A stretch of 64,000 bases of DNA, from assembly GCF_026000775.1 (NCBI RefSeq), contig NZ_AP026830.1, positions 1 through 64,000 on the forward strand, written 5' to 3'. The stretch is from Vulcanisaeta souniana JCM 11219. GTDB taxonomy: Archaea; Thermoproteota; Thermoprotei; Thermoproteales; Thermocladiaceae. Positions within the stretch are counted from its first letter, which is position 1; each line of letters opens with the position of its first letter. This document shows positions 1 through 64,000 of the stretch, one piece after another. The notes below the pieces were generated by a model. That model worked only from the letters and a program-made list of their open reading frames with translations, did not search any database and was not told the DNA's origin. The translations under genes were made by a program, and so were the position numbers.

Positions 1-1194
1 ATGCCAAGGATCTTTAAGAACGAGGCTGCATTAACGCCAGAATACATACCAGGTAAGCTACCGCATAGGGAGGAACAACTAAAGCAGCTCGAGGCATATT
101 TCAGTGGCTTTCTCGAAAACCCAGGCTCCATGTACCCTAAGGTTATATTGATCGGTAGGCCGGGTAGTGGTAAGACCGTGACGAGTAGGAAGTTTGGTAA
201 CCACGCGATGAAGTTGAGTAATATGGTTAGGTATGTACATGTGTCCTGCTTCCTCAATAGAACACTGAGTTCGGTGCTAAAGGACATTGGCGTTCAACTG
301 AATATAGCAATACCGAAGAGGGGTTACTCGACGGAGGAACTGCTTAAGATGCTCCTGGACATGGTTAGGGAGAAGAACATCTACGCCATTGTAGCCCTTG
401 ATGACGTATTCCACTTAGTTAATAACAGTGGCCCTCATGCACTGGGTACGTTAATAAGGCTTGGTGAGGAATACGTAAGTAGAGGCGACAAGTATAGGTT
501 TGGCATAATACTCATAAGCCAGGACCTATCCTTCAGAGATCAACTTGATAGGAGCTCGCAGAGTTCCCTTGGTAATACCGTTATTAGATTTGAGCCGTAC
601 ACCAAGGATCAAATCTTTGAGATACTACTTGTAAGGGCCCAGGAAGCCTTAATAGATGATGCATATGATGAGGAGATCCTGGAAATGATAGCGGATGTCG
701 CCGGTATAGATGAGAAGGTTCTTGATGATCATAGGGGTGATGCTAGATATGCCATTGACATACTATGGAGGGCATCAAAGCTCGCAGAGATAAAGGGCGC
801 AGATAGGATTTTACCCGAGCACGTCAGGGAGGCCATAAAGAATACCCTTAGGGGCATTAGGAGCGATGAATTGAGGATGCTACCGCTTCATGAGAAGATA
901 TTCCTATTAGCCATAGTCAAGAGCCTCATGAAGAACCCAAACTCACCATACATACCATTTGGGATTGCCGAGGATGAGTATAAGATGCTCTGTGAGCAGT
1001 ATAATGAAGAACCCAGGAAACACACACAACTATGGGAGTACCTAAGGGACCTAAATCTGAAGGGATTTGTGGAGACCAGGACGTCGAGCAAGGGCATGAG
1101 AGGTAGGACCACGCTTGTCTCAATACCTTCAGAACCGTTAATGACGCTTGACGAGGAACTAAGAAGGATAATAGAGGGTGAGTTGGGCACGTGA
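1..1194 (+). CDS. cdc6: Orc1/Cdc6 family replication initiator
   Basis: Origin-recognition AAA+ ATPase that binds origin repeats and loads the MCM helicase. The protein (397 aa) has the family's N-terminal lead (YIPGKLPHREEQ, about residues 15-26), Walker A GRPGSGKT at 52-59, Walker B IVALDDV near 130-136, a sensor-2 arginine segment (RYAIDILWRASKLAE) around 246-260, and a C-terminal winged-helix region from about 290. Length is normal for archaeal Orc1/Cdc6. The ATG is the first base of the window, so the promoter lies outside and an upstream extension cannot be excluded, although the N-terminus matches the family start well. Its stop overlaps the next gene by 4 nt (GTGA), so the two are probably co-transcribed. 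Origins often lie beside such genes, but any origin would be upstream of the window. Confidence 0.95.
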   Translation: MPRIFKNEAALTPEYIPGKLPHREEQLKQLEAYFSGFLENPGSMYPKVILIGRPGSGKTVTSRKFGNHAMKLSNMVRYVHVSCFLNRTLSSVLKDIGVQLNIAIPKRGYSTEELLKMLLDMVREKNIYAIVALDDVFHLVNNSGPHALGTLIRLGEEYVSRGDKYRFGIILISQDLSFRDQLDRSSQSSLGNTVIRFEPYTKDQIFEILLVRAQEALIDDAYDEEILEMIADVAGIDEKVLDDHRGDARYAIDILWRASKLAEIKGADRILPEHVREAIKNTLRGIRSDELRMLPLHEKIFLLAIVKSLMKNPNSPYIPFGIAEDEYKMLCEQYNEEPRKHTQLWEYLRDLNLKGFVETRTSSKGMRGRTTLVSIPSEPLMTLDEELRRIIEGELGT

Positions 1195-1472
1195 CCATCG
1201 ACTTCATAGAGGACATATTCTCCTCAAGGGTTAGGATAAGGATACTTAGGACGCTGATTAAGTATAAGGAGGTCAACATAACGAAATTATCAAGGGAGTT
1301 GGGGATTAACCATAAGGTCATTGAGTATCACATAGAGGCCCTCAAAAGGCTGGGTGTTGCTGAGGAGAAGAGGTTTGGTAGGATACGAATAATAAGGCTC
1401 AGTGAGAATGATCCAAGGGTACTAGCAATTGAAAGACTATTCACAGAGCTCGAGGGAAATAATGAAACTTAA
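1191..1472 (+). CDS. Small winged-helix (ArsR-like) DNA-binding protein
   Basis: A 93-residue protein that is almost entirely one winged helix-turn-helix: helices at about 12-25, 30-40 (NITKLSRELG) and the recognition helix NHKVIEYHIEALKRLG, then a basic wing (EEKRFGRIRIIRL). The pattern is that of ArsR/MarR-like archaeal regulators; no metal-binding cysteines are present. It starts with GTG inside the stop of cdc6 (4-nt overlap), which implies translational coupling. It may regulate the initiator operon, but this is inferred only from position. It ends convergently on the CitE-like gene, overlapping it by 4 bp. Confidence 0.85.
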   Translation: MTIDFIEDIFSSRVRIRILRTLIKYKEVNITKLSRELGINHKVIEYHIEALKRLGVAEEKRFGRIRIIRLSENDPRVLAIERLFTELEGNNET

Positions 1473-2293
1473 CCAGATTGCCTAACGAACTCCAGGACCC
1501 TCTTGGCAAGCTTATAATGCACATAATCAACCAATTGACCGTCAAGGTTTATCGCCCCACGGCCATCCCTAACCGCCTTCTCATAAGCCTCAACAATCCT
1601 CCTGGCCCAATTAACCTCCTCCTCACTTGGTGAAAAAACATCGTTAGCCACCAATACCTGACTTGGATGAATAACCTGCTTACCAACAAACCCAAGGGAC
1701 TTAGCCTCCATACAGTCCATCCTGAAACCCTCCAAGTTCTTAATGTCGAAGTATACCCTGTCAATTGGATCAATGCCATAAGCTCTAGCTGCGGAAACAA
1801 CGAAGGTCTTTATTACCTGGTTAGGCTCATAGGCCTTTAATGAACCACCCACAGAAAGTGCAAAGTCAGCAATGCCATATGACACTGCAGTGACGCCCTC
1901 GCTCCTAACTACGTCCTCGATCCTTAATAACCCCTTTGCAGTCTCTATAAGAGGTTCGATTTCCCTACCAGTAGCCTTATACACGAAACCAAGGTCAAAC
2001 TCAGCCTTGGGAATCACAATGCACTTAACGGGGTCTATCCTATATACGGTATCAATATCCGCGTAAAAGAATGGGGTCCTTGGGTCATTAACTCTAACAC
2101 AGAGTTCCTTACCATCCCAATCAAGTTGTGGTAATAATTCCCTTATTAATTTACGGGCAGTTTCCTTCTCGTCAACCGGGACTGCATCTTCAAGGTCAAT
2201 AATCACAGAGTCAGGTCTCAATTCCAGTGCTGCCTTCCTTATCATGCGCTCATTATTACCTGGAACAAATAATTGAGACCTTCTGAGCATCAC
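1469..2293 (-). CDS. HpcH/HpaI aldolase / citrate lyase beta (CitE)-like enzyme
   Basis: TIM-barrel lyase of the CitE/malyl-CoA lyase family, cleaving or forming a C-C bond between an acyl-CoA and a 2-oxoacid. Visible motifs: RRSQLFVPG at the N-terminus, DLEDAVP at 33-39, an arginine strand LCVRVND near 64-70, IPKAE at 94-98, and PLIETAKG near 114-121 carrying the metal-binding glutamate of the family; the C-terminal HPSQ follows the usual KQVIHPSQV. Length (274 aa) is normal. No CitD/CitF partners lie nearby, so a stand-alone malyl- or citramalyl-CoA lyase role is more likely than citrate lyase. The start is GTG at 2293 or ATG at 2290; an AT-rich TATA-like stretch about 30 nt upstream fits a leaderless start. 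Confidence 0.85.
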   Translation of the reverse strand: MMLRRSQLFVPGNNERMIRKAALELRPDSVIIDLEDAVPVDEKETARKLIRELLPQLDWDGKELCVRVNDPRTPFFYADIDTVYRIDPVKCIVIPKAEFDLGFVYKATGREIEPLIETAKGLLRIEDVVRSEGVTAVSYGIADFALSVGGSLKAYEPNQVIKTFVVSAARAYGIDPIDRVYFDIKNLEGFRMDCMEAKSLGFVGKQVIHPSQVLVANDVFSPSEEEVNWARRIVEAYEKAVRDGRGAINLDGQLVDYVHYKLAKRVLEFVRQSG

Positions 2294-2341
2294 AGTGATT
2301 CCAGTTATTTTGACCTTTTAAATTAATTTTCTTGTAAGTAC

Positions 2342-3298
2342 TTAAAATACCAATACGGCCCTACCTAGCACCTTCTGGTTTAATAAGTCATTATAAGCCT
2401 GATTAACATCCCTAAAGCTGTAGGTCTTGTAAATGGGCTTAACCACGCCCTTATGGAGAAGCTCAACAGTCTTAAGAATCTCGCCCCTTGTGTAAGCCGC
2501 TGAACCAATTATCCTATGTTCCCTCATTACAGTGAGTGCAGGCCTTGCGAGCCTAATCTCCTCACCCTCAGTATTGCCAATGAGAATCAACGTACCCTCA
2601 CGCCTCAGTGTCTTGAGGCTCTCATTTATAGTAGCGGCGCCAACGTTCTCAAGCACCACATCAACATCCCTAACCTTCCTAGAGAACTCCCTATCCGTAA
2701 TGGTTTCATCGGAGAACTTAGCAACAAGGTCCGCCTTACCTGGTGATGTTATCGATATTACGTATGCACCAAGACTCTTTAAATATTGGATTGTGTGCAT
2801 GCCGACTCCACCTCCGGCTCCAGTCACCAGGACTCTAGTGCCCGGGCCAACATTGCCAAGCTTGCTGGCATGGATCGCCGTGGCCAATGGGCATACGGCA
2901 GCCGCATATTTAATATAATCACTATCCGGTAGTTCAAATACATTATTCTTCGGTGCAATTACGGCCTCGGCGTATCCACCGGGCCTGTTCTCGCCAAAGA
3001 ACTGAAGGTTTAGGCATAGGTTGTCCTTGCCAGCCCTGCAGTAGGGACACGTACCATCAACAATGGCGCCGAATATACCAACAGCCCTTCCATCAACTTC
3101 TCCATATATTTCATGTCCAAGAATCAGGGGAGGTTTTAGGTTCCTAAACCCACCCTTCCAAATAACCAAGTCGCGCCCGCAAATACCCTCGGCTCTTACC
3201 CTAACAACAACGTCATTAGGACTTGGGTCGCCTATATCAAACTCCTCAATATTGAAGGGCTTATTGAACTCCCTTAAAACCGCGGCTAGTACACGCAT
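2342..3298 (-). CDS. Zinc-type medium-chain dehydrogenase/reductase (alcohol dehydrogenase-like)
   Basis: Medium-chain dehydrogenase fold (318 aa). The N-terminal GroES-like domain carries CGRDL near 40 and GHE at about 61-63, followed by a structural-zinc-like cysteine set (CPYCRAGKDNLC; the family has four, only three are obvious here). The Rossmann domain has the NAD(P) motif GAGGGVG near 162-168. Such proteins reduce or oxidise alcohols, aldehydes or enoyl-CoAs; acryloyl-CoA reductases of Sulfolobales belong to the same broad family. It is shorter than typical 340-350 aa ADHs. The ATG lies about 27-30 nt after a TATA-like CCTTAAAATC (read on the minus strand), implying a leaderless transcript. 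It lies upstream of the CitE-like gene on the same strand with a 48-bp gap. Confidence 0.85.
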   Translation of the reverse strand: MRVLAAVLREFNKPFNIEEFDIGDPSPNDVVVRVRAEGICGRDLVIWKGGFRNLKPPLILGHEIYGEVDGRAVGIFGAIVDGTCPYCRAGKDNLCLNLQFFGENRPGGYAEAVIAPKNNVFELPDSDYIKYAAAVCPLATAIHASKLGNVGPGTRVLVTGAGGGVGMHTIQYLKSLGAYVISITSPGKADLVAKFSDETITDREFSRKVRDVDVVLENVGAATINESLKTLRREGTLILIGNTEGEEIRLARPALTVMREHRIIGSAAYTRGEILKTVELLHKGVVKPIYKTYSFRDVNQAYNDLLNQKVLGRAVLVF

Positions 3299-3421
3299 TA
3301 AAGTCCATCGGTAATAATATGATTTTAAGGTAACTAGTAAATATTTTATTTATCAATAAGCCATTCAATACTGTATTAGGTTTACCATTGCTAATGGGAT
3401 AACAATGCTTAATTTCCCCAG

Positions 3422-4495
3422 GTGTTTTTACCAGGTGTGGATACGTGCGTAGTATTGCCAACAATAAATGAGGCTGAGAATTTGAAGGTTCTCCTGCCTA
3501 GATTGAATGATGTATTGACTGGCTATGATTGGTTCATGGTTGTTGTTGATGATGGTAGTACTGATGGAACGCAGGATATTGTCAATGACTTCGCGGGATC
3601 AACAGGCAGGGTTAAATTAATAGAAAGGGGGACAAGGCTTGGGTTGGGTAGCGCAATAAAAACTGGCATTAGGGCGTGTATGGACATGGGCGCCAAATCC
3701 ATAGTGGTGATGGATGCCGACCTACAGCACCCGCCTGAGGTTGTTCCCAATTTAGTGAAGTCTGTGCTTGGTGGCGTTGATCTGGCAATAGCCAGTAGGT
3801 ATGTTAGGGGCGGTGGGATAATTGGCTGGTCATTAAAGAGATTTATAATCAGTAAGGGGGCTACGTATTTGGCCAGGTTACTAATGCCTTGGACGCGAAG
3901 TATTAAGGACCCAATAAGTGGCTTTTTTGCCGTTAATGCTGATAAGTTGAAAGGCATAATCGACCTACTGAGCGATTCCTCTGGCTATAAATTGATCCTT
4001 GAAATACTGACACTAATGCATAGTAAGTATGGCGATTCGCTTAGGGTTATTGAAGTACCGTATACCTTCAGGAATAGGGTCTACGGTACAAGTAAGCTGG
4101 GTACCAATGAATTGGCTAACTATGCAATGTTGGTACTCAAGCTTAGTAATTATTCCGTGCTTAAATACTTGGTGGCTTTACTTATTGGTTCTTTCGTTGG
4201 GTACTTGGTATTCAATTTCTCGGTAAGTCTCGGTACACTCCTCAGCAATCTACTATCAATAGAATCATCCCTAATTACGGTTATAACAATATACCAACTA
4301 CTAATGTGGGGTAAACCAAGGCCGCAATACTACGCCAGTTATCACTTGGTTAAGTATTTTGCCATACTCATTAAACTACTGCTTTACGCAGTGGCCCTAC
4401 CTGCGTTTGTCGTACTTATTATATCGGGGATCACCCAATTATTAATTACACTTAGGGTGATACCAATTAACCCAGGCATTGTTCACGTGTCATGA
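3422..4495 (+). CDS. Family 2 glycosyltransferase, dolichol-phosphate mannosyltransferase (DPM1)-like, with membrane domain
   Basis: Likely transfers a hexose from a nucleotide sugar to a polyprenyl phosphate at the membrane, supplying lipid-linked sugars for glycoprotein or glycolipid synthesis. The catalytic GT-A domain shows VVLPTINEAENL at the start, VVVDDGSTDGT near 40-50 and VMDADLQHPP near 97-106, then ASRYVRGGG. After about residue 235 several hydrophobic segments follow, like the GtrA-type membrane domain found on some archaeal DPM1 proteins. The start is GTG at 3422, or GTG at 3437 five codons later; both are plausible. It is divergent from the dehydrogenase across 123 bp. Confidence 0.88.
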   Translation: MFLPGVDTCVVLPTINEAENLKVLLPRLNDVLTGYDWFMVVVDDGSTDGTQDIVNDFAGSTGRVKLIERGTRLGLGSAIKTGIRACMDMGAKSIVVMDADLQHPPEVVPNLVKSVLGGVDLAIASRYVRGGGIIGWSLKRFIISKGATYLARLLMPWTRSIKDPISGFFAVNADKLKGIIDLLSDSSGYKLILEILTLMHSKYGDSLRVIEVPYTFRNRVYGTSKLGTNELANYAMLVLKLSNYSVLKYLVALLIGSFVGYLVFNFSVSLGTLLSNLLSIESSLITVITIYQLLMWGKPRPQYYASYHLVKYFAILIKLLLYAVALPAFVVLIISGITQLLITLRVIPINPGIVHVS

Positions 4496-4535
4496 TCACG
4501 AAAAACCTTTATTATCTAGGTTCCCATTACCGTGA

Positions 4536-5588
4536 ATGCTAATACTGCTTACGACAGTCCCAGGCATTGAGGATCTCGTCATTGAGGAGATCAAGGAACG
4601 CTTCGGTAATAGGGTAATTAGCGCGGAGGTATTCGGAAGCTCCAGGGTTACAGGCAAGGTGCTTGTTAATATCAATGACGTAAGTACCAATGACCTAAGG
4701 CAATTAAGGACTGTTGAGCACATTATCCTGGTTCTAGATAGTGGGATCACCAGTAAGGACATCAATGGCCTAAGGAAATGCATTTGGAACCTGAACCTTG
4801 ATGGACTACCTAATTACTACACGCCCAACACAACAATTGGCGTCACGGTGGATAGGACGGGGACCCATGACTACAAGAGCCCAGAGACGGCGGCATTACT
4901 TGGCGAGAGAATTTCAGAATTCCTACTGAGTAAGGGAATTAAGCCCATATTCAATCTTGATAACGCCGATTTAATCCTAAGGCTAATCATTGAACAGGAT
5001 AAGTGCATACTTGGATTGTCAATGACCCGTAGAACGCTTAAGGATAGACCATATAGGGTGTTCAATCACCCAGCATCAATAAACCCAATACTAGCCAACG
5101 CCATGCTAAGAACACTAGGTCCCAATTCACTATCTAGGGTATGCGACGTAACGTGTGGAAGCGGGACAATAGTAATTGAGGGAGCTCTAACGAGGCAGGA
5201 CTTATCCTTCCTTTGCGCCGACATTGATTATAGTTATGTTAACGGCGCGATCATGAATGCCAGGAATGCCGGCGTCGATGCATTAATAGATTTCGTGGTT
5301 ATGGACTCCACGAGACCCGCCCTTAGGGAACATGCATGCCATAATGCAGTGTTTAATCCACCCTTTGGCATTCGTATTGAACCCATGGAGGGAATAGCAA
5401 GCTTTTATGACTCGTTATTTAATTCACTTAATCACATTCTCAGGAATGGGTCCAGCTTTGTTCTGATCACGGTTAGGAAATCAATAGTGAGGAGGTTGGT
5501 TAAGAGGTATGGGTTTAGGTTGATCAACGAGAGGGTTGTTGAGCAGGGTGGTATTTGGAGTTCGATATTTAAGGTTGTTAAGGAATAA
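4536..5588 (+). CDS. THUMP-domain tRNA guanine-N2 methyltransferase (Trm14/TrmG10-like)
   Basis: SAM-dependent RNA methyltransferase (350 aa). The N-terminal part (about 1-165) fits a THUMP RNA-binding module; the methyltransferase part begins with RPYRVFNHPASINPILANAM, has the SAM-binding motif CDVTCGSGT at 203-211 and the catalytic NPPFG at 274-278, the N-P-P-F/Y tetrad of N-methyltransferases. The family methylates guanine N2 in tRNA (position 6 or 10); which position cannot be decided from sequence alone. It begins 40 bp after the glycosyltransferase. Confidence 0.88.
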   Translation: MLILLTTVPGIEDLVIEEIKERFGNRVISAEVFGSSRVTGKVLVNINDVSTNDLRQLRTVEHIILVLDSGITSKDINGLRKCIWNLNLDGLPNYYTPNTTIGVTVDRTGTHDYKSPETAALLGERISEFLLSKGIKPIFNLDNADLILRLIIEQDKCILGLSMTRRTLKDRPYRVFNHPASINPILANAMLRTLGPNSLSRVCDVTCGSGTIVIEGALTRQDLSFLCADIDYSYVNGAIMNARNAGVDALIDFVVMDSTRPALREHACHNAVFNPPFGIRIEPMEGIASFYDSLFNSLNHILRNGSSFVLITVRKSIVRRLVKRYGFRLINERVVEQGGIWSSIFKVVKE

Positions 5589-5616
5589 AGAAGATACTAA
5601 TTTTTAAGGGATAATT

Positions 5617-6390
5617 CTACTGGGCCTTTGGTATAAACGATCTCTGGTCCTCGTTTGGGAACAACCTATCAAGTACCTTTCTAGGCACCTTATACACCCT
5701 GAGAGCCACCTCTTTGATTAACTTATCATGAGGTGCGCACTTGGTTAGGTTAAGCCTTAGGCAGTGGGTGTACTTCATTATCTTCTTCTCCTCTATCTTC
5801 TTGATATTACCCAGGGCAATGTCCTCGGCTACCCTGAAAGCCACGTAAAACCTGACATAACTCATGAACCTAGGGGCGAGGTCGGGAAACACCATGCTTA
5901 ATGCCCTATATACTCCAATGAAGTCCTCCTCAGGGAAGAACCTCATTATGGTCCCGGTGAATACGTACCTCAATAGCCTGAAGCCTCTCTCCTCAATACC
6001 CGGTCCCAACGCTTCATTATCAAGCAATTTCTTGACCTGCTCAGCATCATCATTACTCAACTGGAAATTCCTTCCCTTGAGGAAGTTGTATATTTCGTCG
6101 CATGTTATTTCCACATTAAAAATGCCCTTGAAGGCACTCGCCAACTCGCCGTCTAGTATGCCGAGCCCATACTTACCAACTATGTATATGGTGGCTATTT
6201 CCTTATCGTAAATCCTAACCTTACTTAAGCCCCTGAACGGCTCAACACCCTTCTGCTTATAAACAATGTACACCAACTCCTCAAGCTGATTCCTAGTACT
6301 AACCTCATTCTTCATTATCTTGCTCCATATCTCCGTGGCAGCCTCAATGCGGTTTTTATACAGCTGTCTGGCATCTAAGCCATTACTCAT
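5617..6390 (-). CDS. Conserved crenarchaeal protein of unknown function (possibly DUF2192)
   Basis: A 257-residue soluble protein without signal peptide or membrane segment, rich in charged helices. It resembles, from memory, the crenarchaeal DUF2192 family; I could not verify that. Segments include FRGLSKVRIYDKEIATIYIVGKYGLG (about 54-79) and a C-terminal cysteine-containing stretch (MKYTHCLRLNLTKCAP, two cysteines). No catalytic motif is recognisable. It is convergent with the THUMP methyltransferase and lies 78 bp downstream of L10e on the same strand, so it may be expressed with it. Confidence 0.75.
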   Translation of the reverse strand: MSNGLDARQLYKNRIEAATEIWSKIMKNEVSTRNQLEELVYIVYKQKGVEPFRGLSKVRIYDKEIATIYIVGKYGLGILDGELASAFKGIFNVEITCDEIYNFLKGRNFQLSNDDAEQVKKLLDNEALGPGIEERGFRLLRYVFTGTIMRFFPEEDFIGVYRALSMVFPDLAPRFMSYVRFYVAFRVAEDIALGNIKKIEEKKIMKYTHCLRLNLTKCAPHDKLIKEVALRVYKVPRKVLDRLFPNEDQRSFIPKAQ

Positions 6391-6468
6391 TTAGCAATTC
6401 ACCTATCCCAAGCAATCAAAAATCCAGTGCCTTATAACCCTTGTGCTTCAAGGCGAAATACCTAATAC

Positions 6469-7011
6469 CTAGGCCTCGGCCTTAACCTGTCCCGATTGCT
6501 TTGGGAAGGACACTATGCGTGTTGGTAATGGTAACTTAGCCGCCGCCCTCCTGAGCGCCTCCTTTGCATGGGCCAGGTTCTTACCCTCAACCTCCACATG
6601 CATAATCACAGTACCCGGCTTAAGCACTCTAACAGCCCTACCAGAGGGAACGCCAAAGGACAGTCTCATACCCTGCTGAAGACGATCAGCACCGGCCATA
6701 GCTAACATCTTGTTCTCCCTAATCACGTTAAACGGGTAAACACTTATCTTAAGGTAGAAGTTCGGGTCAGTGACGTACTTAGACAGGTACTTATACGCCA
6801 TCTGCCTAGCCGCCTCAAGGGCATTGGCCCTTATCTGACCAACCTCCTCAGTAACAAGCTCAACCACATGATCAAACCTAGCCCTCTCCCTGGGCTTCGT
6901 ATTACCAAGCTCAAACCTAGGTATTTGAACATAGGGAGCACCGGCAATATACTCAGTCCTAGTATATGGTCTCTTCAACCTCCTATAACAACGCGCAGGT
7001 CTAAGTGGCAT
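6469..7011 (-). CDS. rpl10e: Large-subunit ribosomal protein L10e (uL16)
   Basis: Component of the 50S subunit near the central protuberance and A-site tRNA elbow, archaeal/eukaryotic counterpart of bacterial L16. The 180 aa match the family along the whole length: MPLRPARCYR start, YTRTEYIAGAPYVQIPRFELG, the conserved loop MAGADRLQQGMRLSFG (about 110-125) and VLKPGTVIMHVEV. Start ATG at 7011. It is a single gene between two unknown or regulatory genes; a small winged-helix gene lies 43 bp upstream on the same strand. Confidence 0.97.
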   Translation of the reverse strand: MPLRPARCYRRLKRPYTRTEYIAGAPYVQIPRFELGNTKPRERARFDHVVELVTEEVGQIRANALEAARQMAYKYLSKYVTDPNFYLKISVYPFNVIRENKMLAMAGADRLQQGMRLSFGVPSGRAVRVLKPGTVIMHVEVEGKNLAHAKEALRRAAAKLPLPTRIVSFPKQSGQVKAEA

Positions 7012-7054
7012 TAAGGCACTGATGAACTCTATGGGTATTTAAACACTACGCCCA

Positions 7055-7333
7055 TTAAATCCTACTAATCCTCAACGAACCAACATACCTCTTAATCCAC
7101 AGGACCAATTCCTCATACGTCCTCTCATCATCCCTCGTAAGCCTAACGATACCATCACCGTCAATGAGAACCAGGTTCCTCTCAATCATCCAATTAAGGT
7201 ACCTCTCCAACTTGTCATACGATAATCCACAGACCGTGGCTAACCTAGTCCTCTTCATAGGCCCATTACTAACCAAGGCCTCAATAATGCGTGCCAATAC
7301 GTACAGACCAGGCCTGGATTCCCTGGAGCTCAT
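7055..7333 (-). CDS. Small winged-helix transcriptional regulator
   Basis: A 92-residue protein made of a predicted winged helix: helix LARIIEALVSNG, then MKRTRLATVCGLSYDKLERYLNWMIERNL as the helix-turn-helix with recognition helix, and a wing VLIDGDGIVRLTRDD. The pattern is close to the DUF-type archaeal regulators with one wHTH and a short C-terminal helix. Target unknown. It lies directly upstream of L10e on the same strand, so co-transcription is possible. Confidence 0.75.
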   Translation of the reverse strand: MSSRESRPGLYVLARIIEALVSNGPMKRTRLATVCGLSYDKLERYLNWMIERNLVLIDGDGIVRLTRDDERTYEELVLWIKRYVGSLRISRI

Positions 7334-7560
7334 GGTAGAGCCACCTGAGCTTAATAATTAAGCCACCGAGAGACCACGGTTTCTTAACATCATTGACCAA
7401 GCCATCCCACTCAAGGGCTAATGTAATGGTGATAGTAATGACCACAGCAATGATCGTGAAAACCACATAGGTGCTTCCGCATAACCAAGGAATACGGTAA
7501 TCCAGGACGTAATAAATAACGCGATTGTGAGAAGGAGTATGGCAAGAGCCAGTAGTTCAT
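7281..7560 (-). pseudogene. Possible decayed two-helix membrane protein gene
   Basis: Between NAC and the winged-helix gene two hydrophobic segments can be read in different frames of the minus strand. One frame gives ELLALAILLLTIALFITSW (about 7556-7500) without a start codon; the next frame gives VVFTIIAVVITITITLALEW (about 7470-7405) and runs on over the start of the winged-helix gene. A single-base shift near 7475 would join them into a two-span protein. It may be a broken gene, or chance hydrophobicity in AT-rich spacer. Confidence 0.25.
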
Positions 7561-8003
7561 TACTTGGTGTCTCTTTGTGATTGTACCCTGATTATTGCCT
7601 CTGCAATATCACCGTTTGTCTCCTTCAAAGCCTTAATGGCCTCTTCTCTTGTGCACCCAGTTTCTTCCATAACGAGTTTAATATCGTCCTCGCTAGGTTC
7701 GTATTGTTGTGGTGTCTTAGCCACCGTGGGTTGCTGCGTTTGTTGCATTATTAATGACGACCTCTGTTGTGGTGTTGTGGATTGTGGCTTTACCACCTTA
7801 GTCTCCGCATCAACCGCCTGTACCTGGTATATGGATAACCCCTGCATTTTCATTCTAGCCACCACGGGCTTATTGATCTCTATTGTGGAACCATCACCCA
7901 GGTAAATAACCACCTTGGTAACATTACTAACCTCCTCAAGGTTCAGATCCTGAATGCCCAATCGCTTAAGCAATCTCTTTACCTCCCTTGAGTTTAACCC
8001 CAC
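7560..8003 (-). CDS. nac: Nascent polypeptide-associated complex protein (NAC alpha type)
   Basis: Ribosome-associated chaperone that shields emerging polypeptides. The 147 aa contain an N-terminal basic helix (REVKRLLKRLGI), the NAC beta-barrel domain (about 20-75, including INKPVVARMKMQG and YQVQAVD), a low-complexity Q/T/P linker and a C-terminal UBA domain (EDDIKLVMEETGCTREEAIK, then LKETNGDIAEAII). This is the normal archaeal NAC architecture. The start is GTG at 8003, which gives the family N-terminus MGLNSREV. Confidence 0.93.
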   Translation of the reverse strand: MGLNSREVKRLLKRLGIQDLNLEEVSNVTKVVIYLGDGSTIEINKPVVARMKMQGLSIYQVQAVDAETKVVKPQSTTPQQRSSLIMQQTQQPTVAKTPQQYEPSEDDIKLVMEETGCTREEAIKALKETNGDIAEAIIRVQSQRDTK

Positions 8004-8091
8004 GTATTATGCAACACGTAGCATTATTTAAAACAATTTCTTCCCTGCATAAGGAGAAGCGAATTTAACTTTCCATGGTACTCTACTTTCA

Positions 8092-9030
8092 TCAGCCTTG
8101 GCATATTGTTCCTAGCATTGGTTCTATTGTTGGTGATGAGCATCCGTAATCAAGTACGTGGGTTGGGAAGTACTGGATTACGTAATATATGGAACCACTG
8201 CCTATGAGGTGGTCCAGGTACCCGCCATACTCCAACTGGAAGATCGTGCAAGCTGGGCACTCTGGGTCTAGGTATTCGATAACAGTCACATTTGCATTTG
8301 AGTTACCAATACCCAAACCGCTCGATGACAGTTCATTAATAAAGGCCACCTGGGTTGAGTTGGCCTTGAATCCATAACCGAGTTCATGGCCTTGGTAGGT
8401 GAATGTAGTTATGTTCCCAGCCTTACTGTAGTTAATTGCATAGAAGACCGATGGCGATGCACCAACTATTACATAAGTTATGTTATTCGCTCTATTAAAG
8501 ACAATGAACAAGGGGGTACCAATATAATTACTCGGTATGTTTGATTCCATGTTTAATTCCATGGCTACAGTACCAAAATTACTCAACGCACTGGTGACGG
8601 TACTAACGAGACTCTGGTCACTCTCACTTACTGCGCAGTTAGCGTAATTGCTGACTAGGTACTGATACTGAGCTATGGGATACACTATATAATAAGTAAT
8701 ATTATTTGTATACTCATATTCATATAAGTAATTATATGCTATCTTATACGTATCATTTATAGCATTCAATGTAGCGTTACCACCATACTTATTATAAATA
8801 CATTCTAAACCAAGCCAATTCTCAACACCCCTCTCAAATGCCAGTGTGATCATTGATGCTTGTGTGGACTGGGAAGACTGCGTTGCTCCCTGGTTGTTAT
8901 TTGATGATGGTACTGTTAGCGTAGATGGCGATTTAAGGACTAGGAAGTAGACTAGTACGCCGACAAGCGCCACTGCAAGTACTACAACGGCTATTAGCAA
9001 TACCCGATTCGTATTTTTGTTGCTCGACAT
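8092..9030 (-). CDS. Membrane-anchored thioredoxin-fold / DsbA-like protein, unusual C-terminus
   Basis: Predicted extracytoplasmic thiol-disulfide protein of 312 aa. An N-terminal anchor (VLLIAVVVLAVALVGVLVYF, 10-29) is followed by an S/T/Q/N-rich linker. A C-terminal DsbA-like segment has EYLDPECPAC with the CxxC pair at 258/261 and the following strand IYYVIQYFPTHVL (281-293), then stops after only about 20 residues, lacking the helical and cis-proline half. A cis-proline-like motif IGTPLF instead occurs earlier, at 170-175, after a strand ITYYIVYPIAQ and helices. So halves are in reversed order, or this is a degenerate domain followed by a truncated one. The start at 9030 is supported by a TATA-like GGTTTTTAATCC about 28 nt upstream; a longer open frame reaches 9204 but would overlap the divergent gene. 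Confidence 0.75.
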   Translation of the reverse strand: MSSNKNTNRVLLIAVVVLAVALVGVLVYFLVLKSPSTLTVPSSNNNQGATQSSQSTQASMITLAFERGVENWLGLECIYNKYGGNATLNAINDTYKIAYNYLYEYEYTNNITYYIVYPIAQYQYLVSNYANCAVSESDQSLVSTVTSALSNFGTVAMELNMESNIPSNYIGTPLFIVFNRANNITYVIVGASPSVFYAINYSKAGNITTFTYQGHELGYGFKANSTQVAFINELSSSGLGIGNSNANVTVIEYLDPECPACTIFQLEYGGYLDHLIGSGSIYYVIQYFPTHVLDYGCSSPTIEPMLGTICQG

Positions 9031-9130
9031 AATCCATTGTTTTTGTATTGATTGGATTAAAAACCTTACTAACAAGTCCCTGGATTCCTTGGGAAAGACA
9101 TAATAAGGGTGATGGTGGTAGTAGTGATTA

Positions 9131-9550
9131 ATGGCTATTAGATTGAGGGTTAAGTTATTATCCAGCATGGGAAGGATCATGATAACGAAGGCGTTGGTGA
9201 CCACGGGTTATGAAACCCGGGAACCGGAGATCCTAATACCGAGGAGTATTGCCGAGGACCTGGACCTACTGCCAAGGCTTCCCAGTGGTTCTGAGGTTAG
9301 GAATTATGTGTTGGCTGATGGTACTGTGACCAGGTTGATATTAGTACTCAATGCCGTGCAGGTCTGGATTATTGAGGACGATAGGGAGGTTGGTGGGGTT
9401 ACGGCTCACGTAACTATTAGTGAACGGGCTGATGAGGCATTACTAAGTGATAAATTGGTTAGTAGGTTGGGTGTTGTTCTGCTGGATATTGGTGAAGGTA
9501 CTTGGTGCTTTAGGGATGAATTAGGCAAAAATGTTAGGAGGAGTTTATAA
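9131..9550 (+). CDS. Aspartic-protease-fold-like conserved hypothetical protein
   Basis: A 139-aa protein (start ATG 9131, or ATG 9167 giving MGRIMITKALV and 127 aa). It resembles the single-domain retropepsin-like families of archaea in layout: strand ALVTTGYE, then ILIPRSIAEDLDLLP, VLADGTVTRLIL and late LLDIGEGTWCFRDELG. However the D-T/S-G catalytic triplet reads TTG here, so peptidase activity is doubtful. Similar short proteins occur in Sulfolobales, from memory. It converges on alaS with a 6-bp overlap. Function unknown. Confidence 0.7.
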   Translation: MAIRLRVKLLSSMGRIMITKALVTTGYETREPEILIPRSIAEDLDLLPRLPSGSEVRNYVLADGTVTRLILVLNAVQVWIIEDDREVGGVTAHVTISERADEALLSDKLVSRLGVVLLDIGEGTWCFRDELGKNVRRSL

Positions 9551-12289
9551 TGATTGTAGTGCAGTTTTTATGGTGTTTATGAATGTGTCGATTGATGGTT
9601 TGCCCTGGGTGAATCCTTGTCCGTAGGTTGTTGAGCCGCCGCCCTTACCATTGACGCCCGAGTTTATCTTAGTCATTAGTTCCCTAATGCTTATGCGCTT
9701 GGCGGTTTCAGGGCTTAGGTATATCATATACTCAGTTCCATTACTTACCCTGTTAATTATCAGTAGTACCGTGTTGGGTCTAGCGCCTAGGTATTCCTTG
9801 GCAAATTCCTGTATGTAATTCTTATCCTCATTCTCATACTCCATGTATGTAAAGCCAATGCCATTTGCCACAACCTCCCTACTTGCTGCATCGGCAATAT
9901 CGCCCTTAACAGCCTTCTTGGTGAGAACCCTTATCCTACTCTTCATCTTGTTTGTTTCCTCAATCAATTCCTTAACGCCCTTAACAGCCTCCTCCCTACT
10001 CTTACCAATTAGTTCTGAAATACTGCTTATTGAGTCCTCAAGTGACTCAATATAATTGAGTGCATGTCTACCCGTGGTGAACATAAACCTAACAACACCC
10101 TCCTGAATCTTCTCAACCTTAACGATCTTAATCATACCAATCTCACCGGTGCTACCCACATGCATGCCGCCACAAGCCTCCACGTCGTATGGATTATCAT
10201 CAGGCCCAACCTGGACAATCCTCAACTTAGCGCCTGGGACTGCACCGCCTTGGTATATGTAGACTCCAAACCTTGACTCAGCATCAGTCCTACCCAACCA
10301 CCTAATAACCACAGGGTAGTTAGAGAGAACCATTTGGTTTGCCAATTCCTCAATCCTCCTAATCTCATCCCTACTGGGCAGTTTGTAGTGAGTAACGTCG
10401 AGTCTACTGAGGGGGACATTCTTCTCAGCACCAGACTGCCAAACATGCCTACCAAGTACACGCCTGATACTTTGGAGAAGTATATGCGTCGCTGTGTGCA
10501 TCCTCATTAGGTCAAGCCTACGGGTAGAATCAATAACGCCCTCAATGGTTTCGCCCTCCATTGGTGGTTCGCCCTCAATGACATGCACAATCACAGGCCC
10601 AACCCTCTGAGCATCGATCACTCTAGCCTCACCCCTACTATGCCTAATAATGCCGTGATCAGCAACCTGCCCACCACTCTCCGGGTAAAAGGCCGTTTGA
10701 TCAAGGACTACGTATTTACCTCTAATTACCCTAAGAACCTTTGCGCTGAATTGAAACAGCCTCATGTTCTCATAGAATAATTCCCTGGTCTGCTGTAGGT
10801 CTTGGACCTCCACGGGATTTACATCCACCTTAGGCTTCTCCTCACCAACCTGCCTCTGATACCTAGCGGCAAGCCTTGAGTAGAAATCATCAGGAACCAC
10901 AACACTCAACCCAAGTCTTGATGTAACCTCACGCACTATCTCCGGTGGTAGACCCTGCGAATCATAGAGCGTCATGAGGTCATCAACCGTGAGCTCCCTC
11001 TTACCCGTCCTCCTCTCCCTATCCCTAACCACTCTATCAATTATACCTGGTGCTTGTCTAAGTAATTCCCTGAACTTCTTCTCCTCAAGATCAACAAGCT
11101 CAATAATCGTCTGCCTCTCCTCATAAACTTCCGGATAATCATCCCTGAGGAATTCAAGCTCCATACTCATTAATTCAGTGAGGGGCATTTCAATGCCAAC
11201 CACGTACATGCTCCTCAGCATCCTCCTAAGCAATAACCTGCCCAGGTAACCGACCCCTGAATTACTTGGTATTGCGCCATCAGCCATCATCCATGATAGA
11301 GTCCTACCATGATCACCAAGCATGTAAAGGGTTTCCTGGGCCTTAAGTATGCTCCTGACCTCATTGACATCCATACCAACCTTACTGGATATATATTCAT
11401 AGGCCTTCTCTATGCTCGTAACCTCGGGATCCAGTTGCCCAAAGTACGTAGCCATGTGCATCAACATTTCATCACTTGGTTTAGGAAGCCCAAGCCTACC
11501 CCTAAGTTTTTCAATAAACGTACCGAATACTGCATCATAGACAGTGGGCTTACCCGTGAGTAGCCAATAGATCCTCTCGAGACCGTAACCAGTGTCCACG
11601 ATCTTCATGGGCATCTCCACATACTTACCATCAACAGTCCTATAATGCATGAAAACCAACGTAGCCACCTCCAGGCCGCCTACAAGAACCTCAAGGCACT
11701 CGCCCGCATTGCCACCGCCCTCCCAGATATTCTCCTTATACGTAATCTCATCATCCCTAAGGCCAAGTTCCCTAGTGAAGAATTCATGCGCATACTCAAC
11801 GGTTTCATCAATCCAGTAAACGTGCTTATCAGGATAGTTAAAGGCATGGTGAGCCATCATCTCAAAACCAGTTAGGTGCCTACCGCTGCGGCCGACCTTG
11901 TCAATGTCCGTAAACCTAATGCTTGGTTGAGAAAGGGTCAGTGGGTTTGCTGGTGGTGGTACGATACCCTCGGTAACCCATGGCTGGAAATCATATATCG
12001 AGGCACCGACTAGGTAAACGTCGGTCCTCCAACGCGCAACCACAGGATACCTCTTAATCCTGGTGTGCCCATGCTTTTCAAAGAAGCCTAGGAACCTCTC
12101 CCTAACATCCCTAATGGACTCAGGCCTGAACTTACCTGGTGGATTGCCTATGAATAGGTATGGCGTGCATGGTTGGTCACCGCAGGTCTCTTGCTCCTTA
12201 TTAAGCGTCCAAAAGTAATGCTTACAGTATGGGCATTGTTTCCTGTAGAATCCCGCCCTATCAAACAGCTTGGTTCTTAATTCCTCCAT
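9545..12289 (-). CDS. alaS: Alanyl-tRNA synthetase (archaeal type)
   Basis: Charges tRNA-Ala with alanine. At 914 aa it is full length for the archaeal form. The N-terminus carries the archaeal cysteine motif CPYCKHYFWT; the class II catalytic core follows (motif 2 region HLTGFEMMAHHAFNY, about 138-152), then the tRNA-binding domain. The editing domain has the zinc-binding set HTATH near 600 and CGGMHVG near 706, and an oligomerisation C-Ala domain ends the protein with GGGSTTYGQGF. The start ATG at 12289 lies about 38 nt after a TATA-like ATATAAAAAG on the minus strand. Confidence 0.98.
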   Translation of the reverse strand: MEELRTKLFDRAGFYRKQCPYCKHYFWTLNKEQETCGDQPCTPYLFIGNPPGKFRPESIRDVRERFLGFFEKHGHTRIKRYPVVARWRTDVYLVGASIYDFQPWVTEGIVPPPANPLTLSQPSIRFTDIDKVGRSGRHLTGFEMMAHHAFNYPDKHVYWIDETVEYAHEFFTRELGLRDDEITYKENIWEGGGNAGECLEVLVGGLEVATLVFMHYRTVDGKYVEMPMKIVDTGYGLERIYWLLTGKPTVYDAVFGTFIEKLRGRLGLPKPSDEMLMHMATYFGQLDPEVTSIEKAYEYISSKVGMDVNEVRSILKAQETLYMLGDHGRTLSWMMADGAIPSNSGVGYLGRLLLRRMLRSMYVVGIEMPLTELMSMELEFLRDDYPEVYEERQTIIELVDLEEKKFRELLRQAPGIIDRVVRDRERRTGKRELTVDDLMTLYDSQGLPPEIVREVTSRLGLSVVVPDDFYSRLAARYQRQVGEEKPKVDVNPVEVQDLQQTRELFYENMRLFQFSAKVLRVIRGKYVVLDQTAFYPESGGQVADHGIIRHSRGEARVIDAQRVGPVIVHVIEGEPPMEGETIEGVIDSTRRLDLMRMHTATHILLQSIRRVLGRHVWQSGAEKNVPLSRLDVTHYKLPSRDEIRRIEELANQMVLSNYPVVIRWLGRTDAESRFGVYIYQGGAVPGAKLRIVQVGPDDNPYDVEACGGMHVGSTGEIGMIKIVKVEKIQEGVVRFMFTTGRHALNYIESLEDSISSISELIGKSREEAVKGVKELIEETNKMKSRIRVLTKKAVKGDIADAASREVVANGIGFTYMEYENEDKNYIQEFAKEYLGARPNTVLLIINRVSNGTEYMIYLSPETAKRISIRELMTKINSGVNGKGGGSTTYGQGFTQGKPSIDTFINTIKTALQSL

Positions 12290-12353
12290 AACTTAACGAT
12301 AATTAAAACCAGGATTCTTTTTATATTTTTGTTTCTGTCGCAATTAAAATTCA

Positions 12354-13265
12354 CTATTTACGCTTTGTCTCAAGGTCGCGGAAGTACTTATACAGGCCAT
12401 CAATGGCCATCTTGAATAGGTGGTAATGGGCCCTCATGCCCCTGAGCCTATCATAAACCCTCCTAAGGTCCTGGTCCCTCTCCACAAGCACCCTCTCGAG
12501 GTCATCAACGCTCAATCCCTCCCTAACAGCCTCCTCAGCAGCCCTACCCCAAGCATCCACCTGCCCAAGGTGCCTATTCAATAAGTCAGTGGCGTTGGGA
12601 ACGAGCAAGTGATGCGTATAGGCTATGTACCTTGGATTCCTGGCAATTAGCTTCTTGATACTGTCAACGTATAGATCAAACCTAAGTGGTTCCATGGTGG
12701 TTGGTATTATGTAATCAAGATCCTTAATGTAAATACCAGCTGCGTCGCCAACAATAAGTATGTTCCAGGGCTCGACAATGAATGACTGGTGATGACTGGC
12801 ATGACCCGGCGTATGCATTACCTCCACGGTAACGTCACCAATCGTAACCCTATCACCATCCCTAGTCTCCCTAGTGTTCCTACTAGGTATCTCAAGCGGT
12901 CTACCGTACAACTCGCCAAGCCAGCCCATGGCCTCCCTGGCAGGCGCCCAGATAATGTCTGGATTAGGCAGTACCTTAGAGCCCCTGGGATGAACGTAAA
13001 CCTCAACGTTTGGGTTTAACATGGTTAATGAGCCGGTTCCGCCATAGTGATCAATGTGTACGTGGGTTATGAATGAATGAGTAACATTACCCGGTAGTCT
13101 CCTCAGGGCGTTCCTCAGGTCATTGCTAGATACTGCTGGTCCTCCCTCAAACACTATAATGCCCCCACCCGTATTTACTGCATACACGGATACTAGGTTA
13201 CTGAATCCACCGGGCTCAAGGTCTATTTGATATACGTTACTCATTATTTCAGTTATCCGCACCAT
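12354..13265 (-). CDS. MBL-fold metallohydrolase
   Basis: Metallo-beta-lactamase-fold hydrolase (303 aa) with a binuclear metal site: HVHIDH near 68-73 (HxHxDH), HTPGH near 152-156 and a GDAAG aspartate near 174; a later THH (about 218) could supply the last histidine. The C-terminal third is helical and charged. The substrate is unknown; this branch includes glyoxalase II-like and other hydrolases. It lies 64 bp upstream of the alaS start on the same strand, and 81 bp downstream of the L10 gene. Confidence 0.88.
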   Translation of the reverse strand: MVRITEIMSNVYQIDLEPGGFSNLVSVYAVNTGGGIIVFEGGPAVSSNDLRNALRRLPGNVTHSFITHVHIDHYGGTGSLTMLNPNVEVYVHPRGSKVLPNPDIIWAPAREAMGWLGELYGRPLEIPSRNTRETRDGDRVTIGDVTVEVMHTPGHASHHQSFIVEPWNILIVGDAAGIYIKDLDYIIPTTMEPLRFDLYVDSIKKLIARNPRYIAYTHHLLVPNATDLLNRHLGQVDAWGRAAEEAVREGLSVDDLERVLVERDQDLRRVYDRLRGMRAHYHLFKMAIDGLYKYFRDLETKRK

Positions 13266-13346
13266 AGTGTATCTTAAATATATAGGTTAATAAGCTATAC
13301 CAAGCTATATATCATTATTAATAACTATTAAGGAAAGACCCTTTGA

Positions 13347-14405
13347 TTAGCCGCCAAATAGGCTTGAAAGTCCTGAGGCGATCTCCTCCTCACTCGGGCC
13401 CTCCTCCTTCTTCTCCTCAGCCTTCTTCTCCTCCGGTTTGGATTCCGCAGCCGCCTGGGTTGCCTCAGTCTTTGTCTGCTGAGCCTGCTGGACAACTTGC
13501 AAACCGAGCTCAGGCGCTTTGGGAGCTATTACCGAGGCAAGGGCGTTTGCCTCTGCTGCAGCCCTACTTATTATGTACTGAGCGGTCTCTGGTGTTACAT
13601 ACCTGGCATTTACGGCTAGGTTTATGGCCTCCATGTGTGCCTTCGCGATGGATACTCTGAGCACCTCCGGTGTTGGGTACGCCGTATTAACAGCTAGATT
13701 GAATGCGCCCCTGGCTGCATCCTCAATCATGGTCCTGTAGGCCTTCGTGTCAATCCTCAGTTCATCCGTGGTTATTACATACTTGCCCTTCATTATTGCA
13801 GCCTTTATGTTCAGTGTCTCGAATATTGGCTTAACATTCAATTTCTTCAGTATCTCAGCGGCATCCTCATTAATCTTATCACCCCTCTTGGCAACCACAG
13901 TATCCTTAACAATCCAAATCTTACCATCCTGGACCTTTATCGGAATCTTCAACTTACCGAACTTACTCATTATTGGGCCTGGGCCCATGTTGGTATTGCC
14001 AGCAGGAGCCACCAAGTCGAATGGCGCCACGTCACCTGGCATTGCCTCCCTCCTAACGCCAGTTCCCCAAATCCACTTAGCCAGTTCAAATGGGTTCTCG
14101 TTGGTGAATACCAGCAGGTTCTCGCCAGTAAATAACTTCTCAATATCCTCACTAACACTACCCATTAATTGCCTAAGCGCTATTAACACTAGGGTATTCT
14201 TAGCCTTAATGACCCTCGCACCCCTCCTCCTAAGCCAGAACCTATACTCCTGGAGAACCCTATTTGATGTTTCGTGGAGGTCTATCACGAATACAGTCTC
14301 ATACTTACTAAATAACTCCTTCAATTCATTAATAATCCTAACCTTCTCCTCCGGATAGGGCTTTGTCCTAACGTATGTGCGCTTAAATACTGGTTGTGAA
14401 GCCAT
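13347..14405 (-). CDS. rpl10: Large-subunit ribosomal protein L10 (uL10, P0)
   Basis: Base of the ribosomal stalk that carries L12 dimers and recruits translation factors. It has the archaeal uL10 body (YPEEKVRIINELKELFSKYE at the start, FWLRRRGARVIKAKNTL), the long insert domain, alanine-rich stalk helices and the acidic C-terminal tail ending ASGLSSLFGG. I choose ATG 14405 (MASQPVF, 352 aa): a TATA-like AAAATTAATTA sits about 34 nt upstream, whereas the ATG at 14429 would be only about 10 nt from it. L10 is separated here from L1 by 2.4 kb, unlike the usual L11-L1-L10 order, and no L12 gene follows. Confidence 0.96.
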   Translation of the reverse strand: MASQPVFKRTYVRTKPYPEEKVRIINELKELFSKYETVFVIDLHETSNRVLQEYRFWLRRRGARVIKAKNTLVLIALRQLMGSVSEDIEKLFTGENLLVFTNENPFELAKWIWGTGVRREAMPGDVAPFDLVAPAGNTNMGPGPIMSKFGKLKIPIKVQDGKIWIVKDTVVAKRGDKINEDAAEILKKLNVKPIFETLNIKAAIMKGKYVITTDELRIDTKAYRTMIEDAARGAFNLAVNTAYPTPEVLRVSIAKAHMEAINLAVNARYVTPETAQYIISRAAAEANALASVIAPKAPELGLQVVQQAQQTKTEATQAAAESKPEEKKAEEKKEEGPSEEEIASGLSSLFGG

Positions 14406-14682
14406 ACTAGCAAGAACCGCCCAATGCATGACTTAATTAATTTTTCTTCCAATGAATAGCATGATAATACGACATACGTAAGTAGGCATTAACATTCACC
14501 AAGCAGCATGCTAGCCCTTAGGTTCAGGGGCAGGTTGAAGTGACATGAAAGGCAGGATAGGCTTGAGATTCACTATAATAAGGCTAGGAGGGCTTGGTAC
14601 GCATACATACCCGTTGAGGCGGAGCATAACCTCGCAGGTAATGGTGATTTAAGGGCTTCAGTGGACTTGGACATGCTGACGG

Positions 14683-14706
14683 CTCCTTGCCCTTCAGGGC
14701 AGGGAG
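14683..14706. repeat. GC-rich hairpin resembling an IS200/IS605 end
   Basis: The core TGCCCTTCAGGGCA (14688-14701) forms a 5-bp stem with a TTCA loop, extended by CCT/GGG pairs. Subterminal hairpins of this kind, with a CCCTGAAGGGC core, are what I expect at ends of IS200/IS605-family elements in crenarchaea. A second copy of the 14-nt core CTGCCCTGAAGGGC lies at 39670-39683 in the opposite orientation. No transposase gene is intact at either place. Confidence 0.4.
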
Positions 14707-14954
14707 TAGGTCGTTATTTTAATTTACCCAACCTAGACCGCCAATAATGGATTAACGTAATTGGTTACATTAATACTGCGACTTCATGGGTTATTTAACT
14801 TGGTTGACTTTACTTAATTCCCGTAATATATAGATTAGCACCACTGACTCTTACGGGTTAGGCTAAGCCCGTCAACTTAACATCATCGTAGTATTATCAA
14901 GACCGGTTAAATGGTAGCGTCACTGATAACCTGGTTGCCCTGTACCGAGGGTTT

Positions 14955-15122
14955 ATGTGGATACCTACTATTAACCACGTAATTAGCGCATTGGGTTTAA
15001 TAACCATAGCCGCAACACCAACAGGCATCGACAATCGGAGGATTGGGCCGATGGACCACTTAATAACAGAACCCTTGCTTTTAATGCTCATTGCCACTTT
15101 AGTTAATTTTATTAGTTCATAA
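14955..15122 (+). pseudogene. Possible remnant of a membrane protein gene
   Basis: A 55-codon frame beginning MWIPTINHVISALG and ending with the hydrophobic LITEPLLLMLIATLVNFISS. The frame stays open upstream to about 14893 without another start codon (YYQDRLNGSVTDNLVALYRG). Codon composition looks coding, but it is too short for a named family and has no promoter. It is most likely a fragment of a decayed gene. Confidence 0.25.
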
Positions 15123-15241
15123 GTGGCAGTGTCTTTCCACCAACGGTATTGAAGGTAATACTTCCATTATTTAATGGCACTGTTTACCTTAGGGTTAGTG
15201 CAACCTAGCATCCTAGGTAAGAGGATTATTAAACGAAATGT

Positions 15242-16228
15242 TCAGAAACGCATAAGTCTCTCTGCGTTTTCATGCGCGATCTTTTCTTTATCCTTATCGC
15301 TTATTGGTAGTTGATTAAGGAATTGGACAGCTTCCTTCATAGATGAGTATGGGTAATCCGTAGAAAACATTATTCTTTCTGCCCCAACGTGCATATAAAG
15401 GTCAAGGAACGCGGGAATAAAGTTGAACCCACTTATCGTGTAGTTTACATTCTCCTTAAGATAAGCGCTAATGGGTTTTTCAAGACCTGTTAGCCTTGGA
15501 GGAAGTACTCTATCGAGTCTCTCCATAAAAAATGAAATTCCCTCTCCTAGGTGGCCTATTATGACCTGGAGTTTAGGATGCCTATCAAAAACTCCGGCAA
15601 GAATCATCCGCAGTACATGAACAGCAGTGTCAATGTGCCAACCAAAACCTGCTGTGGAAAAAATCATCGCGACCTCCTTCCTCAGTCCATTTTCATAGTA
15701 AGCTTCAAAGACAGGGACAGGAGGCATATTTGGGTGCAGATATATAGGAACCCCAAGATCCTCAGCTCCTTGTAACAAGGGCTCAAAAAATGGATCGTCA
15801 AGATACCTACCCTTATAGTTACCACTTATCATCGTGCCTTTAAAATTGTATTGCTTTACTGTCCTTTCAAGTTCGTCAACTGCCTTTTCTGGATCGTCAA
15901 TTGGGAGCGCGGCAAAGGCGGCAAACCTTTCAGGATATTTCATTATTATATCTGCAATGTAGTCATTAACCTCCCTCGAAAAGGCTACGGCTTCTTCAAT
16001 CTCTAATTGTTCCCTTCCTGGAGCTACGAGAGAGAGTACTTGCAGATCTACCCCTGCTTCGTTCATTTCAGAAATCCTAAGGGTCTCAATATCTAGTAGC
16101 CTCCTCTTAACACCAGGATCTTGAGCATAGCTAAATGAGGGGGGTACCATCTTGTATTTTTTAGTAATTTTATCTGGAACGGAAAAGTGCTCCTCAAGAG
16201 CGATAATTTTCTTAAAGTTGTTCCTCAC
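15242..16228 (-). CDS. Amidohydrolase-2 family decarboxylase/hydrolase (ACMSD / gamma-resorcylate decarboxylase type)
   Basis: Metal-dependent TIM-barrel enzyme (328 aa). Motifs of the ACMSD/2,6-dihydroxybenzoate decarboxylase branch: ALEEHF at 10-15 (metal ligands E and H), YLHPNMPP near 173, GHLGEGISFFMERLD near 227-241 and FSTDYPY near 291-297 with the conserved aspartate. Members decarboxylate or hydrate aromatic acids; the exact substrate is unknown. GTG start at 16228, with a TATA-like CTTTTTAAAT about 29 nt upstream, so it has its own leaderless promoter. Codons favour AGA, GAA, AAA and CTT, in contrast to AGG, GAG and AAG in the flanking ribosomal genes, which points to recent acquisition. 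It splits L1 from L10. Confidence 0.88.
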   Translation of the reverse strand: MRNNFKKIIALEEHFSVPDKITKKYKMVPPSFSYAQDPGVKRRLLDIETLRISEMNEAGVDLQVLSLVAPGREQLEIEEAVAFSREVNDYIADIIMKYPERFAAFAALPIDDPEKAVDELERTVKQYNFKGTMISGNYKGRYLDDPFFEPLLQGAEDLGVPIYLHPNMPPVPVFEAYYENGLRKEVAMIFSTAGFGWHIDTAVHVLRMILAGVFDRHPKLQVIIGHLGEGISFFMERLDRVLPPRLTGLEKPISAYLKENVNYTISGFNFIPAFLDLYMHVGAERIMFSTDYPYSSMKEAVQFLNQLPISDKDKEKIAHENAERLMRF

Positions 16229-16785
16229 AAATCTTTACAAACCGTTCTTGCATTTAAAAAGCCTCCTACTGCTAGGGAGTTATTATTTGAAATAAGACAA
16301 TTAGGAACTCCAACATATAATTACCGAAACTTGGCAAACTCTAAGGATTGTAAGGGAACTGGATAATGAGGTTCATAAGTACCACAATGCTCAGCAAACT
16401 CCATTAAGCCAGAAGGGTTCCAACATGATTAAGGCTTAGGAGCCATGCTTGATGCGTTGAAGCCATGGATATTAAATAACATGGAACGAAAATGGGTATT
16501 ACACCATTAACTTGGCTAAGGGAATAATCAATGCCACCACTGATTAAGAATCTCGTTCTCAAGAAATTAAGTAAATTAAAGAAAAATAGTGAGAATGGTG
16601 CCGAAATATTTTTGGGTGATCTATAAGGCCGTGATGGTATTCAACCCAAGTACCCACAAAAGGGAGTCAGATGGGAAGGACCAATTCGCCCAATAAAGGC
16701 ATACGATATAATTCAATAGTATGATAACTACATGACATAACTATGAACGCGGGAAACCGAGTTTGAACTTAGTCATAAATTTTAA
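16229..16785. other. Gene-free stretch upstream of the amidohydrolase
   Basis: 557 bp between the amidohydrolase and L1. It contains the amidohydrolase promoter (TATA-like element at about 16252-16261). The only open frame worth noting is a 31-codon frame at 16531-16626, plus strand (MPPLIKNLVLKKLSKLKK...), with no promoter or ribosome-binding site. I see no RNA gene and no long repeat; the DNA looks decayed. Confidence 0.5.
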
Positions 16786-17451
16786 TTATCGTGATATAAA
16801 CGGATTCACACTTACAGGTGAACTCATAGTTAGCTTTATGACCACGGCTCTCAATTGTTCAGGTCTAACTTTATTGAGTATTTCGCTTAGGACCGCGGCT
16901 ATGTTCTCGGCGACCTGCTTTGGGTCCATGTCCTCAGTACCAACCTTGCACATGATCTGTGGTTGATCCTTAACCCTGATCCTAACGCTCCTCTTCAGTC
17001 TATCAATCACGGTCTTAATGTCAGCATTAGGTTGAATAGCCTCAGGTATCTTGTTCCTAGGACCGAGTATTTGACCCATGACCCTACCTATTAGGACCAT
17101 TAAGTCTGGGGTTGCTATGAAGTAATCATAGGAATTAGCTAGTCTCCTAACCTCCTTCTTGTTGCCGGATAGCTTTTCGATGTCCTCCCTAGTGAGTATG
17201 GCATCGGCCTTGGCCTCCCTGGCTGCAAGTACCATTGCGCCTGTGGCTATAACGCAGATCTTGGGTTCCTTGCCCTGCAGTGCGTGGGGTAATGTAATAG
17301 TCATGTTAAACCTATTGGCCTGGTTCTTAACGTCAAAGTCCCTAAACTTAACTATTAACTCGTAACTCTGCTTAAACCTCCTCTTCTTGGCCTTCGACTT
17401 TGCCTCCGTGACAGCCTTTGTTATTGCATCAAGGTTTAGGCTCATAATCAT
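16786..17451 (-). CDS. rpl1: Large-subunit ribosomal protein L1 (uL1)
   Basis: Stalk protein at the E site; in archaea also an autogenous translational repressor that binds its own mRNA leader. The 221 aa show the two-domain L1 pattern with RFNMTITLPHALQGKEPKI, the DYFIATPDLMVLIGRVMGQI stretch and LGPRNKIPEAI, and C-terminal VIKLTMSSPVSVNP. Starts ATG 17451 or ATG 17445. A TATA-like GCTTTAATAAGG about 28 nt upstream in the 96-bp gap after L11 suggests an extra promoter for L1. Confidence 0.97.
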   Translation of the reverse strand: MIMSLNLDAITKAVTEAKSKAKKRRFKQSYELIVKFRDFDVKNQANRFNMTITLPHALQGKEPKICVIATGAMVLAAREAKADAILTREDIEKLSGNKKEVRRLANSYDYFIATPDLMVLIGRVMGQILGPRNKIPEAIQPNADIKTVIDRLKRSVRIRVKDQPQIMCKVGTEDMDPKQVAENIAAVLSEILNKVRPEQLRAVVIKLTMSSPVSVNPFISR

Positions 17452-17547
17452 TGCACTGTAAGAATACCCCTTATTAAAGCATTTTTCCTAAACTTGTCGA
17501 CCTATTATTTTAAGGCAATAATGCAAAATACAGCTTAAAGGTTTGAA

Positions 17548-18066
17548 TTATAACCTGCCCTCCTGTTTAAGTAACTCCTCATACTTAGTTATAATGTTGT
17601 CATAGGAACCGGACTCTAATTCCTTTAGGACCTGCTTTGGGTCTTTGCCGTTGATCGTAACGCCAACACTCCTGCAGGCGCTTATTACCTGCTTAAGGGC
17701 ATTCTTAAAGTGCCTACTCTTAAGCTCCTCCCATTTTATGTAGGCTATCTCGGCAAGTTTATCAATACTTATATCACCAATTATCTCCTTAACCGCTTGG
17801 TGGCTACCCATATCCTTACCAATAGCCTTAACTATTAATTCGGAGATTGGCGGCAGCTCCGGCTTAACTTCGAAGCCCTTTGTGTCTTCATCAATCTCCA
17901 CCTCCACAAACACGTTGTTAATACCGTAGCCGGCCAGTATCTTGGTCTTTCTGTTTATTTCCTCAGTGACCTTATTAACGTCAACGCCATACTGACTTAA
18001 CTGCTGAACCGCTGGTCCACCTGCCTTGCCTGGCGCAACTGCAATCTTGACTACTCTCTTCGCCAT
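17548..18066 (-). CDS. rpl11: Large-subunit ribosomal protein L11 (uL11)
   Basis: Binds the GTPase-associated centre of 23S rRNA together with L10. 172 aa: VKIAVAPGKAGGPAVQQLSQYG start (family PGGKA-like motif as APGKAGGPA), the RNA-binding C-terminal domain with LAEIAYIKWEELKS and VISACRSVGVTINGKDP. The archaeal C-terminal extension (LKELESGSYDNIITKYEELL) is present. It lies 47 bp after spt5 within the minus-strand block. Confidence 0.97.
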   Translation of the reverse strand: MAKRVVKIAVAPGKAGGPAVQQLSQYGVDVNKVTEEINRKTKILAGYGINNVFVEVEIDEDTKGFEVKPELPPISELIVKAIGKDMGSHQAVKEIIGDISIDKLAEIAYIKWEELKSRHFKNALKQVISACRSVGVTINGKDPKQVLKELESGSYDNIITKYEELLKQEGRL

Positions 18067-18113
18067 ATCGTAGGACTCGCCTAATGTAGGTATTTAACGT
18101 TTTTGCCTATTAT

Positions 18114-18581
18114 TTACTTGCCCTCGACCTTCCTGACGCCCTTGATGTTCACGATTATGGGCATCGTGCTTGATGAATCAAGTAACTCCAGGTAAACCTG
18201 CCCCCTCTGCTTATCGATATCCACCACCTTACCCCTATAGCCCCTAAATGGTTCAACGATTATCTCAACCACATCACCAATACTGATCTCCACGGGCTTA
18301 ACCAAACTGCCAAGTAACTCATCGGCATTCATTACTCCCCTAACCATGCCCCTGTAATGCTTTATGTTTGTGGCTAAGTCCTGGATTTCATAGGGCATCG
18401 TGCCTTCAACAAACACGAAACCCTTCAGAGAGGGTAAAACAACTATTGCGCTTATCTTAACCTTATCAAGCCCCTTATGCTCAGCCCTGGACTTAAGCAT
18501 AAAGGCCACGTTATACTCCTGGTTACCCACTGCCCTAAGGGCGTACACCCTGCAGGCTAATGACTGCTCTGGGCCACTCAT
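18114..18581 (-). CDS. spt5: Transcription elongation factor Spt5 (NusG homologue)
   Basis: Clamps RNA polymerase on DNA during elongation together with Spt4. At 155 aa it has an N-terminal NGN domain (VYALRAVGNQEYNVAFML, SLKGFVFVEG around 50-60) and a C-terminal KOW domain (VEISIGDVVEIIVEPFRGYRG near 96-116). That is the archaeal two-domain form. It sits between secE and L11, the conserved archaeal order. Confidence 0.95.
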   Translation of the reverse strand: MSGPEQSLACRVYALRAVGNQEYNVAFMLKSRAEHKGLDKVKISAIVVLPSLKGFVFVEGTMPYEIQDLATNIKHYRGMVRGVMNADELLGSLVKPVEISIGDVVEIIVEPFRGYRGKVVDIDKQRGQVYLELLDSSSTMPIIVNIKGVRKVEGK

Positions 18582-18632
18582 TGAACCCCAATTAGGGCAA
18601 TGGGTTATAAAACTTGCTTATCCTGGCTTACC

Positions 18633-18938
18633 TCATCTACGACCCAGCCCCCTTGTACTTAGTACCACTAGCACGAGCATTATGACCAGTATTATAACTA
18701 TTGTCAGGATCACAATTAGGTTTAGTGGGTATGGTAGGCTAAAGTTTGCGCTGCTGGTTAGATACTGCTGGGCAACACTAAATAGAAAGGAGTAAACCCC
18801 AAGAACAGCCACTATTAGGGAACCGAGTTTCAAAATCACCATGTAGTTATCCCTAGTGGGCTTCTTGGACACCCTGAATATCCAAACCACCATACTTAAC
18901 CAATTAATTATCCTCTTGCCCCAACTTTCGCTGCTCAT
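18633..18938 (-). CDS. secE: Preprotein translocase subunit SecE (Sec61 gamma) with an extra membrane segment
   Basis: Small clamp subunit of the SecY channel. Residues about 1-60 fit archaeal SecE: an amphipathic helix, the KKPTRDNYM hinge and one membrane span (ILKLGSLIVAVLGVYSFLF). The protein then continues for about 40 residues with a second strong span (LNLIVILTIVIILVIMLVLVVL) and a basic end STRGLGRR. Typical archaeal SecE is about 60 aa with one span, so the extension is unusual. Identification rests on the hinge motif and on its place between ftsY and spt5. Confidence 0.85.
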   Translation of the reverse strand: MSSESWGKRIINWLSMVVWIFRVSKKPTRDNYMVILKLGSLIVAVLGVYSFLFSVAQQYLTSSANFSLPYPLNLIVILTIVIILVIMLVLVVLSTRGLGRR

Positions 18939-18987
18939 TACATTTGAACCGCTAACAGTTGGATTATAAAGCCTTTTCTAGCCGCAA

Positions 18988-19905
18988 TCACAGTATTAAT
19001 TGCCTAAAGAACTCCATTTTGTTGAATGGCCTTAGATCATCGTAGTTTTGCCCCGTGCCCAGGAAATAAATGGGTCTCTTGAGTTCGTATAGGAAGGTCA
19101 AAATGGCACCGCCCTTTGGGTATGCATCAACCTTAGTGACTATTAAGCCATCAATCCTCACGTACTTACTATAGTACTTAGCAATGTCCAGCGCCTCATT
19201 GCCCAATAATGCGTCGGCGATGAATATGGATAAGTCCGGCTTACTAACCCTCTGTACCTTACTTAGTTCATTCATTAGGTTTACATCCGTGTGCATCCTA
19301 CCAGCCGTATCTATCATCACGTAATCAATGCCCTTATTCTTGGCGTGGTTTATGGCATCGTAGGCAACAGCGGCTGGGTCGGAGCCATAACCATGCTTTA
19401 TAACCCTAATACCAAGTCTGGCCGCGTGGCCCTCCAGCTGCTCGATGGCGCCAGCCCTATAGGTGTCCGCAGCGGCCCAAACAGCCGTGTAACCCCTCTT
19501 CATTAGTTGATGAGTTACCTTGGCTATAGTCGTGGTCTTCCCATAACCATTTGGCCCCAGGAACAAGAGGATAACTGGTTTCTTCACCTGGAGCTCCCTA
19601 GTTACCTCACTTATGAGATCCACATCTTGTATTTCACTGAATAGCTTATTCATGACCTCGAGGATGCCATTCCTTATCATTAACTCCTTATCACCGAACC
19701 TAGGCACCTTGAGTCCCCTTAGGTAGTTAATTATTGCGTCGCATATTGCCTCAGCCACGTCAACAGCCACATCAGACTCAACAAGTTGCATGAACAAATT
19801 ATCACGAATCTCACTAAGCTTATCCTCACTTAACTCGGTGGTTGTTATTGAGTTTACTATGGTATTTGTAAATGACTTGAAGGCATTCCTCAACTTATCA
19901 AACAT
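18988..19905 (-). CDS. ftsY: Signal recognition particle receptor FtsY
   Basis: SRP-receptor GTPase that docks ribosome-SRP complexes at the membrane. The 305 aa have the NG domain only: an N-terminal helical bundle (1-95), G1 LGPNGYGKTTT near 117-127 (Y replaces the more usual small residue), AADTYRAGAIEQL, DTAGRMHTD, TKVD near 260 and GTGQNYDDLRPF at the end. There is no long acidic A domain, as usual in archaea. It starts 13 bp after the prefoldin gene. Confidence 0.96.
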   Translation of the reverse strand: MFDKLRNAFKSFTNTIVNSITTTELSEDKLSEIRDNLFMQLVESDVAVDVAEAICDAIINYLRGLKVPRFGDKELMIRNGILEVMNKLFSEIQDVDLISEVTRELQVKKPVILLFLGPNGYGKTTTIAKVTHQLMKRGYTAVWAAADTYRAGAIEQLEGHAARLGIRVIKHGYGSDPAAVAYDAINHAKNKGIDYVMIDTAGRMHTDVNLMNELSKVQRVSKPDLSIFIADALLGNEALDIAKYYSKYVRIDGLIVTKVDAYPKGGAILTFLYELKRPIYFLGTGQNYDDLRPFNKMEFFRQLIL

Positions 19906-19918
19906 TTAAGGGCCACCC

Positions 19919-20374
19919 TTATTGACCAGTCTGTTGTTGCCTAATTGCCGTGCTTATGTACAGCAGGAAGTTATCAATGTCCGATATCTTCTTTGTTATA
20001 TCCGCTGACTGGGCGTCAAGCTTTGATCTTAGGTCCTCAAGTTCCTTAATCCTATCATCAATATAGCCAATGGCGTGTGAAACATCCATTTCAATGACGA
20101 AGTTCGCCCCGACGCTAACCAATACCCTCTCGCCCTGGGTCAAGGAGGCCTTAATGAATACACCGCCGCCAACCCCAGCATACGTGTCTTGAACCTCACC
20201 CTTGCTCATTAGCGTCAACATGTCCTTGGCACTTTTCAATTCATTTATTGATTGCGTTATTAATGCCAGGTTCTGCCTAACAACATCGAGTAGAGAGGCC
20301 AATGAATTTCTCTCCTCAACGAGCCTCTCAATGTCCTCCCTGGTTATTACTATTCGCTGTGGTTGCTGTGACAT
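19919..20374 (-). CDS. pfdA: Prefoldin alpha subunit
   Basis: Subunit of the hexameric jellyfish-shaped chaperone that passes unfolded proteins to the thermosome. The predicted 151-aa protein has an N-terminal coiled coil (ITREDIERLVEERNSLASLL...), a central beta hairpin (VGGGVFIKASLT, RVLVSVGANFVIEMD) and a C-terminal coiled coil. I choose ATG 20374 (MSQQPQRIVI): it has GGTGAG seven bases upstream, inside the end of L18Ae; the open frame also allows GTG at 20389. Confidence 0.93.
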   Translation of the reverse strand: MSQQPQRIVITREDIERLVEERNSLASLLDVVRQNLALITQSINELKSAKDMLTLMSKGEVQDTYAGVGGGVFIKASLTQGERVLVSVGANFVIEMDVSHAIGYIDDRIKELEDLRSKLDAQSADITKKISDIDNFLLYISTAIRQQQTGQ

Positions 20375-20382
20375 TAAGCGCC

Positions 20383-20622
20383 TCACCACTTAACCAATGC
20401 CTCTATGGACATTAACTGAGAAACTTCATTATGCTTAACCTCGTCCTTACTTACCTCCCTAACGTCCTCGATCTTTATCATACTCCTCTTTAACTTATGC
20501 CTGCTCCCCAGGTCACTGTATGCCTTTTCAATAGCCTCATTGGGCTTGCTTGCCAGCAACTCAAGTGAAAATCTCTGCCACTGCATCCCAATCCTCATAC
20601 GCCCCGTAACCCTGTAAATCAT
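20383..20622 (-). CDS. rpl18a: Large-subunit ribosomal protein L18Ae (LX)
   Basis: Small archaeal/eukaryotic large-subunit protein. The 79 aa from ATG 20622 (MIYRVTGRMRIGMQWQRFSLELLA) match LX: a beta strand start, NEAIEKAYSDLGSRHKLKRS, and IKIEDVREV. Longer TTG/GTG starts up to 20640 are possible. It is the first gene of the minus-strand block, with a TATA-like TTAACC-containing element just upstream, and overlaps the prefoldin frame's alternative start. Confidence 0.92.
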   Translation of the reverse strand: MIYRVTGRMRIGMQWQRFSLELLASKPNEAIEKAYSDLGSRHKLKRSMIKIEDVREVSKDEVKHNEVSQLMSIEALVKW

Positions 20623-20640
20623 AACCGGCACGTGGAGCAA

Positions 20641-20717
20641 GTAGGCATGAAGTATTTAACCTTTTCCCAATATGTTTTTAAAGGAGTAATGCCCATACTT
20701 CAATAGGTGATTAAGCA
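20641..20717. promoter_or_regulatory. Divergent promoter region between L18Ae and MBF1
   Basis: A 77-bp spacer with two opposed TATA-like elements (AGTATTTAACC on the left for the minus strand, GTTTTTAAAGG on the right for the plus strand). Flanking them is a perfect 8-bp inverted repeat, TGAAGTAT at 20648-20655 and ATACTTCA at 20695-20702. A GGTGATT ribosome-binding site precedes the MBF1 ATG. Confidence 0.55.
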
Positions 20718-21257
20718 ATGGTTCTCACATGCGATGTTTGTGGCGCAGTAATAGAGGGCGAGCCTGTGATTGTTGAGATAGACGGCGCTGTGTTAACATT
20801 ATGCCAGAAGTGCGCCCGTAAGTATACTGGCGTCAAGGGCGTTAAGGTGATCAAGGGCCCGGCGCAGATTCAATCACCTCAAAAGGCAGTGACCGTGACC
20901 AAGTATGAATCAAGGAGAGGCACCACGTATAGGGTTAATAAGCCGAAGATAAATGCTGACAGGTATGAGATTGTTGAGAATTACGCCGAGTTAATTAGGG
21001 ACGCCAGGGAGAGCCTTGGTATGGGTAGGGACGTACTTGCCAAGGTAATTGGCGTTAAGGAGAGTATCCTAAAGAGAATTGAGGATGGGCAGTTAATACC
21101 GGATATTGAACTTGCAAGGAAACTCGAGAAGGCGCTCGGAATTAGTCTCCTGAGGGAGACCGAGGATGCGGGTACAGAGACCCAGAAGCCCGTTGGTAAG
21201 GCATTGACCCTAGGCGATGTAGTGACACTCCGCGAGAAAGACAAGAACAGACAATAA
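20718..21257 (+). CDS. mbf1: Multiprotein bridging factor 1 (MBF1)
   Basis: Archaeal MBF1, a small HTH protein linked to translation and the 30S subunit. The N-terminal zinc ribbon has CDVCG at 5-9 and CQKCARKY near 34-41; a linker follows and then a Cro/C1-type helix-turn-helix (YAELIRDARESLGMGRDVLA, VIGVKESILKRIEDG, about 93-130). The 179-aa length and order are standard. GGTGATT lies just upstream of the ATG. Confidence 0.95.
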   Translation: MVLTCDVCGAVIEGEPVIVEIDGAVLTLCQKCARKYTGVKGVKVIKGPAQIQSPQKAVTVTKYESRRGTTYRVNKPKINADRYEIVENYAELIRDARESLGMGRDVLAKVIGVKESILKRIEDGQLIPDIELARKLEKALGISLLRETEDAGTETQKPVGKALTLGDVVTLREKDKNRQ

Positions 21258-21337
21258 ATGGTACTGATGGGGAAGACTTAAATCTTTACGTATTTTTAGG
21301 CAATCCGGAGTTGCGGTGGAATAGTTTTAAATAACGA

Positions 21338-22459
21338 ATGCCACAAGTATCCCCAGTGGTTAATAAGGCTATATTGCTTATTGCCGATGACGTTGAGGAA
21401 AACAGGATTAGGGAATTCCAATTGCTCAGTGAGGCTGGTGGTTATGAGGTCATTGAAGCGATAATACAGAGGAGAAAACCGGATTCGCGTTATTACCTGG
21501 GTGTTGGTAAATTAAATGAGGTTGAATCAATCGTTAAGGCCTCAGTGCCTGACGCCGTGATTACATACCATCAATTAAACCCAATACAGTACGTGAACCT
21601 TGAACGCAGGTTAAGGACCAAGGTTATAGATAGGGTACTATTAATACTTGAGATTTTTGAGAAGAGGGCTGGTAGTAAAGAGGCTAAGCTCCAGATTGAG
21701 TTGACGAGACTTAGGCTTGAGATACCAAGGGTTAGGGAGATTATTAGGTTTGCAAAGATGGGCGAGCAGATTGGTTTTTACGGCGGCGGTGAATACGCAG
21801 TGGAAGCGTATTACAGGCACATGATTAGGAGGGCGTCTCACATAAGGAGGGAACTTGAGACCATTAGGAGAAGGAGAGAGATGCTAGTAACTAGGAGGAG
21901 GGACTATGGCTTACCCCAGGTGGCGCTCACAGGCTATACCTCAGCTGGTAAGACAACGCTGTTCAACAAGCTTGCCAGGGAGAATAAGTATGTAGATGGT
22001 AAGCCCTTTGCGACACTAGACACGTACTCAAGGCTCGTTAATTTTAATGGCGTTAACGCAATACTAACGGACACCATAGGGTTCATTGATGATTTACCAC
22101 CATTACTCATTGAGTCCTTCTATGCAACAATCGCTGAGGTCCTCAATGCAGACCTCGTGCTCTTTATGATGGATATTAGTGACGAGTATCAGGAGTTCTC
22201 CAGGAAGTTCATGAGCTCCGTAGGGATATTCAGCGACCTTGGTATCTCGAAAAGCAAGATATTGCCTGTTCTCAATAAGATAGACCTAGCGAGTGAGCTC
22301 GATATTAAGGATAAGGTTGACCTTGTTAGGCGGGAGTTTAATGATTACGTAATGATATCCGCCAGGGCAGGCATTGGTATTAATGACCTAAAGGGTACCA
22401 TACGAGGCATGCTGGAGCGACTGATCGTCAGTAATAGGTACAGAAATAGTAAGGAATAA
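21338..22459 (+). CDS. hflX: GTPase HflX
   Basis: Ribosome-splitting GTPase of the HflX family (373 aa). The N-terminal subdomain has the glycine-rich YYLGVGKLNEV near 53-63 and the helical RLRTKVIDRVLLILEIFEKRA; a coiled coil leads to the G domain with G1 GYTSAGKTT near 199-207, switch region PFATLD, G3 DTIGF, and G4 LNKID near 318. Full length. The start ATG lies about 30 nt after a TATA-like TTTTAAATAA, or is read with a short leader. Confidence 0.95.
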   Translation: MPQVSPVVNKAILLIADDVEENRIREFQLLSEAGGYEVIEAIIQRRKPDSRYYLGVGKLNEVESIVKASVPDAVITYHQLNPIQYVNLERRLRTKVIDRVLLILEIFEKRAGSKEAKLQIELTRLRLEIPRVREIIRFAKMGEQIGFYGGGEYAVEAYYRHMIRRASHIRRELETIRRRREMLVTRRRDYGLPQVALTGYTSAGKTTLFNKLARENKYVDGKPFATLDTYSRLVNFNGVNAILTDTIGFIDDLPPLLIESFYATIAEVLNADLVLFMMDISDEYQEFSRKFMSSVGIFSDLGISKSKILPVLNKIDLASELDIKDKVDLVRREFNDYVMISARAGIGINDLKGTIRGMLERLIVSNRYRNSKE

Positions 22460-22484
22460 ATTCCTCCAGGGCAATCCATAATTA

Positions 22485-23021
22485 ATGGTTGAGGACCTAG
22501 AGACATCATTATTCCTAGAGTATGCAAAGAGGAGGATATCCTTTGAGTATGATAATGAGGAAACCGGGGAATTGGCGGTTAAGATCCTCAGGACATTAAT
22601 AGAGAGGAATGAGGCAATACCCGATGAGACGCTGGCTTTAATACTGGGAACAAGCGCCACGGAAATTAGGAGGATATTGCATGTAATGCATAAGACGGGC
22701 CTTGTGGGTCTAGCCAGGGAATCCGTGGATCAATACAGGTATGAGTATAAGTGGTTCCTTAACAAGGATTTTATTAGGAAATTCCTAAGTCAGCATATTA
22801 ATAAAGTAACAACAAAGTTGATGCATAGGATAAATACCCTGAGTTCAACCACGCTTTATATATGCCCAACCTGCTTCAGGGGTTATACACTGGATGAGGC
22901 ATATGAGTACGACTTTAGGTGCCCGAGGGATGATACTGAATTAATGCAGATCGATACACCATCAGAAATAGCCTTTCTAAGTAACATCATTAAAAATCTA
23001 CGTGGAGAAGAAACGGAATAA
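22485..23021 (+). CDS. tfe: Transcription initiation factor E alpha subunit (TFE)
   Basis: Stabilises the open promoter complex with TBP, TFB and RNA polymerase. The N-terminal extended winged helix spans about 25-100 (GELAVKILRTLIERNEAIPD, LILGTSATEIRRILHVMHKT), a coiled-coil linker follows, and a zinc ribbon is formed by CPTC near 127-130 and FRCPRDD near 146; the last ligand appears not to be an obvious cysteine. 178 aa. It lies 25 bp after hflX on the same strand. Confidence 0.93.
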   Translation: MVEDLETSLFLEYAKRRISFEYDNEETGELAVKILRTLIERNEAIPDETLALILGTSATEIRRILHVMHKTGLVGLARESVDQYRYEYKWFLNKDFIRKFLSQHINKVTTKLMHRINTLSSTTLYICPTCFRGYTLDEAYEYDFRCPRDDTELMQIDTPSEIAFLSNIIKNLRGEETE

Positions 23022-23067
23022 AATCAATTACTAATTTTACTAATTTTCCAGACATTACTAGAACCAA

Positions 23068-24432
23068 CTAGTACCTGCCTTTAGATAACACCCTGGCCGC
23101 CGTAATGAGCGGATGCCATACAGGGGCCGTCGGCGGTGAGTATGATAAATCAGCAAAGAAGAAATCATCAACAGTTGCGCCCTTACCGATAAGCGCTGCT
23201 GCGGCGTCTATATAACCGGCAACAATCCTATCGGGACCAACAATCTGAACACCAAGTATCCTACCGCTCGTCTCATCCATCGTCATCTTAATACTAACCT
23301 GAACACCACCTGGGTAGTAATGAGCCGTTGTTCTAGCCTTAATACTTGCGGACACGGGCTTGAGACCTTCCTCCCTGGCCTGCCTCTCAGTGAGCCCAGT
23401 CCTCGCTACGTAGAGATCGAAGACCTTCGTTATTGCTGTGCCCAATACACCAGGGAACTTCAGGAACTTACCCTTAATAGCGTTGGCGCCTGCCACCTGC
23501 CCCATTTTATTAGCCGGTGGCGCCAGGGCAACGTACATCCTCCTCCCAGTAATTAGGCTCCAGGTCTCAGCAACGTCACCCGCAGCATACACATTTGGTA
23601 CAGAGGTCTCCATGTATTCATTAACCCAAACAGCCTTGGTCTCACCGAGCCTAGCCCCGGCCTTAACCGCAAGATCCACGTCTGGCCTAACGCCGACACC
23701 CATCACGACTTTATCAACTTCATACTCACCCTTCTCAGTCACAACCTTATTCACGGATCCATTAACACCCCTGAAGCCAACAACCTTCTCACCAAGGTGA
23801 AGCTCAACACCATTCTTAATGAGCTCATCATGTATTAGCTTAGCCATATCCTCATCAAACGTTGTTGGTAATACGTGGGTCATCATTTCAAAGAGAAGCA
23901 CCTTCTTACCAAGGTTCCTGAGTGCCTCGGCAACCTCAAGGCCTATGTAACCACCGCCAACCACCGCAATAGTGCCTGCCCTCTCAACCTCCTCCCTTAG
24001 CCTGGTCGCCTCATGCGGAAGCCTAAGTGTTAATATGCCATTTAGGTCATTACCCTCGACAGGGAGCGTTATTGGCCTTGCTCCAGTGGCTATTATCAAT
24101 ACGTCCCACTGATACTTAACAACATTATTACCCTCCCTCGCATACACCACTTGGTTCTTGGAATCAATGTCAAAGGCCTCCGTGTTGATCTTAACGGTTA
24201 TCCTTCTCTCCTTGGCGAATTCCTCCGGAGTATATATCGCGAGGTCCTGCGCCTCCTTAACAATGCCGCCCAGGTAATACGGTATCCCGCACGGTGCATG
24301 ACTTATGAATAAACCCTTGTCAAGCATTACGATTTCGGCCTCAGGGTCAAGTCTTCTAGCCCTAGCAGCCGCCGACGCACCGGCAGCTCCACCACCAACA
24401 ATCACAACACGTTTACCCATATATTCACCCAA
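23068..24432 (-). CDS. FAD-dependent pyridine nucleotide-disulfide oxidoreductase (CoA-disulfide reductase / NADH oxidase type)
   Basis: Flavoprotein of 454 aa using NAD(P)H and a single redox-active cysteine. FAD-binding VVIVGGGAAGASAA near 9-22; the active-site cysteine C48 in HAPCGIPYY, as in CoA-disulfide reductases and Nox; NAD-binding VVGGGYIGLEVAEAL; second FAD motif VYAAGDVAET; and a C-terminal dimerisation domain. It may keep CoA reduced, or reduce oxygen, polysulfide or disulfides; sequence alone does not decide. Start ATG 24432 or, equally possible, ATG 24420. It converges on tfe. Confidence 0.9.
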   Translation of the reverse strand: MGEYMGKRVVIVGGGAAGASAAARARRLDPEAEIVMLDKGLFISHAPCGIPYYLGGIVKEAQDLAIYTPEEFAKERRITVKINTEAFDIDSKNQVVYAREGNNVVKYQWDVLIIATGARPITLPVEGNDLNGILTLRLPHEATRLREEVERAGTIAVVGGGYIGLEVAEALRNLGKKVLLFEMMTHVLPTTFDEDMAKLIHDELIKNGVELHLGEKVVGFRGVNGSVNKVVTEKGEYEVDKVVMGVGVRPDVDLAVKAGARLGETKAVWVNEYMETSVPNVYAAGDVAETWSLITGRRMYVALAPPANKMGQVAGANAIKGKFLKFPGVLGTAITKVFDLYVARTGLTERQAREEGLKPVSASIKARTTAHYYPGGVQVSIKMTMDETSGRILGVQIVGPDRIVAGYIDAAAALIGKGATVDDFFFADLSYSPPTAPVWHPLITAARVLSKGRY

Positions 24433-24470
24433 GACTCCTATGGCTTAATTAGCTTTTCCGTTGTCTTACA

Positions 24471-25412
24471 TTACTCACAACTACCATCAAGCCTTCCCAA
24501 TAGCTCATCAATTATTTTCCTGGCAGTCAACAAGTGTCGTCTCTTGATGGGGTACTGAATTACAAGCCTATTGTCAGTACTCGCACCACTTGCATAACCA
24601 TACCTAATGCACTCGGCCACGTAACTACTTACACGTGGCGCCAGTGTCCATGCTATTAATTCATGGATAATACCATAATCAACCACGCTAGGTATCCTCT
24701 TAGTCATTTCCATAAACGTCGACGTGATCAGGCATTGACTATCTAGTAGATAATGAAGGAATTCATGAACCACGGTATCAATGATATCACTAATATCGTT
24801 TACCGTGAGATCCCCTCTAGAGACTATATCTGTTATCCTGAGCAGGTCCCAGATTGATAGTGCGATCACCTCGTTTTCATTAATTATAAGGACCTTGCCA
24901 TAAATCGTTGGGTTATGGACAAGTAACACCCTAGGAACACCAATATTAAATACCCTACCCAGTATTGACAAGGTCCTCGCCACTAGTTGGAAATAGGCAT
25001 TAGCATTGTTCCTTGCTGTAATTATTCTTTCATCAACATAATATTCACAATCATGGTGGCACATTATCATTAACTCAGCCATTAATGATGGGCTTGCGCT
25101 TACGGTTATGACATAAGTGCGTTCATGACCCTCCCTAGTGATGTCCAGGGTTACGTACTTATCAACATCGTAATCCTTCATAAGCGCCTCCTCAGTATCC
25201 CTGGCTATTACGGCGTATTCCTCATCACTTGGCATAAACCTAGGGTAACCTGAACCTAGCAAATTGAGAATTATGTCGAGAGTCAGTAATGCAACCCTTA
25301 ACTTGACACGTTGCCTATTGAATAATAGTGCTAGTGCATTTATCAATCCCAGGTTTACCGTGGACTCACCGCGAAGTCTCCCACCATAACTCCACGAATG
25401 ACTGGACAACAT
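24471..25412 (-). CDS. Unrecognised protein with HExxH zinc-metalloprotease-like motif
   Basis: A 313-aa protein I cannot assign to a named family. It contains HEFLH at 216-220 within TVVHEFLHYLL and a further HE at 250-251 (YGIIHELIAW), the spacing expected for a gluzincin-type third ligand glutamate. Upstream is an alpha/beta region with VIALSIWDLLRITDIV. Cysteines cluster at 118, 122, 227 and near the end. No signal peptide or convincing membrane span, so it is likely intracellular. The ATG at 25412 lies about 30 nt from a TATA-like TAAATAAAGTATT (minus strand), a leaderless start. It is divergent from the gamma-glutamyltransferase gene. Confidence 0.75.
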   Translation of the reverse strand: MLSSHSWSYGGRLRGESTVNLGLINALALLFNRQRVKLRVALLTLDIILNLLGSGYPRFMPSDEEYAVIARDTEEALMKDYDVDKYVTLDITREGHERTYVITVSASPSLMAELMIMCHHDCEYYVDERIITARNNANAYFQLVARTLSILGRVFNIGVPRVLLVHNPTIYGKVLIINENEVIALSIWDLLRITDIVSRGDLTVNDISDIIDTVVHEFLHYLLDSQCLITSTFMEMTKRIPSVVDYGIIHELIAWTLAPRVSSYVAECIRYGYASGASTDNRLVIQYPIKRRHLLTARKIIDELLGRLDGSCE

Positions 25413-25526
25413 GGCACTTTATCCCTAAGTGATAATACTTTATTTACCCATAATTTAAATGATCCTCCATATTGCATTAATTATTTGCTGCGCAATATTC
25501 TAAAAATCAACCAGTATGATCGGTGC

Positions 25527-27062
25527 GTGCCATTACCAATAATACCTGGAGTTAAGCCTCCCTGGATCACTGAATCCGGTGGCGTTGCCTCTGAGCACCC
25601 CGTTGCAAGCAAGTTAGGTGTTGATGTACTTAGTCTCGGTGGTAATGCCATCGACGCAACAATAACAACGTCCCTTGCACTAGCCCTCACACAGCCGCAC
25701 CTGGGTGGTCTCGGCGGAGATTTCTTCGCCATGATATACACGGCGAGGGAGGGGAGGGTTTACTTCCTAAACGCCAGTGGGTGGGCGCCTAAGGGATTGA
25801 GTAGGGAGTTGCTGAGACAGAGGGGGTTGAACGCAGTTCCATTAAGAGGCCCATTATCGCCGGTGGTCCCTGGATTACTGGCAGGTTTGCATGCATTGTG
25901 GAAGCGATTTGGCTCAAATGAATGGAGGTCTCTCGTGAAACCCGTAGTTGACGCCGCAAGGGGTGGGTTTCCAGTGGGTCCCAGCTTTGTAAAGGCGATT
26001 GAATTGGTAAAGAACGAGGTGGCTAATGACAGCGATTTCAAGACCGTGTACCCGATTAACGCTAAGCCCTGGGATCTAATTAGAATTGAACCGTTGATTA
26101 AAACCCTAGAATTAATAATGGAACACGGCCCTGACGTACTATACAGGGGTGAGGTTGGTGAAGCTCTTGTGAATTACGTGCAGTCTAGGAGTGGGGTTAT
26201 GGAGATGAGTGATTTAATGGAGTATGAGCCTGAGTGGCGTGACCCATTGAGTATTGATTATAAGGGATTAACCATATACGAATCACCACCGAACACGCAG
26301 GGAGTGACCACACTAATGATCCTAAAGCTACTTGAGTATATTAGGGATACCGGGGATCCCTGGTCGCGTAGGAGAATAGAAACCTACCTAGGTGCCTACA
26401 GGGTTGCCTATGAGCTTAGGGATAGGTACGTTGGTGATCCTAGGTTCATTGACGCACCAATAAATAAATTACTTGACCCGGACTTTTTATTGTCGGAATT
26501 TAAGTCACGTTATGGTAATAGGCAATTGGGTGCTTCTGGTGATACCACGTATTTCGTGATTGTTGATAAGGAGGGTAACGTAGTAAGCGCGATCCAAAGT
26601 CTGTATCAGCATTTCGGCTCATTGGTTACCGAGCCAAGGTATGGGATTACATTAAACGATAGGGCATCTGACTTCTCAATGGATGGGCCGAACGCATTGA
26701 TGCCGAGGAAGAGACCTCTCCATACGTTGAGTGCGGTAATAATAACGAAGGATGGAGAACCAAGGTACGCCTTGGGAACCTCAGGGGCCCACTTCAGGCC
26801 TCAGCAGCATACGTTATTCATAACGAATATAATTGATTACGGACTAAGCCCTGTGGAGGCTATTGATGCGCCCAGGTTCCTGTGGGATAGAAAGTCACTA
26901 ACCATTGAGGAGGGCTATGAAGTAACAGGCCTAACTGAACCGCACCAGGTAATTAAGTACCCGGGCAGAACAGGGGTGGCAAGTATAGCTGCGTTCCTTA
27001 ATGGTGGCAGGAAACTACTGTATGCCGACATAAGAGGCGATGGGCTAGCTCTTGGTCAGTAG
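25527..27062 (+). CDS. ggt: Gamma-glutamyltransferase-like N-terminal nucleophile hydrolase
   Basis: Ntn-hydrolase that cleaves gamma-glutamyl amides or transfers the glutamyl group after autoproteolysis. Signature elements: ASEHPVASKLGVDVLSLGGNAIDA near the start (about 20-43), PHLGGLGGDFF, the nucleophile threonine in GDTTYFVIVD followed by GNVVSAIQSL, and GTSGAHFRPQQH late in the small subunit. I use GTG 25527 (511 aa): the preceding 43 codons of open frame lack family similarity, contain no second start and would overlap the divergent gene, and a TATA-like element lies near 25500. No signal peptide, so probably cytoplasmic. Confidence 0.88.
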   Translation: MPLPIIPGVKPPWITESGGVASEHPVASKLGVDVLSLGGNAIDATITTSLALALTQPHLGGLGGDFFAMIYTAREGRVYFLNASGWAPKGLSRELLRQRGLNAVPLRGPLSPVVPGLLAGLHALWKRFGSNEWRSLVKPVVDAARGGFPVGPSFVKAIELVKNEVANDSDFKTVYPINAKPWDLIRIEPLIKTLELIMEHGPDVLYRGEVGEALVNYVQSRSGVMEMSDLMEYEPEWRDPLSIDYKGLTIYESPPNTQGVTTLMILKLLEYIRDTGDPWSRRRIETYLGAYRVAYELRDRYVGDPRFIDAPINKLLDPDFLLSEFKSRYGNRQLGASGDTTYFVIVDKEGNVVSAIQSLYQHFGSLVTEPRYGITLNDRASDFSMDGPNALMPRKRPLHTLSAVIITKDGEPRYALGTSGAHFRPQQHTLFITNIIDYGLSPVEAIDAPRFLWDRKSLTIEEGYEVTGLTEPHQVIKYPGRTGVASIAAFLNGGRKLLYADIRGDGLALGQ

Positions 27063-27120
27063 TTTTATGGTATTAAATAATTGATTAGGTTAATGGTTGT
27101 GGTCTGGGAAATTCTTATAA

Positions 27121-27138
27121 ATAGGATGCCTATCCTAT
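27121..27138. promoter_or_regulatory. Perfect palindrome between TATA box and start codon of the ABC uptake operon
   Basis: ATAGGAT-GCCT-ATCCTAT: two 7-bp arms that are exact reverse complements with a 4-bp spacer. It begins inside or directly after the TATA-like CTTATAAATAGG (27114-27125) and ends 6 bp before the ATG at 27145. A protein bound here would block transcription initiation, so this is a strong operator candidate, perhaps for a metal- or corrinoid-responsive repressor. The regulator is not identified. Confidence 0.6.
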
Positions 27139-27144
27139 CACCGT

Positions 27145-28227
27145 ATGGTAAGGGGCATTTCGAAGACGTTAATCGTGGGGATTACCATAGTTATTGCCAT
27201 AGCCATAATCGCGATATACTACACCATTCAGTCAAACATCGCTGGGCAAGGCATAAAGAATACTGGCATTGAATACCCAGTTACCGTGACTGATTATCTA
27301 GGTCGTAACATTACCATATACTCCCAACCAACTACCCTGGGCATTATAGCTCCCGACTGCGCACAAATAATATACACGCTCGGCTTTGGAAATAGGGTTG
27401 TACTGATTGACGTATATTCTGAGCAATTACTTCATTACCTAAATGTTACGGTTCCAGGTAATATTACCACGATTAGTTCAATATATGAATCGATACCAAT
27501 AGAGACAATAATAACGGCACACCCATCATTACTATGCGTGGACGCCGGTTTTCAGCCGCAGTTGGAACAGGACACTAATGAATTAAGTGCGGCCGATATT
27601 ACATTAATATTCATAGGTGGTACAGCTAATACCAACATAACTGGTATTGAGAATGATGTAATGCTCATGGCTAAGGCACTTGGTGTTCCGAAGAGGGGTG
27701 AAGAGATAATTAATAACATGAGCGGCGTCATTAATTACGTAAGAAGTAAGGTTTTAAGTGGGCCCAGGGTAACCGTGGCCTACATATCGTGGTACAACCC
27801 AATCTATGCCGCTGGGAACTCCTCATTCGTTGGTTACTACATTGCGATAGCCGGCGGTTACGACCCATTCAGCGGTATGTATCCCACAGTTAGTTCAAGT
27901 CAATTACTCACCGCTAACCCTGATTATATAATTGCCGATAACTTCATGGGTAACTACACGGCAACCCTCCAGGCAATACTCTCAATCCCCGGAATAAACA
28001 GTACAAATGCCGCTATGGAGAACCACATATACATACTTGGGAATTTTGCCGAGAGCCTCATTGAGGAGCCAGGCCCATTATCGGTTTACGGCGCCCTACT
28101 TCTTGCCATGATACTTCACCCGAGTGCATTCGGCCTTAATTCAACGGCTATACCGCATTACATAAGCGCCCAGTGGGTTAATCAATACGTTAGGCCCAAC
28201 CTAAATATCACGTTGAATAATGGGTGA
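27145..28227 (+). CDS. ABC transporter substrate-binding protein (BtuF/FecB type)
   Basis: Membrane-tethered binding protein for corrinoids or chelated iron (360 aa). Residues about 8-28 form an N-terminal anchor (TLIVGITIVIAIAIIAIYYT); the two-lobed periplasmic-binding-protein fold follows, opening with VTVTDYLGRNITIYSQP and the lobe motif ADITLIFIGG; a later ANPDYIIADN strand is typical. The many Asn-x-Ser/Thr sites suit a surface-exposed glycoprotein. Start ATG 27145 is leaderless, just after the palindrome. Its stop overlaps the permease start by 4 nt. Position upstream of a B12-dependent pathway favours cobalamin as substrate; this is inference. Confidence 0.88.
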   Translation: MVRGISKTLIVGITIVIAIAIIAIYYTIQSNIAGQGIKNTGIEYPVTVTDYLGRNITIYSQPTTLGIIAPDCAQIIYTLGFGNRVVLIDVYSEQLLHYLNVTVPGNITTISSIYESIPIETIITAHPSLLCVDAGFQPQLEQDTNELSAADITLIFIGGTANTNITGIENDVMLMAKALGVPKRGEEIINNMSGVINYVRSKVLSGPRVTVAYISWYNPIYAAGNSSFVGYYIAIAGGYDPFSGMYPTVSSSQLLTANPDYIIADNFMGNYTATLQAILSIPGINSTNAAMENHIYILGNFAESLIEEPGPLSVYGALLLAMILHPSAFGLNSTAIPHYISAQWVNQYVRPNLNITLNNG

Positions 28228-29225
28228 TCATCACGGTTAATAACTTAATTGTAAAATTCCTTTGGTTATTCATACCACTATTATTAATAGGTATCATTCT
28301 AAATCTCTTCATTGGTGAAGTGGTAATACCATTGGGGGCTTTATTCGATCTTACAGAGACGTATAGGATCATAATAATAGATATTAGGTTGCCGGAGATC
28401 CTAGCCTGTATAGTGGTTGGTGCCAATTTGGCGATTGCTGGTGCTGTGATGCAGGCAGTGTTTAGGAACCCACTTGCCGAGCCCTACATAACTGGCACCG
28501 CATCTGGGGCATTATTTGGCGCAATACTGGGCTTGCTAATGTATACGTTGTTTAGGGTTGAGGTATCATCGCCGATAATACTAATGCCAATACTATCATT
28601 TCTAGGTGCAATGCTTGCCATCGCAATAGTCGTAACCTTCAGCAGGGGTAATTGGTTATCCCTTATTTTAGCCGGTATTGCTGTTTCAATACTATTCTCG
28701 TCAATAGTCATGATACTGGACACGTACTTATTGACAATAATCCCAACATTACCTGCCATTGTTTACCTACTGTTTGGCACCATAAGTGGCATTAATTGGA
28801 GCGATGATGTCGTGATGTTGAGCGTGAGCCTACCAGTCCTTGCGTACATTGTTATCAGTAGTCGTGAGATTAACCTGTTAATGATTAGTGATGAGGTTGC
28901 CCAGGCTGGTGGTATTAGCCCTAGGTCATTTAGGAACCTGTTAATTGTACTGACTGGGTTATTAACTGCGGTGACTGTTTCATTTACGGGCATCATAGGT
29001 TTCATCGGCCTTGTAACACCTCACCTAACTCGCCTATTGATATCGAGTTCCGATAATTCAAGAGTTATGCCGCTATCAATGATGTCAGGCTCCACAATAA
29101 TGCTCTACGCAAATGTCGTTAGTAAGGTCCTGGTTTCTGGCGTTATTATGCCAATAACGGCTATAACAAGTCTCTTTGGGGTTCCCGTATTACTAGTGCT
29201 GCTTAGGGGTGGTCGCGGTGAGTAA
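28224..29225 (+). CDS. ABC transporter permease (BtuC/FecCD family)
   Basis: Polytopic inner-membrane subunit (333 aa, about 9-10 predicted spans) of a type II importer. Family signatures: IRLPEILACIVVGANLAIAG near 53-72 and GAVMQAVFRNPLAEPYITG near 72-90, and the cytoplasmic coupling stretch GFIGLVTPHLTRLL near 256-269. GTG start within the preceding stop. It pairs with the ATPase, which overlaps its end by 17 nt. Confidence 0.93.
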   Translation: MIITVNNLIVKFLWLFIPLLLIGIILNLFIGEVVIPLGALFDLTETYRIIIIDIRLPEILACIVVGANLAIAGAVMQAVFRNPLAEPYITGTASGALFGAILGLLMYTLFRVEVSSPIILMPILSFLGAMLAIAIVVTFSRGNWLSLILAGIAVSILFSSIVMILDTYLLTIIPTLPAIVYLLFGTISGINWSDDVVMLSVSLPVLAYIVISSREINLLMISDEVAQAGGISPRSFRNLLIVLTGLLTAVTVSFTGIIGFIGLVTPHLTRLLISSSDNSRVMPLSMMSGSTIMLYANVVSKVLVSGVIMPITAITSLFGVPVLLVLLRGGRGE

Positions 29226-29973
29226 TTACGTTGTTAGGTTTGTGAATGCCAGGATTGGTTATGATGAACCAGTAATTAAGGACATTACATTAAGCATACC
29301 AAGGCCGAGTTTAACTACGATACTTGGCCCCAATGGGTCTGGGAAAACCACGCTGCTTAGGGCGATAATAAAGTATGCTAAGGTCTTTGGTGGTTATGCG
29401 TATATCGATGGTAGGGAAATTAGTGAATTATCCATTGGGGATCTACCGAAGTATGTATCTTACTCACCAGCAGAGATTTATTCGCAAATGGCGTTAACGG
29501 TTCTTGATGTAGTCATGAGTTCACGAAATAGTGGTGGTTGGGTGAGCAGGGACGAGGCGATCGCCACCCTTAGATACCTAGGTGTGGGTAATATTGTTGG
29601 TAAGAGGTTTGATGAATTAAGTACTGGCCAGAAGAGACTTACCTTAATAGCTAGGGCATTGTCATCAAAGGCGCCATTACTACTACTTGATGAACCAACC
29701 TCTAACCTAGACCTCGGTAATAAGTACAGGGTTATCCTGATCCTAAGGAGAGTTGTTAGCGATCGGGGAATCACGGTAATAGCCACTGGGCATGATATTG
29801 ACCTGGCGCTGGCCAGTGACTGGGTTGTGGCTATAAGGGATGGGGAGGTAATGGCCATGGGCGCCCCAGGGGATATAATTAATAGCAAGGTTTTGAGTGA
29901 GTTGTATGGAATTGACGTGGAGGTTCTTGAGGTAAATGGATATAGGCTCATTCATGTACGTAATGACAGGTAA
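29209..29973 (+). CDS. ABC transporter ATP-binding protein (BtuD/FecE type)
   Basis: Energises the importer. Walker A GPNGSGKTT near 36-44, Q-loop region around VSYSPAEIYSQ, signature LSTGQKR near 138-144, Walker B LLLLDEPTSNLD near 157-168, and the H-loop GHD near 188. 254 aa. Starts with GTG at 29209 or 29218, inside the permease gene; the three genes form one operon. It is followed by an 85-bp gap and an independent promoter. Confidence 0.94.
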   Translation: MVAVSNYVVRFVNARIGYDEPVIKDITLSIPRPSLTTILGPNGSGKTTLLRAIIKYAKVFGGYAYIDGREISELSIGDLPKYVSYSPAEIYSQMALTVLDVVMSSRNSGGWVSRDEAIATLRYLGVGNIVGKRFDELSTGQKRLTLIARALSSKAPLLLLDEPTSNLDLGNKYRVILILRRVVSDRGITVIATGHDIDLALASDWVVAIRDGEVMAMGAPGDIINSKVLSELYGIDVEVLEVNGYRLIHVRNDR

Positions 29974-30021
29974 TTACTCCTTTCTTATTAATACCTATTT
30001 ATCTTATTTTGACATACTAAG

Positions 30022-30033
30022 AAAAATTTATTT
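30022..30033 (+). promoter_or_regulatory. TATA-like element of the aldehyde oxidoreductase gene
   Basis: AAAAATTTATTT, centred about 31 nt before the ATG at 30059, with no Shine-Dalgarno between. This is the usual archaeal arrangement for a leaderless mRNA. Confidence 0.5.
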
Positions 30034-30058
30034 AATGTGAACCTACATAACCATCGCT

Positions 30059-31897
30059 ATGTTTGGATGGGGCGGACGCGTATTAAGGATTGATCTTTCC
30101 AAAAGGAGGTTTATTGTACAATCACTGGACCCATCACTTGCACAGAATTACATTGGTGGTAGGGGCTTTGCAGCGAAAACCCTATGGGATGAATTACCGC
30201 CAGGTGTCGATCCATTAAGTCCACTTAATAAGTTGATCCTGGCTGTTGGCCCACTGACGGCATTACCAATACCCAATAGTGGTAAGTTACTCGTAGCCTC
30301 TAAAAGCCCGTTGACGGGTGGTTATGGAGATGGCAATATCGGTACGTGGCTGGCAGTTCATATGAGGAGGGCAGGTATTGATATGATGATAATTGAGGGC
30401 AAGGCAGAGAAACCAACATACCTATACATTGAGAATAAGGGTGATGAGTTCAGGGTTGATTTTAATAATGCGGAGGACTTGTGGGGGCTTGATACCTTCA
30501 CTACCGAGGACAAGTTGAAGACTATGCATGGCAGTGACGTTGGCATGGTCCTCATAGGCCCTGCCGGCGAGAGACTCGTGAGGTTTGCAACGATTGTTGC
30601 CCAGAAGGGGCGCAGTGGCGGTAGGCCTGGCATGGGCGCAGTCATGGGCAGTAAGAACCTGAAGGCCATTATCATGAGGGGTCAAGGTGACGTTAAGGTT
30701 GCCGACCCAATGCTTAGGAAGATGGGCGTCGACGCCATAGTGGCAACGAAGTCTAAGCCGAACTACCCATTCTGGATGAGGCAAGGGACAACGTCGACGG
30801 TAGAATGGGCTCAGGAAGCCAGCGTATTACCCACGTATAATTACACCGAAGGCCAATTCGACGATTATGAAAAAATTGGCGGCTTCTCAGTTGAGAAGAA
30901 TAAGGTCATGACAAGGTCATGTCCACAATGCGTTATGGCCTGCGGCCACGTGGTTAAGGACACCGAGAACGAACCCGCTGAGTTGGATTATGAGAATATA
31001 GCAATGCTTGGCAGCAACCTCGGTATTGGCGATCTAGCAAAGGTGGCTCACCTCAATAGGATCGCGGATATGATGGGCATGGACACAATAAGCCTTGGCT
31101 CCACCCTAGGTTTCGCAATGGAGGCTTCGGAGAGGGGCCTCCTTAAGGAGGGGATCGAGTGGGGTGATTATAAGAGGGCTGTTGAAGTTGCTACGGACAT
31201 AGCACTACAAAGAACTGAACTGGGTAAATTGCTTGGTAAGGGCGTTAGGGCTGCATCAATGGTGTTGGGGCCCGAGGCCACTGAATTCGCGATGCATGTT
31301 AAGGGTCTTGAGATAAGTGCGTATGATTGTCACGCGGCGCCCGGCATGGCTTTGGCATTCTCCACGAGTCCCATCGGGGCCCATCACAAGGATGCTTGGT
31401 TAATATCCTGGGAGGTTCAGAGGGGTAGGTTTGATTATACCAGGGAGAAGGCGGAGAAGCTTGTGGAGATGCAGAACATTAGGGGTGGGTTGTTCGAGAC
31501 AATAGTGACGTGTAGGTTCCCATGGGTAGAGGTCGGTCTCGAGCTAGATTGGTACTTCCGCTTATTTAGGGCTGCCACGGGCATGGATATGAACATGGAA
31601 ACCCTAAGCACGATAAGCAATAGAATCTACACATTGATTAGGGCGTTCTGGGTTAGGGAGTACGGCCATTGGGATAGGGCCTATGACACCCCGCCACAAA
31701 AGTGGTTCAAGAGACCACTGAGCAGGGGACCACTTAGGGGTGCAAAGCTTGACTACGATGGTTACCAAAGATTACTTAATTGGTACTATGAATTGAGGGG
31801 CTGGGATGAAAGGGGTATTCCGAGGAAGGAAACCCTGATAAGATTGGGGCTTAATTTTGTTATTCCGCAATTGGGATCTAAGGTTAATCTTAATTAA
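30059..31897 (+). CDS. aor: Tungsten-dependent aldehyde:ferredoxin oxidoreductase
   Basis: Oxidises aldehydes to acids and reduces ferredoxin, using a tungsto-bispterin and one [4Fe-4S] cluster (612 aa, normal length). N-terminal domain: WGGRVLRIDLS, YIGGRGFAAK near 31-40, SKSPLTGGYGDGNIG; pterin contacts around GRSGGRPGMGAVMGSKNLKA near 182-201; cluster ligands in CPQCVMAC near 289-296 with the fourth cysteine probably near 481 (IVTCRFP). The neighbouring B12 pathway handles acyl-CoA carbon skeletons, so a role in amino-acid or aldehyde fermentation is plausible but inferred. Own leaderless promoter. Confidence 0.93.
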   Translation: MFGWGGRVLRIDLSKRRFIVQSLDPSLAQNYIGGRGFAAKTLWDELPPGVDPLSPLNKLILAVGPLTALPIPNSGKLLVASKSPLTGGYGDGNIGTWLAVHMRRAGIDMMIIEGKAEKPTYLYIENKGDEFRVDFNNAEDLWGLDTFTTEDKLKTMHGSDVGMVLIGPAGERLVRFATIVAQKGRSGGRPGMGAVMGSKNLKAIIMRGQGDVKVADPMLRKMGVDAIVATKSKPNYPFWMRQGTTSTVEWAQEASVLPTYNYTEGQFDDYEKIGGFSVEKNKVMTRSCPQCVMACGHVVKDTENEPAELDYENIAMLGSNLGIGDLAKVAHLNRIADMMGMDTISLGSTLGFAMEASERGLLKEGIEWGDYKRAVEVATDIALQRTELGKLLGKGVRAASMVLGPEATEFAMHVKGLEISAYDCHAAPGMALAFSTSPIGAHHKDAWLISWEVQRGRFDYTREKAEKLVEMQNIRGGLFETIVTCRFPWVEVGLELDWYFRLFRAATGMDMNMETLSTISNRIYTLIRAFWVREYGHWDRAYDTPPQKWFKRPLSRGPLRGAKLDYDGYQRLLNWYYELRGWDERGIPRKETLIRLGLNFVIPQLGSKVNLN

Positions 31898-31938
31898 ACT
31901 TATATAAATATAGTTTTATAATACATACTTGATTAGTA

Positions 31939-32568
31939 ATGAGCGATAGTTGTCGTTTACCGTTATTTGCAGACTGCAGGGAAGTTGATGATTCGATTAA
32001 ATGCCCTGGCGACAGCGGTTATAGCGTAATACCGCTATTTGGCAAGAGGGTTAGGGTACGTAAGGACTCAGCACCAATAAGGCTTATGGGATGCTTGGAC
32101 GAACTCTCAAACATAGCTAATAACGCTAGGCTTAACTTCAGTGGTAATGCCGTGGGTGAATTGGCCTCGATAGTGATGGCACTGGCAATGCAATTGAATG
32201 CCTACCTGGTTCAGGGCAGCGATGATAGGTTAAACAAGGTGAGGAGTATTGAGGATCTATTGATGGATAGGATCATGGATCTATGCCGAGGATTTAAGGG
32301 GCCACTTGGTTGGGTGATTGCGACGACCCCCGAGCTCCAGATCCTCGACACACTAAGGGTCAAATTAAGGGAGTGCGGTAGGATCGCGTCCTCAATGCTT
32401 GAGGAGTATTCATTATCGGTAAATGTTATCAGCGTCATGAATCATGCCGATAAGCTGGTGGCCCAGGCAATGTATTGCCTGGGTGGTAAGGTGTTTAGGT
32501 CCGTGGACGATGCTGTGAACTACCTGCTGGGTAGTACAACAAATGAGAACAGATTTATTAGCAAATAA
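31939..32568 (+). CDS. PduO-type ATP:cob(I)alamin adenosyltransferase (divergent)
   Basis: Makes adenosylcobalamin, the cofactor of the adjacent mutase. The fold signature is visible: GDSG near 25, GKRVRVRKDS, MGCLDELSN near 53-61 (the family's G-x-x-DEL), a helical bundle, and RVKLRECGRIASSM plus MNHADKLVAQAMYCLGG standing in for the usual RRAER and NRLSD segments. The N-terminal ATP motif is altered (PGDSGYS rather than TGDxGTT), so the assignment relies partly on context. 209 aa. A TATA-like CTTATATAAATAT (about 31898-31910) lies upstream. The mutase gene begins 17 bp later. Confidence 0.78.
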   Translation: MSDSCRLPLFADCREVDDSIKCPGDSGYSVIPLFGKRVRVRKDSAPIRLMGCLDELSNIANNARLNFSGNAVGELASIVMALAMQLNAYLVQGSDDRLNKVRSIEDLLMDRIMDLCRGFKGPLGWVIATTPELQILDTLRVKLRECGRIASSMLEEYSLSVNVISVMNHADKLVAQAMYCLGGKVFRSVDDAVNYLLGSTTNENRFISK

Positions 32569-32585
32569 TTATTTGTAAATTATTA

Positions 32586-34256
32586 ATGGGAAACACGGAG
32601 AAAATTAAGGAAAAGTACGACGAGTGGGTTAGAGAATTCCTATTGCCTACACTTAAGAAGATACCTGAGTGGAGAAAGTTTGCCACATTATTTGGCATTG
32701 ACATAAAGCCCCTCTATACACCGCTCGATGTTAGGGACGATTACCTGAGTACACTTGGCTTCCCCGGCGAATACCCATTTACCAGAGGCATATACCCTAG
32801 TATGTATAGATCGAGGCTATGGACGTTTAGGGAGTACTCAGGTTTTGGCTCGCCTGAGGACACCAATAGGAGGTACAAGTTCCTCATTTCCCAGGGACAG
32901 ACAGGCTTAAGTGTCGCCTTCGACTTACCAACGCAGTTAGGTCTTGACCCTGATCATGAACTTGCATACCCTGAAGTTGGTAAAGTGGGTGTATCAATAC
33001 CCGAGGTCGCCTCAATGTCAATACTTTTCGACAATATCGACATCAGAAAAATAACAACCTCATTCACAATAAATGCGACAGCAGCCGAGATACTGGCTAT
33101 GTACATAACGGTCGCCGAGAGTAGAGGTATTGATAAGGCTGTGCTTGATGGCACTATTCAAAACGACATACTCAAGGAATTCATAGCCAGGAACCTATAC
33201 ATATACCCACCACTGCACTCAATGAGATATACAACGGACATAATAGCATACACATCAAAGAACCTACCCAAGTGGCACCCAATAAGCATCAGTGGTTATC
33301 ACTTCAGGGAGGCCGGCGCCACGGCTGTCCAGGAACTGGCCTTCACACTGGCCGACGCCATTGAGTACACCAATTGGGTCATAAATAGGTGGAAAATGAA
33401 CGTTGACGACTTTGCGTCAGGCCTATCCTTCTTCTTCGCAGCAACCACGAACCTCTTTGAGGAGGTTGCCAAGTTCAGGGCAGCCCGTAGGTTATATGCA
33501 AGGATAATGAGGGAACGATTTGGCGCCAATAAGTCGGAGTCCATGAAAATGAAGTTCCATGTACAGACATCCGGAGCTGCATTGACCGCCCAGCAACCTG
33601 AGGTTAATATTATTAGGACTACGATACAGGCATTGGCCGCTGTACTAGGTGGTGCCCAATCACTTCATGTTAATGCCTATGACGAAGCACTTGCGTTGCC
33701 TACGGAGAAGTCGGTTAAGCTAGCACTGAGAGTTCAACAAGTGATAGCCTATGAGAGTGGTGTTATTGACTCGATAGATCCATTGGGTGGTTCGTACTAC
33801 ATTGAGTGGCTTACGGACATCATTGAGGAGGAAACCATGAAGATCATTGATTATGTGGATAGGCTTGGCGGCATGACGAAGGCTGTGGAAATCGGTTATC
33901 CACAGAGGGCCATTGCTGAATCTGCATATCAGTACCAAAGAATGGTCGAGGAGGGTAAGATTAGTATTATTGGGGTTAATATGTTTAGGGAAGAGCGGGA
34001 GCCCAATATTGAGCTTCATAGGGTTGACCCAGTATCTAGGGAGAGGAGTATTAGGCGTGTTAGGGAGGTTAGGGAGAACCGTGATAGGGAGGCTTGGGAA
34101 AGGGCAATCAGGGAGTTGAGGAGAACGGCTGATGGGGAGAACGAGAACGTATTTCCATACATACTAAACGCCATTAGGGCTAGGGCTACCATTGGTGAGG
34201 TATCGGGGGTGCTACGTGATGTTTGGGGCGAGTATAGGCCTCCAAGTATTTACTGA
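32586..34256 (+). CDS. mcmA1: Methylmalonyl-CoA mutase, catalytic (large) subunit
   Basis: Interconverts (R)-methylmalonyl-CoA and succinyl-CoA by an adenosylcobalamin radical mechanism. 556 aa TIM-barrel subunit without the B12 domain, the archaeal split arrangement. Motifs: FPGEYPFTRGIYPSMYRSRL near 57-77, the substrate-binding FREYSGFG, GLSVAFDLPTQLGLDPDH near 103-120, and QTSGAALTAQQPEVNIIRTT near 326-345. No Shine-Dalgarno precedes the ATG; it is probably translated from the adenosyltransferase mRNA. The cobalamin-binding subunit follows. Confidence 0.96.
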   Translation: MGNTEKIKEKYDEWVREFLLPTLKKIPEWRKFATLFGIDIKPLYTPLDVRDDYLSTLGFPGEYPFTRGIYPSMYRSRLWTFREYSGFGSPEDTNRRYKFLISQGQTGLSVAFDLPTQLGLDPDHELAYPEVGKVGVSIPEVASMSILFDNIDIRKITTSFTINATAAEILAMYITVAESRGIDKAVLDGTIQNDILKEFIARNLYIYPPLHSMRYTTDIIAYTSKNLPKWHPISISGYHFREAGATAVQELAFTLADAIEYTNWVINRWKMNVDDFASGLSFFFAATTNLFEEVAKFRAARRLYARIMRERFGANKSESMKMKFHVQTSGAALTAQQPEVNIIRTTIQALAAVLGGAQSLHVNAYDEALALPTEKSVKLALRVQQVIAYESGVIDSIDPLGGSYYIEWLTDIIEEETMKIIDYVDRLGGMTKAVEIGYPQRAIAESAYQYQRMVEEGKISIIGVNMFREEREPNIELHRVDPVSRERSIRRVREVRENRDREAWERAIRELRRTADGENENVFPYILNAIRARATIGEVSGVLRDVWGEYRPPSIY

Positions 34257-34273
34257 GGAAAGATTTATAGAAC

Positions 34274-34690
34274 ATGATAACGCAACTAATAATGCATATG
34301 CCTAAGCCTAAGATCATTATTGCTAAACTTGGCCTTGACGGCCATGACAGAGGCGCTAAGGTGATTGCTAGGGCATTGGCTGAGGCTGGCTTTGAGGTTG
34401 TTTACACGGGTATTCGGCAGACGCCCAGCCAGGTTATTGAGACGGCAATTCAGGAGGACGCTAAGTTAATTGGCGTCAGTATATTGTCGGGTTCTCACAT
34501 GGAGCTTGTAGGTGAGTTAATGAAGATCATGAGGGAAAGGGGCGTGAATATTCCAGTGCTTGTTGGTGGTATAATACCTCCTGAGGATAGGGATGCCTTG
34601 CTGAAGATGGGTGTTGCCGCTGTGTATGGGCCTGGTACACCGCTTAGGGAAATAATTGATATCGTAAAGAAACTTGTGGGTGCTTCCTGA
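34274..34690 (+). CDS. mcmA2: Methylmalonyl-CoA mutase, cobalamin-binding (small) subunit
   Basis: Supplies the lower-face histidine ligand to B12. The DGHDRG motif (DxHxxG) lies near 22-27, followed by the Rossmann-like GVSILSGSH near 74-82 and LVGGIIPPED near 105-114. 138 aa from ATG 34274; ATG 34295 or 34301 (MPKPKIIIAKLG) would remove a few non-family residues and is equally likely. The stop codon overlaps the start of the next gene by 1 nt, so translation is coupled. Confidence 0.96.
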   Translation: MITQLIMHMPKPKIIIAKLGLDGHDRGAKVIARALAEAGFEVVYTGIRQTPSQVIETAIQEDAKLIGVSILSGSHMELVGELMKIMRERGVNIPVLVGGIIPPEDRDALLKMGVAAVYGPGTPLREIIDIVKKLVGAS

Positions 34691-35991
34691 TGGATTTAGG
34701 GGACTTACTGAAGAGGGCCCGGAGTTGGGATAAACTCGCCATTGCTAAGTTAATAACTCTCGCTGAGGAGGGCATTGAGTTGCCATTGGAGAATCAACGT
34801 AGAAGCCACGTAATTGGCGTAACTGGTCCTCCAGGTGCAGGTAAGAGTACATTAATATACTCAATGGCTCGGAAAATACCACAGGACAGGAGAATAGCCA
34901 TCCTCACCATTGATCCCTCTAGTCCATTCACCGGCGGTTCATTTATGGGTAATAGGATTAGGATGCAGGAACTCACCTCCAGGCCCAACATATACATTAG
35001 GAGTATGGCCACGAGGGGTATCCGCGGAGGACTTAACTACGCAACAATAGCCGCAATAAACGTACTTGAGTACGCCGGTGCTGATTATATATTCCTTGAG
35101 ACCGTTGGGGCTGGTCAATCGGATACTGATGTTAAGTATGTTGCCGATACAATACTTGTCCTGGTGCCGCCACTCTCTGGTGATGAGATCCAGGCACTTA
35201 AGAGTGGGCTTATGGAAATCGGTGATATCTATGTAGTCTCCAAATCCGATAATCAAGTTGCCGAATCTACGTATAGGGACTTGATGGCCATGATTGATAT
35301 GGTGAAGGAGATAAAGAGTGATTCCTGGAAACCCATCGTGGTTAGGGTGTCCGGTCTGTATGGTTATGGTGTTGATGATTTAATTAAGGTAATTGACGAT
35401 AGGTTTAGGGAGTTAATGAATAATGGTAAACTGAATGAGATGCTAATCAGCAGGAGGGTGCTTGAGATGAGGCTTTACGCCTATGACTTACTTGAGAAAA
35501 GTCTCAGCGAGAGAAGGGATTTGGAGAAGGAGGTTGTGAATGGTAGGTTATCACCACAGGAGGCTGCAAGGAGACTACTTAATGCCGGCAAGCCGAGACT
35601 TGATCATGTGGCCATCGCCGTTAAGAACCTCGATAGCGCCGTCGAGAAATTCAGGAGATTGGGACTTAGGGTTAGTGAACCAATGATTGTTGAAGAGCAA
35701 GGTGTTAAGATCGCAATGGTGTGGCTTGGTAATACAAGGATTGAGTTACTTGAGCCGCTTAATCCCGGATCTACCGTGGCTAGGTTCTTGGAAAGCAGAG
35801 GTGAGGGTATTCACCATATTGCCCTTGAGGTTGATGACCTCGATGAATTCATTAAGACCGCTAAAGGCTCTGGCTTAGTAATCATTGGTGGACCAAGTAA
35901 GGGCGCTGAGGGTGTTGTTGTATTCATACACCCCAAGAGCCTAAATGGCGTCCTCCTCGAATTGGTAAAGCGCCAGGTACTTAATGAGTGA
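34690..35991 (+). CDS. Fusion: MeaB/ArgK-type G-protein chaperone + methylmalonyl-CoA epimerase
   Basis: One 433-aa reading frame joins two partners of methylmalonyl-CoA mutase. Residues 1 to about 285 are the G3E P-loop GTPase that protects and reloads the mutase: Walker A GPPGAGKST at 46-54, DPSSPFTGG at 75-83, GNRIRM at 87-92, switch ETVGAGQSDTDV at 137-148. The base-specificity motif is SKSD at 184-187 rather than NKxD. Residues about 303-430 are a complete epimerase of the glyoxalase/VOC fold: LDHVAIAVKNLD with H306, IELLEPL with E352, GIHHIALEV (H375/H376) and VLLEL with E424, the four metal-ligand positions. The epimerase provides the (R)-isomer for the mutase. No frameshift or stop separates the halves. 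Confidence 0.93.
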   Translation: MDLGDLLKRARSWDKLAIAKLITLAEEGIELPLENQRRSHVIGVTGPPGAGKSTLIYSMARKIPQDRRIAILTIDPSSPFTGGSFMGNRIRMQELTSRPNIYIRSMATRGIRGGLNYATIAAINVLEYAGADYIFLETVGAGQSDTDVKYVADTILVLVPPLSGDEIQALKSGLMEIGDIYVVSKSDNQVAESTYRDLMAMIDMVKEIKSDSWKPIVVRVSGLYGYGVDDLIKVIDDRFRELMNNGKLNEMLISRRVLEMRLYAYDLLEKSLSERRDLEKEVVNGRLSPQEAARRLLNAGKPRLDHVAIAVKNLDSAVEKFRRLGLRVSEPMIVEEQGVKIAMVWLGNTRIELLEPLNPGSTVARFLESRGEGIHHIALEVDDLDEFIKTAKGSGLVIIGGPSKGAEGVVVFIHPKSLNGVLLELVKRQVLNE

Positions 35992-36026
35992 TCTTTAAAT
36001 AATGCTGAGTACAGGGTTGAGCTTGC

Positions 36027-37805
36027 GTGAAGAGTAGATCGTTTGAGCATGGATACTCAATGATATTTAGGGGAGGGAGCCTTACAAGGTATTCATTGTT
36101 ACTTGCAATAATAGTAATTCCATACTTAATGAGCCTATATGCCCATGAACCAATCATTACCTACCTCAAGGCACTCGTTATATACAGTATTATGTTTCTG
36201 GCGGTCCTAGTAACCCTTAGGGCAATGATATATACTCAATCATATAAAGGCTTTGGTACTACGTTGTCATTATTCAATACATCGCTTGTGGTATTCATTG
36301 ATCTACTAATTACCCTGGTTACCCATAAATTCATAGTGGGTTTCGGTGCGTTATCGTTTGTTCTCCCGTTAAGTGCAATGATAATGGTATTAAGGGGCCT
36401 TGAGCACAATGGTAGTTCCATGAAGAAATACATTATCTACCCACTGTATACTTTACCAAGTGTCCTAGTTACTCAGGCCTTTTCATACCTATTGATTGGC
36501 ACCGTGAGTCTCATAAAGTACGCCATTTTGGACTCCGTGTTTTACGTTTTTTCATTTCTATTTATTTATTACGTGATTTTTAAGTTCGAGGCCTCATATG
36601 GTGGTGTGAACATTCTTAAACTATTTAGTTCATATCTCTATGCATCGCTCTTTGAATACTCCGAACCATTTGAGAGGGAGTTAAGTAGGAACGCCGTGGT
36701 TAGGGATACTAAGGTACACCTATTTGTGCTAAGCGATGGCGGTGGCGCAGGCGTGGTTACAATACCTGAGTTACATGCAGGCCCCATAGCTAAGGTTGGC
36801 GGCGGTTACTTAATAAGTGACCTTGTTAATGAATTGAGTCGCTATGTGAAGCCCATTGTCTATCTGCACGGCATTGGTAGTCATGAACTAGACCCAGCTA
36901 CGAGGGTTGATGTACGTAAGGTGGTTAGGGCTGTTACCCTCAAGGTTAAGGAGACACTGGGTAATGAGACCGCGGATGGTGAGTGTATTGGTAGGTTGCC
37001 TGTTCAGTTACATAGTCGTAACTTCAGGATAACGCATGTACCGCTGTGCGATAAGTCCCTAGTGATCGTTAGCAGGCTTGTTAAATCGAGTGACGATATT
37101 CCACTTAGGATTTATGAAGAATTGAAGAGAAGAACTAAACTTGACTGGAATAACATTATACTAATTGATGCGCAGAATTATTACTCTGATGACAATACTT
37201 GGAATGAGGATGATATAAACGAACTCGCCTCATTACTAAGCAAAATTGGGGAATTGGAACAACAGAGACTTGAGATGAAGATGTGCCTCATTCACACACC
37301 TAAGTATGCCTTTGGACCAATACAGTTTGAGATCGGAGACAATGGCTTGATAACGTGGGGACTAGAGGTAAATGAAAAGAGAGTGCTTCTGGTTGTTTTT
37401 GATGGTAATAACTTAAGAAGGGAGTTAGCCGACGCCATAATTAATGAATTTAGGAATTACTTTGACATTGTTGAAGTTTTAACAACCGATAATCACCAGT
37501 ATACGGGTATTGCCAGGTTCACGAGAAATAGGGGTTACAAGGTTGTTGGTGATTCGATCAATCATGATTTAATAATGAGACATATAAGGAGGAATGTTAA
37601 GCAGTGCCTGGACGACATGAGGACGATGCGTGTTAAGTATTACCCGGTTGTTGTTCAGGGTATTCGTTTAATTGGTGATTCCTTTAATGATATGGTGAGG
37701 GCCGCTGAGTTGGGCATGATTGATTGGAAGAAGCACTTCACCGTCTTGATGGTACTACCCATACTTACCATGATCGCCCTTGGGATTGCGCTCGGTATTC
37801 TTTAA
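36027..37805 (+). CDS. Archaeal membrane protein, probably DUF2070 family
   Basis: A 592-aa protein with about six N-terminal membrane spans (roughly 20-190), a large soluble domain (about 210-565) and one C-terminal span (TVLMVLPILTMIALGIALGI). The soluble part has a glycine-rich motif VTIPELHAGPIAKVGGG near 248-264 and YLHGIGSHELDPATR near 286-300; the histidines suggest a hydrolase-like or metal site. Layout agrees with the DUF2070 family from memory. Function unknown. GTG start at 36027; it follows the epimerase fusion by 35 bp and may be read from the same transcript. Confidence 0.75.
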   Translation: MKSRSFEHGYSMIFRGGSLTRYSLLLAIIVIPYLMSLYAHEPIITYLKALVIYSIMFLAVLVTLRAMIYTQSYKGFGTTLSLFNTSLVVFIDLLITLVTHKFIVGFGALSFVLPLSAMIMVLRGLEHNGSSMKKYIIYPLYTLPSVLVTQAFSYLLIGTVSLIKYAILDSVFYVFSFLFIYYVIFKFEASYGGVNILKLFSSYLYASLFEYSEPFERELSRNAVVRDTKVHLFVLSDGGGAGVVTIPELHAGPIAKVGGGYLISDLVNELSRYVKPIVYLHGIGSHELDPATRVDVRKVVRAVTLKVKETLGNETADGECIGRLPVQLHSRNFRITHVPLCDKSLVIVSRLVKSSDDIPLRIYEELKRRTKLDWNNIILIDAQNYYSDDNTWNEDDINELASLLSKIGELEQQRLEMKMCLIHTPKYAFGPIQFEIGDNGLITWGLEVNEKRVLLVVFDGNNLRRELADAIINEFRNYFDIVEVLTTDNHQYTGIARFTRNRGYKVVGDSINHDLIMRHIRRNVKQCLDDMRTMRVKYYPVVVQGIRLIGDSFNDMVRAAELGMIDWKKHFTVLMVLPILTMIALGIALGIL

Positions 37806-37863
37806 TGCTTAATAAATACAAAAGGTTTAATAGAGAGGGCTACGTATTTGTCCTGGAAGGGAT

Positions 37864-38331
37864 ATGGGTTCCGAAGACCTAAAAAGGCAGGCAATTAGAG
37901 CTCACATAGCTGGATTAATAACTAGGTTGGAGAATTGGGTTAAGGACCAGAGGAAGTTCATGGATGAGCTGCAGAAGTATGGCGACTACATAGTTAGCCA
38001 AGATAGATTATCACTACTGCTTTCCTCGCAGGCAATGCTTTACTACATAGAGAGGGCACTTAAGGACTTTGAGTCCTGGCTGAATAACCCGATGATAACC
38101 TCAATAATGCCCATAGAAATGCTAAAGGAGTTGGAGGAGAGACTTAGGGATATAGCCATAGAGTTCGTTAGGCTCGATATAGACCACACGAGCAGGTACG
38201 TGGACATACTCAAGAAGATGGAGAATGAGAACGAAATCCCAGACATACTAAGGCTTTATATTGAACAAAGGGGTATTGCGCAGCAGAGGGGGCAACAGGG
38301 AGAACAAGGGGAAGTACCTAGGTTTATGTGA
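37864..38331 (+). CDS. Small helical crenarchaeal protein (possibly DUF2153)
   Basis: 155 aa, almost wholly alpha-helical and charged, no membrane span. Segments LENWVKDQRKFMDELQKYG and YYIERALKDFESWLNNP look like a conserved helical bundle; the C-terminus is a Q/G-rich tail (QQRGQQGEQGE). It recalls DUF2153 proteins of crenarchaea, unverified. A TATA-like element AAAGGTTTAATAG lies upstream near 37820-37832. Function unknown. Confidence 0.7.
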   Translation: MGSEDLKRQAIRAHIAGLITRLENWVKDQRKFMDELQKYGDYIVSQDRLSLLLSSQAMLYYIERALKDFESWLNNPMITSIMPIEMLKELEERLRDIAIEFVRLDIDHTSRYVDILKKMENENEIPDILRLYIEQRGIAQQRGQQGEQGEVPRFM

Positions 38332-38357
38332 ACGTTCCTTAAAGTTTACTTAACTCC

Positions 38358-38729
38358 TTATTTTGTACTGATTTCGTTTAAATAATCTCTTATTATTTGT
38401 ATGGCATCATTACCAAACATCTTAATTATTAAACCAATATGCTCCTTGATTATTTCGCTCTTAACGTCATAAGGTATTGAGAGCTCATAGACAAACTGCC
38501 TGACATTATTAATAATCTTCTCACGCTTATTAATGAACCCCCTCGTGTATAACCTACTTAATACTGTTAAAACCGTAGTATACGCAGTCTTCTTACCCCT
38601 CTTTGTCAATTCCTCCCATATCATCATTGCAGTGGCCTCCTTAAGTTCATTAAGTATCCCAATTACCTCAGCCTCGAGCGGTCCAATCATCAATAGTAGC
38701 CTTCTTTTGCGTTCATTTTGCACCATCAT
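38358..38729 (-). CDS. BlaI/MecI/CopY-family transcriptional repressor
   Basis: Winged-helix regulator (123 aa). Family hallmarks: LGP-like start MIGPLEAEVIGILNELKEATA, then MIWEELTKRGKKTAYTTVLTVLSRLYTRGFI, where AYTTVLTVLSRL is the recognition helix, and a C-terminal dimerisation helix. No BlaR-type sensor protease is next to it. It is convergent with the helical protein and lies just downstream of trm5 on the same strand (40 bp). Confidence 0.85.
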   Translation of the reverse strand: MMVQNERKRRLLLMIGPLEAEVIGILNELKEATAMMIWEELTKRGKKTAYTTVLTVLSRLYTRGFINKREKIINNVRQFVYELSIPYDVKSEIIKEHIGLIIKMFGNDAIQIIRDYLNEISTK

Positions 38730-38769
38730 GCGAATTACGCGCGTAGTTTTATAAACCTAACACACAGGT

Positions 38770-39627
38770 CTAAAACTTACCAACTCTAATATCTAGCCTA
38801 ACCTTATACACATATGGAGCATAATCCCTAACAATCCTTCTACCGAGGATGAGACAATCATATCCCAACTCCCTGCAGTAGCTCATGGCTATTGCCTCGG
38901 CATCGCCGTAAGGGTTCTCCTCAGTGCCAAGGTGGTAGAAATGCACAATACCGCCATTCTTGACACACATCAGTGACTGCCCTAGGAATTTGTGGGCACC
39001 CAACGGTAATGTAAGTATTACCCTATCCACCCCGCAGAAAAGTTGCATCAACCTAGCCGCGTCCCCAAGAAGGGGTAACACCTTGCCCTCCAGCTTATTC
39101 AGCTTGATGTTATCAAGCATGTAGTAATAGGCATACTCATTCAATTCGATCGCAATTACCAACCTAGTAAAGGGCTGTTTCCTCAATATGGCGACTGCGT
39201 ACGGACCAACACCTGCAAATGGGTATAGAATGACCTCGCCGGGCATTACTTGCCTGGCAATATCCTCCCTATCACCCTGATCCCTGGAAGAGAAATAGGT
39301 CTTTGTTGGATCAACCTTGATCAGGTAATTACCCTCCCTATGAATAACCTCGGTTGGCCCAGGGACCAAGACCTCAAACCTATAAAGCCTAAACTCGCCC
39401 TCCCTTGCCCCAACCTTCCTAAGCACCGTTTTAACATGCTTATTCAACTTGATTATTGCTTCACCAATAATCAGCTTGTAATCCTCGAGCTCCGGCGGTA
39501 TCTCTATTATTGCCACAGCGCCTGACCTGGAACCAACTATGTCAAAACTCCTCGGTATTTTATCCCAGAGTTCCCTGGGAATCAAGGGCTTAATTAACTC
39601 CTTAAGCGTTGGCATTATATCAATCAT
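38770..39627 (-). CDS. trm5: tRNA (guanine-37-N1)-methyltransferase Trm5-like
   Basis: SAM-dependent methyltransferase of the Trm5/TYW2 class, acting on G37 next to the anticodon or on the wyosine pathway (285 aa). Features: N-terminal PRSFDIVGSRSGAVAIIEIP; RFEVLVPGPTEVIHREG; VDPTKTYFSSRDQGDR; SAM motif LYPFAGVGPYAVAIL near 134-148; acidic IELNEYAYYYM; and TLPLGAHKFL near 211-220 in the catalytic loop. It is shorter than Trm5b proteins. It is divergent from atpB. Confidence 0.88.
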   Translation of the reverse strand: MIDIMPTLKELIKPLIPRELWDKIPRSFDIVGSRSGAVAIIEIPPELEDYKLIIGEAIIKLNKHVKTVLRKVGAREGEFRLYRFEVLVPGPTEVIHREGNYLIKVDPTKTYFSSRDQGDREDIARQVMPGEVILYPFAGVGPYAVAILRKQPFTRLVIAIELNEYAYYYMLDNIKLNKLEGKVLPLLGDAARLMQLFCGVDRVILTLPLGAHKFLGQSLMCVKNGGIVHFYHLGTEENPYGDAEAIAMSYCRELGYDCLILGRRIVRDYAPYVYKVRLDIRVGKF

Positions 39628-39669
39628 GGTTAATTCCGGGATTCTATTAAATTAACTACTGACCTCATT

Positions 39670-39683
39670 CTGCCCTGAAGGGC
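39670..39683. repeat. Second copy of IS605-end-like hairpin core
   Basis: CTGCCCTGAAGGGC in the trm5-atpB spacer is the reverse complement of the hairpin core at 14689-14702. It can form a short GCCC/GGGC stem. No transposase gene accompanies it. It may be a solo end left by an IS200/IS605-type element, or a terminator-like hairpin. Confidence 0.35.
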
Positions 39684-39770
39684 TAGACTTGCCGTTTGTT
39701 TTGTCATCTTCGTTTTCGTATTTCCCGTGTAGAATAAAAATTAATAAGCACTGTGGAAATCTGTAAATCG

Positions 39771-41201
39771 ATGAGCAAGATCATTGAATCAATGCCGGGC
39801 ATTGTTTCATACAGTACCGTTAAGGAAGTCAAGGGACCATTAATTGTTATTGAGAAGACCAGGGGAGTTGCCTATAACGAGATTGGTGAAGTCATGGGCC
39901 CAGATGGAGAGCCTAGGATGGTTCAGGTGGTCGAGGTTGGAGATAATTACGCTGTGGCTCAAGTTCTCACTGGCACGCTTGGTTTACCTGCCAAGGGTAG
40001 TACCGTAAGGTTCTATGGAAGGACACTCAACATACCTGTCACTGAGGATCTGTTGGGTAGGGTACTTGATGGCAAGGGACAGCCGAGGGATGGACTACCG
40101 CTACCTCCTGCCGAGGAGTACCTGGACATAAATGGCGAACCCCTTAACCCATACGCAAGGGAATACCCAGAGGAACCAATAGAGACTGGTGTTAGTGTGA
40201 TCGATGGGTTAAACACAATGGTTAGAGGGCAGAAACTACCAATATTTAGTGGCACTGGTTTGCCGCATAATATGTTAGCTGCTCAGGTAGCTAGGCAAGC
40301 AACGGTTAGGGGCCATGAGGAGGAGTTTGCAATAATATTCGCCGCAATGGGTTTGAAGTCCGAGGAGGCCCTGTTCTTCCTGAACGAGTTCAGGAGGACC
40401 GGAGCATTGAGGAGGCTCGTAATGGTCCTAAACCTAGCCAGTGACCCGATCGCTGAGAGGATACTGACACCTAGGACTGCCCTTACGATTGCCGAGTACC
40501 TGGCTTGGTATAGGGATTACCACGTACTGGTGATTCTTACGGATATGACGAATTACGCAGAGGCCCTTAGGGAATTATCATCATCAAAGGGTGAGCTACC
40601 AGGTAGGCGTGGTTACCCAGGTTACATGTACACGGACTTCGCAACAATCTATGAGAGGACTGGCAGGGCTAAGGGTAAGAAGGGCAGTATCACGCAGTTT
40701 CCAATACTAACAATGCCTCACGATGACATAACGCACCCAATACCTGACTTAACGGGTTACATAACCGAGGGCCAGTTAGTCCTAAGTAGGGCCCTGTGGG
40801 GTAAGGGTATTTACCCGCCTTTTGATGTGATCATGAGCCTCTCAAGGCTTATGAAGGATGCGGTTGGTGAGGGCAAGACGAGGGATGATCATAAGTACGT
40901 TGCTAATCAATTAATTGCTGCATACTCGAGGTCACTGGATGTTAGGAATTTGGCGTTGCTCGTTGGTGAGGCTAACCTGAGTTGGCGTGAGAGGAGGTAC
41001 CTTAGGTTCGCTGAGCAGTTTGAACGTAAGTTCGTTAACCAGGGTTATTATGAGAGAAGGACCTTTGAGCAAACGCTTGATATTGCTTGGGATGTTATTA
41101 GTGTGTTACCTGAGGATGAACTCACGAACGTGCCACCAGACATTTCTAAGAGGTATTACAAGCGTTCGATTTTTGAGGCCGTAAAGGACACGGGAGCATA
41201 A
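39771..41201 (+). CDS. atpB: A/V-type ATP synthase subunit B
   Basis: Regulatory nucleotide-binding subunit of the A1 head of the membrane ATP synthase. 476 aa from ATG 39771 ([17 protein letters not shown]), with the N-terminal barrel, [13 protein letters not shown] near 161-173 replacing a true P-loop (as in all B subunits), [12 protein letters not shown] near 258-269 and [19 protein letters not shown]-like AAAAATTAATAA sits about 28 nt upstream; the open frame extends to a GTG at 39753 but the ATG fits a leaderless start. Other ATP synthase genes are not nearby, so the operon is dispersed. Confidence 0.96.
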
Positions 41202-41301
41202 AATTAGCACTTTGTAAATTATTGTTAAATGCCTCGATCATAAATACTTACATAGTTCACGGTAGAGAATCTTAATAAATCTTGTAATTATCTAGTTTAT
41301 C

Positions 41302-41514
41302 ATGCCAAAGACCAAGGCGAAGGAGAAAATGGTGTTGATAAGCGTGCACATACCAAAGCAAATGCTTGAGGAGCTGGATGAATTCGTGAAGCAGGGGGTA
41401 TTCCCAAGCAGGAGCGAAGCAATTAGGATTGCAATTAGGGATTTGCTATACAGGGAGAATTCAAGAAATAAGAACCAAAATGTTGAAGACTTAATACTGC
41501 TACCAGGTAGGTAA
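41302..41514 (+). CDS. Ribbon-helix-helix (CopG/NikR-type) regulator
   Basis: A 70-aa DNA-binding protein: beta strand VLISVHIPKQM, helix LEELDEFVKQG, turn VFPSRSEAIRIAIRDLL as the second helix with the usual S-R-S-E-A-I-R pattern. This fold binds DNA as dimers on short inverted repeats. No metal-sensing domain follows. A TATA-like TTAATAAATCTT about 28 nt upstream of the ATG implies a leaderless mRNA. Its neighbour on the same strand is ubiX, whose promoter carries inverted repeats. Confidence 0.9.
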   Translation: MPKTKAKEKMVLISVHIPKQMLEELDEFVKQGVFPSRSEAIRIAIRDLLYRENSRNKNQNVEDLILLPGR

Positions 41515-41617
41515 GGATATTCATGTTTTGTGACAAAGGTGGTAAAAATAAAAAGACAATAAAAATCAAGTATTCCTTTTAAAATAATTTTATATAACTA
41601 TACATAGTAGTATATAG

Positions 41618-41651
41618 TAAATAACACAAACAACAGCAATAGTGTTATTTA
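41618..41651. promoter_or_regulatory. Perfect 10-bp inverted repeat overlapping the ubiX TATA box
   Basis: TAAATAACAC (41618-41627) and GTGTTATTTA (41642-41651) are exact reverse complements separated by 14 bp. The right arm contains the TATA-like GTTATTTA that lies about 27 nt before the ubiX GTG. A second, smaller repeat, ACTATA...TATAGT, lies just upstream near 41597-41618. Both are plausible operators, possibly for the adjacent ribbon-helix-helix protein. Confidence 0.6.
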
Positions 41652-41673
41652 TCGGTGCCCCTAAGGTAATTAC

Positions 41674-42255
41674 GTGAGGAGGATAGTTGTTGGCATAACT
41701 GGGGCAAGTGGTGTAGTGTATGGCGTGAGGCTCCTTGAGACCGTCAGAAAATACTCAAGTAATACTGAGGTGCACCTAGTTATTAGCGGTACTGCCGTTG
41801 ACATAATGAGGCATGAACTTGGCATTAGTAAGGAACACGTAAGGAACCTCGTTGACAAGGTGTATGATGAGAACGAATTAGGGGCGCCAATAGCCAGCGG
41901 TTCCTTTAAGCATGATGGTATGGTAATTATCCCATGCTCCATGAAGACGTTGGCATCCATAGTCCATGGAATAACGGATAATCTAATCACCAGAGCTGCC
42001 GATGTTACGCTAAAGGAGAGGAGAAAACTAATCCTGGTTATTAGAGAGACACCGCTGAATTTAATACATATTAAGAACATGGAGTTGGCGACCTTAGCAG
42101 GCGCCGTGGTAATGCCGGCTGCGCCGGCGTTCTATAACAGGCCAAGGACAATCGATGACATGGTGAACTTCATAGTTGGTAGGGTCCTTGACCTGTTGGG
42201 TATTGAGAATGATCTTTATAATAGATGGAGCGGTTACTCTGAGGACGCTACATAG
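41674..42255 (+). CDS. ubiX: UbiX-type flavin prenyltransferase
   Basis: Builds prenylated FMN for UbiD-family decarboxylases. 193 aa Rossmann-like flavoprotein: [18 protein letters not shown] near 5-22, [22 protein letters not shown] near 72-93, and [14 protein letters not shown] near 120-133. GTG start at 41674 fits the TATA box within the inverted repeat. No ubiD gene is in the window. The protein may serve aromatic-acid decarboxylation or quinone biosynthesis. Confidence 0.94.
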
Positions 42256-42293
42256 TAATTTAAGTAGTTTCCTGAAGGGGGTGGTTGTGGATT

Positions 42294-43310
42294 ATGGAAA
42301 CTCCCGCCTGCACCAGATGCGGTAGGAGGCCAGCCAATTACTACAGGACATCTAGTGGCGAAAGATTATGCCTTAACTGCCTATTTAGGTCGATTGAGGA
42401 TACCGTGCTTCGTACCATCAAGAAATACCAATTAATGATTGAGGGTGATAAGGTCGGCATTGCAATTAGCGGTGGTAAAGACAGCCTAACCCTCATGTAC
42501 CTATTGGGTAAGTTCAGGAAGAAGGGTGAGTTGCCTAAGAATGTTGAGTTAATAGCCTTCAGCATCAATGAAGGACAACCATACAGTTGCTTCTATAGGA
42601 TGGCAAGGAGTGACTATGTAAGGAAATTAAGCGATGAATTCAATATACCCTATAGGGTATTTACCTTTAAGGAATTGTTTGGTGTTACGGCCGCCGAGGT
42701 CGCCCACGGCCTATGGTCCAAAGAAATCAACATCCACATGTGCACAATAGACGGAGTACTTAGGCGCAGGGCAATGAACATCATCGGTCGTCAACTAGGG
42801 CTAACAAAAATAGCCACTGGGCATAACCTCGATGACGAGTCACAGACAGTGCTACTTAATGTAACCAGTAATGACCTGGATAGGTTCTCGTGGTTTGGAC
42901 CAACGCCGGAGGTGGATAGGGAGGGCTTCATACCGAGGATCAAGCCGCTACGTTTCGTTAGGGAGGAGGAGGTTGCCATATATGCCCATTACCACGGTAT
43001 ACCACTAATGGAACTTGAGTGCCCCTTTGTATATAATAATCCCAGGTATGAACTTAAGTTCACATTAGCCCGTTGGGAGAGGGATAACCCGAACATTAAG
43101 CATTCCCTGGTTTCCTTTGGTGACTCACTCGCTAAACTATTGAGGGAGAGGACGGCCAAGGTTCCGTTAAATAGGTGCAGGTATTGCGGTGAGCCCACGT
43201 CCGGCGATGTATGCAGGGTATGTGACTTAATTAGTAGGGCTGGTTTATTGGATAAGTACTTAGTTCACTTAAGGACCTTGAAGCTTACAGATACGCAGTC
43301 GCCCTCATAA
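42294..43310 (+). CDS. tRNA 2-thiolation ATPase (TtuA/Ncs6 family)
   Basis: PP-loop enzyme that activates tRNA uridine for sulfur transfer (338 aa). An N-terminal zinc finger (CTRCGRRP ... CLNC, about 5-28) and a C-terminal one (CRYCGEPT ... CRVC, about 291-307) flank the ATP pyrophosphatase core with SGGKDS near 57-62, an iron-sulfur-type cysteine in MCTIDGVLRRRAM and GHNLDDESQTVLLN. That is the TtuA order; these enzymes make 2-thiouridine, often at position 54 in thermophiles. I choose ATG 42294, which has GGGGGTGG about 10 nt upstream; TTG 42285 is the alternative. Confidence 0.92.
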   Translation: METPACTRCGRRPANYYRTSSGERLCLNCLFRSIEDTVLRTIKKYQLMIEGDKVGIAISGGKDSLTLMYLLGKFRKKGELPKNVELIAFSINEGQPYSCFYRMARSDYVRKLSDEFNIPYRVFTFKELFGVTAAEVAHGLWSKEINIHMCTIDGVLRRRAMNIIGRQLGLTKIATGHNLDDESQTVLLNVTSNDLDRFSWFGPTPEVDREGFIPRIKPLRFVREEEVAIYAHYHGIPLMELECPFVYNNPRYELKFTLARWERDNPNIKHSLVSFGDSLAKLLRERTAKVPLNRCRYCGEPTSGDVCRVCDLISRAGLLDKYLVHLRTLKLTDTQSPS

Positions 43311-43954
43311 CTCCTATTCACAACCTCAACATTACTATTTAACACTTGGTGCAGGAAACCCATGTAGTACTCAATCATTAATGCCTCAATTACGTGTTTA
43401 TCATTCAACTCGGAACAGGACCTTATAGTGATCACGCCATTCCTCTCAATAAGCGTTATCTTTCCTAGTCCCCTGAATTGGCCTATCTTGACTAGTTCGT
43501 TTAGGTTACTATTACGTAGTATCGAGGCGTCGTAGGACCCCAGGTCTCCAATGATCCTTCTGAACTCAGGATTTGTCAATAGTCCCTTGACCCTATCAAG
43601 CTCAATTATCAGTACTTGCTTATCTCTGAACGTTGGTAATATCATGGACGGCACCATGAACATCTCCCTCTCAACTATCCTATACCTAACCCACTCAACG
43701 AAGGAGAACTTCTTCAGTTCCTTCTCTAGGTCATTTAGGGATACGTCAGCACCCGAGAGATCTACAATGAAGTGTAGCAGTAATTGTGTTCTATTAACGG
43801 ACATATTCAGTATGTTTATACCATGGTCAGCAAATACATTAGACAATGCTGCAAGTATGCCCGGCCTATCCGTTATAAACTTAATCAGGAACTCCCCGAG
43901 CACCCTATCCTTACCCTCGAAAGCCAGCGCCAAGTCCCTGTACAATGTCTCCAC
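43265..43954 (-). CDS. ACT-domain protein with V4R-like C-terminal half
   Basis: 229 aa. The N-terminus is an ACT amino-acid-binding domain (FLIKFITDRPGILAALSNVFADHG, about 22-45, then INILNMSVNRT). The second half (about 100-229) looks like a V4R/4-vinyl-reductase-type small-molecule sensor: a long helical part and a final ALMIEYYMGFLHQVLN followed by strands EVVNRSYEGDCVSVSF. A ligand-sensing regulatory role is likely; no DNA-binding domain is seen. GTG start with a TATA-like GTTTTTAAGCC about 30 nt upstream. It overlaps the 3' end of the thiolase convergently by 46 bp. A relative lies at 55018-55623. Confidence 0.75.
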   Translation of the reverse strand: METLYRDLALAFEGKDRVLGEFLIKFITDRPGILAALSNVFADHGINILNMSVNRTQLLLHFIVDLSGADVSLNDLEKELKKFSFVEWVRYRIVEREMFMVPSMILPTFRDKQVLIIELDRVKGLLTNPEFRRIIGDLGSYDASILRNSNLNELVKIGQFRGLGKITLIERNGVITIRSCSELNDKHVIEALMIEYYMGFLHQVLNSNVEVVNRSYEGDCVSVSFKVLK

Positions 43955-44116
43955 AAGTCAGTCCCCAAATAGCCATGGCTTAAAAACTTATTTGCCACGA
44001 AATTCACGGCATTACTAAAACGCGTCAGGATAGCATTAATGAATCCTTTAAAGGAATCGCGGGAAAAGAAAAAACTAAAATAGCACCCTTAGATATGAGT
44101 TGGGACCTTTATTGGT

Positions 44117-46549
44117 ATGGAGTTCAAACCAAAACTGCAGGAGAAAAGATGGGAATTCTCAAGGGAAGTAGAGTTGCTTAGGAAGTGGGAGGAGGAGGGA
44201 TTGTTCGAAGTTAAGATCAATGAGGGAAGACCAACCCTTGTAATCGATACACCACCGCCATACCCATCGGGAAGACCCCACATTGGTGGTATAGCCCATT
44301 ACACCCAAATCGATATGATCGCCAGGTTCTTCAGGATGAGAAGTTACAACGTAGTATTCCCGTTCTATGCCGATAGAAATGGACTACCGGTTGAGGTTCA
44401 GGTGGAGAGGACATATGGCATAAACATGTACGAGGTACCTAGGGAGAAGTTCCTTGAGCTGTGTAGGCGGTTTCTCGATGAGTATGAGGGTGAGTTCGTG
44501 AGTATATTTAGGCGTTGGGGTGGTTCCTTCAGCTACTGGAGGAATGGCACGGATAGTGAGGAGTATAGGAGGGTTACGCAGGAGACATTCATTAACCTAT
44601 GGAATAGGGGCTTGATTTATGAGACGAGTAGGCCAACCCTGTGGTGTCCAAGGTGTAGGACTGCTTTGGCGGAGGCGGAGGTTGAGTATAGGGATGAGGA
44701 TTCGTACCTGAACTACATTAAGTTTAGGGTTAAGGAGACGGGTGAGGACATAATAATAGCGACCACAAGGCCTGAGTTGTTGCCAGCCACGGTTGCCGTC
44801 GCCTTTAACCCAGGCGACAATAGGTATAAGAGGTTGGAGGGCTTGCATGCCATTGTTCCTCCATTGAACCAGGAGGTTCCCATTGTGTCTCATCCGTCTG
44901 TTAAGCCTGACTTTGGTACGGGCCTCGAGATGATAAGTACCTTCGGCGATACCAGAGACTTAATGGTTGTTAACGAATTGAAGTTACCCATGAAGATCGT
45001 GGTTAACCCAGACGGCACATTGAATGAGTTGGCTGGTAAGTATAAGGGACTGAATGTTAGGGAGGCAAGGGAGGCGATAATTAAGGACGCTCAGGAGACT
45101 GGTCTGCTCGTTAAGAGGGAGCCCCTCAGGCATACCGTGCCCATATGCTGGAGATGCAAGACACCAATAGAGATAATAGTCACTAAGGAATACTTCCTAA
45201 AACAGATCCAGTTTAAGGATGAACTAGTCAAGCTGGTGCAGAGTGAGATGGTTATTAAACCACCTGAGTATGCCCAAATGCTTGTCGACTGGATTAAGTC
45301 CCTTGAGTTCGACTGGCCAATATCAAGGCGTAGGTATTACGGTACTGAAATACCGATTTGGTACTGTATAGATGAGGAGGGAAACACGAAGGCCATTGTT
45401 CCAAAACCTGGCAAGTACTACAGACCCTGGAGGGATGAGCCGCCACTTGAGGTTAAGGAGCAGTGCCCAAGCGGTAAACTAGTTGGCGAGGATAGGGTGC
45501 TGGATACTTGGTTTGACTCGTCAATCTCCTGGATATACGCCACAGGCTACACAAAGCCCAATATAAGGGTCTTTGAGAAGGTTTACCCACACAGTATACT
45601 TAGGCCCCAGGGCTACGACATAATTAGGACTTGGCTGTACTACTCTGTGGTAAGGGCATACCTACTCTACGGCAAACCACCCTTCAAGTACGTCAGGGTG
45701 AGCGGCATGGGACTTGACGAAAAAGGCGAGGCCATGCATAAATCCAAGGGCAACATAATAGACCCAATACTGCCAGTGGAGAAGTATGGCGCAGACGCAA
45801 CTAGGTTTTGGGCAGCGGCCTCAGCCAAGTTGGGCAGTGATTATAGGTATAGTGAACAATTGATTAGGACTGGCCACGACTTCGCAGTGAAGCTGTGGAA
45901 CATTGCCAGGTTCATATCATCATTCCCAGAGGTTAATGATAACTACGAACTAACACCACTGGATATTATGATACTAGCCAAGTTAAATGATGTAGTTAAT
46001 ACATCACTGAGGGCGTTTAACGACTTCGATGTGTATATACCTGCAAACATTATTTATGACTTCACGTGGCACCTCTTTGCCGATCATTACCTCGAGGCCG
46101 TTAAATCAAGGGCCTACAACAGGGATGGACTATTCACGGAGAGGCAACAAAGGGGTGCCTGGTTCACGCTATATAAGGTTCTAAAGACTGTGCTTAGGTT
46201 GTTGGCGCCGATAATGCCCTTCGTGACTGATCAAATATGGAGGAGCTTGTACGGTGAGTCAATACATAGGCAGTTAATTGAGGACCCGGATCCAAGGTTT
46301 GATAATAAGGAGTACCTTAGTATGCTTGAACCCTTTATGGAATTTAACAGAACCATATGGACCTATAAGAACAGGACTGGGTTGAGCCTTAACGAGGCGA
46401 TTAATGGCATTGTATATGCGCCGGATGTGCTTAAGCCCCTGGAGCCTGAGCTGAGGGCGATGCACAGAATTAGGGAATTAAGGTTTGGAAAACCCATGGG
46501 GAATTACGAGATACTAAATGAGTCACTACAGGTCTACCTGGTCAAATGA
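44117..46549 (+). CDS. valS: Valyl-tRNA synthetase
   Basis: Class I synthetase charging tRNA-Val (810 aa). HIGH-equivalent PYPSGRPHIGG near 50-60, the CP1 editing domain (about 180-330) with TTRPELLPATVAVAFNP, DTWFDSSISW near 462-471, the KMSKS loop as MHKSKGN near 537-543, and an anticodon-binding helical domain at the C-terminus. Shorter than bacterial ValS because the long coiled coil is absent, as in archaea. It converges on the MFS gene with a 16-bp overlap. Confidence 0.97.
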   Translation: MEFKPKLQEKRWEFSREVELLRKWEEEGLFEVKINEGRPTLVIDTPPPYPSGRPHIGGIAHYTQIDMIARFFRMRSYNVVFPFYADRNGLPVEVQVERTYGINMYEVPREKFLELCRRFLDEYEGEFVSIFRRWGGSFSYWRNGTDSEEYRRVTQETFINLWNRGLIYETSRPTLWCPRCRTALAEAEVEYRDEDSYLNYIKFRVKETGEDIIIATTRPELLPATVAVAFNPGDNRYKRLEGLHAIVPPLNQEVPIVSHPSVKPDFGTGLEMISTFGDTRDLMVVNELKLPMKIVVNPDGTLNELAGKYKGLNVREAREAIIKDAQETGLLVKREPLRHTVPICWRCKTPIEIIVTKEYFLKQIQFKDELVKLVQSEMVIKPPEYAQMLVDWIKSLEFDWPISRRRYYGTEIPIWYCIDEEGNTKAIVPKPGKYYRPWRDEPPLEVKEQCPSGKLVGEDRVLDTWFDSSISWIYATGYTKPNIRVFEKVYPHSILRPQGYDIIRTWLYYSVVRAYLLYGKPPFKYVRVSGMGLDEKGEAMHKSKGNIIDPILPVEKYGADATRFWAAASAKLGSDYRYSEQLIRTGHDFAVKLWNIARFISSFPEVNDNYELTPLDIMILAKLNDVVNTSLRAFNDFDVYIPANIIYDFTWHLFADHYLEAVKSRAYNRDGLFTERQQRGAWFTLYKVLKTVLRLLAPIMPFVTDQIWRSLYGESIHRQLIEDPDPRFDNKEYLSMLEPFMEFNRTIWTYKNRTGLSLNEAINGIVYAPDVLKPLEPELRAMHRIRELRFGKPMGNYEILNESLQVYLVK

Positions 46550-47664
46550 TTATAACCGTAAAGCAGTAATATAGATCCTATTATAATTAGTGAGATTGAT
46601 GTGATACCCACCATTAATAACGTCTTCGCGAAATCATAGTACTGAAGGAGAAAACCTATTACGTAAGGTGATATTGAACCGCCCAATTGACTCATGAAGT
46701 TTAGAAAACCACTGGTAGCCCCAACGTTCCTAGTGTACTTTGAAATGGCTATGGATGGGGCAGCATAGAAGCCATAGAAGAAACCAAGGAGAAGCATTAA
46801 GAACGCCACTAGGTAAAATGCTGTTAACTCGGGTATTACTATAACAATGATGGAGAGGGACAATGAGGATAATATACTTGGGATCGCATAGCCAGCCTTA
46901 TCACCCGTGAGGCCGCCAATTACGGCACCCAAGGAACCCATTATAGATGATAAAAAGGCATAGAACCCACTTAATGTTGGGCTAATACCAAGTACATGAA
47001 CAACGTAGTAAGTGGACCAACCGAGAAAACCTAGGTAGGAGAAACCGGAGGACAGCCTTATGAACCCCATACCCAATACTCCGAGGTTCTCGGGACCTAT
47101 GACAATACTACCCCCAACCTTATTATTGACCCTGGTTAATGGAACCAATGACGACGCAACTATCGCTGAGAACAATAGGAAGGGTGTGAACCTATTTATT
47201 GAGAACAATAATGGTGATAATATTATTGATATGGAAGATGCTAGAAAGAACATACTTTGGTAAATGCCTGCCCCAAGCCCACCCCTGCCGTAATTCAACA
47301 GAACCATGCTTATTAGGGATACGTAGGTTATTGCTAGTAACGAACCCATTATGAATTGAACGACCAGTAGTAAGTAGTATTGATTAATGATTAATGGGTA
47401 AGTAGCGTTCAGCGCAGCTATGAGGATTAGGACATAAAGTACTACGTTATATCCATACCTATCAACTATTAAGCCACCAATTACCTGGAATACTGTGTAG
47501 CCAACCCAGAGCACCGTAATAATTAGGCCGCCCATGACCGTGCTAATACCATTTTTCCCGACCATGTATGGTAGTAATGCTGGTATTGAATACCTAACAA
47601 GTACAACGGAGAAGAAGGCAAGGGAAGCCGCCAGAACTATGGTAATGCCGCCACTAACCTTCAT
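46534..47664 (-). CDS. Major facilitator superfamily transporter
   Basis: 376 aa with about 11-12 hydrophobic spans, typical of MFS permeases. The loop between spans 2 and 3 reads GLIVDRYGYNVVL, the G-x-x-x-D-R-x-G hallmark; a second-half counterpart is GGLTGDKAGYA. Substrate unknown. ATG 47664 lies about 27 nt from the TATA element shared with the divergent aEF1B gene. Confidence 0.9.
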   Translation of the reverse strand: MKVSGGITIVLAASLAFFSVVLVRYSIPALLPYMVGKNGISTVMGGLIITVLWVGYTVFQVIGGLIVDRYGYNVVLYVLILIAALNATYPLIINQYYLLLVVQFIMGSLLAITYVSLISMVLLNYGRGGLGAGIYQSMFFLASSISIILSPLLFSINRFTPFLLFSAIVASSLVPLTRVNNKVGGSIVIGPENLGVLGMGFIRLSSGFSYLGFLGWSTYYVVHVLGISPTLSGFYAFLSSIMGSLGAVIGGLTGDKAGYAIPSILSSLSLSIIVIVIPELTAFYLVAFLMLLLGFFYGFYAAPSIAISKYTRNVGATSGFLNFMSQLGGSISPYVIGFLLQYYDFAKTLLMVGITSISLIIIGSILLLYGYNHLTR

Positions 47665-47684
47665 GACAGGCTCATTCTATAGAA

Positions 47685-47701
47685 GGGTTAATAAATACTT
47701 A
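47685..47701. promoter_or_regulatory. Single TATA-like element serving two divergent genes
   Basis: The 56-bp space between the MFS start (47664) and the aEF1B start (47721) contains only one AT-rich core, GGTTAATAAATACTTAA. Its midpoint is about 28 nt from each start codon, the expected distance for leaderless transcription in both directions. Confidence 0.5.
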
Positions 47702-47720
47702 ATTCTACCACGCCAATACT

Positions 47721-47999
47721 ATGGCAGAGGTATACCTAGTTTACAGGGTTACTCCAAGTAAGTCAGAGGTTAACTACGAGGAATTAAAGAGCACAATAAA
47801 GAAGTCATTGGAGCCGAAGTACAAGGTTGATAAGGTTGAGGAGGATGACATTGGCTTTGGAATCAAGGCACTTAGGGTCTACATAAGGATGCCGGAGTCC
47901 TCAGAGGAACACTCAAGCGATGAAGTGGAGAATATACTAAGTGGGATTGAGGGAATTGGTAGCATTGAACTTGAGTACTTCACGAGACTTGGCTTCTAG
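47721..47999 (+). CDS. ef1b: Translation elongation factor aEF-1 beta
   Basis: Nucleotide-exchange factor for aEF-1 alpha. 92 aa, an alpha-beta sandwich: [38 protein letters not shown] near 50-68, and the C-terminal [16 protein letters not shown], matching the family's GV-x-S-x-E-V ending. Leaderless start. Confidence 0.94.
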
Positions 48000-48063
48000 A
48001 ATTAAATACCTGCCAGGCGAAAATTAATAACGCAATAAGTTTTTTAATTCAACGGAGAAGTAA

Positions 48064-50289
<2,226 letters not shown>

Positions 50290-50424
50290 CCCCACAAAAC
50301 GCTTGGATTTAGGATACTCCCTTCTTTTACTACGCCCTGTGTTCCTGTCTGTCTTGCGTTTGGGGAATGAGGGATTAAGGTTATTAATTTAGGTTTTTCG
50401 ATTAATACCGCATTGGTGAAGTAA

Positions 50425-50652
50425 ATGAGGAGACCGGTGCCTATTGAGGCATTGATAATGGATTTAATAAAGGATAAGAATGATCTTTGGTTTAGTGATT
50501 TAATGCAGGCATTGAGGGCTTGGTATCCAGACGTTACTGAGAAGGAGGTGTTGAGGGCCTTAATGAGGCTTGAGCTTAGTAGGTTGATAATAGTACAGAA
50601 GATTGTCAAGAAGGATAACGTAACGTACCATATAAGGGTTGTTAAAGAATGA
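50425..50652 (+). CDS. Small conserved winged-helix-like protein
   Basis: 75 aa: PIEALIMDLIKDKNDLWFSDLMQAL, YPDVTEKEVLRALMRLELSRLIIV, then VTYHIRVV. The helix-helix-helix-strand pattern is that of a minimal winged helix, although a DNA target is not known. GGTGAAG lies upstream of the ATG. It lies 47 bp upstream of fen and may be co-expressed with it. Confidence 0.75.
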   Translation: MRRPVPIEALIMDLIKDKNDLWFSDLMQALRAWYPDVTEKEVLRALMRLELSRLIIVQKIVKKDNVTYHIRVVKE

Positions 50653-50699
50653 GGGAAAGAGATAAAGGGTAATTTTTCATTAATTATTGGGTCATGTGA

Positions 50700-51749
50700 A
50701 TGGGCGTTACTGAACTTGGCAAGTTAATACCAGATAGTATCAGGAAGACTGTGGACTTTGCACAATTATCAAACAAAATCATTGCGTTGGATGCCTATAA
50801 TGCGCTCTATCAATTCCTGGCATCAATTAGACAACCAGATGGTACACTACTCATGGACTCCAGGGGTAGAGTGACGAGCCACTTAAGTGGGCTTCTTTAC
50901 CGAACCATTAACCTCCTTGAAAATAGGATATGGCCCATCTACGTGTTTGACGGTAAACCACCTGAGGAAAAGACACTGGAGATAGTCAGAAGAAGGAGGG
51001 TTAGGGAGGAGGCCATGGATAAGTGGGCTAAACTACTTGAGGAGGGAAAGAAGGAGGAGGCAAGGAAGTATGCACAAAGAGCCTTATTCCTCACTGATGA
51101 CATGGTTAATGATGCAAAAAAACTCCTCTCATTAATGGGACTACCCGTAGTACAAGCCGCGGCTGACGGCGAGGCGCAGGCAGCATTGATAGCTAAGGAG
51201 AATAAGGCATGGGCTGCCGGCAGTCAGGACTATGACTCACTATTGTTTGGCGCACCCAGGTTGGTTAGGAATCTAACCATAACTGGACGCAGGAAGCTAC
51301 CAAATAAGGATGAATATATCGAGGTAAAGCCCGAAATCCTGGAGTTGAATGATGTGCTTAAGGCGTTGAAACTAAGGGATAGGACGCAATTAATAGACCT
51401 GGCAATACTGCTAGGTACTGACCTAAATCCAGACGGCATACCCGGTATTGGACCACAGAAGGCCCTTAAGTTAATTCAGGAGTTTGGAAGCCTCGAGAAG
51501 TTGATCCAGGGTCCTCTCAAGAATGTTCAATTTTCCATGGATCCCCTGAAAATACGCGACTACTTCCTAAACCCACCATACAACCCGAATTATACCATAG
51601 AGTTCAGGCAACCCAACGAAAAAGGAATCATTGAACTCCTCGTGTATGAACATGACTTCAACGAAGATAGAGTCAAAAATGCATTGGAGAGACTCAGAAA
51701 GGCAATGAGCAGGAGAAGAGAATCAACGTTGGACTCATTCTTTGGCTAA
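50700..51749 (+). CDS. fen: Flap endonuclease 1 (FEN1)
   Basis: Structure-specific nuclease that removes 5' flaps during Okazaki-fragment maturation and repair. 349 aa: N region MGVTELGKLIPDSIRKTVDF with LDAYNALYQFL and VFDGKPPEEK near 80-90, I region with ADGEAQAALIAK and SQDYDSLLFGAP near 176-187, helix-hairpin-helix IPGIGPQKALKLI near 242-254. The C-terminus STLDSFFG is a PCNA-interacting (PIP) box. All expected acidic residues are seen. Confidence 0.97.
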   Translation: MGVTELGKLIPDSIRKTVDFAQLSNKIIALDAYNALYQFLASIRQPDGTLLMDSRGRVTSHLSGLLYRTINLLENRIWPIYVFDGKPPEEKTLEIVRRRRVREEAMDKWAKLLEEGKKEEARKYAQRALFLTDDMVNDAKKLLSLMGLPVVQAAADGEAQAALIAKENKAWAAGSQDYDSLLFGAPRLVRNLTITGRRKLPNKDEYIEVKPEILELNDVLKALKLRDRTQLIDLAILLGTDLNPDGIPGIGPQKALKLIQEFGSLEKLIQGPLKNVQFSMDPLKIRDYFLNPPYNPNYTIEFRQPNEKGIIELLVYEHDFNEDRVKNALERLRKAMSRRRESTLDSFFG

Positions 51750-51794
51750 GGTACATTGGATGGGTTAAACTTAAAATAATCAAGGTCCCTATCC

Positions 51795-52982
51795 ATGCTG
51801 GGTACTAACATGGAGCCGACATTGTCAGTAATTGGTTCAGCACTTAATTGGGTATCCGGCATCATATCATCAGCCATACAATTACTATATTCAATAATCA
51901 ATTACATATTATCAAGGCCTGATAATTACATACCATTCCTATGGCCAATAATAAACTTCCTAAACCATGTACCCATAATAAACATAATAGTACACTTCAT
52001 ATTCTGGAGGCCAATATTCGACTTACTCTTTGTGCCCGGGCTGGTCTCAGTCCTGATAGCCCTAATCTTCATAATATGGTTCGAGAGAAAACTAACGGCC
52101 AAGGTTCAATGGAGGATCGGGCCACTTGAGGTATCGAGACCAATAGGTGGCCTCATCCAACCCTTCGCTGACTTGTTTAGATACATGTTTCAGGAATTCG
52201 TGGTGCCGCTACAGGCCGATAGGAATTACTTCATACATGCGCCAGCCATAGTATTCATACTATCGACACTACCTGTGTTCTTCATACCAATCGGCCCACA
52301 GACTGGTGGGATCTACGGCGTATACACAGGTTATGACGTATTAATTGCCTTGGCCTTAATAACACTATTCAATGTAGGCATAATACTAATCGGCTGGGCC
52401 AGTAATGATAGGTTCACCTATATAGGCACCGTGAGGGAGGCGCTACTGTACACTGGTTATGAGGCTGTGCTCATTTTATCAGTGGTCGCAATACTGCTCA
52501 TATACGGAACCGCTGACCCATTTAAGATAGTAAACTGGCAGGTAATGCACCTACCCGGCATAATAGTAAACCCACTGGCGTTCCTGGGCTTCCTAATAGC
52601 CACGCTAATGGCGACCTCAAGGTTCCCCTTCGAAATACCTGAGGCCGACACGGAAATAGTCCTAGGCCCATACACTGAATATAGTGGCATTGTGTATGGC
52701 TTGGTAATGACCATGAGCTATGAAAAACTATATGTAATGAGCCTACTAATGGTTCTATTGTTCCTAAATGGATGGGCTGGGCCGCCAATACCATATTTTG
52801 GGGCCTTGTCATACGCAATATGGTTTGGCATAAAAACATACATAGTAATGATGATTATGGTATTCACGAGATCCGTATATGGTAGATACAGGCCCGATCA
52901 AGCCCTGAAAATGAGCTGGACATCATTGCTTGGGTTAGTAACGGCTGCGCTGATCCTTTCCCTGATAATTAAGCTTCTCTAA
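51795..52982 (+). CDS. nuoH: Complex I subunit NuoH (ND1)
   Basis: Membrane subunit of NADH/ferredoxin:quinone oxidoreductase that forms part of the quinone site. 395 aa with about eight to nine spans. Hallmarks: FERKLTAKVQWRIGP near 95-109, GLIQPFADLFRYMFQE, the conserved loop SRFPFEIPEADTEIVLGPYTEYSG near 274-297. It starts at ATG 51795 or ATG 51810 and has an unusual N-terminal extension of about 60-70 residues with extra hydrophobic stretches. Other nuo genes are not in the window. Confidence 0.94.
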   Translation: MLGTNMEPTLSVIGSALNWVSGIISSAIQLLYSIINYILSRPDNYIPFLWPIINFLNHVPIINIIVHFIFWRPIFDLLFVPGLVSVLIALIFIIWFERKLTAKVQWRIGPLEVSRPIGGLIQPFADLFRYMFQEFVVPLQADRNYFIHAPAIVFILSTLPVFFIPIGPQTGGIYGVYTGYDVLIALALITLFNVGIILIGWASNDRFTYIGTVREALLYTGYEAVLILSVVAILLIYGTADPFKIVNWQVMHLPGIIVNPLAFLGFLIATLMATSRFPFEIPEADTEIVLGPYTEYSGIVYGLVMTMSYEKLYVMSLLMVLLFLNGWAGPPIPYFGALSYAIWFGIKTYIVMMIMVFTRSVYGRYRPDQALKMSWTSLLGLVTAALILSLIIKLL

Positions 52983-53142
52983 TTATTTTAAATTTAAATA
53001 ATGTTCTATATTATTATTAAAAATCAACTAAATAATTAATAATAATGCACAACCAACAGAAAATACTTATATTATATGCATTACTCATTAATAATTAGGC
53101 TAACCACTAAGTTAATAAGGAGGCTTTCCAGGACACAAGTCA

Positions 53143-53349
53143 ATGGTCATTTGCCCCGTATGCGGTAAGGAGTATGCAAATTCAAGTTCGTTATTAAAGC
53201 ATGTTAAATTAAAGAGCAGATATGACCCAACGCACATGGCCTTCTGGATGGAGTTCCAGAAGTACATGAGTACGCCAAAGGAGGACTGGACAATGCTAAC
53301 AAAGACAGACCTATTCAGGGAATTCTTGCGAGAGAAGGGACTACTTTAA
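53143..53349 (+). CDS. Small C2H2-like zinc finger protein
   Basis: 68 aa with C4, C7, H20 and H31 (CPVCGKEYANSSSLLKHV ... DPTH), a classical zinc finger-like spacing with a long H-H gap, followed by a helical C-terminus. It is preceded by a strongly AT-rich 160-bp spacer. No named function; DNA or RNA binding is likely. Confidence 0.75.
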   Translation: MVICPVCGKEYANSSSLLKHVKLKSRYDPTHMAFWMEFQKYMSTPKEDWTMLTKTDLFREFLREKGLL

Positions 53350-53419
53350 AACTATTAACCAACACTACGTCACTACTTTAACTAATAACCTAATTAATAA
53401 CCGTAACACCCAATAAGCC

Positions 53420-53794
53420 GTGAGAAAAAGAGGAACCAAGACAGCCACCCAGGAAGCCTTGGAATATCAACTAAACTGGCCAATTAAGTTAAGGGAATTA
53501 TCGATAAAGCTTCAGGACAAATCCTACAAAATAGTTCGGGAAGCCATCAAACAATACATAAATGGATTACTGGACAAGGACACACTTATGGAAATAATAA
53601 AATTAAGCGGCATCCCACTAAATAAGCATGTAAATCCTCAAAGGTATATAGTTCATGATGATCATGAAGAAACCCTGGAAGATATGGAGGAGACCATAAA
53701 CAATGAGTTCGAGGAAGTACATAACGAGATTGAGGAGGTTAGGGAGGAATACCTTGGACAAGGAGTAATTAGGAGGTTGATGGGCAATGATTGA
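53420..53794 (+). CDS. Hypothetical acidic coiled-coil protein
   Basis: 124 aa from a GTG start (MRKRGTKTATQEALEY). The N-terminal half is basic and helical (LRELSIKLQDKSYKIVREAI), the C-terminal half is strongly acidic and coiled-coil-like (EETLEDMEETINNEFEEV). No motif recognised. The next gene overlaps its end by 8 nt, so the two probably act together. Confidence 0.6.
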   Translation: MRKRGTKTATQEALEYQLNWPIKLRELSIKLQDKSYKIVREAIKQYINGLLDKDTLMEIIKLSGIPLNKHVNPQRYIVHDDHEETLEDMEETINNEFEEVHNEIEEVREEYLGQGVIRRLMGND

Positions 53795-54170
53795 TGAATT
53801 AATACGTAAATACGGCAGGTACATGGGAGGCATTGATTACGAGAAAATACTAAATGACTTAATGAGCGAGGAAGAAAGGCTACGATTAATCGAGGATAGG
53901 TTAATAGGCATAGACACAGGACAACAATTAGACCGTGAAAAAATAATGAACCTAGAAAGAAGAAGATTAATTCTAAAGTACATAGATCTAAAGAACCAGG
54001 AGGCAAAAACCCTTGAATTAATCAAGGAGCTAAAACTAAGGAATTACCCAAGGTCCGAGGTGACAAAGGCAGTAAGAAAACTGAGAGGAATAAGAAGGCA
54101 ATTACGCATGATAAGGCGGGAATTGAAAATAAGAAGTACAGAGAACCCACAAACATACCAAAAGACTTAA
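53787..54170 (+). CDS. Hypothetical basic helical protein
   Basis: 127 aa, helical, with heptad-like stretches (LMSEEERLRLIEDRLIGID) and a highly basic C-terminus (AVRKLRGIRRQLRMIRRELK). Complementary in charge to the acidic protein encoded just before, with which its gene overlaps by 8 nt. It could be a two-subunit nucleic-acid-binding pair; this is inference. No family recognised. Confidence 0.6.
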   Translation: MIDELIRKYGRYMGGIDYEKILNDLMSEEERLRLIEDRLIGIDTGQQLDREKIMNLERRRLILKYIDLKNQEAKTLELIKELKLRNYPRSEVTKAVRKLRGIRRQLRMIRRELKIRSTENPQTYQKT

Positions 54171-54196
54171 AAAACACGTAATTTAATGGGTAACGA

Positions 54197-54271
54197 GCCC
54201 CGGTAGTATAGCCCGGTCAAGTATGCGGGCCTCTCGAGCCCGTGACCCGGGTTCAAATCCCGGCCGGGGCA
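54197..54271 (+). tRNA. tRNA-Glu (anticodon CUC)
   Basis: 75 nt fold into a full cloverleaf: acceptor stem GCCCCGG/CCGGGGC, D stem GTAT/GTAT-type pairing with a GG-containing loop, anticodon stem CGGGC/GCCCG with loop CTCTCGA (anticodon CTC), T stem CCGGG/CCCGG with loop TTCAAAT, discriminator A. CCA is not encoded and no intron is present. A TATA-like GTAATTTAATGG lies about 15-20 nt upstream. No partial duplicate of its 3' end is seen downstream. Confidence 0.96.
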
Positions 54272-54523
54272 CTAGAGCTGCTTTCAATTCTCCCCAGTTC
54301 ATTGCCGTAGTAGGTTACAATCTAATCGGTGGCCACCTATACGAGATTTATGACCCGGATAATGGAGTAAACATCAAGGCCTGGTCTCAGGATTACTCAG
54401 GCAACACTGACAATTAGCCTCATTAAGAAAAAAGGTCAAAGGCCTCTTGAAGTTACTCAAGGTCGTATGCCAGTAATTAAGGGAACTGATGTCATTGAAC
54501 CCAGGACACGCTGTCCTAAACCG

Positions 54524-54865
54524 CTAATCATAATCACCTAGCGAGCTCAGCCTAGTTTCGGTTTCAGTTTTTCTCTCTGTCTTCGGCCTTATACTGATTA
54601 CCTCAACCTCATCAAGTGGCCTGACACCAAACTCCTCCCTAACCTCTCTCGGTATTGTGAACTGCCTACTAGCCGTGTGCCTAGTCCTCAGTAGGAGTAC
54701 ATTCCTCAACTCAATTATCCTATCATTGTACTTAATCGTTATATCCGCATAACGAACCCAGTCAATTCCCAAGGCCCTAACAAGCTTAGCCGGTATTAGG
54801 ACCTGACTATTAATGTAGACCTTTGCCTTATAGGGAAGACCAACAACGGTTTTTGGACTGGGCAT
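54524..54865 (-). CDS. AbrB/SpoVT-type regulator with two swapped-hairpin repeats
   Basis: 113 aa from ATG 54865 (MPSPKTVVGLPYKAKVYIN). Two AbrB-like units in tandem: KVYINSQVLIPAKLVRALGI near 14-33 and RQFTIPREVREEFGV near 67-81, each a strand-loop-helix of the swapped-hairpin DNA-binding fold. A TATA-like CTTTTATTTA about 28 nt upstream supports this start over the TTG at 54883. It may be a chromatin-like or antitoxin-type regulator; no toxin gene is adjacent. Confidence 0.8.
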   Translation of the reverse strand: MPSPKTVVGLPYKAKVYINSQVLIPAKLVRALGIDWVRYADITIKYNDRIIELRNVLLLRTRHTASRQFTIPREVREEFGVRPLDEVEVISIRPKTERKTETETRLSSLGDYD

Positions 54866-55017
54866 ACTAATCTTTATATTCAATCCCTAAATAAAAGACT
54901 TTCGATAAAAGTAACAAAGAGAGGTTATGAGAAGGGTGAATTGAATATGCACTAACCATTTATTAATGCCGAAATGCCTAGTATATGACCAAGTGTGCAA
55001 TGCCTTATGCCATGTGC

Positions 55018-55623
55018 CTAGCCATAGGGCCTTGCAACACTGACATACGTATTACCCACCCTACTAGTCCTGATTACATGGAGCCTTGATAGTGCTGTGT
55101 TTATTAATCCGTGTATGTAGCCCTCTGTGAATGATCCGTTTAGTTCCTCGTCGAATGGCTCCTCAAACTCGACCCTAACCTCGTTGTTCCTAATCTCGAG
55201 ACCCCTGAAGGCAAGCCTGTTATAGGCTGTGGCCGTGTATAGGAGCGTCCTCATAGTAGTCATTGGGTCCCCTAGGGGCACCTCATTGACTGATGCTTTT
55301 GCGTATTCATAACCAAGCCTATACAGAGTCCTCCCTAACTCCTGAACACCCACTTGTTGTAGGACTGACTTGAGGGCGTTTATGAATTGCCTCCTTGAGA
55401 ATGCTATGGGGATTACGGACTCATTAATGAGATTAATCAACTCAACACCCTCAGTGACAAGCCCATTAATGACTGGCATTGGGTCTCCACTGACGCCAAG
55501 CATTATGGCCCTAGTATTACCAACACCACTGGTTGCATCAAGACCAAGGCTGCCAACCACCAAGGTCAGGTCACGAAGCAGCCCAGGCCTATCCCTAACA
55601 ACCCTAAACAACAACCAAGGCAT
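55018..55623 (-). CDS. ACT-like sensor protein, relative of the protein at 43265-43954
   Basis: 201 aa. The N-terminal ACT-like pattern is WLLFRVVRDRPGLLRDLTLVVGSLGL (about 3-28), but the second ACT strand pair is followed early by helices. The C-terminal half has SFTEGYIHGLINTALSRLH then strands, the V4R-like ending also seen at 43265-43954. A TATA-like GTTATAAATAAT lies 28-33 nt before the ATG. Likely binds a small metabolite; function unknown. Confidence 0.7.
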   Translation of the reverse strand: MPWLLFRVVRDRPGLLRDLTLVVGSLGLDATSGVGNTRAIMLGVSGDPMPVINGLVTEGVELINLINESVIPIAFSRRQFINALKSVLQQVGVQELGRTLYRLGYEYAKASVNEVPLGDPMTTMRTLLYTATAYNRLAFRGLEIRNNEVRVEFEEPFDEELNGSFTEGYIHGLINTALSRLHVIRTSRVGNTYVSVARPYG

Positions 55624-55880
55624 TGAGATTTACCTGATGAGAAAAATTATTTATAACTTATCCCGTTAATATTAAAAATTACTTAATGAATTCCGAAAAA
55701 GAATGATTAATAACCATTAACTGAGTACATTAAAGTCAAAGAAAGGTCCTTAATTTAAGTCGTGATTGCCATACTTCCTAATCCCGTAATTAACGATTAA
55801 CCCCAAGTGGTTTTGTTTGGTGTTTCCATTAATCGATGTATCTTCGTAAAATCCAATTCCGCCGTATTGCTACTATTTTC

Positions 55881-57089
55881 TCAGTGGATCTTGGTTTTAA
55901 TTAATCCAGTGGTTTGCCTTTTCCTATCGATTTCTCTGAATAGGTATGCTGAGATCCAAAGCATTGCGCCGGCCACCATGTAGCTCCTGCCTATGCTAAT
56001 GGAGTTAGCTAGATATCCTGATACCAGGGAGCCTGATAGGTATGCTGATCCCGTTATGAGATTATAGACGCCAAGTCCTCTACCTTCCTCGCCATTCCTT
56101 AATCTCTCGAATACCATCACACTGGATGCTGTGTAAAACGTGGAGTATGCTACGCCTGCCGCCAATGGGTATAGTGTTAAGCCTGTGATAATCATGGACT
56201 CCGGCGTTGATGCCGTTAAACCGATTAGGAAGTATGATAATCCCCTCAGTACCAGTGAATTTGACGAGGCCTTCGCATTACCACCAAGTATGCGTATCAT
56301 GCGTGGAGTAACCATGAAACCAATTATCTGAATACCCATGCCGACGGAGATTATGGCCATTACCCAGGACTTAGACAAGCCACCAACCCTCAAGCCATAC
56401 GGATAGAGCGTATTGAAGATTCCTGATGAGAAGTAGAAAATAGTGAGCGCAACATATAGAACAATTAGCTCACCTAGGCTAACCTCGCGAGTCTGACCCT
56501 TAATTACCTGCCCACTCATCGTGGTCTTTGCCCCGCCAGTGACCTGCGGTACCTTCATCAATGACCAAATGAAGGAAGTTATGGGTAGTAAACCCATGAT
56601 TAGCAAAATGTCCTTAATATCCATGAAACTCGACAATACAGCGGCCGACACATCCCCAATTAGGTAACCCAGTGAACTAATGAAGTTAAGCACCGAGTAG
56701 GACTCATTCAACTTAAGTTTGCCTGAGGACTTAACTAGGATGAAGCTCATGGAAACACCCACGGCCGATGAAAACAATGAAGATGAAGCGTAATAAAGGG
56801 CTATCTGTGGAATACTTGGCGCGTGGGCGAGTACCAGGATGAATAATGCTGTGCCGAGAAAGCCCAGAGTCAGTATCCTCCTGCTACTATACCGATCAAG
56901 GAGAAAGCCCCACAATAATGGAGCAATAATACCAGCTGCAGAGCCGGCCGACATAGCGTAACCAACATCGATAGGGCCACCCCTCAATGAAGCTATTTCA
57001 AGTGTAATCAACGTACTTAGTGGTCCAACGGCAACACTATAGGGCATTAAAGCAGCTATCCACCTAACCTCCCGATCACTAGGATCCAT
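55881..57089 (-). CDS. Major facilitator superfamily transporter
   Basis: 402 aa from ATG 57089 (MDPSDREVRW), chosen because a TATA-like GTTTAAATAGG lies about 28 nt upstream; the open frame reaches TTG 57110. About 12 spans; LLWGFLLDRYSSRRILTLG near 58-76 is the MFS loop 2-3 motif. Substrate unknown. It lies downstream of the amidohydrolase gene on the same strand (137-bp gap), which suggests uptake of that enzyme's substrate. Confidence 0.88.
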   Translation of the reverse strand: MDPSDREVRWIAALMPYSVAVGPLSTLITLEIASLRGGPIDVGYAMSAGSAAGIIAPLLWGFLLDRYSSRRILTLGFLGTALFILVLAHAPSIPQIALYYASSSLFSSAVGVSMSFILVKSSGKLKLNESYSVLNFISSLGYLIGDVSAAVLSSFMDIKDILLIMGLLPITSFIWSLMKVPQVTGGAKTTMSGQVIKGQTREVSLGELIVLYVALTIFYFSSGIFNTLYPYGLRVGGLSKSWVMAIISVGMGIQIIGFMVTPRMIRILGGNAKASSNSLVLRGLSYFLIGLTASTPESMIITGLTLYPLAAGVAYSTFYTASSVMVFERLRNGEEGRGLGVYNLITGSAYLSGSLVSGYLANSISIGRSYMVAGAMLWISAYLFREIDRKRQTTGLIKTKIH

Positions 57090-57226
57090 ACAAGCCAAGC
57101 CCGAAAACAAGCCTATTTAAACATGTCTCATACTAATCACAAATTAAGCAGGAACACGGCCAGATCCATCAAGTTTCAAACAAGATCAAACAAATCATTT
57201 TACTTTTACTTCATGCTTAAAGCCCT

Positions 57227-58468
57227 CTAACCTACTAATTTGCCCTTCTCAACTGCTATTTTTCCGTCTTTTATCACTGTGATCGCTCTTGATACATCCT
57301 TAATGTTCTCAACGGGGTTTCCATTGATTACTATTATGTCAGCGAGGACCCCCTCCCTAATTAAACCCGTGTTTATCTTAAGCATGCGTGCTGCATTTGA
57401 TGTTGCTGCCCTCAGCGTATCGATGCTGCTTAACCCACCTATCTCAGTCATGAGTTGAAGCTCAACCCAGTTCTTGCCCATGTCGATGTCCAGGTTTGTC
57501 TTAAAGCCCAGGTCCGTGCCCATTATTATTGTTACCCCGTACTCCCTCGCCTTCCTAACCACATTGGCAACGCTCTCCCTAACCTCGGCAATTTTCTCTA
57601 GACCCCACGGGTCAATACCAATCTGCTTTCCATACCTATATATCAATTCCTGAATTGCCATGGTCGGCGTTATTGAAACACCCCTCTCGGCCATTAGCCT
57701 TAGCGTCTCATCCCTTAGTAATGTACCGTGCTCAATAGTCCTAACACCAGCCTCAACCGCGATCCTAGCCCCCAGGTCCCCATGCGCATGGGCAGCAACA
57801 TACGTGCCCACCTTCTCAGCCTCCTGAACAATGGCCCTAATCTCATCAAACGTGAACTGCGACCACTCAGGTTTATCGCGCTGCGATAACACACCGCCAG
57901 TAGCCATTATCTTGATGAAGTCAGCACCGCTCCTGAGAACCTTCCTCGCAGCCTTCCTACACTCATCAACACCATCACAAATCTCCGCAAAGCCCAATTC
58001 AATACTCCACTCAAGCGGTATTGAGTGACTTAACTCACCATGGCCGAAGGTCTGGGTCAATGGGGCACCTGCGGCTATTATCCTAGGTCCTGGGACAATG
58101 CCCTCATTAATGGCATTCCTAAGTGCTATTGAGTTGGGTTCGCCGCAGTCCCTGACTGCAGTGAAGCCCGCAATTAGTAACTCCCTAGCCCAATTTGCAG
58201 CCCTAAGTAGCCTAACCCGTGCATCATCAAGTATGTAACCCATGAACAAACTACCGCCCTTAATGCCGGTTAGGTGTAGATGCGTATCTATTAAGCCAGG
58301 CATTACGAACATGTCCCTCGCATCAACCTCATTGGCGGCACTCAACTCCTCAGTAGTTACCTTAACGATGACATTACCCTTAACGTATATGTTCTGTCTA
58401 CCGATGCTCTTCTCACCATCAAAAACAAGACCACCCCTTATTACCAAATCATAGGTACTACCGGCCAT
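57227..58468 (-). CDS. Amidohydrolase (prolidase / imidazolonepropionase-like branch)
   Basis: Metal-dependent TIM-barrel hydrolase (413 aa). Sequence motifs: VMPGLIDTHLH near 54-64 (HxH metal ligands), DFIKIMATGG near 183-192 with the carboxylated-lysine position, AAHAHG near 222-227, TIEHGT near 241-246, and TDLGF near 319-323 with the catalytic aspartate. This branch includes Xaa-Pro and Xaa-Arg dipeptidases. ATG 58468 follows a TATA-like TTTTAAAAAG. The neighbouring transporters suggest a peptide-derived substrate. Confidence 0.9.
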   Translation of the reverse strand: MAGSTYDLVIRGGLVFDGEKSIGRQNIYVKGNVIVKVTTEELSAANEVDARDMFVMPGLIDTHLHLTGIKGGSLFMGYILDDARVRLLRAANWARELLIAGFTAVRDCGEPNSIALRNAINEGIVPGPRIIAAGAPLTQTFGHGELSHSIPLEWSIELGFAEICDGVDECRKAARKVLRSGADFIKIMATGGVLSQRDKPEWSQFTFDEIRAIVQEAEKVGTYVAAHAHGDLGARIAVEAGVRTIEHGTLLRDETLRLMAERGVSITPTMAIQELIYRYGKQIGIDPWGLEKIAEVRESVANVVRKAREYGVTIIMGTDLGFKTNLDIDMGKNWVELQLMTEIGGLSSIDTLRAATSNAARMLKINTGLIREGVLADIIVINGNPVENIKDVSRAITVIKDGKIAVEKGKLVG

Positions 58469-58549
58469 ATGAGAATGGGGATATTAATACTTTTTAAAAT
58501 TTTCTATATACATTTGAAGTAAAGTATTATAATAAGGCATTATTGAGAA

Positions 58550-59845
58550 TCAATAATTAATGTCGATATCCTTAGTTTCCCTGGCAAGTATGAACGCTAT
58601 CAATGTTATTATCATTCCAAACCAACCCCAATAAATCGGCGCTAATTCATAGCGTGTTGCGTATATTAGGTATGTGGCTATGAAGGGCGTTGTTCCACCA
58701 AAGGCGGCCACGCCAACGTGGTATATGAAGGACAACGCTGTATACCTAACCTTGGTTGGGAACATCTCAAGAAGCATTGTTGCATAGGCGCCATTGAACC
58801 ACGACGCCATGAAGTTGTATATGGCCTGTGCTAATATTATCAATGGTAATTGCCCAGTTGATAGTAATAGGAAGTATGGATAGATGAATACTATCGTACC
58901 CACCGCATAGGCAATCATAAATGGCTTCCTACCATACTTATCAGCTAGTAAGCCGAATATTGGTGAGAATATTATTAATACGGTATATCCAATAACGAGT
59001 GCTAATGATGCCTCAACCGCAGGTACATGTATAACACTCTCCAGATAAGCAATTGCGAAGACGCCGCTTGCATATGTCATGGCGGTACCGCCAATTATAA
59101 ATCCGAGACCGAGTAGAATCCTCTTCCAATAGCCAGCCCTAAAGGCATCTATTAATGGTAATTTAGACACATTTCCCCTAGACTTTGCCCTGGCAAACAC
59201 AGGCGACTCAGTAATCCTCAGCCTAATGTAAACTCCTATTATGGCTATTACAACACCTAGTCCAAACATTATCCTCCAACCAATACTTACGAACCAGGAT
59301 TCACCATATAGATAGGTAAGTAAGCCTAAAAGTCCTACGGCAAGTAATGGTCCGGATCCCTGAGCAGTTTGGGCAACACCAACCCACATAGCGCGTCTCT
59401 GGGCTGGGGCAAACTCACCTGTCAATGTTATCCCGCCGCCAAACTCACCGCCAAGGGATAATCCCTGAAGGAACCTAAAGGCAGCCAGCAATATTGGTGC
59501 CCAAATGCCTATCTGGAAATACGTCGGCATTAAGGCCAACGCCAAGCTTGCTGCCCCCATAAGCGATATTGTGAAGATAAGTGTGTATTTCCTGCCAATC
59601 TTATCACCGAGGTGGCCAAAAATAATTGCGCCAAGAGGTCTACCGGCAAAGCCTACAGCAAATGTTATGAAGGCATATATCAATGCCAGTAAGCCGCTCA
59701 TCATTGGAAAGAAAAGCTTTGCAATAACTGGCGCTGCGTAACCAAAGATCAAGAAGTCATAGAATTCGAAGGCTATACCTAACGAGGAAGCCGCAGCAAC
59801 CCTTAACATTTCACCAGTTGGTACCTGGATTTCTTGTCCTCCCAT
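58550..59845 (-). CDS. Metabolite:H+ symporter (MHS-type MFS transporter)
   Basis: 431 aa from ATG 59845 (MGGQEIQVPTGEMLRVAAAS). The N-terminus AAASSLGIAFEFYDFLIFGYAAP and FGHLGDKIGRKYTL near 80-95 match the MHS (ProP/KgtP/shikimate) group, as does GLSLGGEFGG near 131-140. Such carriers bring in organic acids or betaines. A TATA-like GTAATATTTAAATAC is about 30 nt upstream, so the extension to 60028 is not needed. Convergent features are absent; it is read in the same direction as the amidohydrolase. Confidence 0.9.
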   Translation of the reverse strand: MGGQEIQVPTGEMLRVAAASSLGIAFEFYDFLIFGYAAPVIAKLFFPMMSGLLALIYAFITFAVGFAGRPLGAIIFGHLGDKIGRKYTLIFTISLMGAASLALALMPTYFQIGIWAPILLAAFRFLQGLSLGGEFGGGITLTGEFAPAQRRAMWVGVAQTAQGSGPLLAVGLLGLLTYLYGESWFVSIGWRIMFGLGVVIAIIGVYIRLRITESPVFARAKSRGNVSKLPLIDAFRAGYWKRILLGLGFIIGGTAMTYASGVFAIAYLESVIHVPAVEASLALVIGYTVLIIFSPIFGLLADKYGRKPFMIAYAVGTIVFIYPYFLLLSTGQLPLIILAQAIYNFMASWFNGAYATMLLEMFPTKVRYTALSFIYHVGVAAFGGTTPFIATYLIYATRYELAPIYWGWFGMIITLIAFILARETKDIDINY

Positions 59846-60760
59846 CAAAATATATATTAAAAATAGAGAGTATTTAAATATTACCATGTAAAGCCTATAA
59901 ACGATATAACTGATCAAAATCCTAATAACTCTAAGATAATTAATTAAATAATATATGACATCATTGTTATAAGTTATACTATTTACGGCGAAACTAATAC
60001 CAAATCTTAAAGAAATTAATATAGCCATTGTGAAGGAAAATAAGTTATATTGAATTTGAGTAATGCATTAATATCGATTATTAACATTGACAAACCTGCA
60101 GGACTAACAATATGAGGGATCTTTAGGTATTATGAAATGATTGTATTTTTACCTCAGGGAGCCACCTAGGATTGCCCATGATGGTAATTGAATTAATTAT
60201 GAGCTCGACATGATGGTGGTCCTGACCTACGCAGGTTACAAAGTCAGTGGATGGTAAACTACAACAGGGATGCAGTCACCAGATTGCACGTTGCTACTAG
60301 GGCACCATGGCCCTTATGGGTGGAAAGTCATCAAAATAATCACCGAGAAAGAGGACACCGTTAGAAATTAGATTGCACTAGACGATAATAAACCAGGGGC
60401 TGTTTCAAGTACGGTAATGTGTACATTATGAAATGCCCCCAATATTCCCAAGAAAACAATCAATGCCAATTACTCAACCTTTAGATTATGCATACTATCT
60501 TATGGCTACATTATGCTGCATAATATATTCTCCAAAGCAATTATCCCTAGTCGCATTCAATAAAAGGTTACCGGATTACCAAGAGCCGAGTACGTAAATG
60601 ACTTAGATTCGCCAGAATCCATAACATTAATAAAGTGGTTGGTTAGGCATGTCCATGATGTTACTACGTAATATATGATTCCTGTGTGTTTAAAATTTAT
60701 TTAACTATTACAAGGAAGATTAGCAAAAAAAAATATTTTTAATTTAACCAATCTTAGAAT
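59846..60760. other. Gene-free intergenic stretch
   Basis: About 915 bp. The first 40 bases hold the promoter of the MHS transporter. The rest contains only short frames in all six readings; I see no tRNA, no rRNA-like sequence and no long repeat. A stretch near 60380-60440 reads as decayed coding DNA but cannot be assigned. Probably eroded genes. Confidence 0.5.
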
Positions 60761-62389
60761 TTACGTTAGTTTATGTTCGTTTCTCCATAGTACCTTTCCG
60801 TTTCTCGTACCTATTTCGTACCCATTTCTAATTGTTATTTTTCCATTAACTATTACGTACTCGATACCATCGGGGTATAGCGTTGGTTCCAAGTACGTTG
60901 CCCGATCAGCTATTCTCTCCGGGTCAAAAATAACTATGTCGGCATAGTAGCCCTCCTTAATCATGCCCCTATCCTTAAGACCCAACCTCCTCGCTGGTAT
61001 GCCCGTCATTTTTGCAATGGCCTCCCCCAATGAAATTACTCCCTTCTCAAGGGCATACCTTCTGATCACTCTGGGGAAGGTTCCGTAGGCCCTTGGATGC
61101 TGCTTACCACCCAACGGCCCATAACCAGGTCTAATACCATTTTGGTCAGACCCAATGTATATGAAGTCCTGCTTAATGAAGTTCACTATATCATCCTCAC
61201 TCATGGCCCTAATTATCATACTAACATTACCACGATTCCTAATCAAAACCTCCCTAAAGACATCAAAGGGTCTCTTACCCTCCCTACCCGCTATCTCCCG
61301 GATACTCTTACCCTCAATATCACGCTCACCAAGCTCCGTGGCGGCTATTATTATGTTCTCCCAACCAAGTTCATACACGAAGTTCTGACCCTTCATCTTA
61401 CCCTCCTCCATTTCAACCCTAATCTTCTCCGCAACCTCATCATTCATCAACCTCCCAAGCGCCCCATCAGTACCACCCTCCTTAGCCCAGTCCGGTAATG
61501 CCTGCAGTAATGCCGTTTGGCCAGCATCATATGGATAAACATCCGCATGCACATCCAAGCCCTCCATCCTTGCCTCATTGATAATCCCAATAATCCTGGT
61601 ACTAAGACCCCATTGAGCCTTACCCATGGCCTTAATATGCGATATTTGCACAGATACTCCCGCCTCCCTACCAATCCTTATTGCCTCCTCAATCGCGGAT
61701 AAAACTCCTCGAGCCTCATCCCTAATATGGCTCGCGTAAATACCACCATACCTCCTAACCACCTTGGCTAGCTCAATAACCTCCCCAGTCTTCGCATAAC
61801 TACCCGGTGCGTAAAATAAACCCGTGCTCAGGCCCCACATGCCATTCTGCATCTCCTCCTCAAGTAACTTCTTCATCTCATTCAGCTCAGAATCAGTTGG
61901 ATCCCTAGCTTCGAATCCCATCACGGCTATCCTCAGCGTATGATGCCCAACTAACGGAACTAAATTAACGGCTGGCTTAACGGTCTCAACAATCCTATAA
62001 TAATCCCTGAGAGACCTCCAATTCCAATCAAGGAGATAACTCAAGCCGGGGAAGTACTGATCAACGAACTTCTTCAGTAGCTCCAATCCATCCTTACCTA
62101 CAGGAGCCATGGATACGCCGCAATTACCAACAACCTCCGTAGTGACTCCCTGCCTAATCTTACTACTTGATTCTGGGTAAATCAGAATAGTATTGTCAGA
62201 GTGGGAGTGCATGTCTATGAAGCCTGGAACCACAACCTTCTTACTAGCATCAATAATAATGTCCGCCCTCGCATCCCCTAAATCACCAACATACACTATC
62301 CTCTCACCCTCAACAGCTATGTCAACCCCCTTAGGCTCAACACTAATCCCATCATAAACAAGACCATTCTTAATCACAACATCATACAT
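60761..62389 (-). CDS. N-acyl-D-amino-acid deacylase (D-aminoacylase)-like amidohydrolase
   Basis: Zinc hydrolase of 542 aa acting on N-acyl or N-carbamoyl amino acids or related amides. Motifs: VVIKNGLVYDG, VPGFIDMHSHSD near 55-66, TTEVVGNCGVS near 84-94 (cysteine metal ligand typical of D-aminoacylases), YASHIRDEARG near 219-229, QISHIKAMG near 249-257 and IGSDQNGIRPG near 406-416. Complete length. It lies upstream of the MHS transporter and the other amidohydrolase on the same strand. Confidence 0.9.
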   Translation of the reverse strand: MYDVVIKNGLVYDGISVEPKGVDIAVEGERIVYVGDLGDARADIIIDASKKVVVPGFIDMHSHSDNTILIYPESSSKIRQGVTTEVVGNCGVSMAPVGKDGLELLKKFVDQYFPGLSYLLDWNWRSLRDYYRIVETVKPAVNLVPLVGHHTLRIAVMGFEARDPTDSELNEMKKLLEEEMQNGMWGLSTGLFYAPGSYAKTGEVIELAKVVRRYGGIYASHIRDEARGVLSAIEEAIRIGREAGVSVQISHIKAMGKAQWGLSTRIIGIINEARMEGLDVHADVYPYDAGQTALLQALPDWAKEGGTDGALGRLMNDEVAEKIRVEMEEGKMKGQNFVYELGWENIIIAATELGERDIEGKSIREIAGREGKRPFDVFREVLIRNRGNVSMIIRAMSEDDIVNFIKQDFIYIGSDQNGIRPGYGPLGGKQHPRAYGTFPRVIRRYALEKGVISLGEAIAKMTGIPARRLGLKDRGMIKEGYYADIVIFDPERIADRATYLEPTLYPDGIEYVIVNGKITIRNGYEIGTRNGKVLWRNEHKLT

Positions 62390-62717
62390 ACTGAATCACA
62401 TCCCCTTAAGGCAAGCCCCTACTTTATAAAGCACCGCTTAATGATGACTGGTTCGCAAAACCCAGCCAAACCCACGTAACAACAAAAACAGGGAGAACAG
62501 GTTGACCCACGTAAATATCGAATTAAGCATATCAACAACGGCACAACATGGAAACACTCCTTAATAGAAAGGGATTCATGCGTAGATTATTCACGGCAAA
62601 ATACAGGGAGAACCATTAATAGACGAAAACATCAAACAAACTAAAAGGACATACAATACCAAAATTATAGTTAGGTGTTACGCATTGGCTGTCTTAATTA
62701 TTGCCCGCTTTATGTCT
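62390..62717. other. Spacer between nadC and the deacylase gene
   Basis: 328 bp. The minus strand holds a TATA-like CTTTATAAAGT (about 62422-62432) for the deacylase. The segment 62678-62735 can be read on the minus strand in a frame shifted from nadC as [19 protein letters not shown] and a stop, a coding-looking tail. The middle, about 62450-62670, shows no gene. Confidence 0.45.
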
Positions 62718-63548
62718 TCATATTCTTTCGGCGTCCATTGTTAGGTCGAGAGATCTGGCGCTGTGTGTTATGTAACCACTGGATATTACATCAATGCCTG
62801 TCCTCGCGTATTCAATTACGTTGTCGGGCGTTATTCCGCCACTGGCCTCGAGTATTACCCTTCCCTTCAATTCCCTGACTACTGGCACTATATCGCTGGG
62901 CCTCATGTTGTCAAGTAGTATTGCATCTGCACCCGCCCTATAGGCCCTAATGGCGTCCTCATACGTAGACACCTCCACCTCAACCTTCTTGGTGAAACTC
63001 GTCCTCCCCTTGATCAACTTAATAAGACCTTCGAGATCCCCATAAACCGCTATGTGATTATCCTTAATTAGTACTGCATCAGCTAGGTTGAACCTATGTG
63101 GATCACCACCGCCAATCTCTATGGCGTACTTCTCGAATGCCCTAAACCCTGGTGTTGTCTTTCTCGTACCTGCAATCCTAACCGTTGGGTTGACGGACCT
63201 AGCCAACCTGACCATTGTGTTTGTGGCTGTGGCTATCCCAGAAAGCCTTGATAGGAGGTTTAGGGTCAATCGTTCAACTGCCAATAACCTACCCCCATCA
63301 CCGATTATCTCCATTATAACATCGCCTTTACGTATCACATCACTGTCATGCTTATACGTAATTACCTCGAAGCCGAGGTATTTGAGGAATGGGATCATGA
63401 ACCTAAGCCCAGCGATTATTCCCTCATCCCTCGACTTAATAATTCCCCTGGCCCTAATGCCTTCAAGGAACCTACTGGTTATGTCCTCAGGGTATGCATC
63501 CTCCTCCAGGTAATTGAGGAACCTATTTACGTACAACTCCTCAATCAT
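62718..63548 (-). CDS. nadC: Nicotinate-nucleotide pyrophosphorylase (quinolinate phosphoribosyltransferase)
   Basis: Converts quinolinate and PRPP to nicotinate mononucleotide in de novo NAD synthesis. Motifs: [18 protein letters not shown] near 94-111, [16 protein letters not shown] near 127-142, [20 protein letters not shown] near 146-165, and C-terminal EASGGIT ... [15 protein letters not shown] use ATG 63548 ([11 protein letters not shown], 276 aa), whose ATGA overlaps the nadB stop by 4 nt; the open frame extends to 63581 but that would overlap nadB by 37 nt. The last residues may be altered by a frameshift. Confidence 0.93.
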
Positions 63549-64000
63549 GAGATCACCCCGAGGTAAATCCTCCTCCGCCAATTAATGTCCTTGTCGGGGT
63601 AATCAACCCTATAGTGAGTTCCTCTGGACTCGGTCCTAAGTAGGGCAACGTATGCCGTTAGGTAGGATACCAGGACTGCATTGGATTCCCTGCTGTTGAT
63701 TGTCGTGTTTACCCGCTCGTAAAGTTCCACGGCCTTCCTCAACCCATCACCACTCCTGAGTATGCCCACGTACTCCCAATTAACCCTCCTAACCTCATCA
63801 ATGCCCATTATGGGCCCGTGATCCCTTAACTTCACAGTTACTAATGAACCGTCATCCAGTCTCGGTCCATCCCAAGGCTCACCAAGGTACCTGGGCAGGT
63901 TAAACCCCATGACCAAGGCCTCAAGCAGTGAATTACTGGCGAGCCTATTGGCCCCATGCAGACCGGTGTCAGCAACCTCACCAATGGCATATAGACCCCT
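63545..64000 (-). CDS. nadB: L-aspartate oxidase, 3' part (cut by window edge)
   Basis: First enzyme of bacterial/archaeal de novo NAD synthesis, oxidising aspartate to iminoaspartate with FAD. Only the C-terminal about 151 codons are present. The opening residues [20 protein letters not shown] and [11 protein letters not shown] are the conserved FAD-binding end of the flavoprotein domain; the rest is the helical C-terminal domain. Its stop overlaps the nadC start, so they form an operon. The start lies beyond position 64000. Confidence 0.92.

Follow-up and report, generated by a model that had tools for sequence, protein, structure and literature searches.

A MeaB-type G protein and a methylmalonyl-CoA epimerase joined in one reading frame in Vulcanisaeta and Thermocladium

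Results

Organization of the mutase locus

The window, that is, the whole 64,000-nucleotide stretch of Vulcanisaeta souniana JCM 11219 DNA that we analyzed, belongs to a genome assembled as a single contig of 2.43 Mb. It carries genes for both subunits of a methylmalonyl-CoA mutase, followed directly by one frame in which a MeaB-type G protein is joined to a methylmalonyl-CoA epimerase. The genes of this row are as follows:

27145..29973, + strand: FecCD/BtuCD-type ABC importer (binding protein, permease, ATPase), a conserved neighbour
30059..31897, + strand: aldehyde ferredoxin oxidoreductase (PF01314/PF02730), a conserved Vulcanisaeta neighbour by synteny
31939..32568, + strand: divergent cobalamin adenosyltransferase-like gene (PF01923, 22.1 bits, just below the cut-off of 24)
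32586..34256, + strand: methylmalonyl-CoA mutase large subunit (PF01642, 707 bits; TIGR00641, 750 bits)
34274..34690, + strand: methylmalonyl-CoA mutase small (B12-binding) subunit (TIGR00640, 167 bits)
34690..35991, + strand: fused gene, MeaB-type G protein (N-terminal) and methylmalonyl-CoA epimerase (C-terminal), 433 residues plus stop

In Vulcanisaeta, the row runs from the importer through the oxidoreductase, the adenosyltransferase-like gene, and the large and small mutase subunits to the fusion, and then continues with DUF2070 and DUF2153 genes. In those Vulcanisaeta loci that reach that far, the aldehyde ferredoxin oxidoreductase stands after the importer and before the mutase genes. 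The place of the adenosyltransferase-like gene (31939–32568) before the mutase is also conserved in the genus, and its product may be a divergent PduO-type enzyme. As had been noticed from the letters alone, the small-subunit gene overlaps the fusion by 1 nt (TGATG), its stop codon TGA occupying 34688–34690 and the ATG of the fusion starting at 34690. In Thermocladium, the large-subunit gene lies ~30 kb from the pair formed by the small subunit and the fusion (G017:C16:71428-72687 and 102118-103683). Of 41 relatives, 15 have the mutase, and these are the very genomes that bear the fusion. In those of them that the two censuses described below covered, neither a further MeaB nor a further epimerase was found.

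Domains and motifs of the fused protein

The sequence-only reading had described an uninterrupted 433-codon frame holding a P-loop G protein and an epimerase, and the domain searches confirmed it. The frame at 34690–35991 (+ strand) starts with ATG, stays open over 433 codons, and contains both domains. The MeaB half matched PF03308 at residues 34–274 (E 3e-72, above the Pfam cut-off) and TIGR00750 at residues 34–297, with 255.1 bits against a curated cut-off of 240.75. The epimerase half matched TIGR03081 at residues 303–426, with 127.4 bits against a curated cut-off of 114.95, and it also exceeded the Pfam cut-off. Both families were matched by all 11 intact fusions. The parts of the protein are:

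34690..35427, + strand: N-terminal helices and G domain, residues 1–246 (PF03308/TIGR00750; best Foldseek match MeaB, 8dpb_A)
34825..34851, + strand: Walker A motif GPPGAGKST, residues 46–54, conserved in the 11 fusions
34912..34965, + strand: switch I, DPSSPFTGGSFMGNRIRM, residues 75–92, mapped to the MeaB residues of PMC9974510 (D75 = MeaB Asp92, N88 = Asp105, the Mg ligand, and R91 = Arg108)
35098..35118, + strand: switch II, ETVGAGQ, residues 137–143 (E137 = MeaB Glu154, Q143 = Gln160); ETVGAGQSDTDV begins at residue 137 of the fused protein
35167..35205, + strand: switch III, PPLSGDEIQALKS, residues 160–172, mapped to the MeaB residues of PMC9974510 (D165, Q168, and K171 = MeaB Asp182, Gln185, and Lys188)
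35239..35250, + strand: base-specificity motif SKSD, residues 184–187, replacing NKxD (alignment)
35428..35577, + strand: C-terminal helices, residues 247–296, in the place of the MeaB dimerization arm (helices in the model)
35578..35595, + strand: linker of ~6 residues, 297–302 (alignment; pN/pS)
35596..35988, + strand: methylmalonyl-CoA epimerase domain (VOC fold), residues 303–433 (TIGR03081; Foldseek match 3oa4)
35605..35607, + strand: H306, metal ligand position (= human His50)
35743..35745, + strand: E352, fourth active-site position (S. coelicolor Q60, human Glu)
35815..35817, + strand: H376, metal ligand position (= human His122)
35959..35961, + strand: E424, metal ligand position (= human Glu172)

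The AlphaFold model of the fusion (mean pLDDT 89.8, pTM 0.76) has a long helix at residues 247–274, short helices at 276–283 and 289–296, and the first epimerase strand at 303. When the model was searched with Foldseek, MeaB/MMAA structures came first (8dpb, 8gju, 2qm8), followed by methylmalonyl-CoA epimerases at 1.2–2.1 Å. The C-terminal half has the VOC fold, with 3oa4 matched at 1.4 Å rmsd and further matches to the human, S. coelicolor, and M. tuberculosis epimerases. The orientation of the two domains in the model is unreliable because in its input alignment (A2) the tails of stand-alone MeaBs were misaligned over the epimerase columns. In the clean alignment of the fusions (A1), the letters of the linker vary freely and its length is constant.

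Conservation of the active sites

The functional residues of MeaB (PMC9974510) map to S53, D75, R91, E137, Q143, D165, Q168, and K171 of the fusion, and all are present. Taken letter by letter, Asp105 and NKxD are replaced by N88 and SKSD. The same Asn at the Mg ligand position is found in 11 of 38 stand-alone archaeal MeaBs; at the base-specificity motif, all 11 fusions have SKxD, all 38 stand-alone MeaBs have NK, and human MMAA has TKSD in the alignment. Since both positions vary in the wider family, N88 and SKSD do not bar membership in MeaB/MMAA, and, judged from these alignments, SKxD can be taken as a marker of the fusion clade. Thus, the earlier observation that SKSD replaces NKxD held and proved clade-specific, but the altered nucleotide preference suggested from it appears doubtful: with the Lys and the base-reading Asp retained and TKSD in human MMAA, SKSD does not imply a loss of guanine preference.

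In the epimerase half, the four positions proposed from the sequence alone (H306, E352, H375/376, and E424) were found as described. It is the second histidine, H376, and not H375 that aligns to the metal ligand His122 of human MCEE. H306, E352, H376, and E424 do not vary among the 11 fusions and the 24 stand-alone archaeal epimerases sampled. Where S. coelicolor has Glu43, the fusions have Ile or Val and the stand-alone archaeal enzymes have Val, Ile, or Ala. Comparison of the window with its nearest relative gave a dN/dS of ~0.08 for the G domain, 0.06 for the arm, and 0.16 for the epimerase; other pairs approach saturation. Both halves are under purifying selection, with the catalytic and metal-binding residues kept.

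Distribution of the fusion

Among 41 related genomes, the two domains stand in line in all 12 genomes of the window's genus and in all three of a second genus, which is Thermocladium by name (L036, L046). Protein identity to the window is 75–91% in the named Vulcanisaeta relatives and 46–55% in Thermocladium. The survey of archaeal genomes called for by the sequence-only reading found the frame uninterrupted in 11 genomes of these two genera (9 of the 12 Vulcanisaeta and 2 of the 3 Thermocladium-like genomes), including three single-contig genomes (the window's own, G004, and G008). The fusion is therefore real and conserved in the hot-spring archaea Vulcanisaeta and Thermocladium.

The remaining four copies (L010, L011/L034, L014/L035, and L015/L046) come from incomplete assemblies and have frame breaks. 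An interruption (stop or frameshift) within residues 285–303 had been named beforehand as the result that would speak against a single protein. One occurs at 288/290 in the L034 draft (G002), where the mutase, aldehyde oxidoreductase, and DUF2070 genes are broken too, and none occurs in the intact relatives. For G002, G003, and G020, draft error is the likely cause, because these drafts also have a broken mutase, aldehyde oxidoreductase, or DUF2070 gene or several breaks within the fusion. The Vulcanisaeta distributa JCM 11217 draft (L006:1501-2808) has a single extra Gly at each of five Gly sites of the fusion, probably an assembly error of that draft.

How rare is this arrangement? Our census covered 398 genomes of Thermoproteota, of which 126 had an epimerase above the TIGR03081 cut-off. 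The window's genus accounts for 10 of these, nine in frames of at least 429 codons and one in a split draft. All the other above-cut-off epimerases lie in their own frames of 129–232 codons. The two Thermocladium copies scored just below the cut-off (112.5 and 106.7 bits) in frames of 435 and 459 codons. Epimerase-like matches in a sister genus (L016–L019) were rejected; they represent a distant VOC protein, with Gln at the first ligand position in the two checked.

The corresponding MeaB census found 156 genomes above the cut-off, and among the matches listed, only two other MeaB frames exceeded 400 codons (L099 and L102). The first was rejected as a fusion, its length being due to an upstream reading-frame overlap. 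The second (L102:106-1599, + strand; genome G399, family f14 of Thermoproteota) is a 498-residue fusion of MeaB (PF03308 at 19–280) to a CobA/CobO/BtuR corrinoid adenosyltransferase (PF02572 at 327–498, 221 bits). It represents a second C-terminal partner on a MeaB chaperone, in which cofactor synthesis is joined to cofactor delivery.

Unfused counterparts in bacteria

In Ilyobacter polytropus and Acetoanaerobium noterae, found on the bacterial side of our search, which consisted of a plasmid collection only, the mutase large subunit, mutase small subunit, meaB, and mce stand in the same order as four separate genes; the annotation of Ilyobacter leaves 22 bp between meaB and mce. By analogy, these unfused rows show how simple the path to the fusion could have been: the loss of a stop codon. 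A Rhodococcus fascians plasmid matched both domains in one alignment piece that is annotated as two genes. The MeaB half clusters with the MeaBs of crenarchaea, apart from the two bacterial rows, so that its recent acquisition from bacteria is unsupported. The epimerase tree is poorly resolved.

Discussion

A putative chaperone–epimerase protein serving the upstream mutase

Both halves of the protein belong to known families, and the new element is the join itself; we found no description of a MeaB–epimerase fusion in the open-licence literature. From the families, we infer its GTPase, chaperone, and epimerase activities and its dimer geometry. The reading that the sequences favour, with a probability of roughly three in four, is a single bifunctional chaperone–epimerase protein that serves the mutase encoded just upstream. 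The N-terminal G domain would bind the B12 domain of that mutase and use GTP to gate the loading and removal of adenosylcobalamin, and the C-terminal epimerase would interconvert (S)- and (R)-methylmalonyl-CoA for it. As the epimerase begins ~6 residues past the MeaB dimerization helices, every dimer of the chaperone would hold a pair of epimerase domains. With one start codon for both, the chaperone and the epimerase would be made at a fixed 1:1 ratio, and any binding of the chaperone to the mutase would bring the epimerase with it. Against this reading stand N88 and SKSD, the missing carboxylase discussed below, and the ~30 kb between the large-subunit gene and the fusion in Thermocladium.

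The known systems provide the frame for this reading. The MeaB dimer binds the B12 domain of the mutase and rotates one protomer, and its GTP site is completed by switch III of the partner (PMC9974510). MMAA behaves similarly (PMC10356863), and the human epimerase is a dimer (PMC6525113). The fusion shares with MeaB/MMAA the G-domain motifs, the switch I–III residues, the C-terminal helices, and the gene row with a mutase, its expected client, which adjoins it in the window. It differs from these ordinarily stand-alone proteins in the epimerase added after the C-terminal arm, in SKxD, and in Asn88. The epimerase half resembles MCEE, of the VOC superfamily, in its full-length domain, in all ligand positions, and in its closest folds (3oa4, 6bu2, 6wf6, and 3rmu), whereas MCEE is ordinarily a free protein of ~130–150 residues. 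The mcmA-mcmB-meaB-mce rows of I. polytropus and A. noterae have the identical order, but there meaB and mce are unfused. According to a 2023 paper, metallochaperones of this kind typically occur as stand-alone proteins, IcmF being the notable exception (PMC10481361). IcmF is the other recognised case of this chaperone fused to a pathway partner, but its G domain lies inside the mutase, whereas in Vulcanisaeta the mutase is encoded separately and the chaperone is joined to the epimerase instead. Membership in IcmF was rejected: the fusion scored 104.9 bits against a cut-off of 1500, in the G-domain part only, and the mutase subunits are separate genes.

Could the epimerase also, or mainly, be made as a free protein, by an internal start or by proteolysis at the linker, so that the fusion amounts to an operon without a stop codon? 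Some Vulcanisaeta copies lend themselves to this reading. Four (L004, L006, L008, and L009) have a Met right before PRLDH (residue 301), at the place where a stand-alone epimerase would start, and in L003–L006 an ATG at 299 is preceded by an AGGAG-like stretch. These codons are possibly a relic of the former epimerase start or a working internal start. However, they are not conserved: the window, L002, and L007 lack an ATG near the linker, the only candidate of the window in residues 283–302 is a GTG at 283, inside the arm, and the AGG AGG runs are ordinary Arg codons. We therefore regard a free epimerase as unlikely.

A further reading, a lasting assembly of mutase, chaperone, and epimerase that passes methylmalonyl-CoA directly between active sites, seems to us similarly unlikely. 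It would accord with the short linker of constant length, with the conservation of the fusion across two genera, and with the 1:1 oligomeric assemblies of human MMAA and mutase (PMC10356863). On the other hand, MeaB acts through large protomer rotations (PMC9974510), which a fused dimeric epimerase would have to allow, and free diffusion may suffice. Of the two proposals made from the sequence alone, tethering of the epimerase to the mutase complex is plausible, and channelling of methylmalonyl-CoA is so far unsupported.

Source of methylmalonyl-CoA

The usual producer of (S)-methylmalonyl-CoA is a biotin-dependent propionyl-CoA carboxylase. A search for biotin carboxyltransferase (PF01039) across the family to which the window belongs, 25 genomes in all, found none, and the genome of the window itself gave no match to biotin carboxylase (PF02785), while the controls matched. 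The usual carboxylase route thus appears to be absent, which leaves the need for an epimerase without an explanation. None of the own-genome crotonases was named a methylmalonyl-CoA decarboxylase among the NCBIfam matches listed, which proves little. One idea is that the adjoining aldehyde oxidoreductase might make methylmalonate from its semialdehyde, and that activation of the methylmalonate would give both epimers. That a stable mutase–chaperone–epimerase complex hands over methylmalonyl-CoA in a biotin-independent route to succinyl-CoA, possibly fed from methylmalonate semialdehyde through this oxidoreductase, is a speculative and rather improbable scheme.

The missing carboxylase also bears on a reading in which the C-terminal domain is kept mainly as a dimerization scaffold lending the chaperone stability at high temperature, its epimerase activity being minor or lost. 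MeaB and the human epimerase are both dimers, and no carboxylase that would require an epimerase was found in the family genomes or in the window's own. Nevertheless, none of the active-site ligands varies and purifying selection acts on the domain, which makes this reading very improbable. A sequencing or annotation artefact, to which the split copies in some incomplete relatives might point, or a pseudogene has practically no chance and is rejected on purifying selection and on the eleven uninterrupted copies from different assemblies, three of them single-contig genomes; three of the four broken copies sit in drafts whose neighbouring genes are broken in a similar way or whose fusion is interrupted in several places.

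Implications

With its epimerase partner, the fused chaperone represents a second architecture beside IcmF. The absence of the carboxyltransferase from mutase-bearing genomes turns the origin of their methylmalonyl-CoA into a testable question. The fusion also offers a natural construct, from a hyperthermophile, for two questions: does the chaperone remain on the mutase through its catalytic turnover, and do the mutase, the chaperone, and the epimerase act together in a complex?
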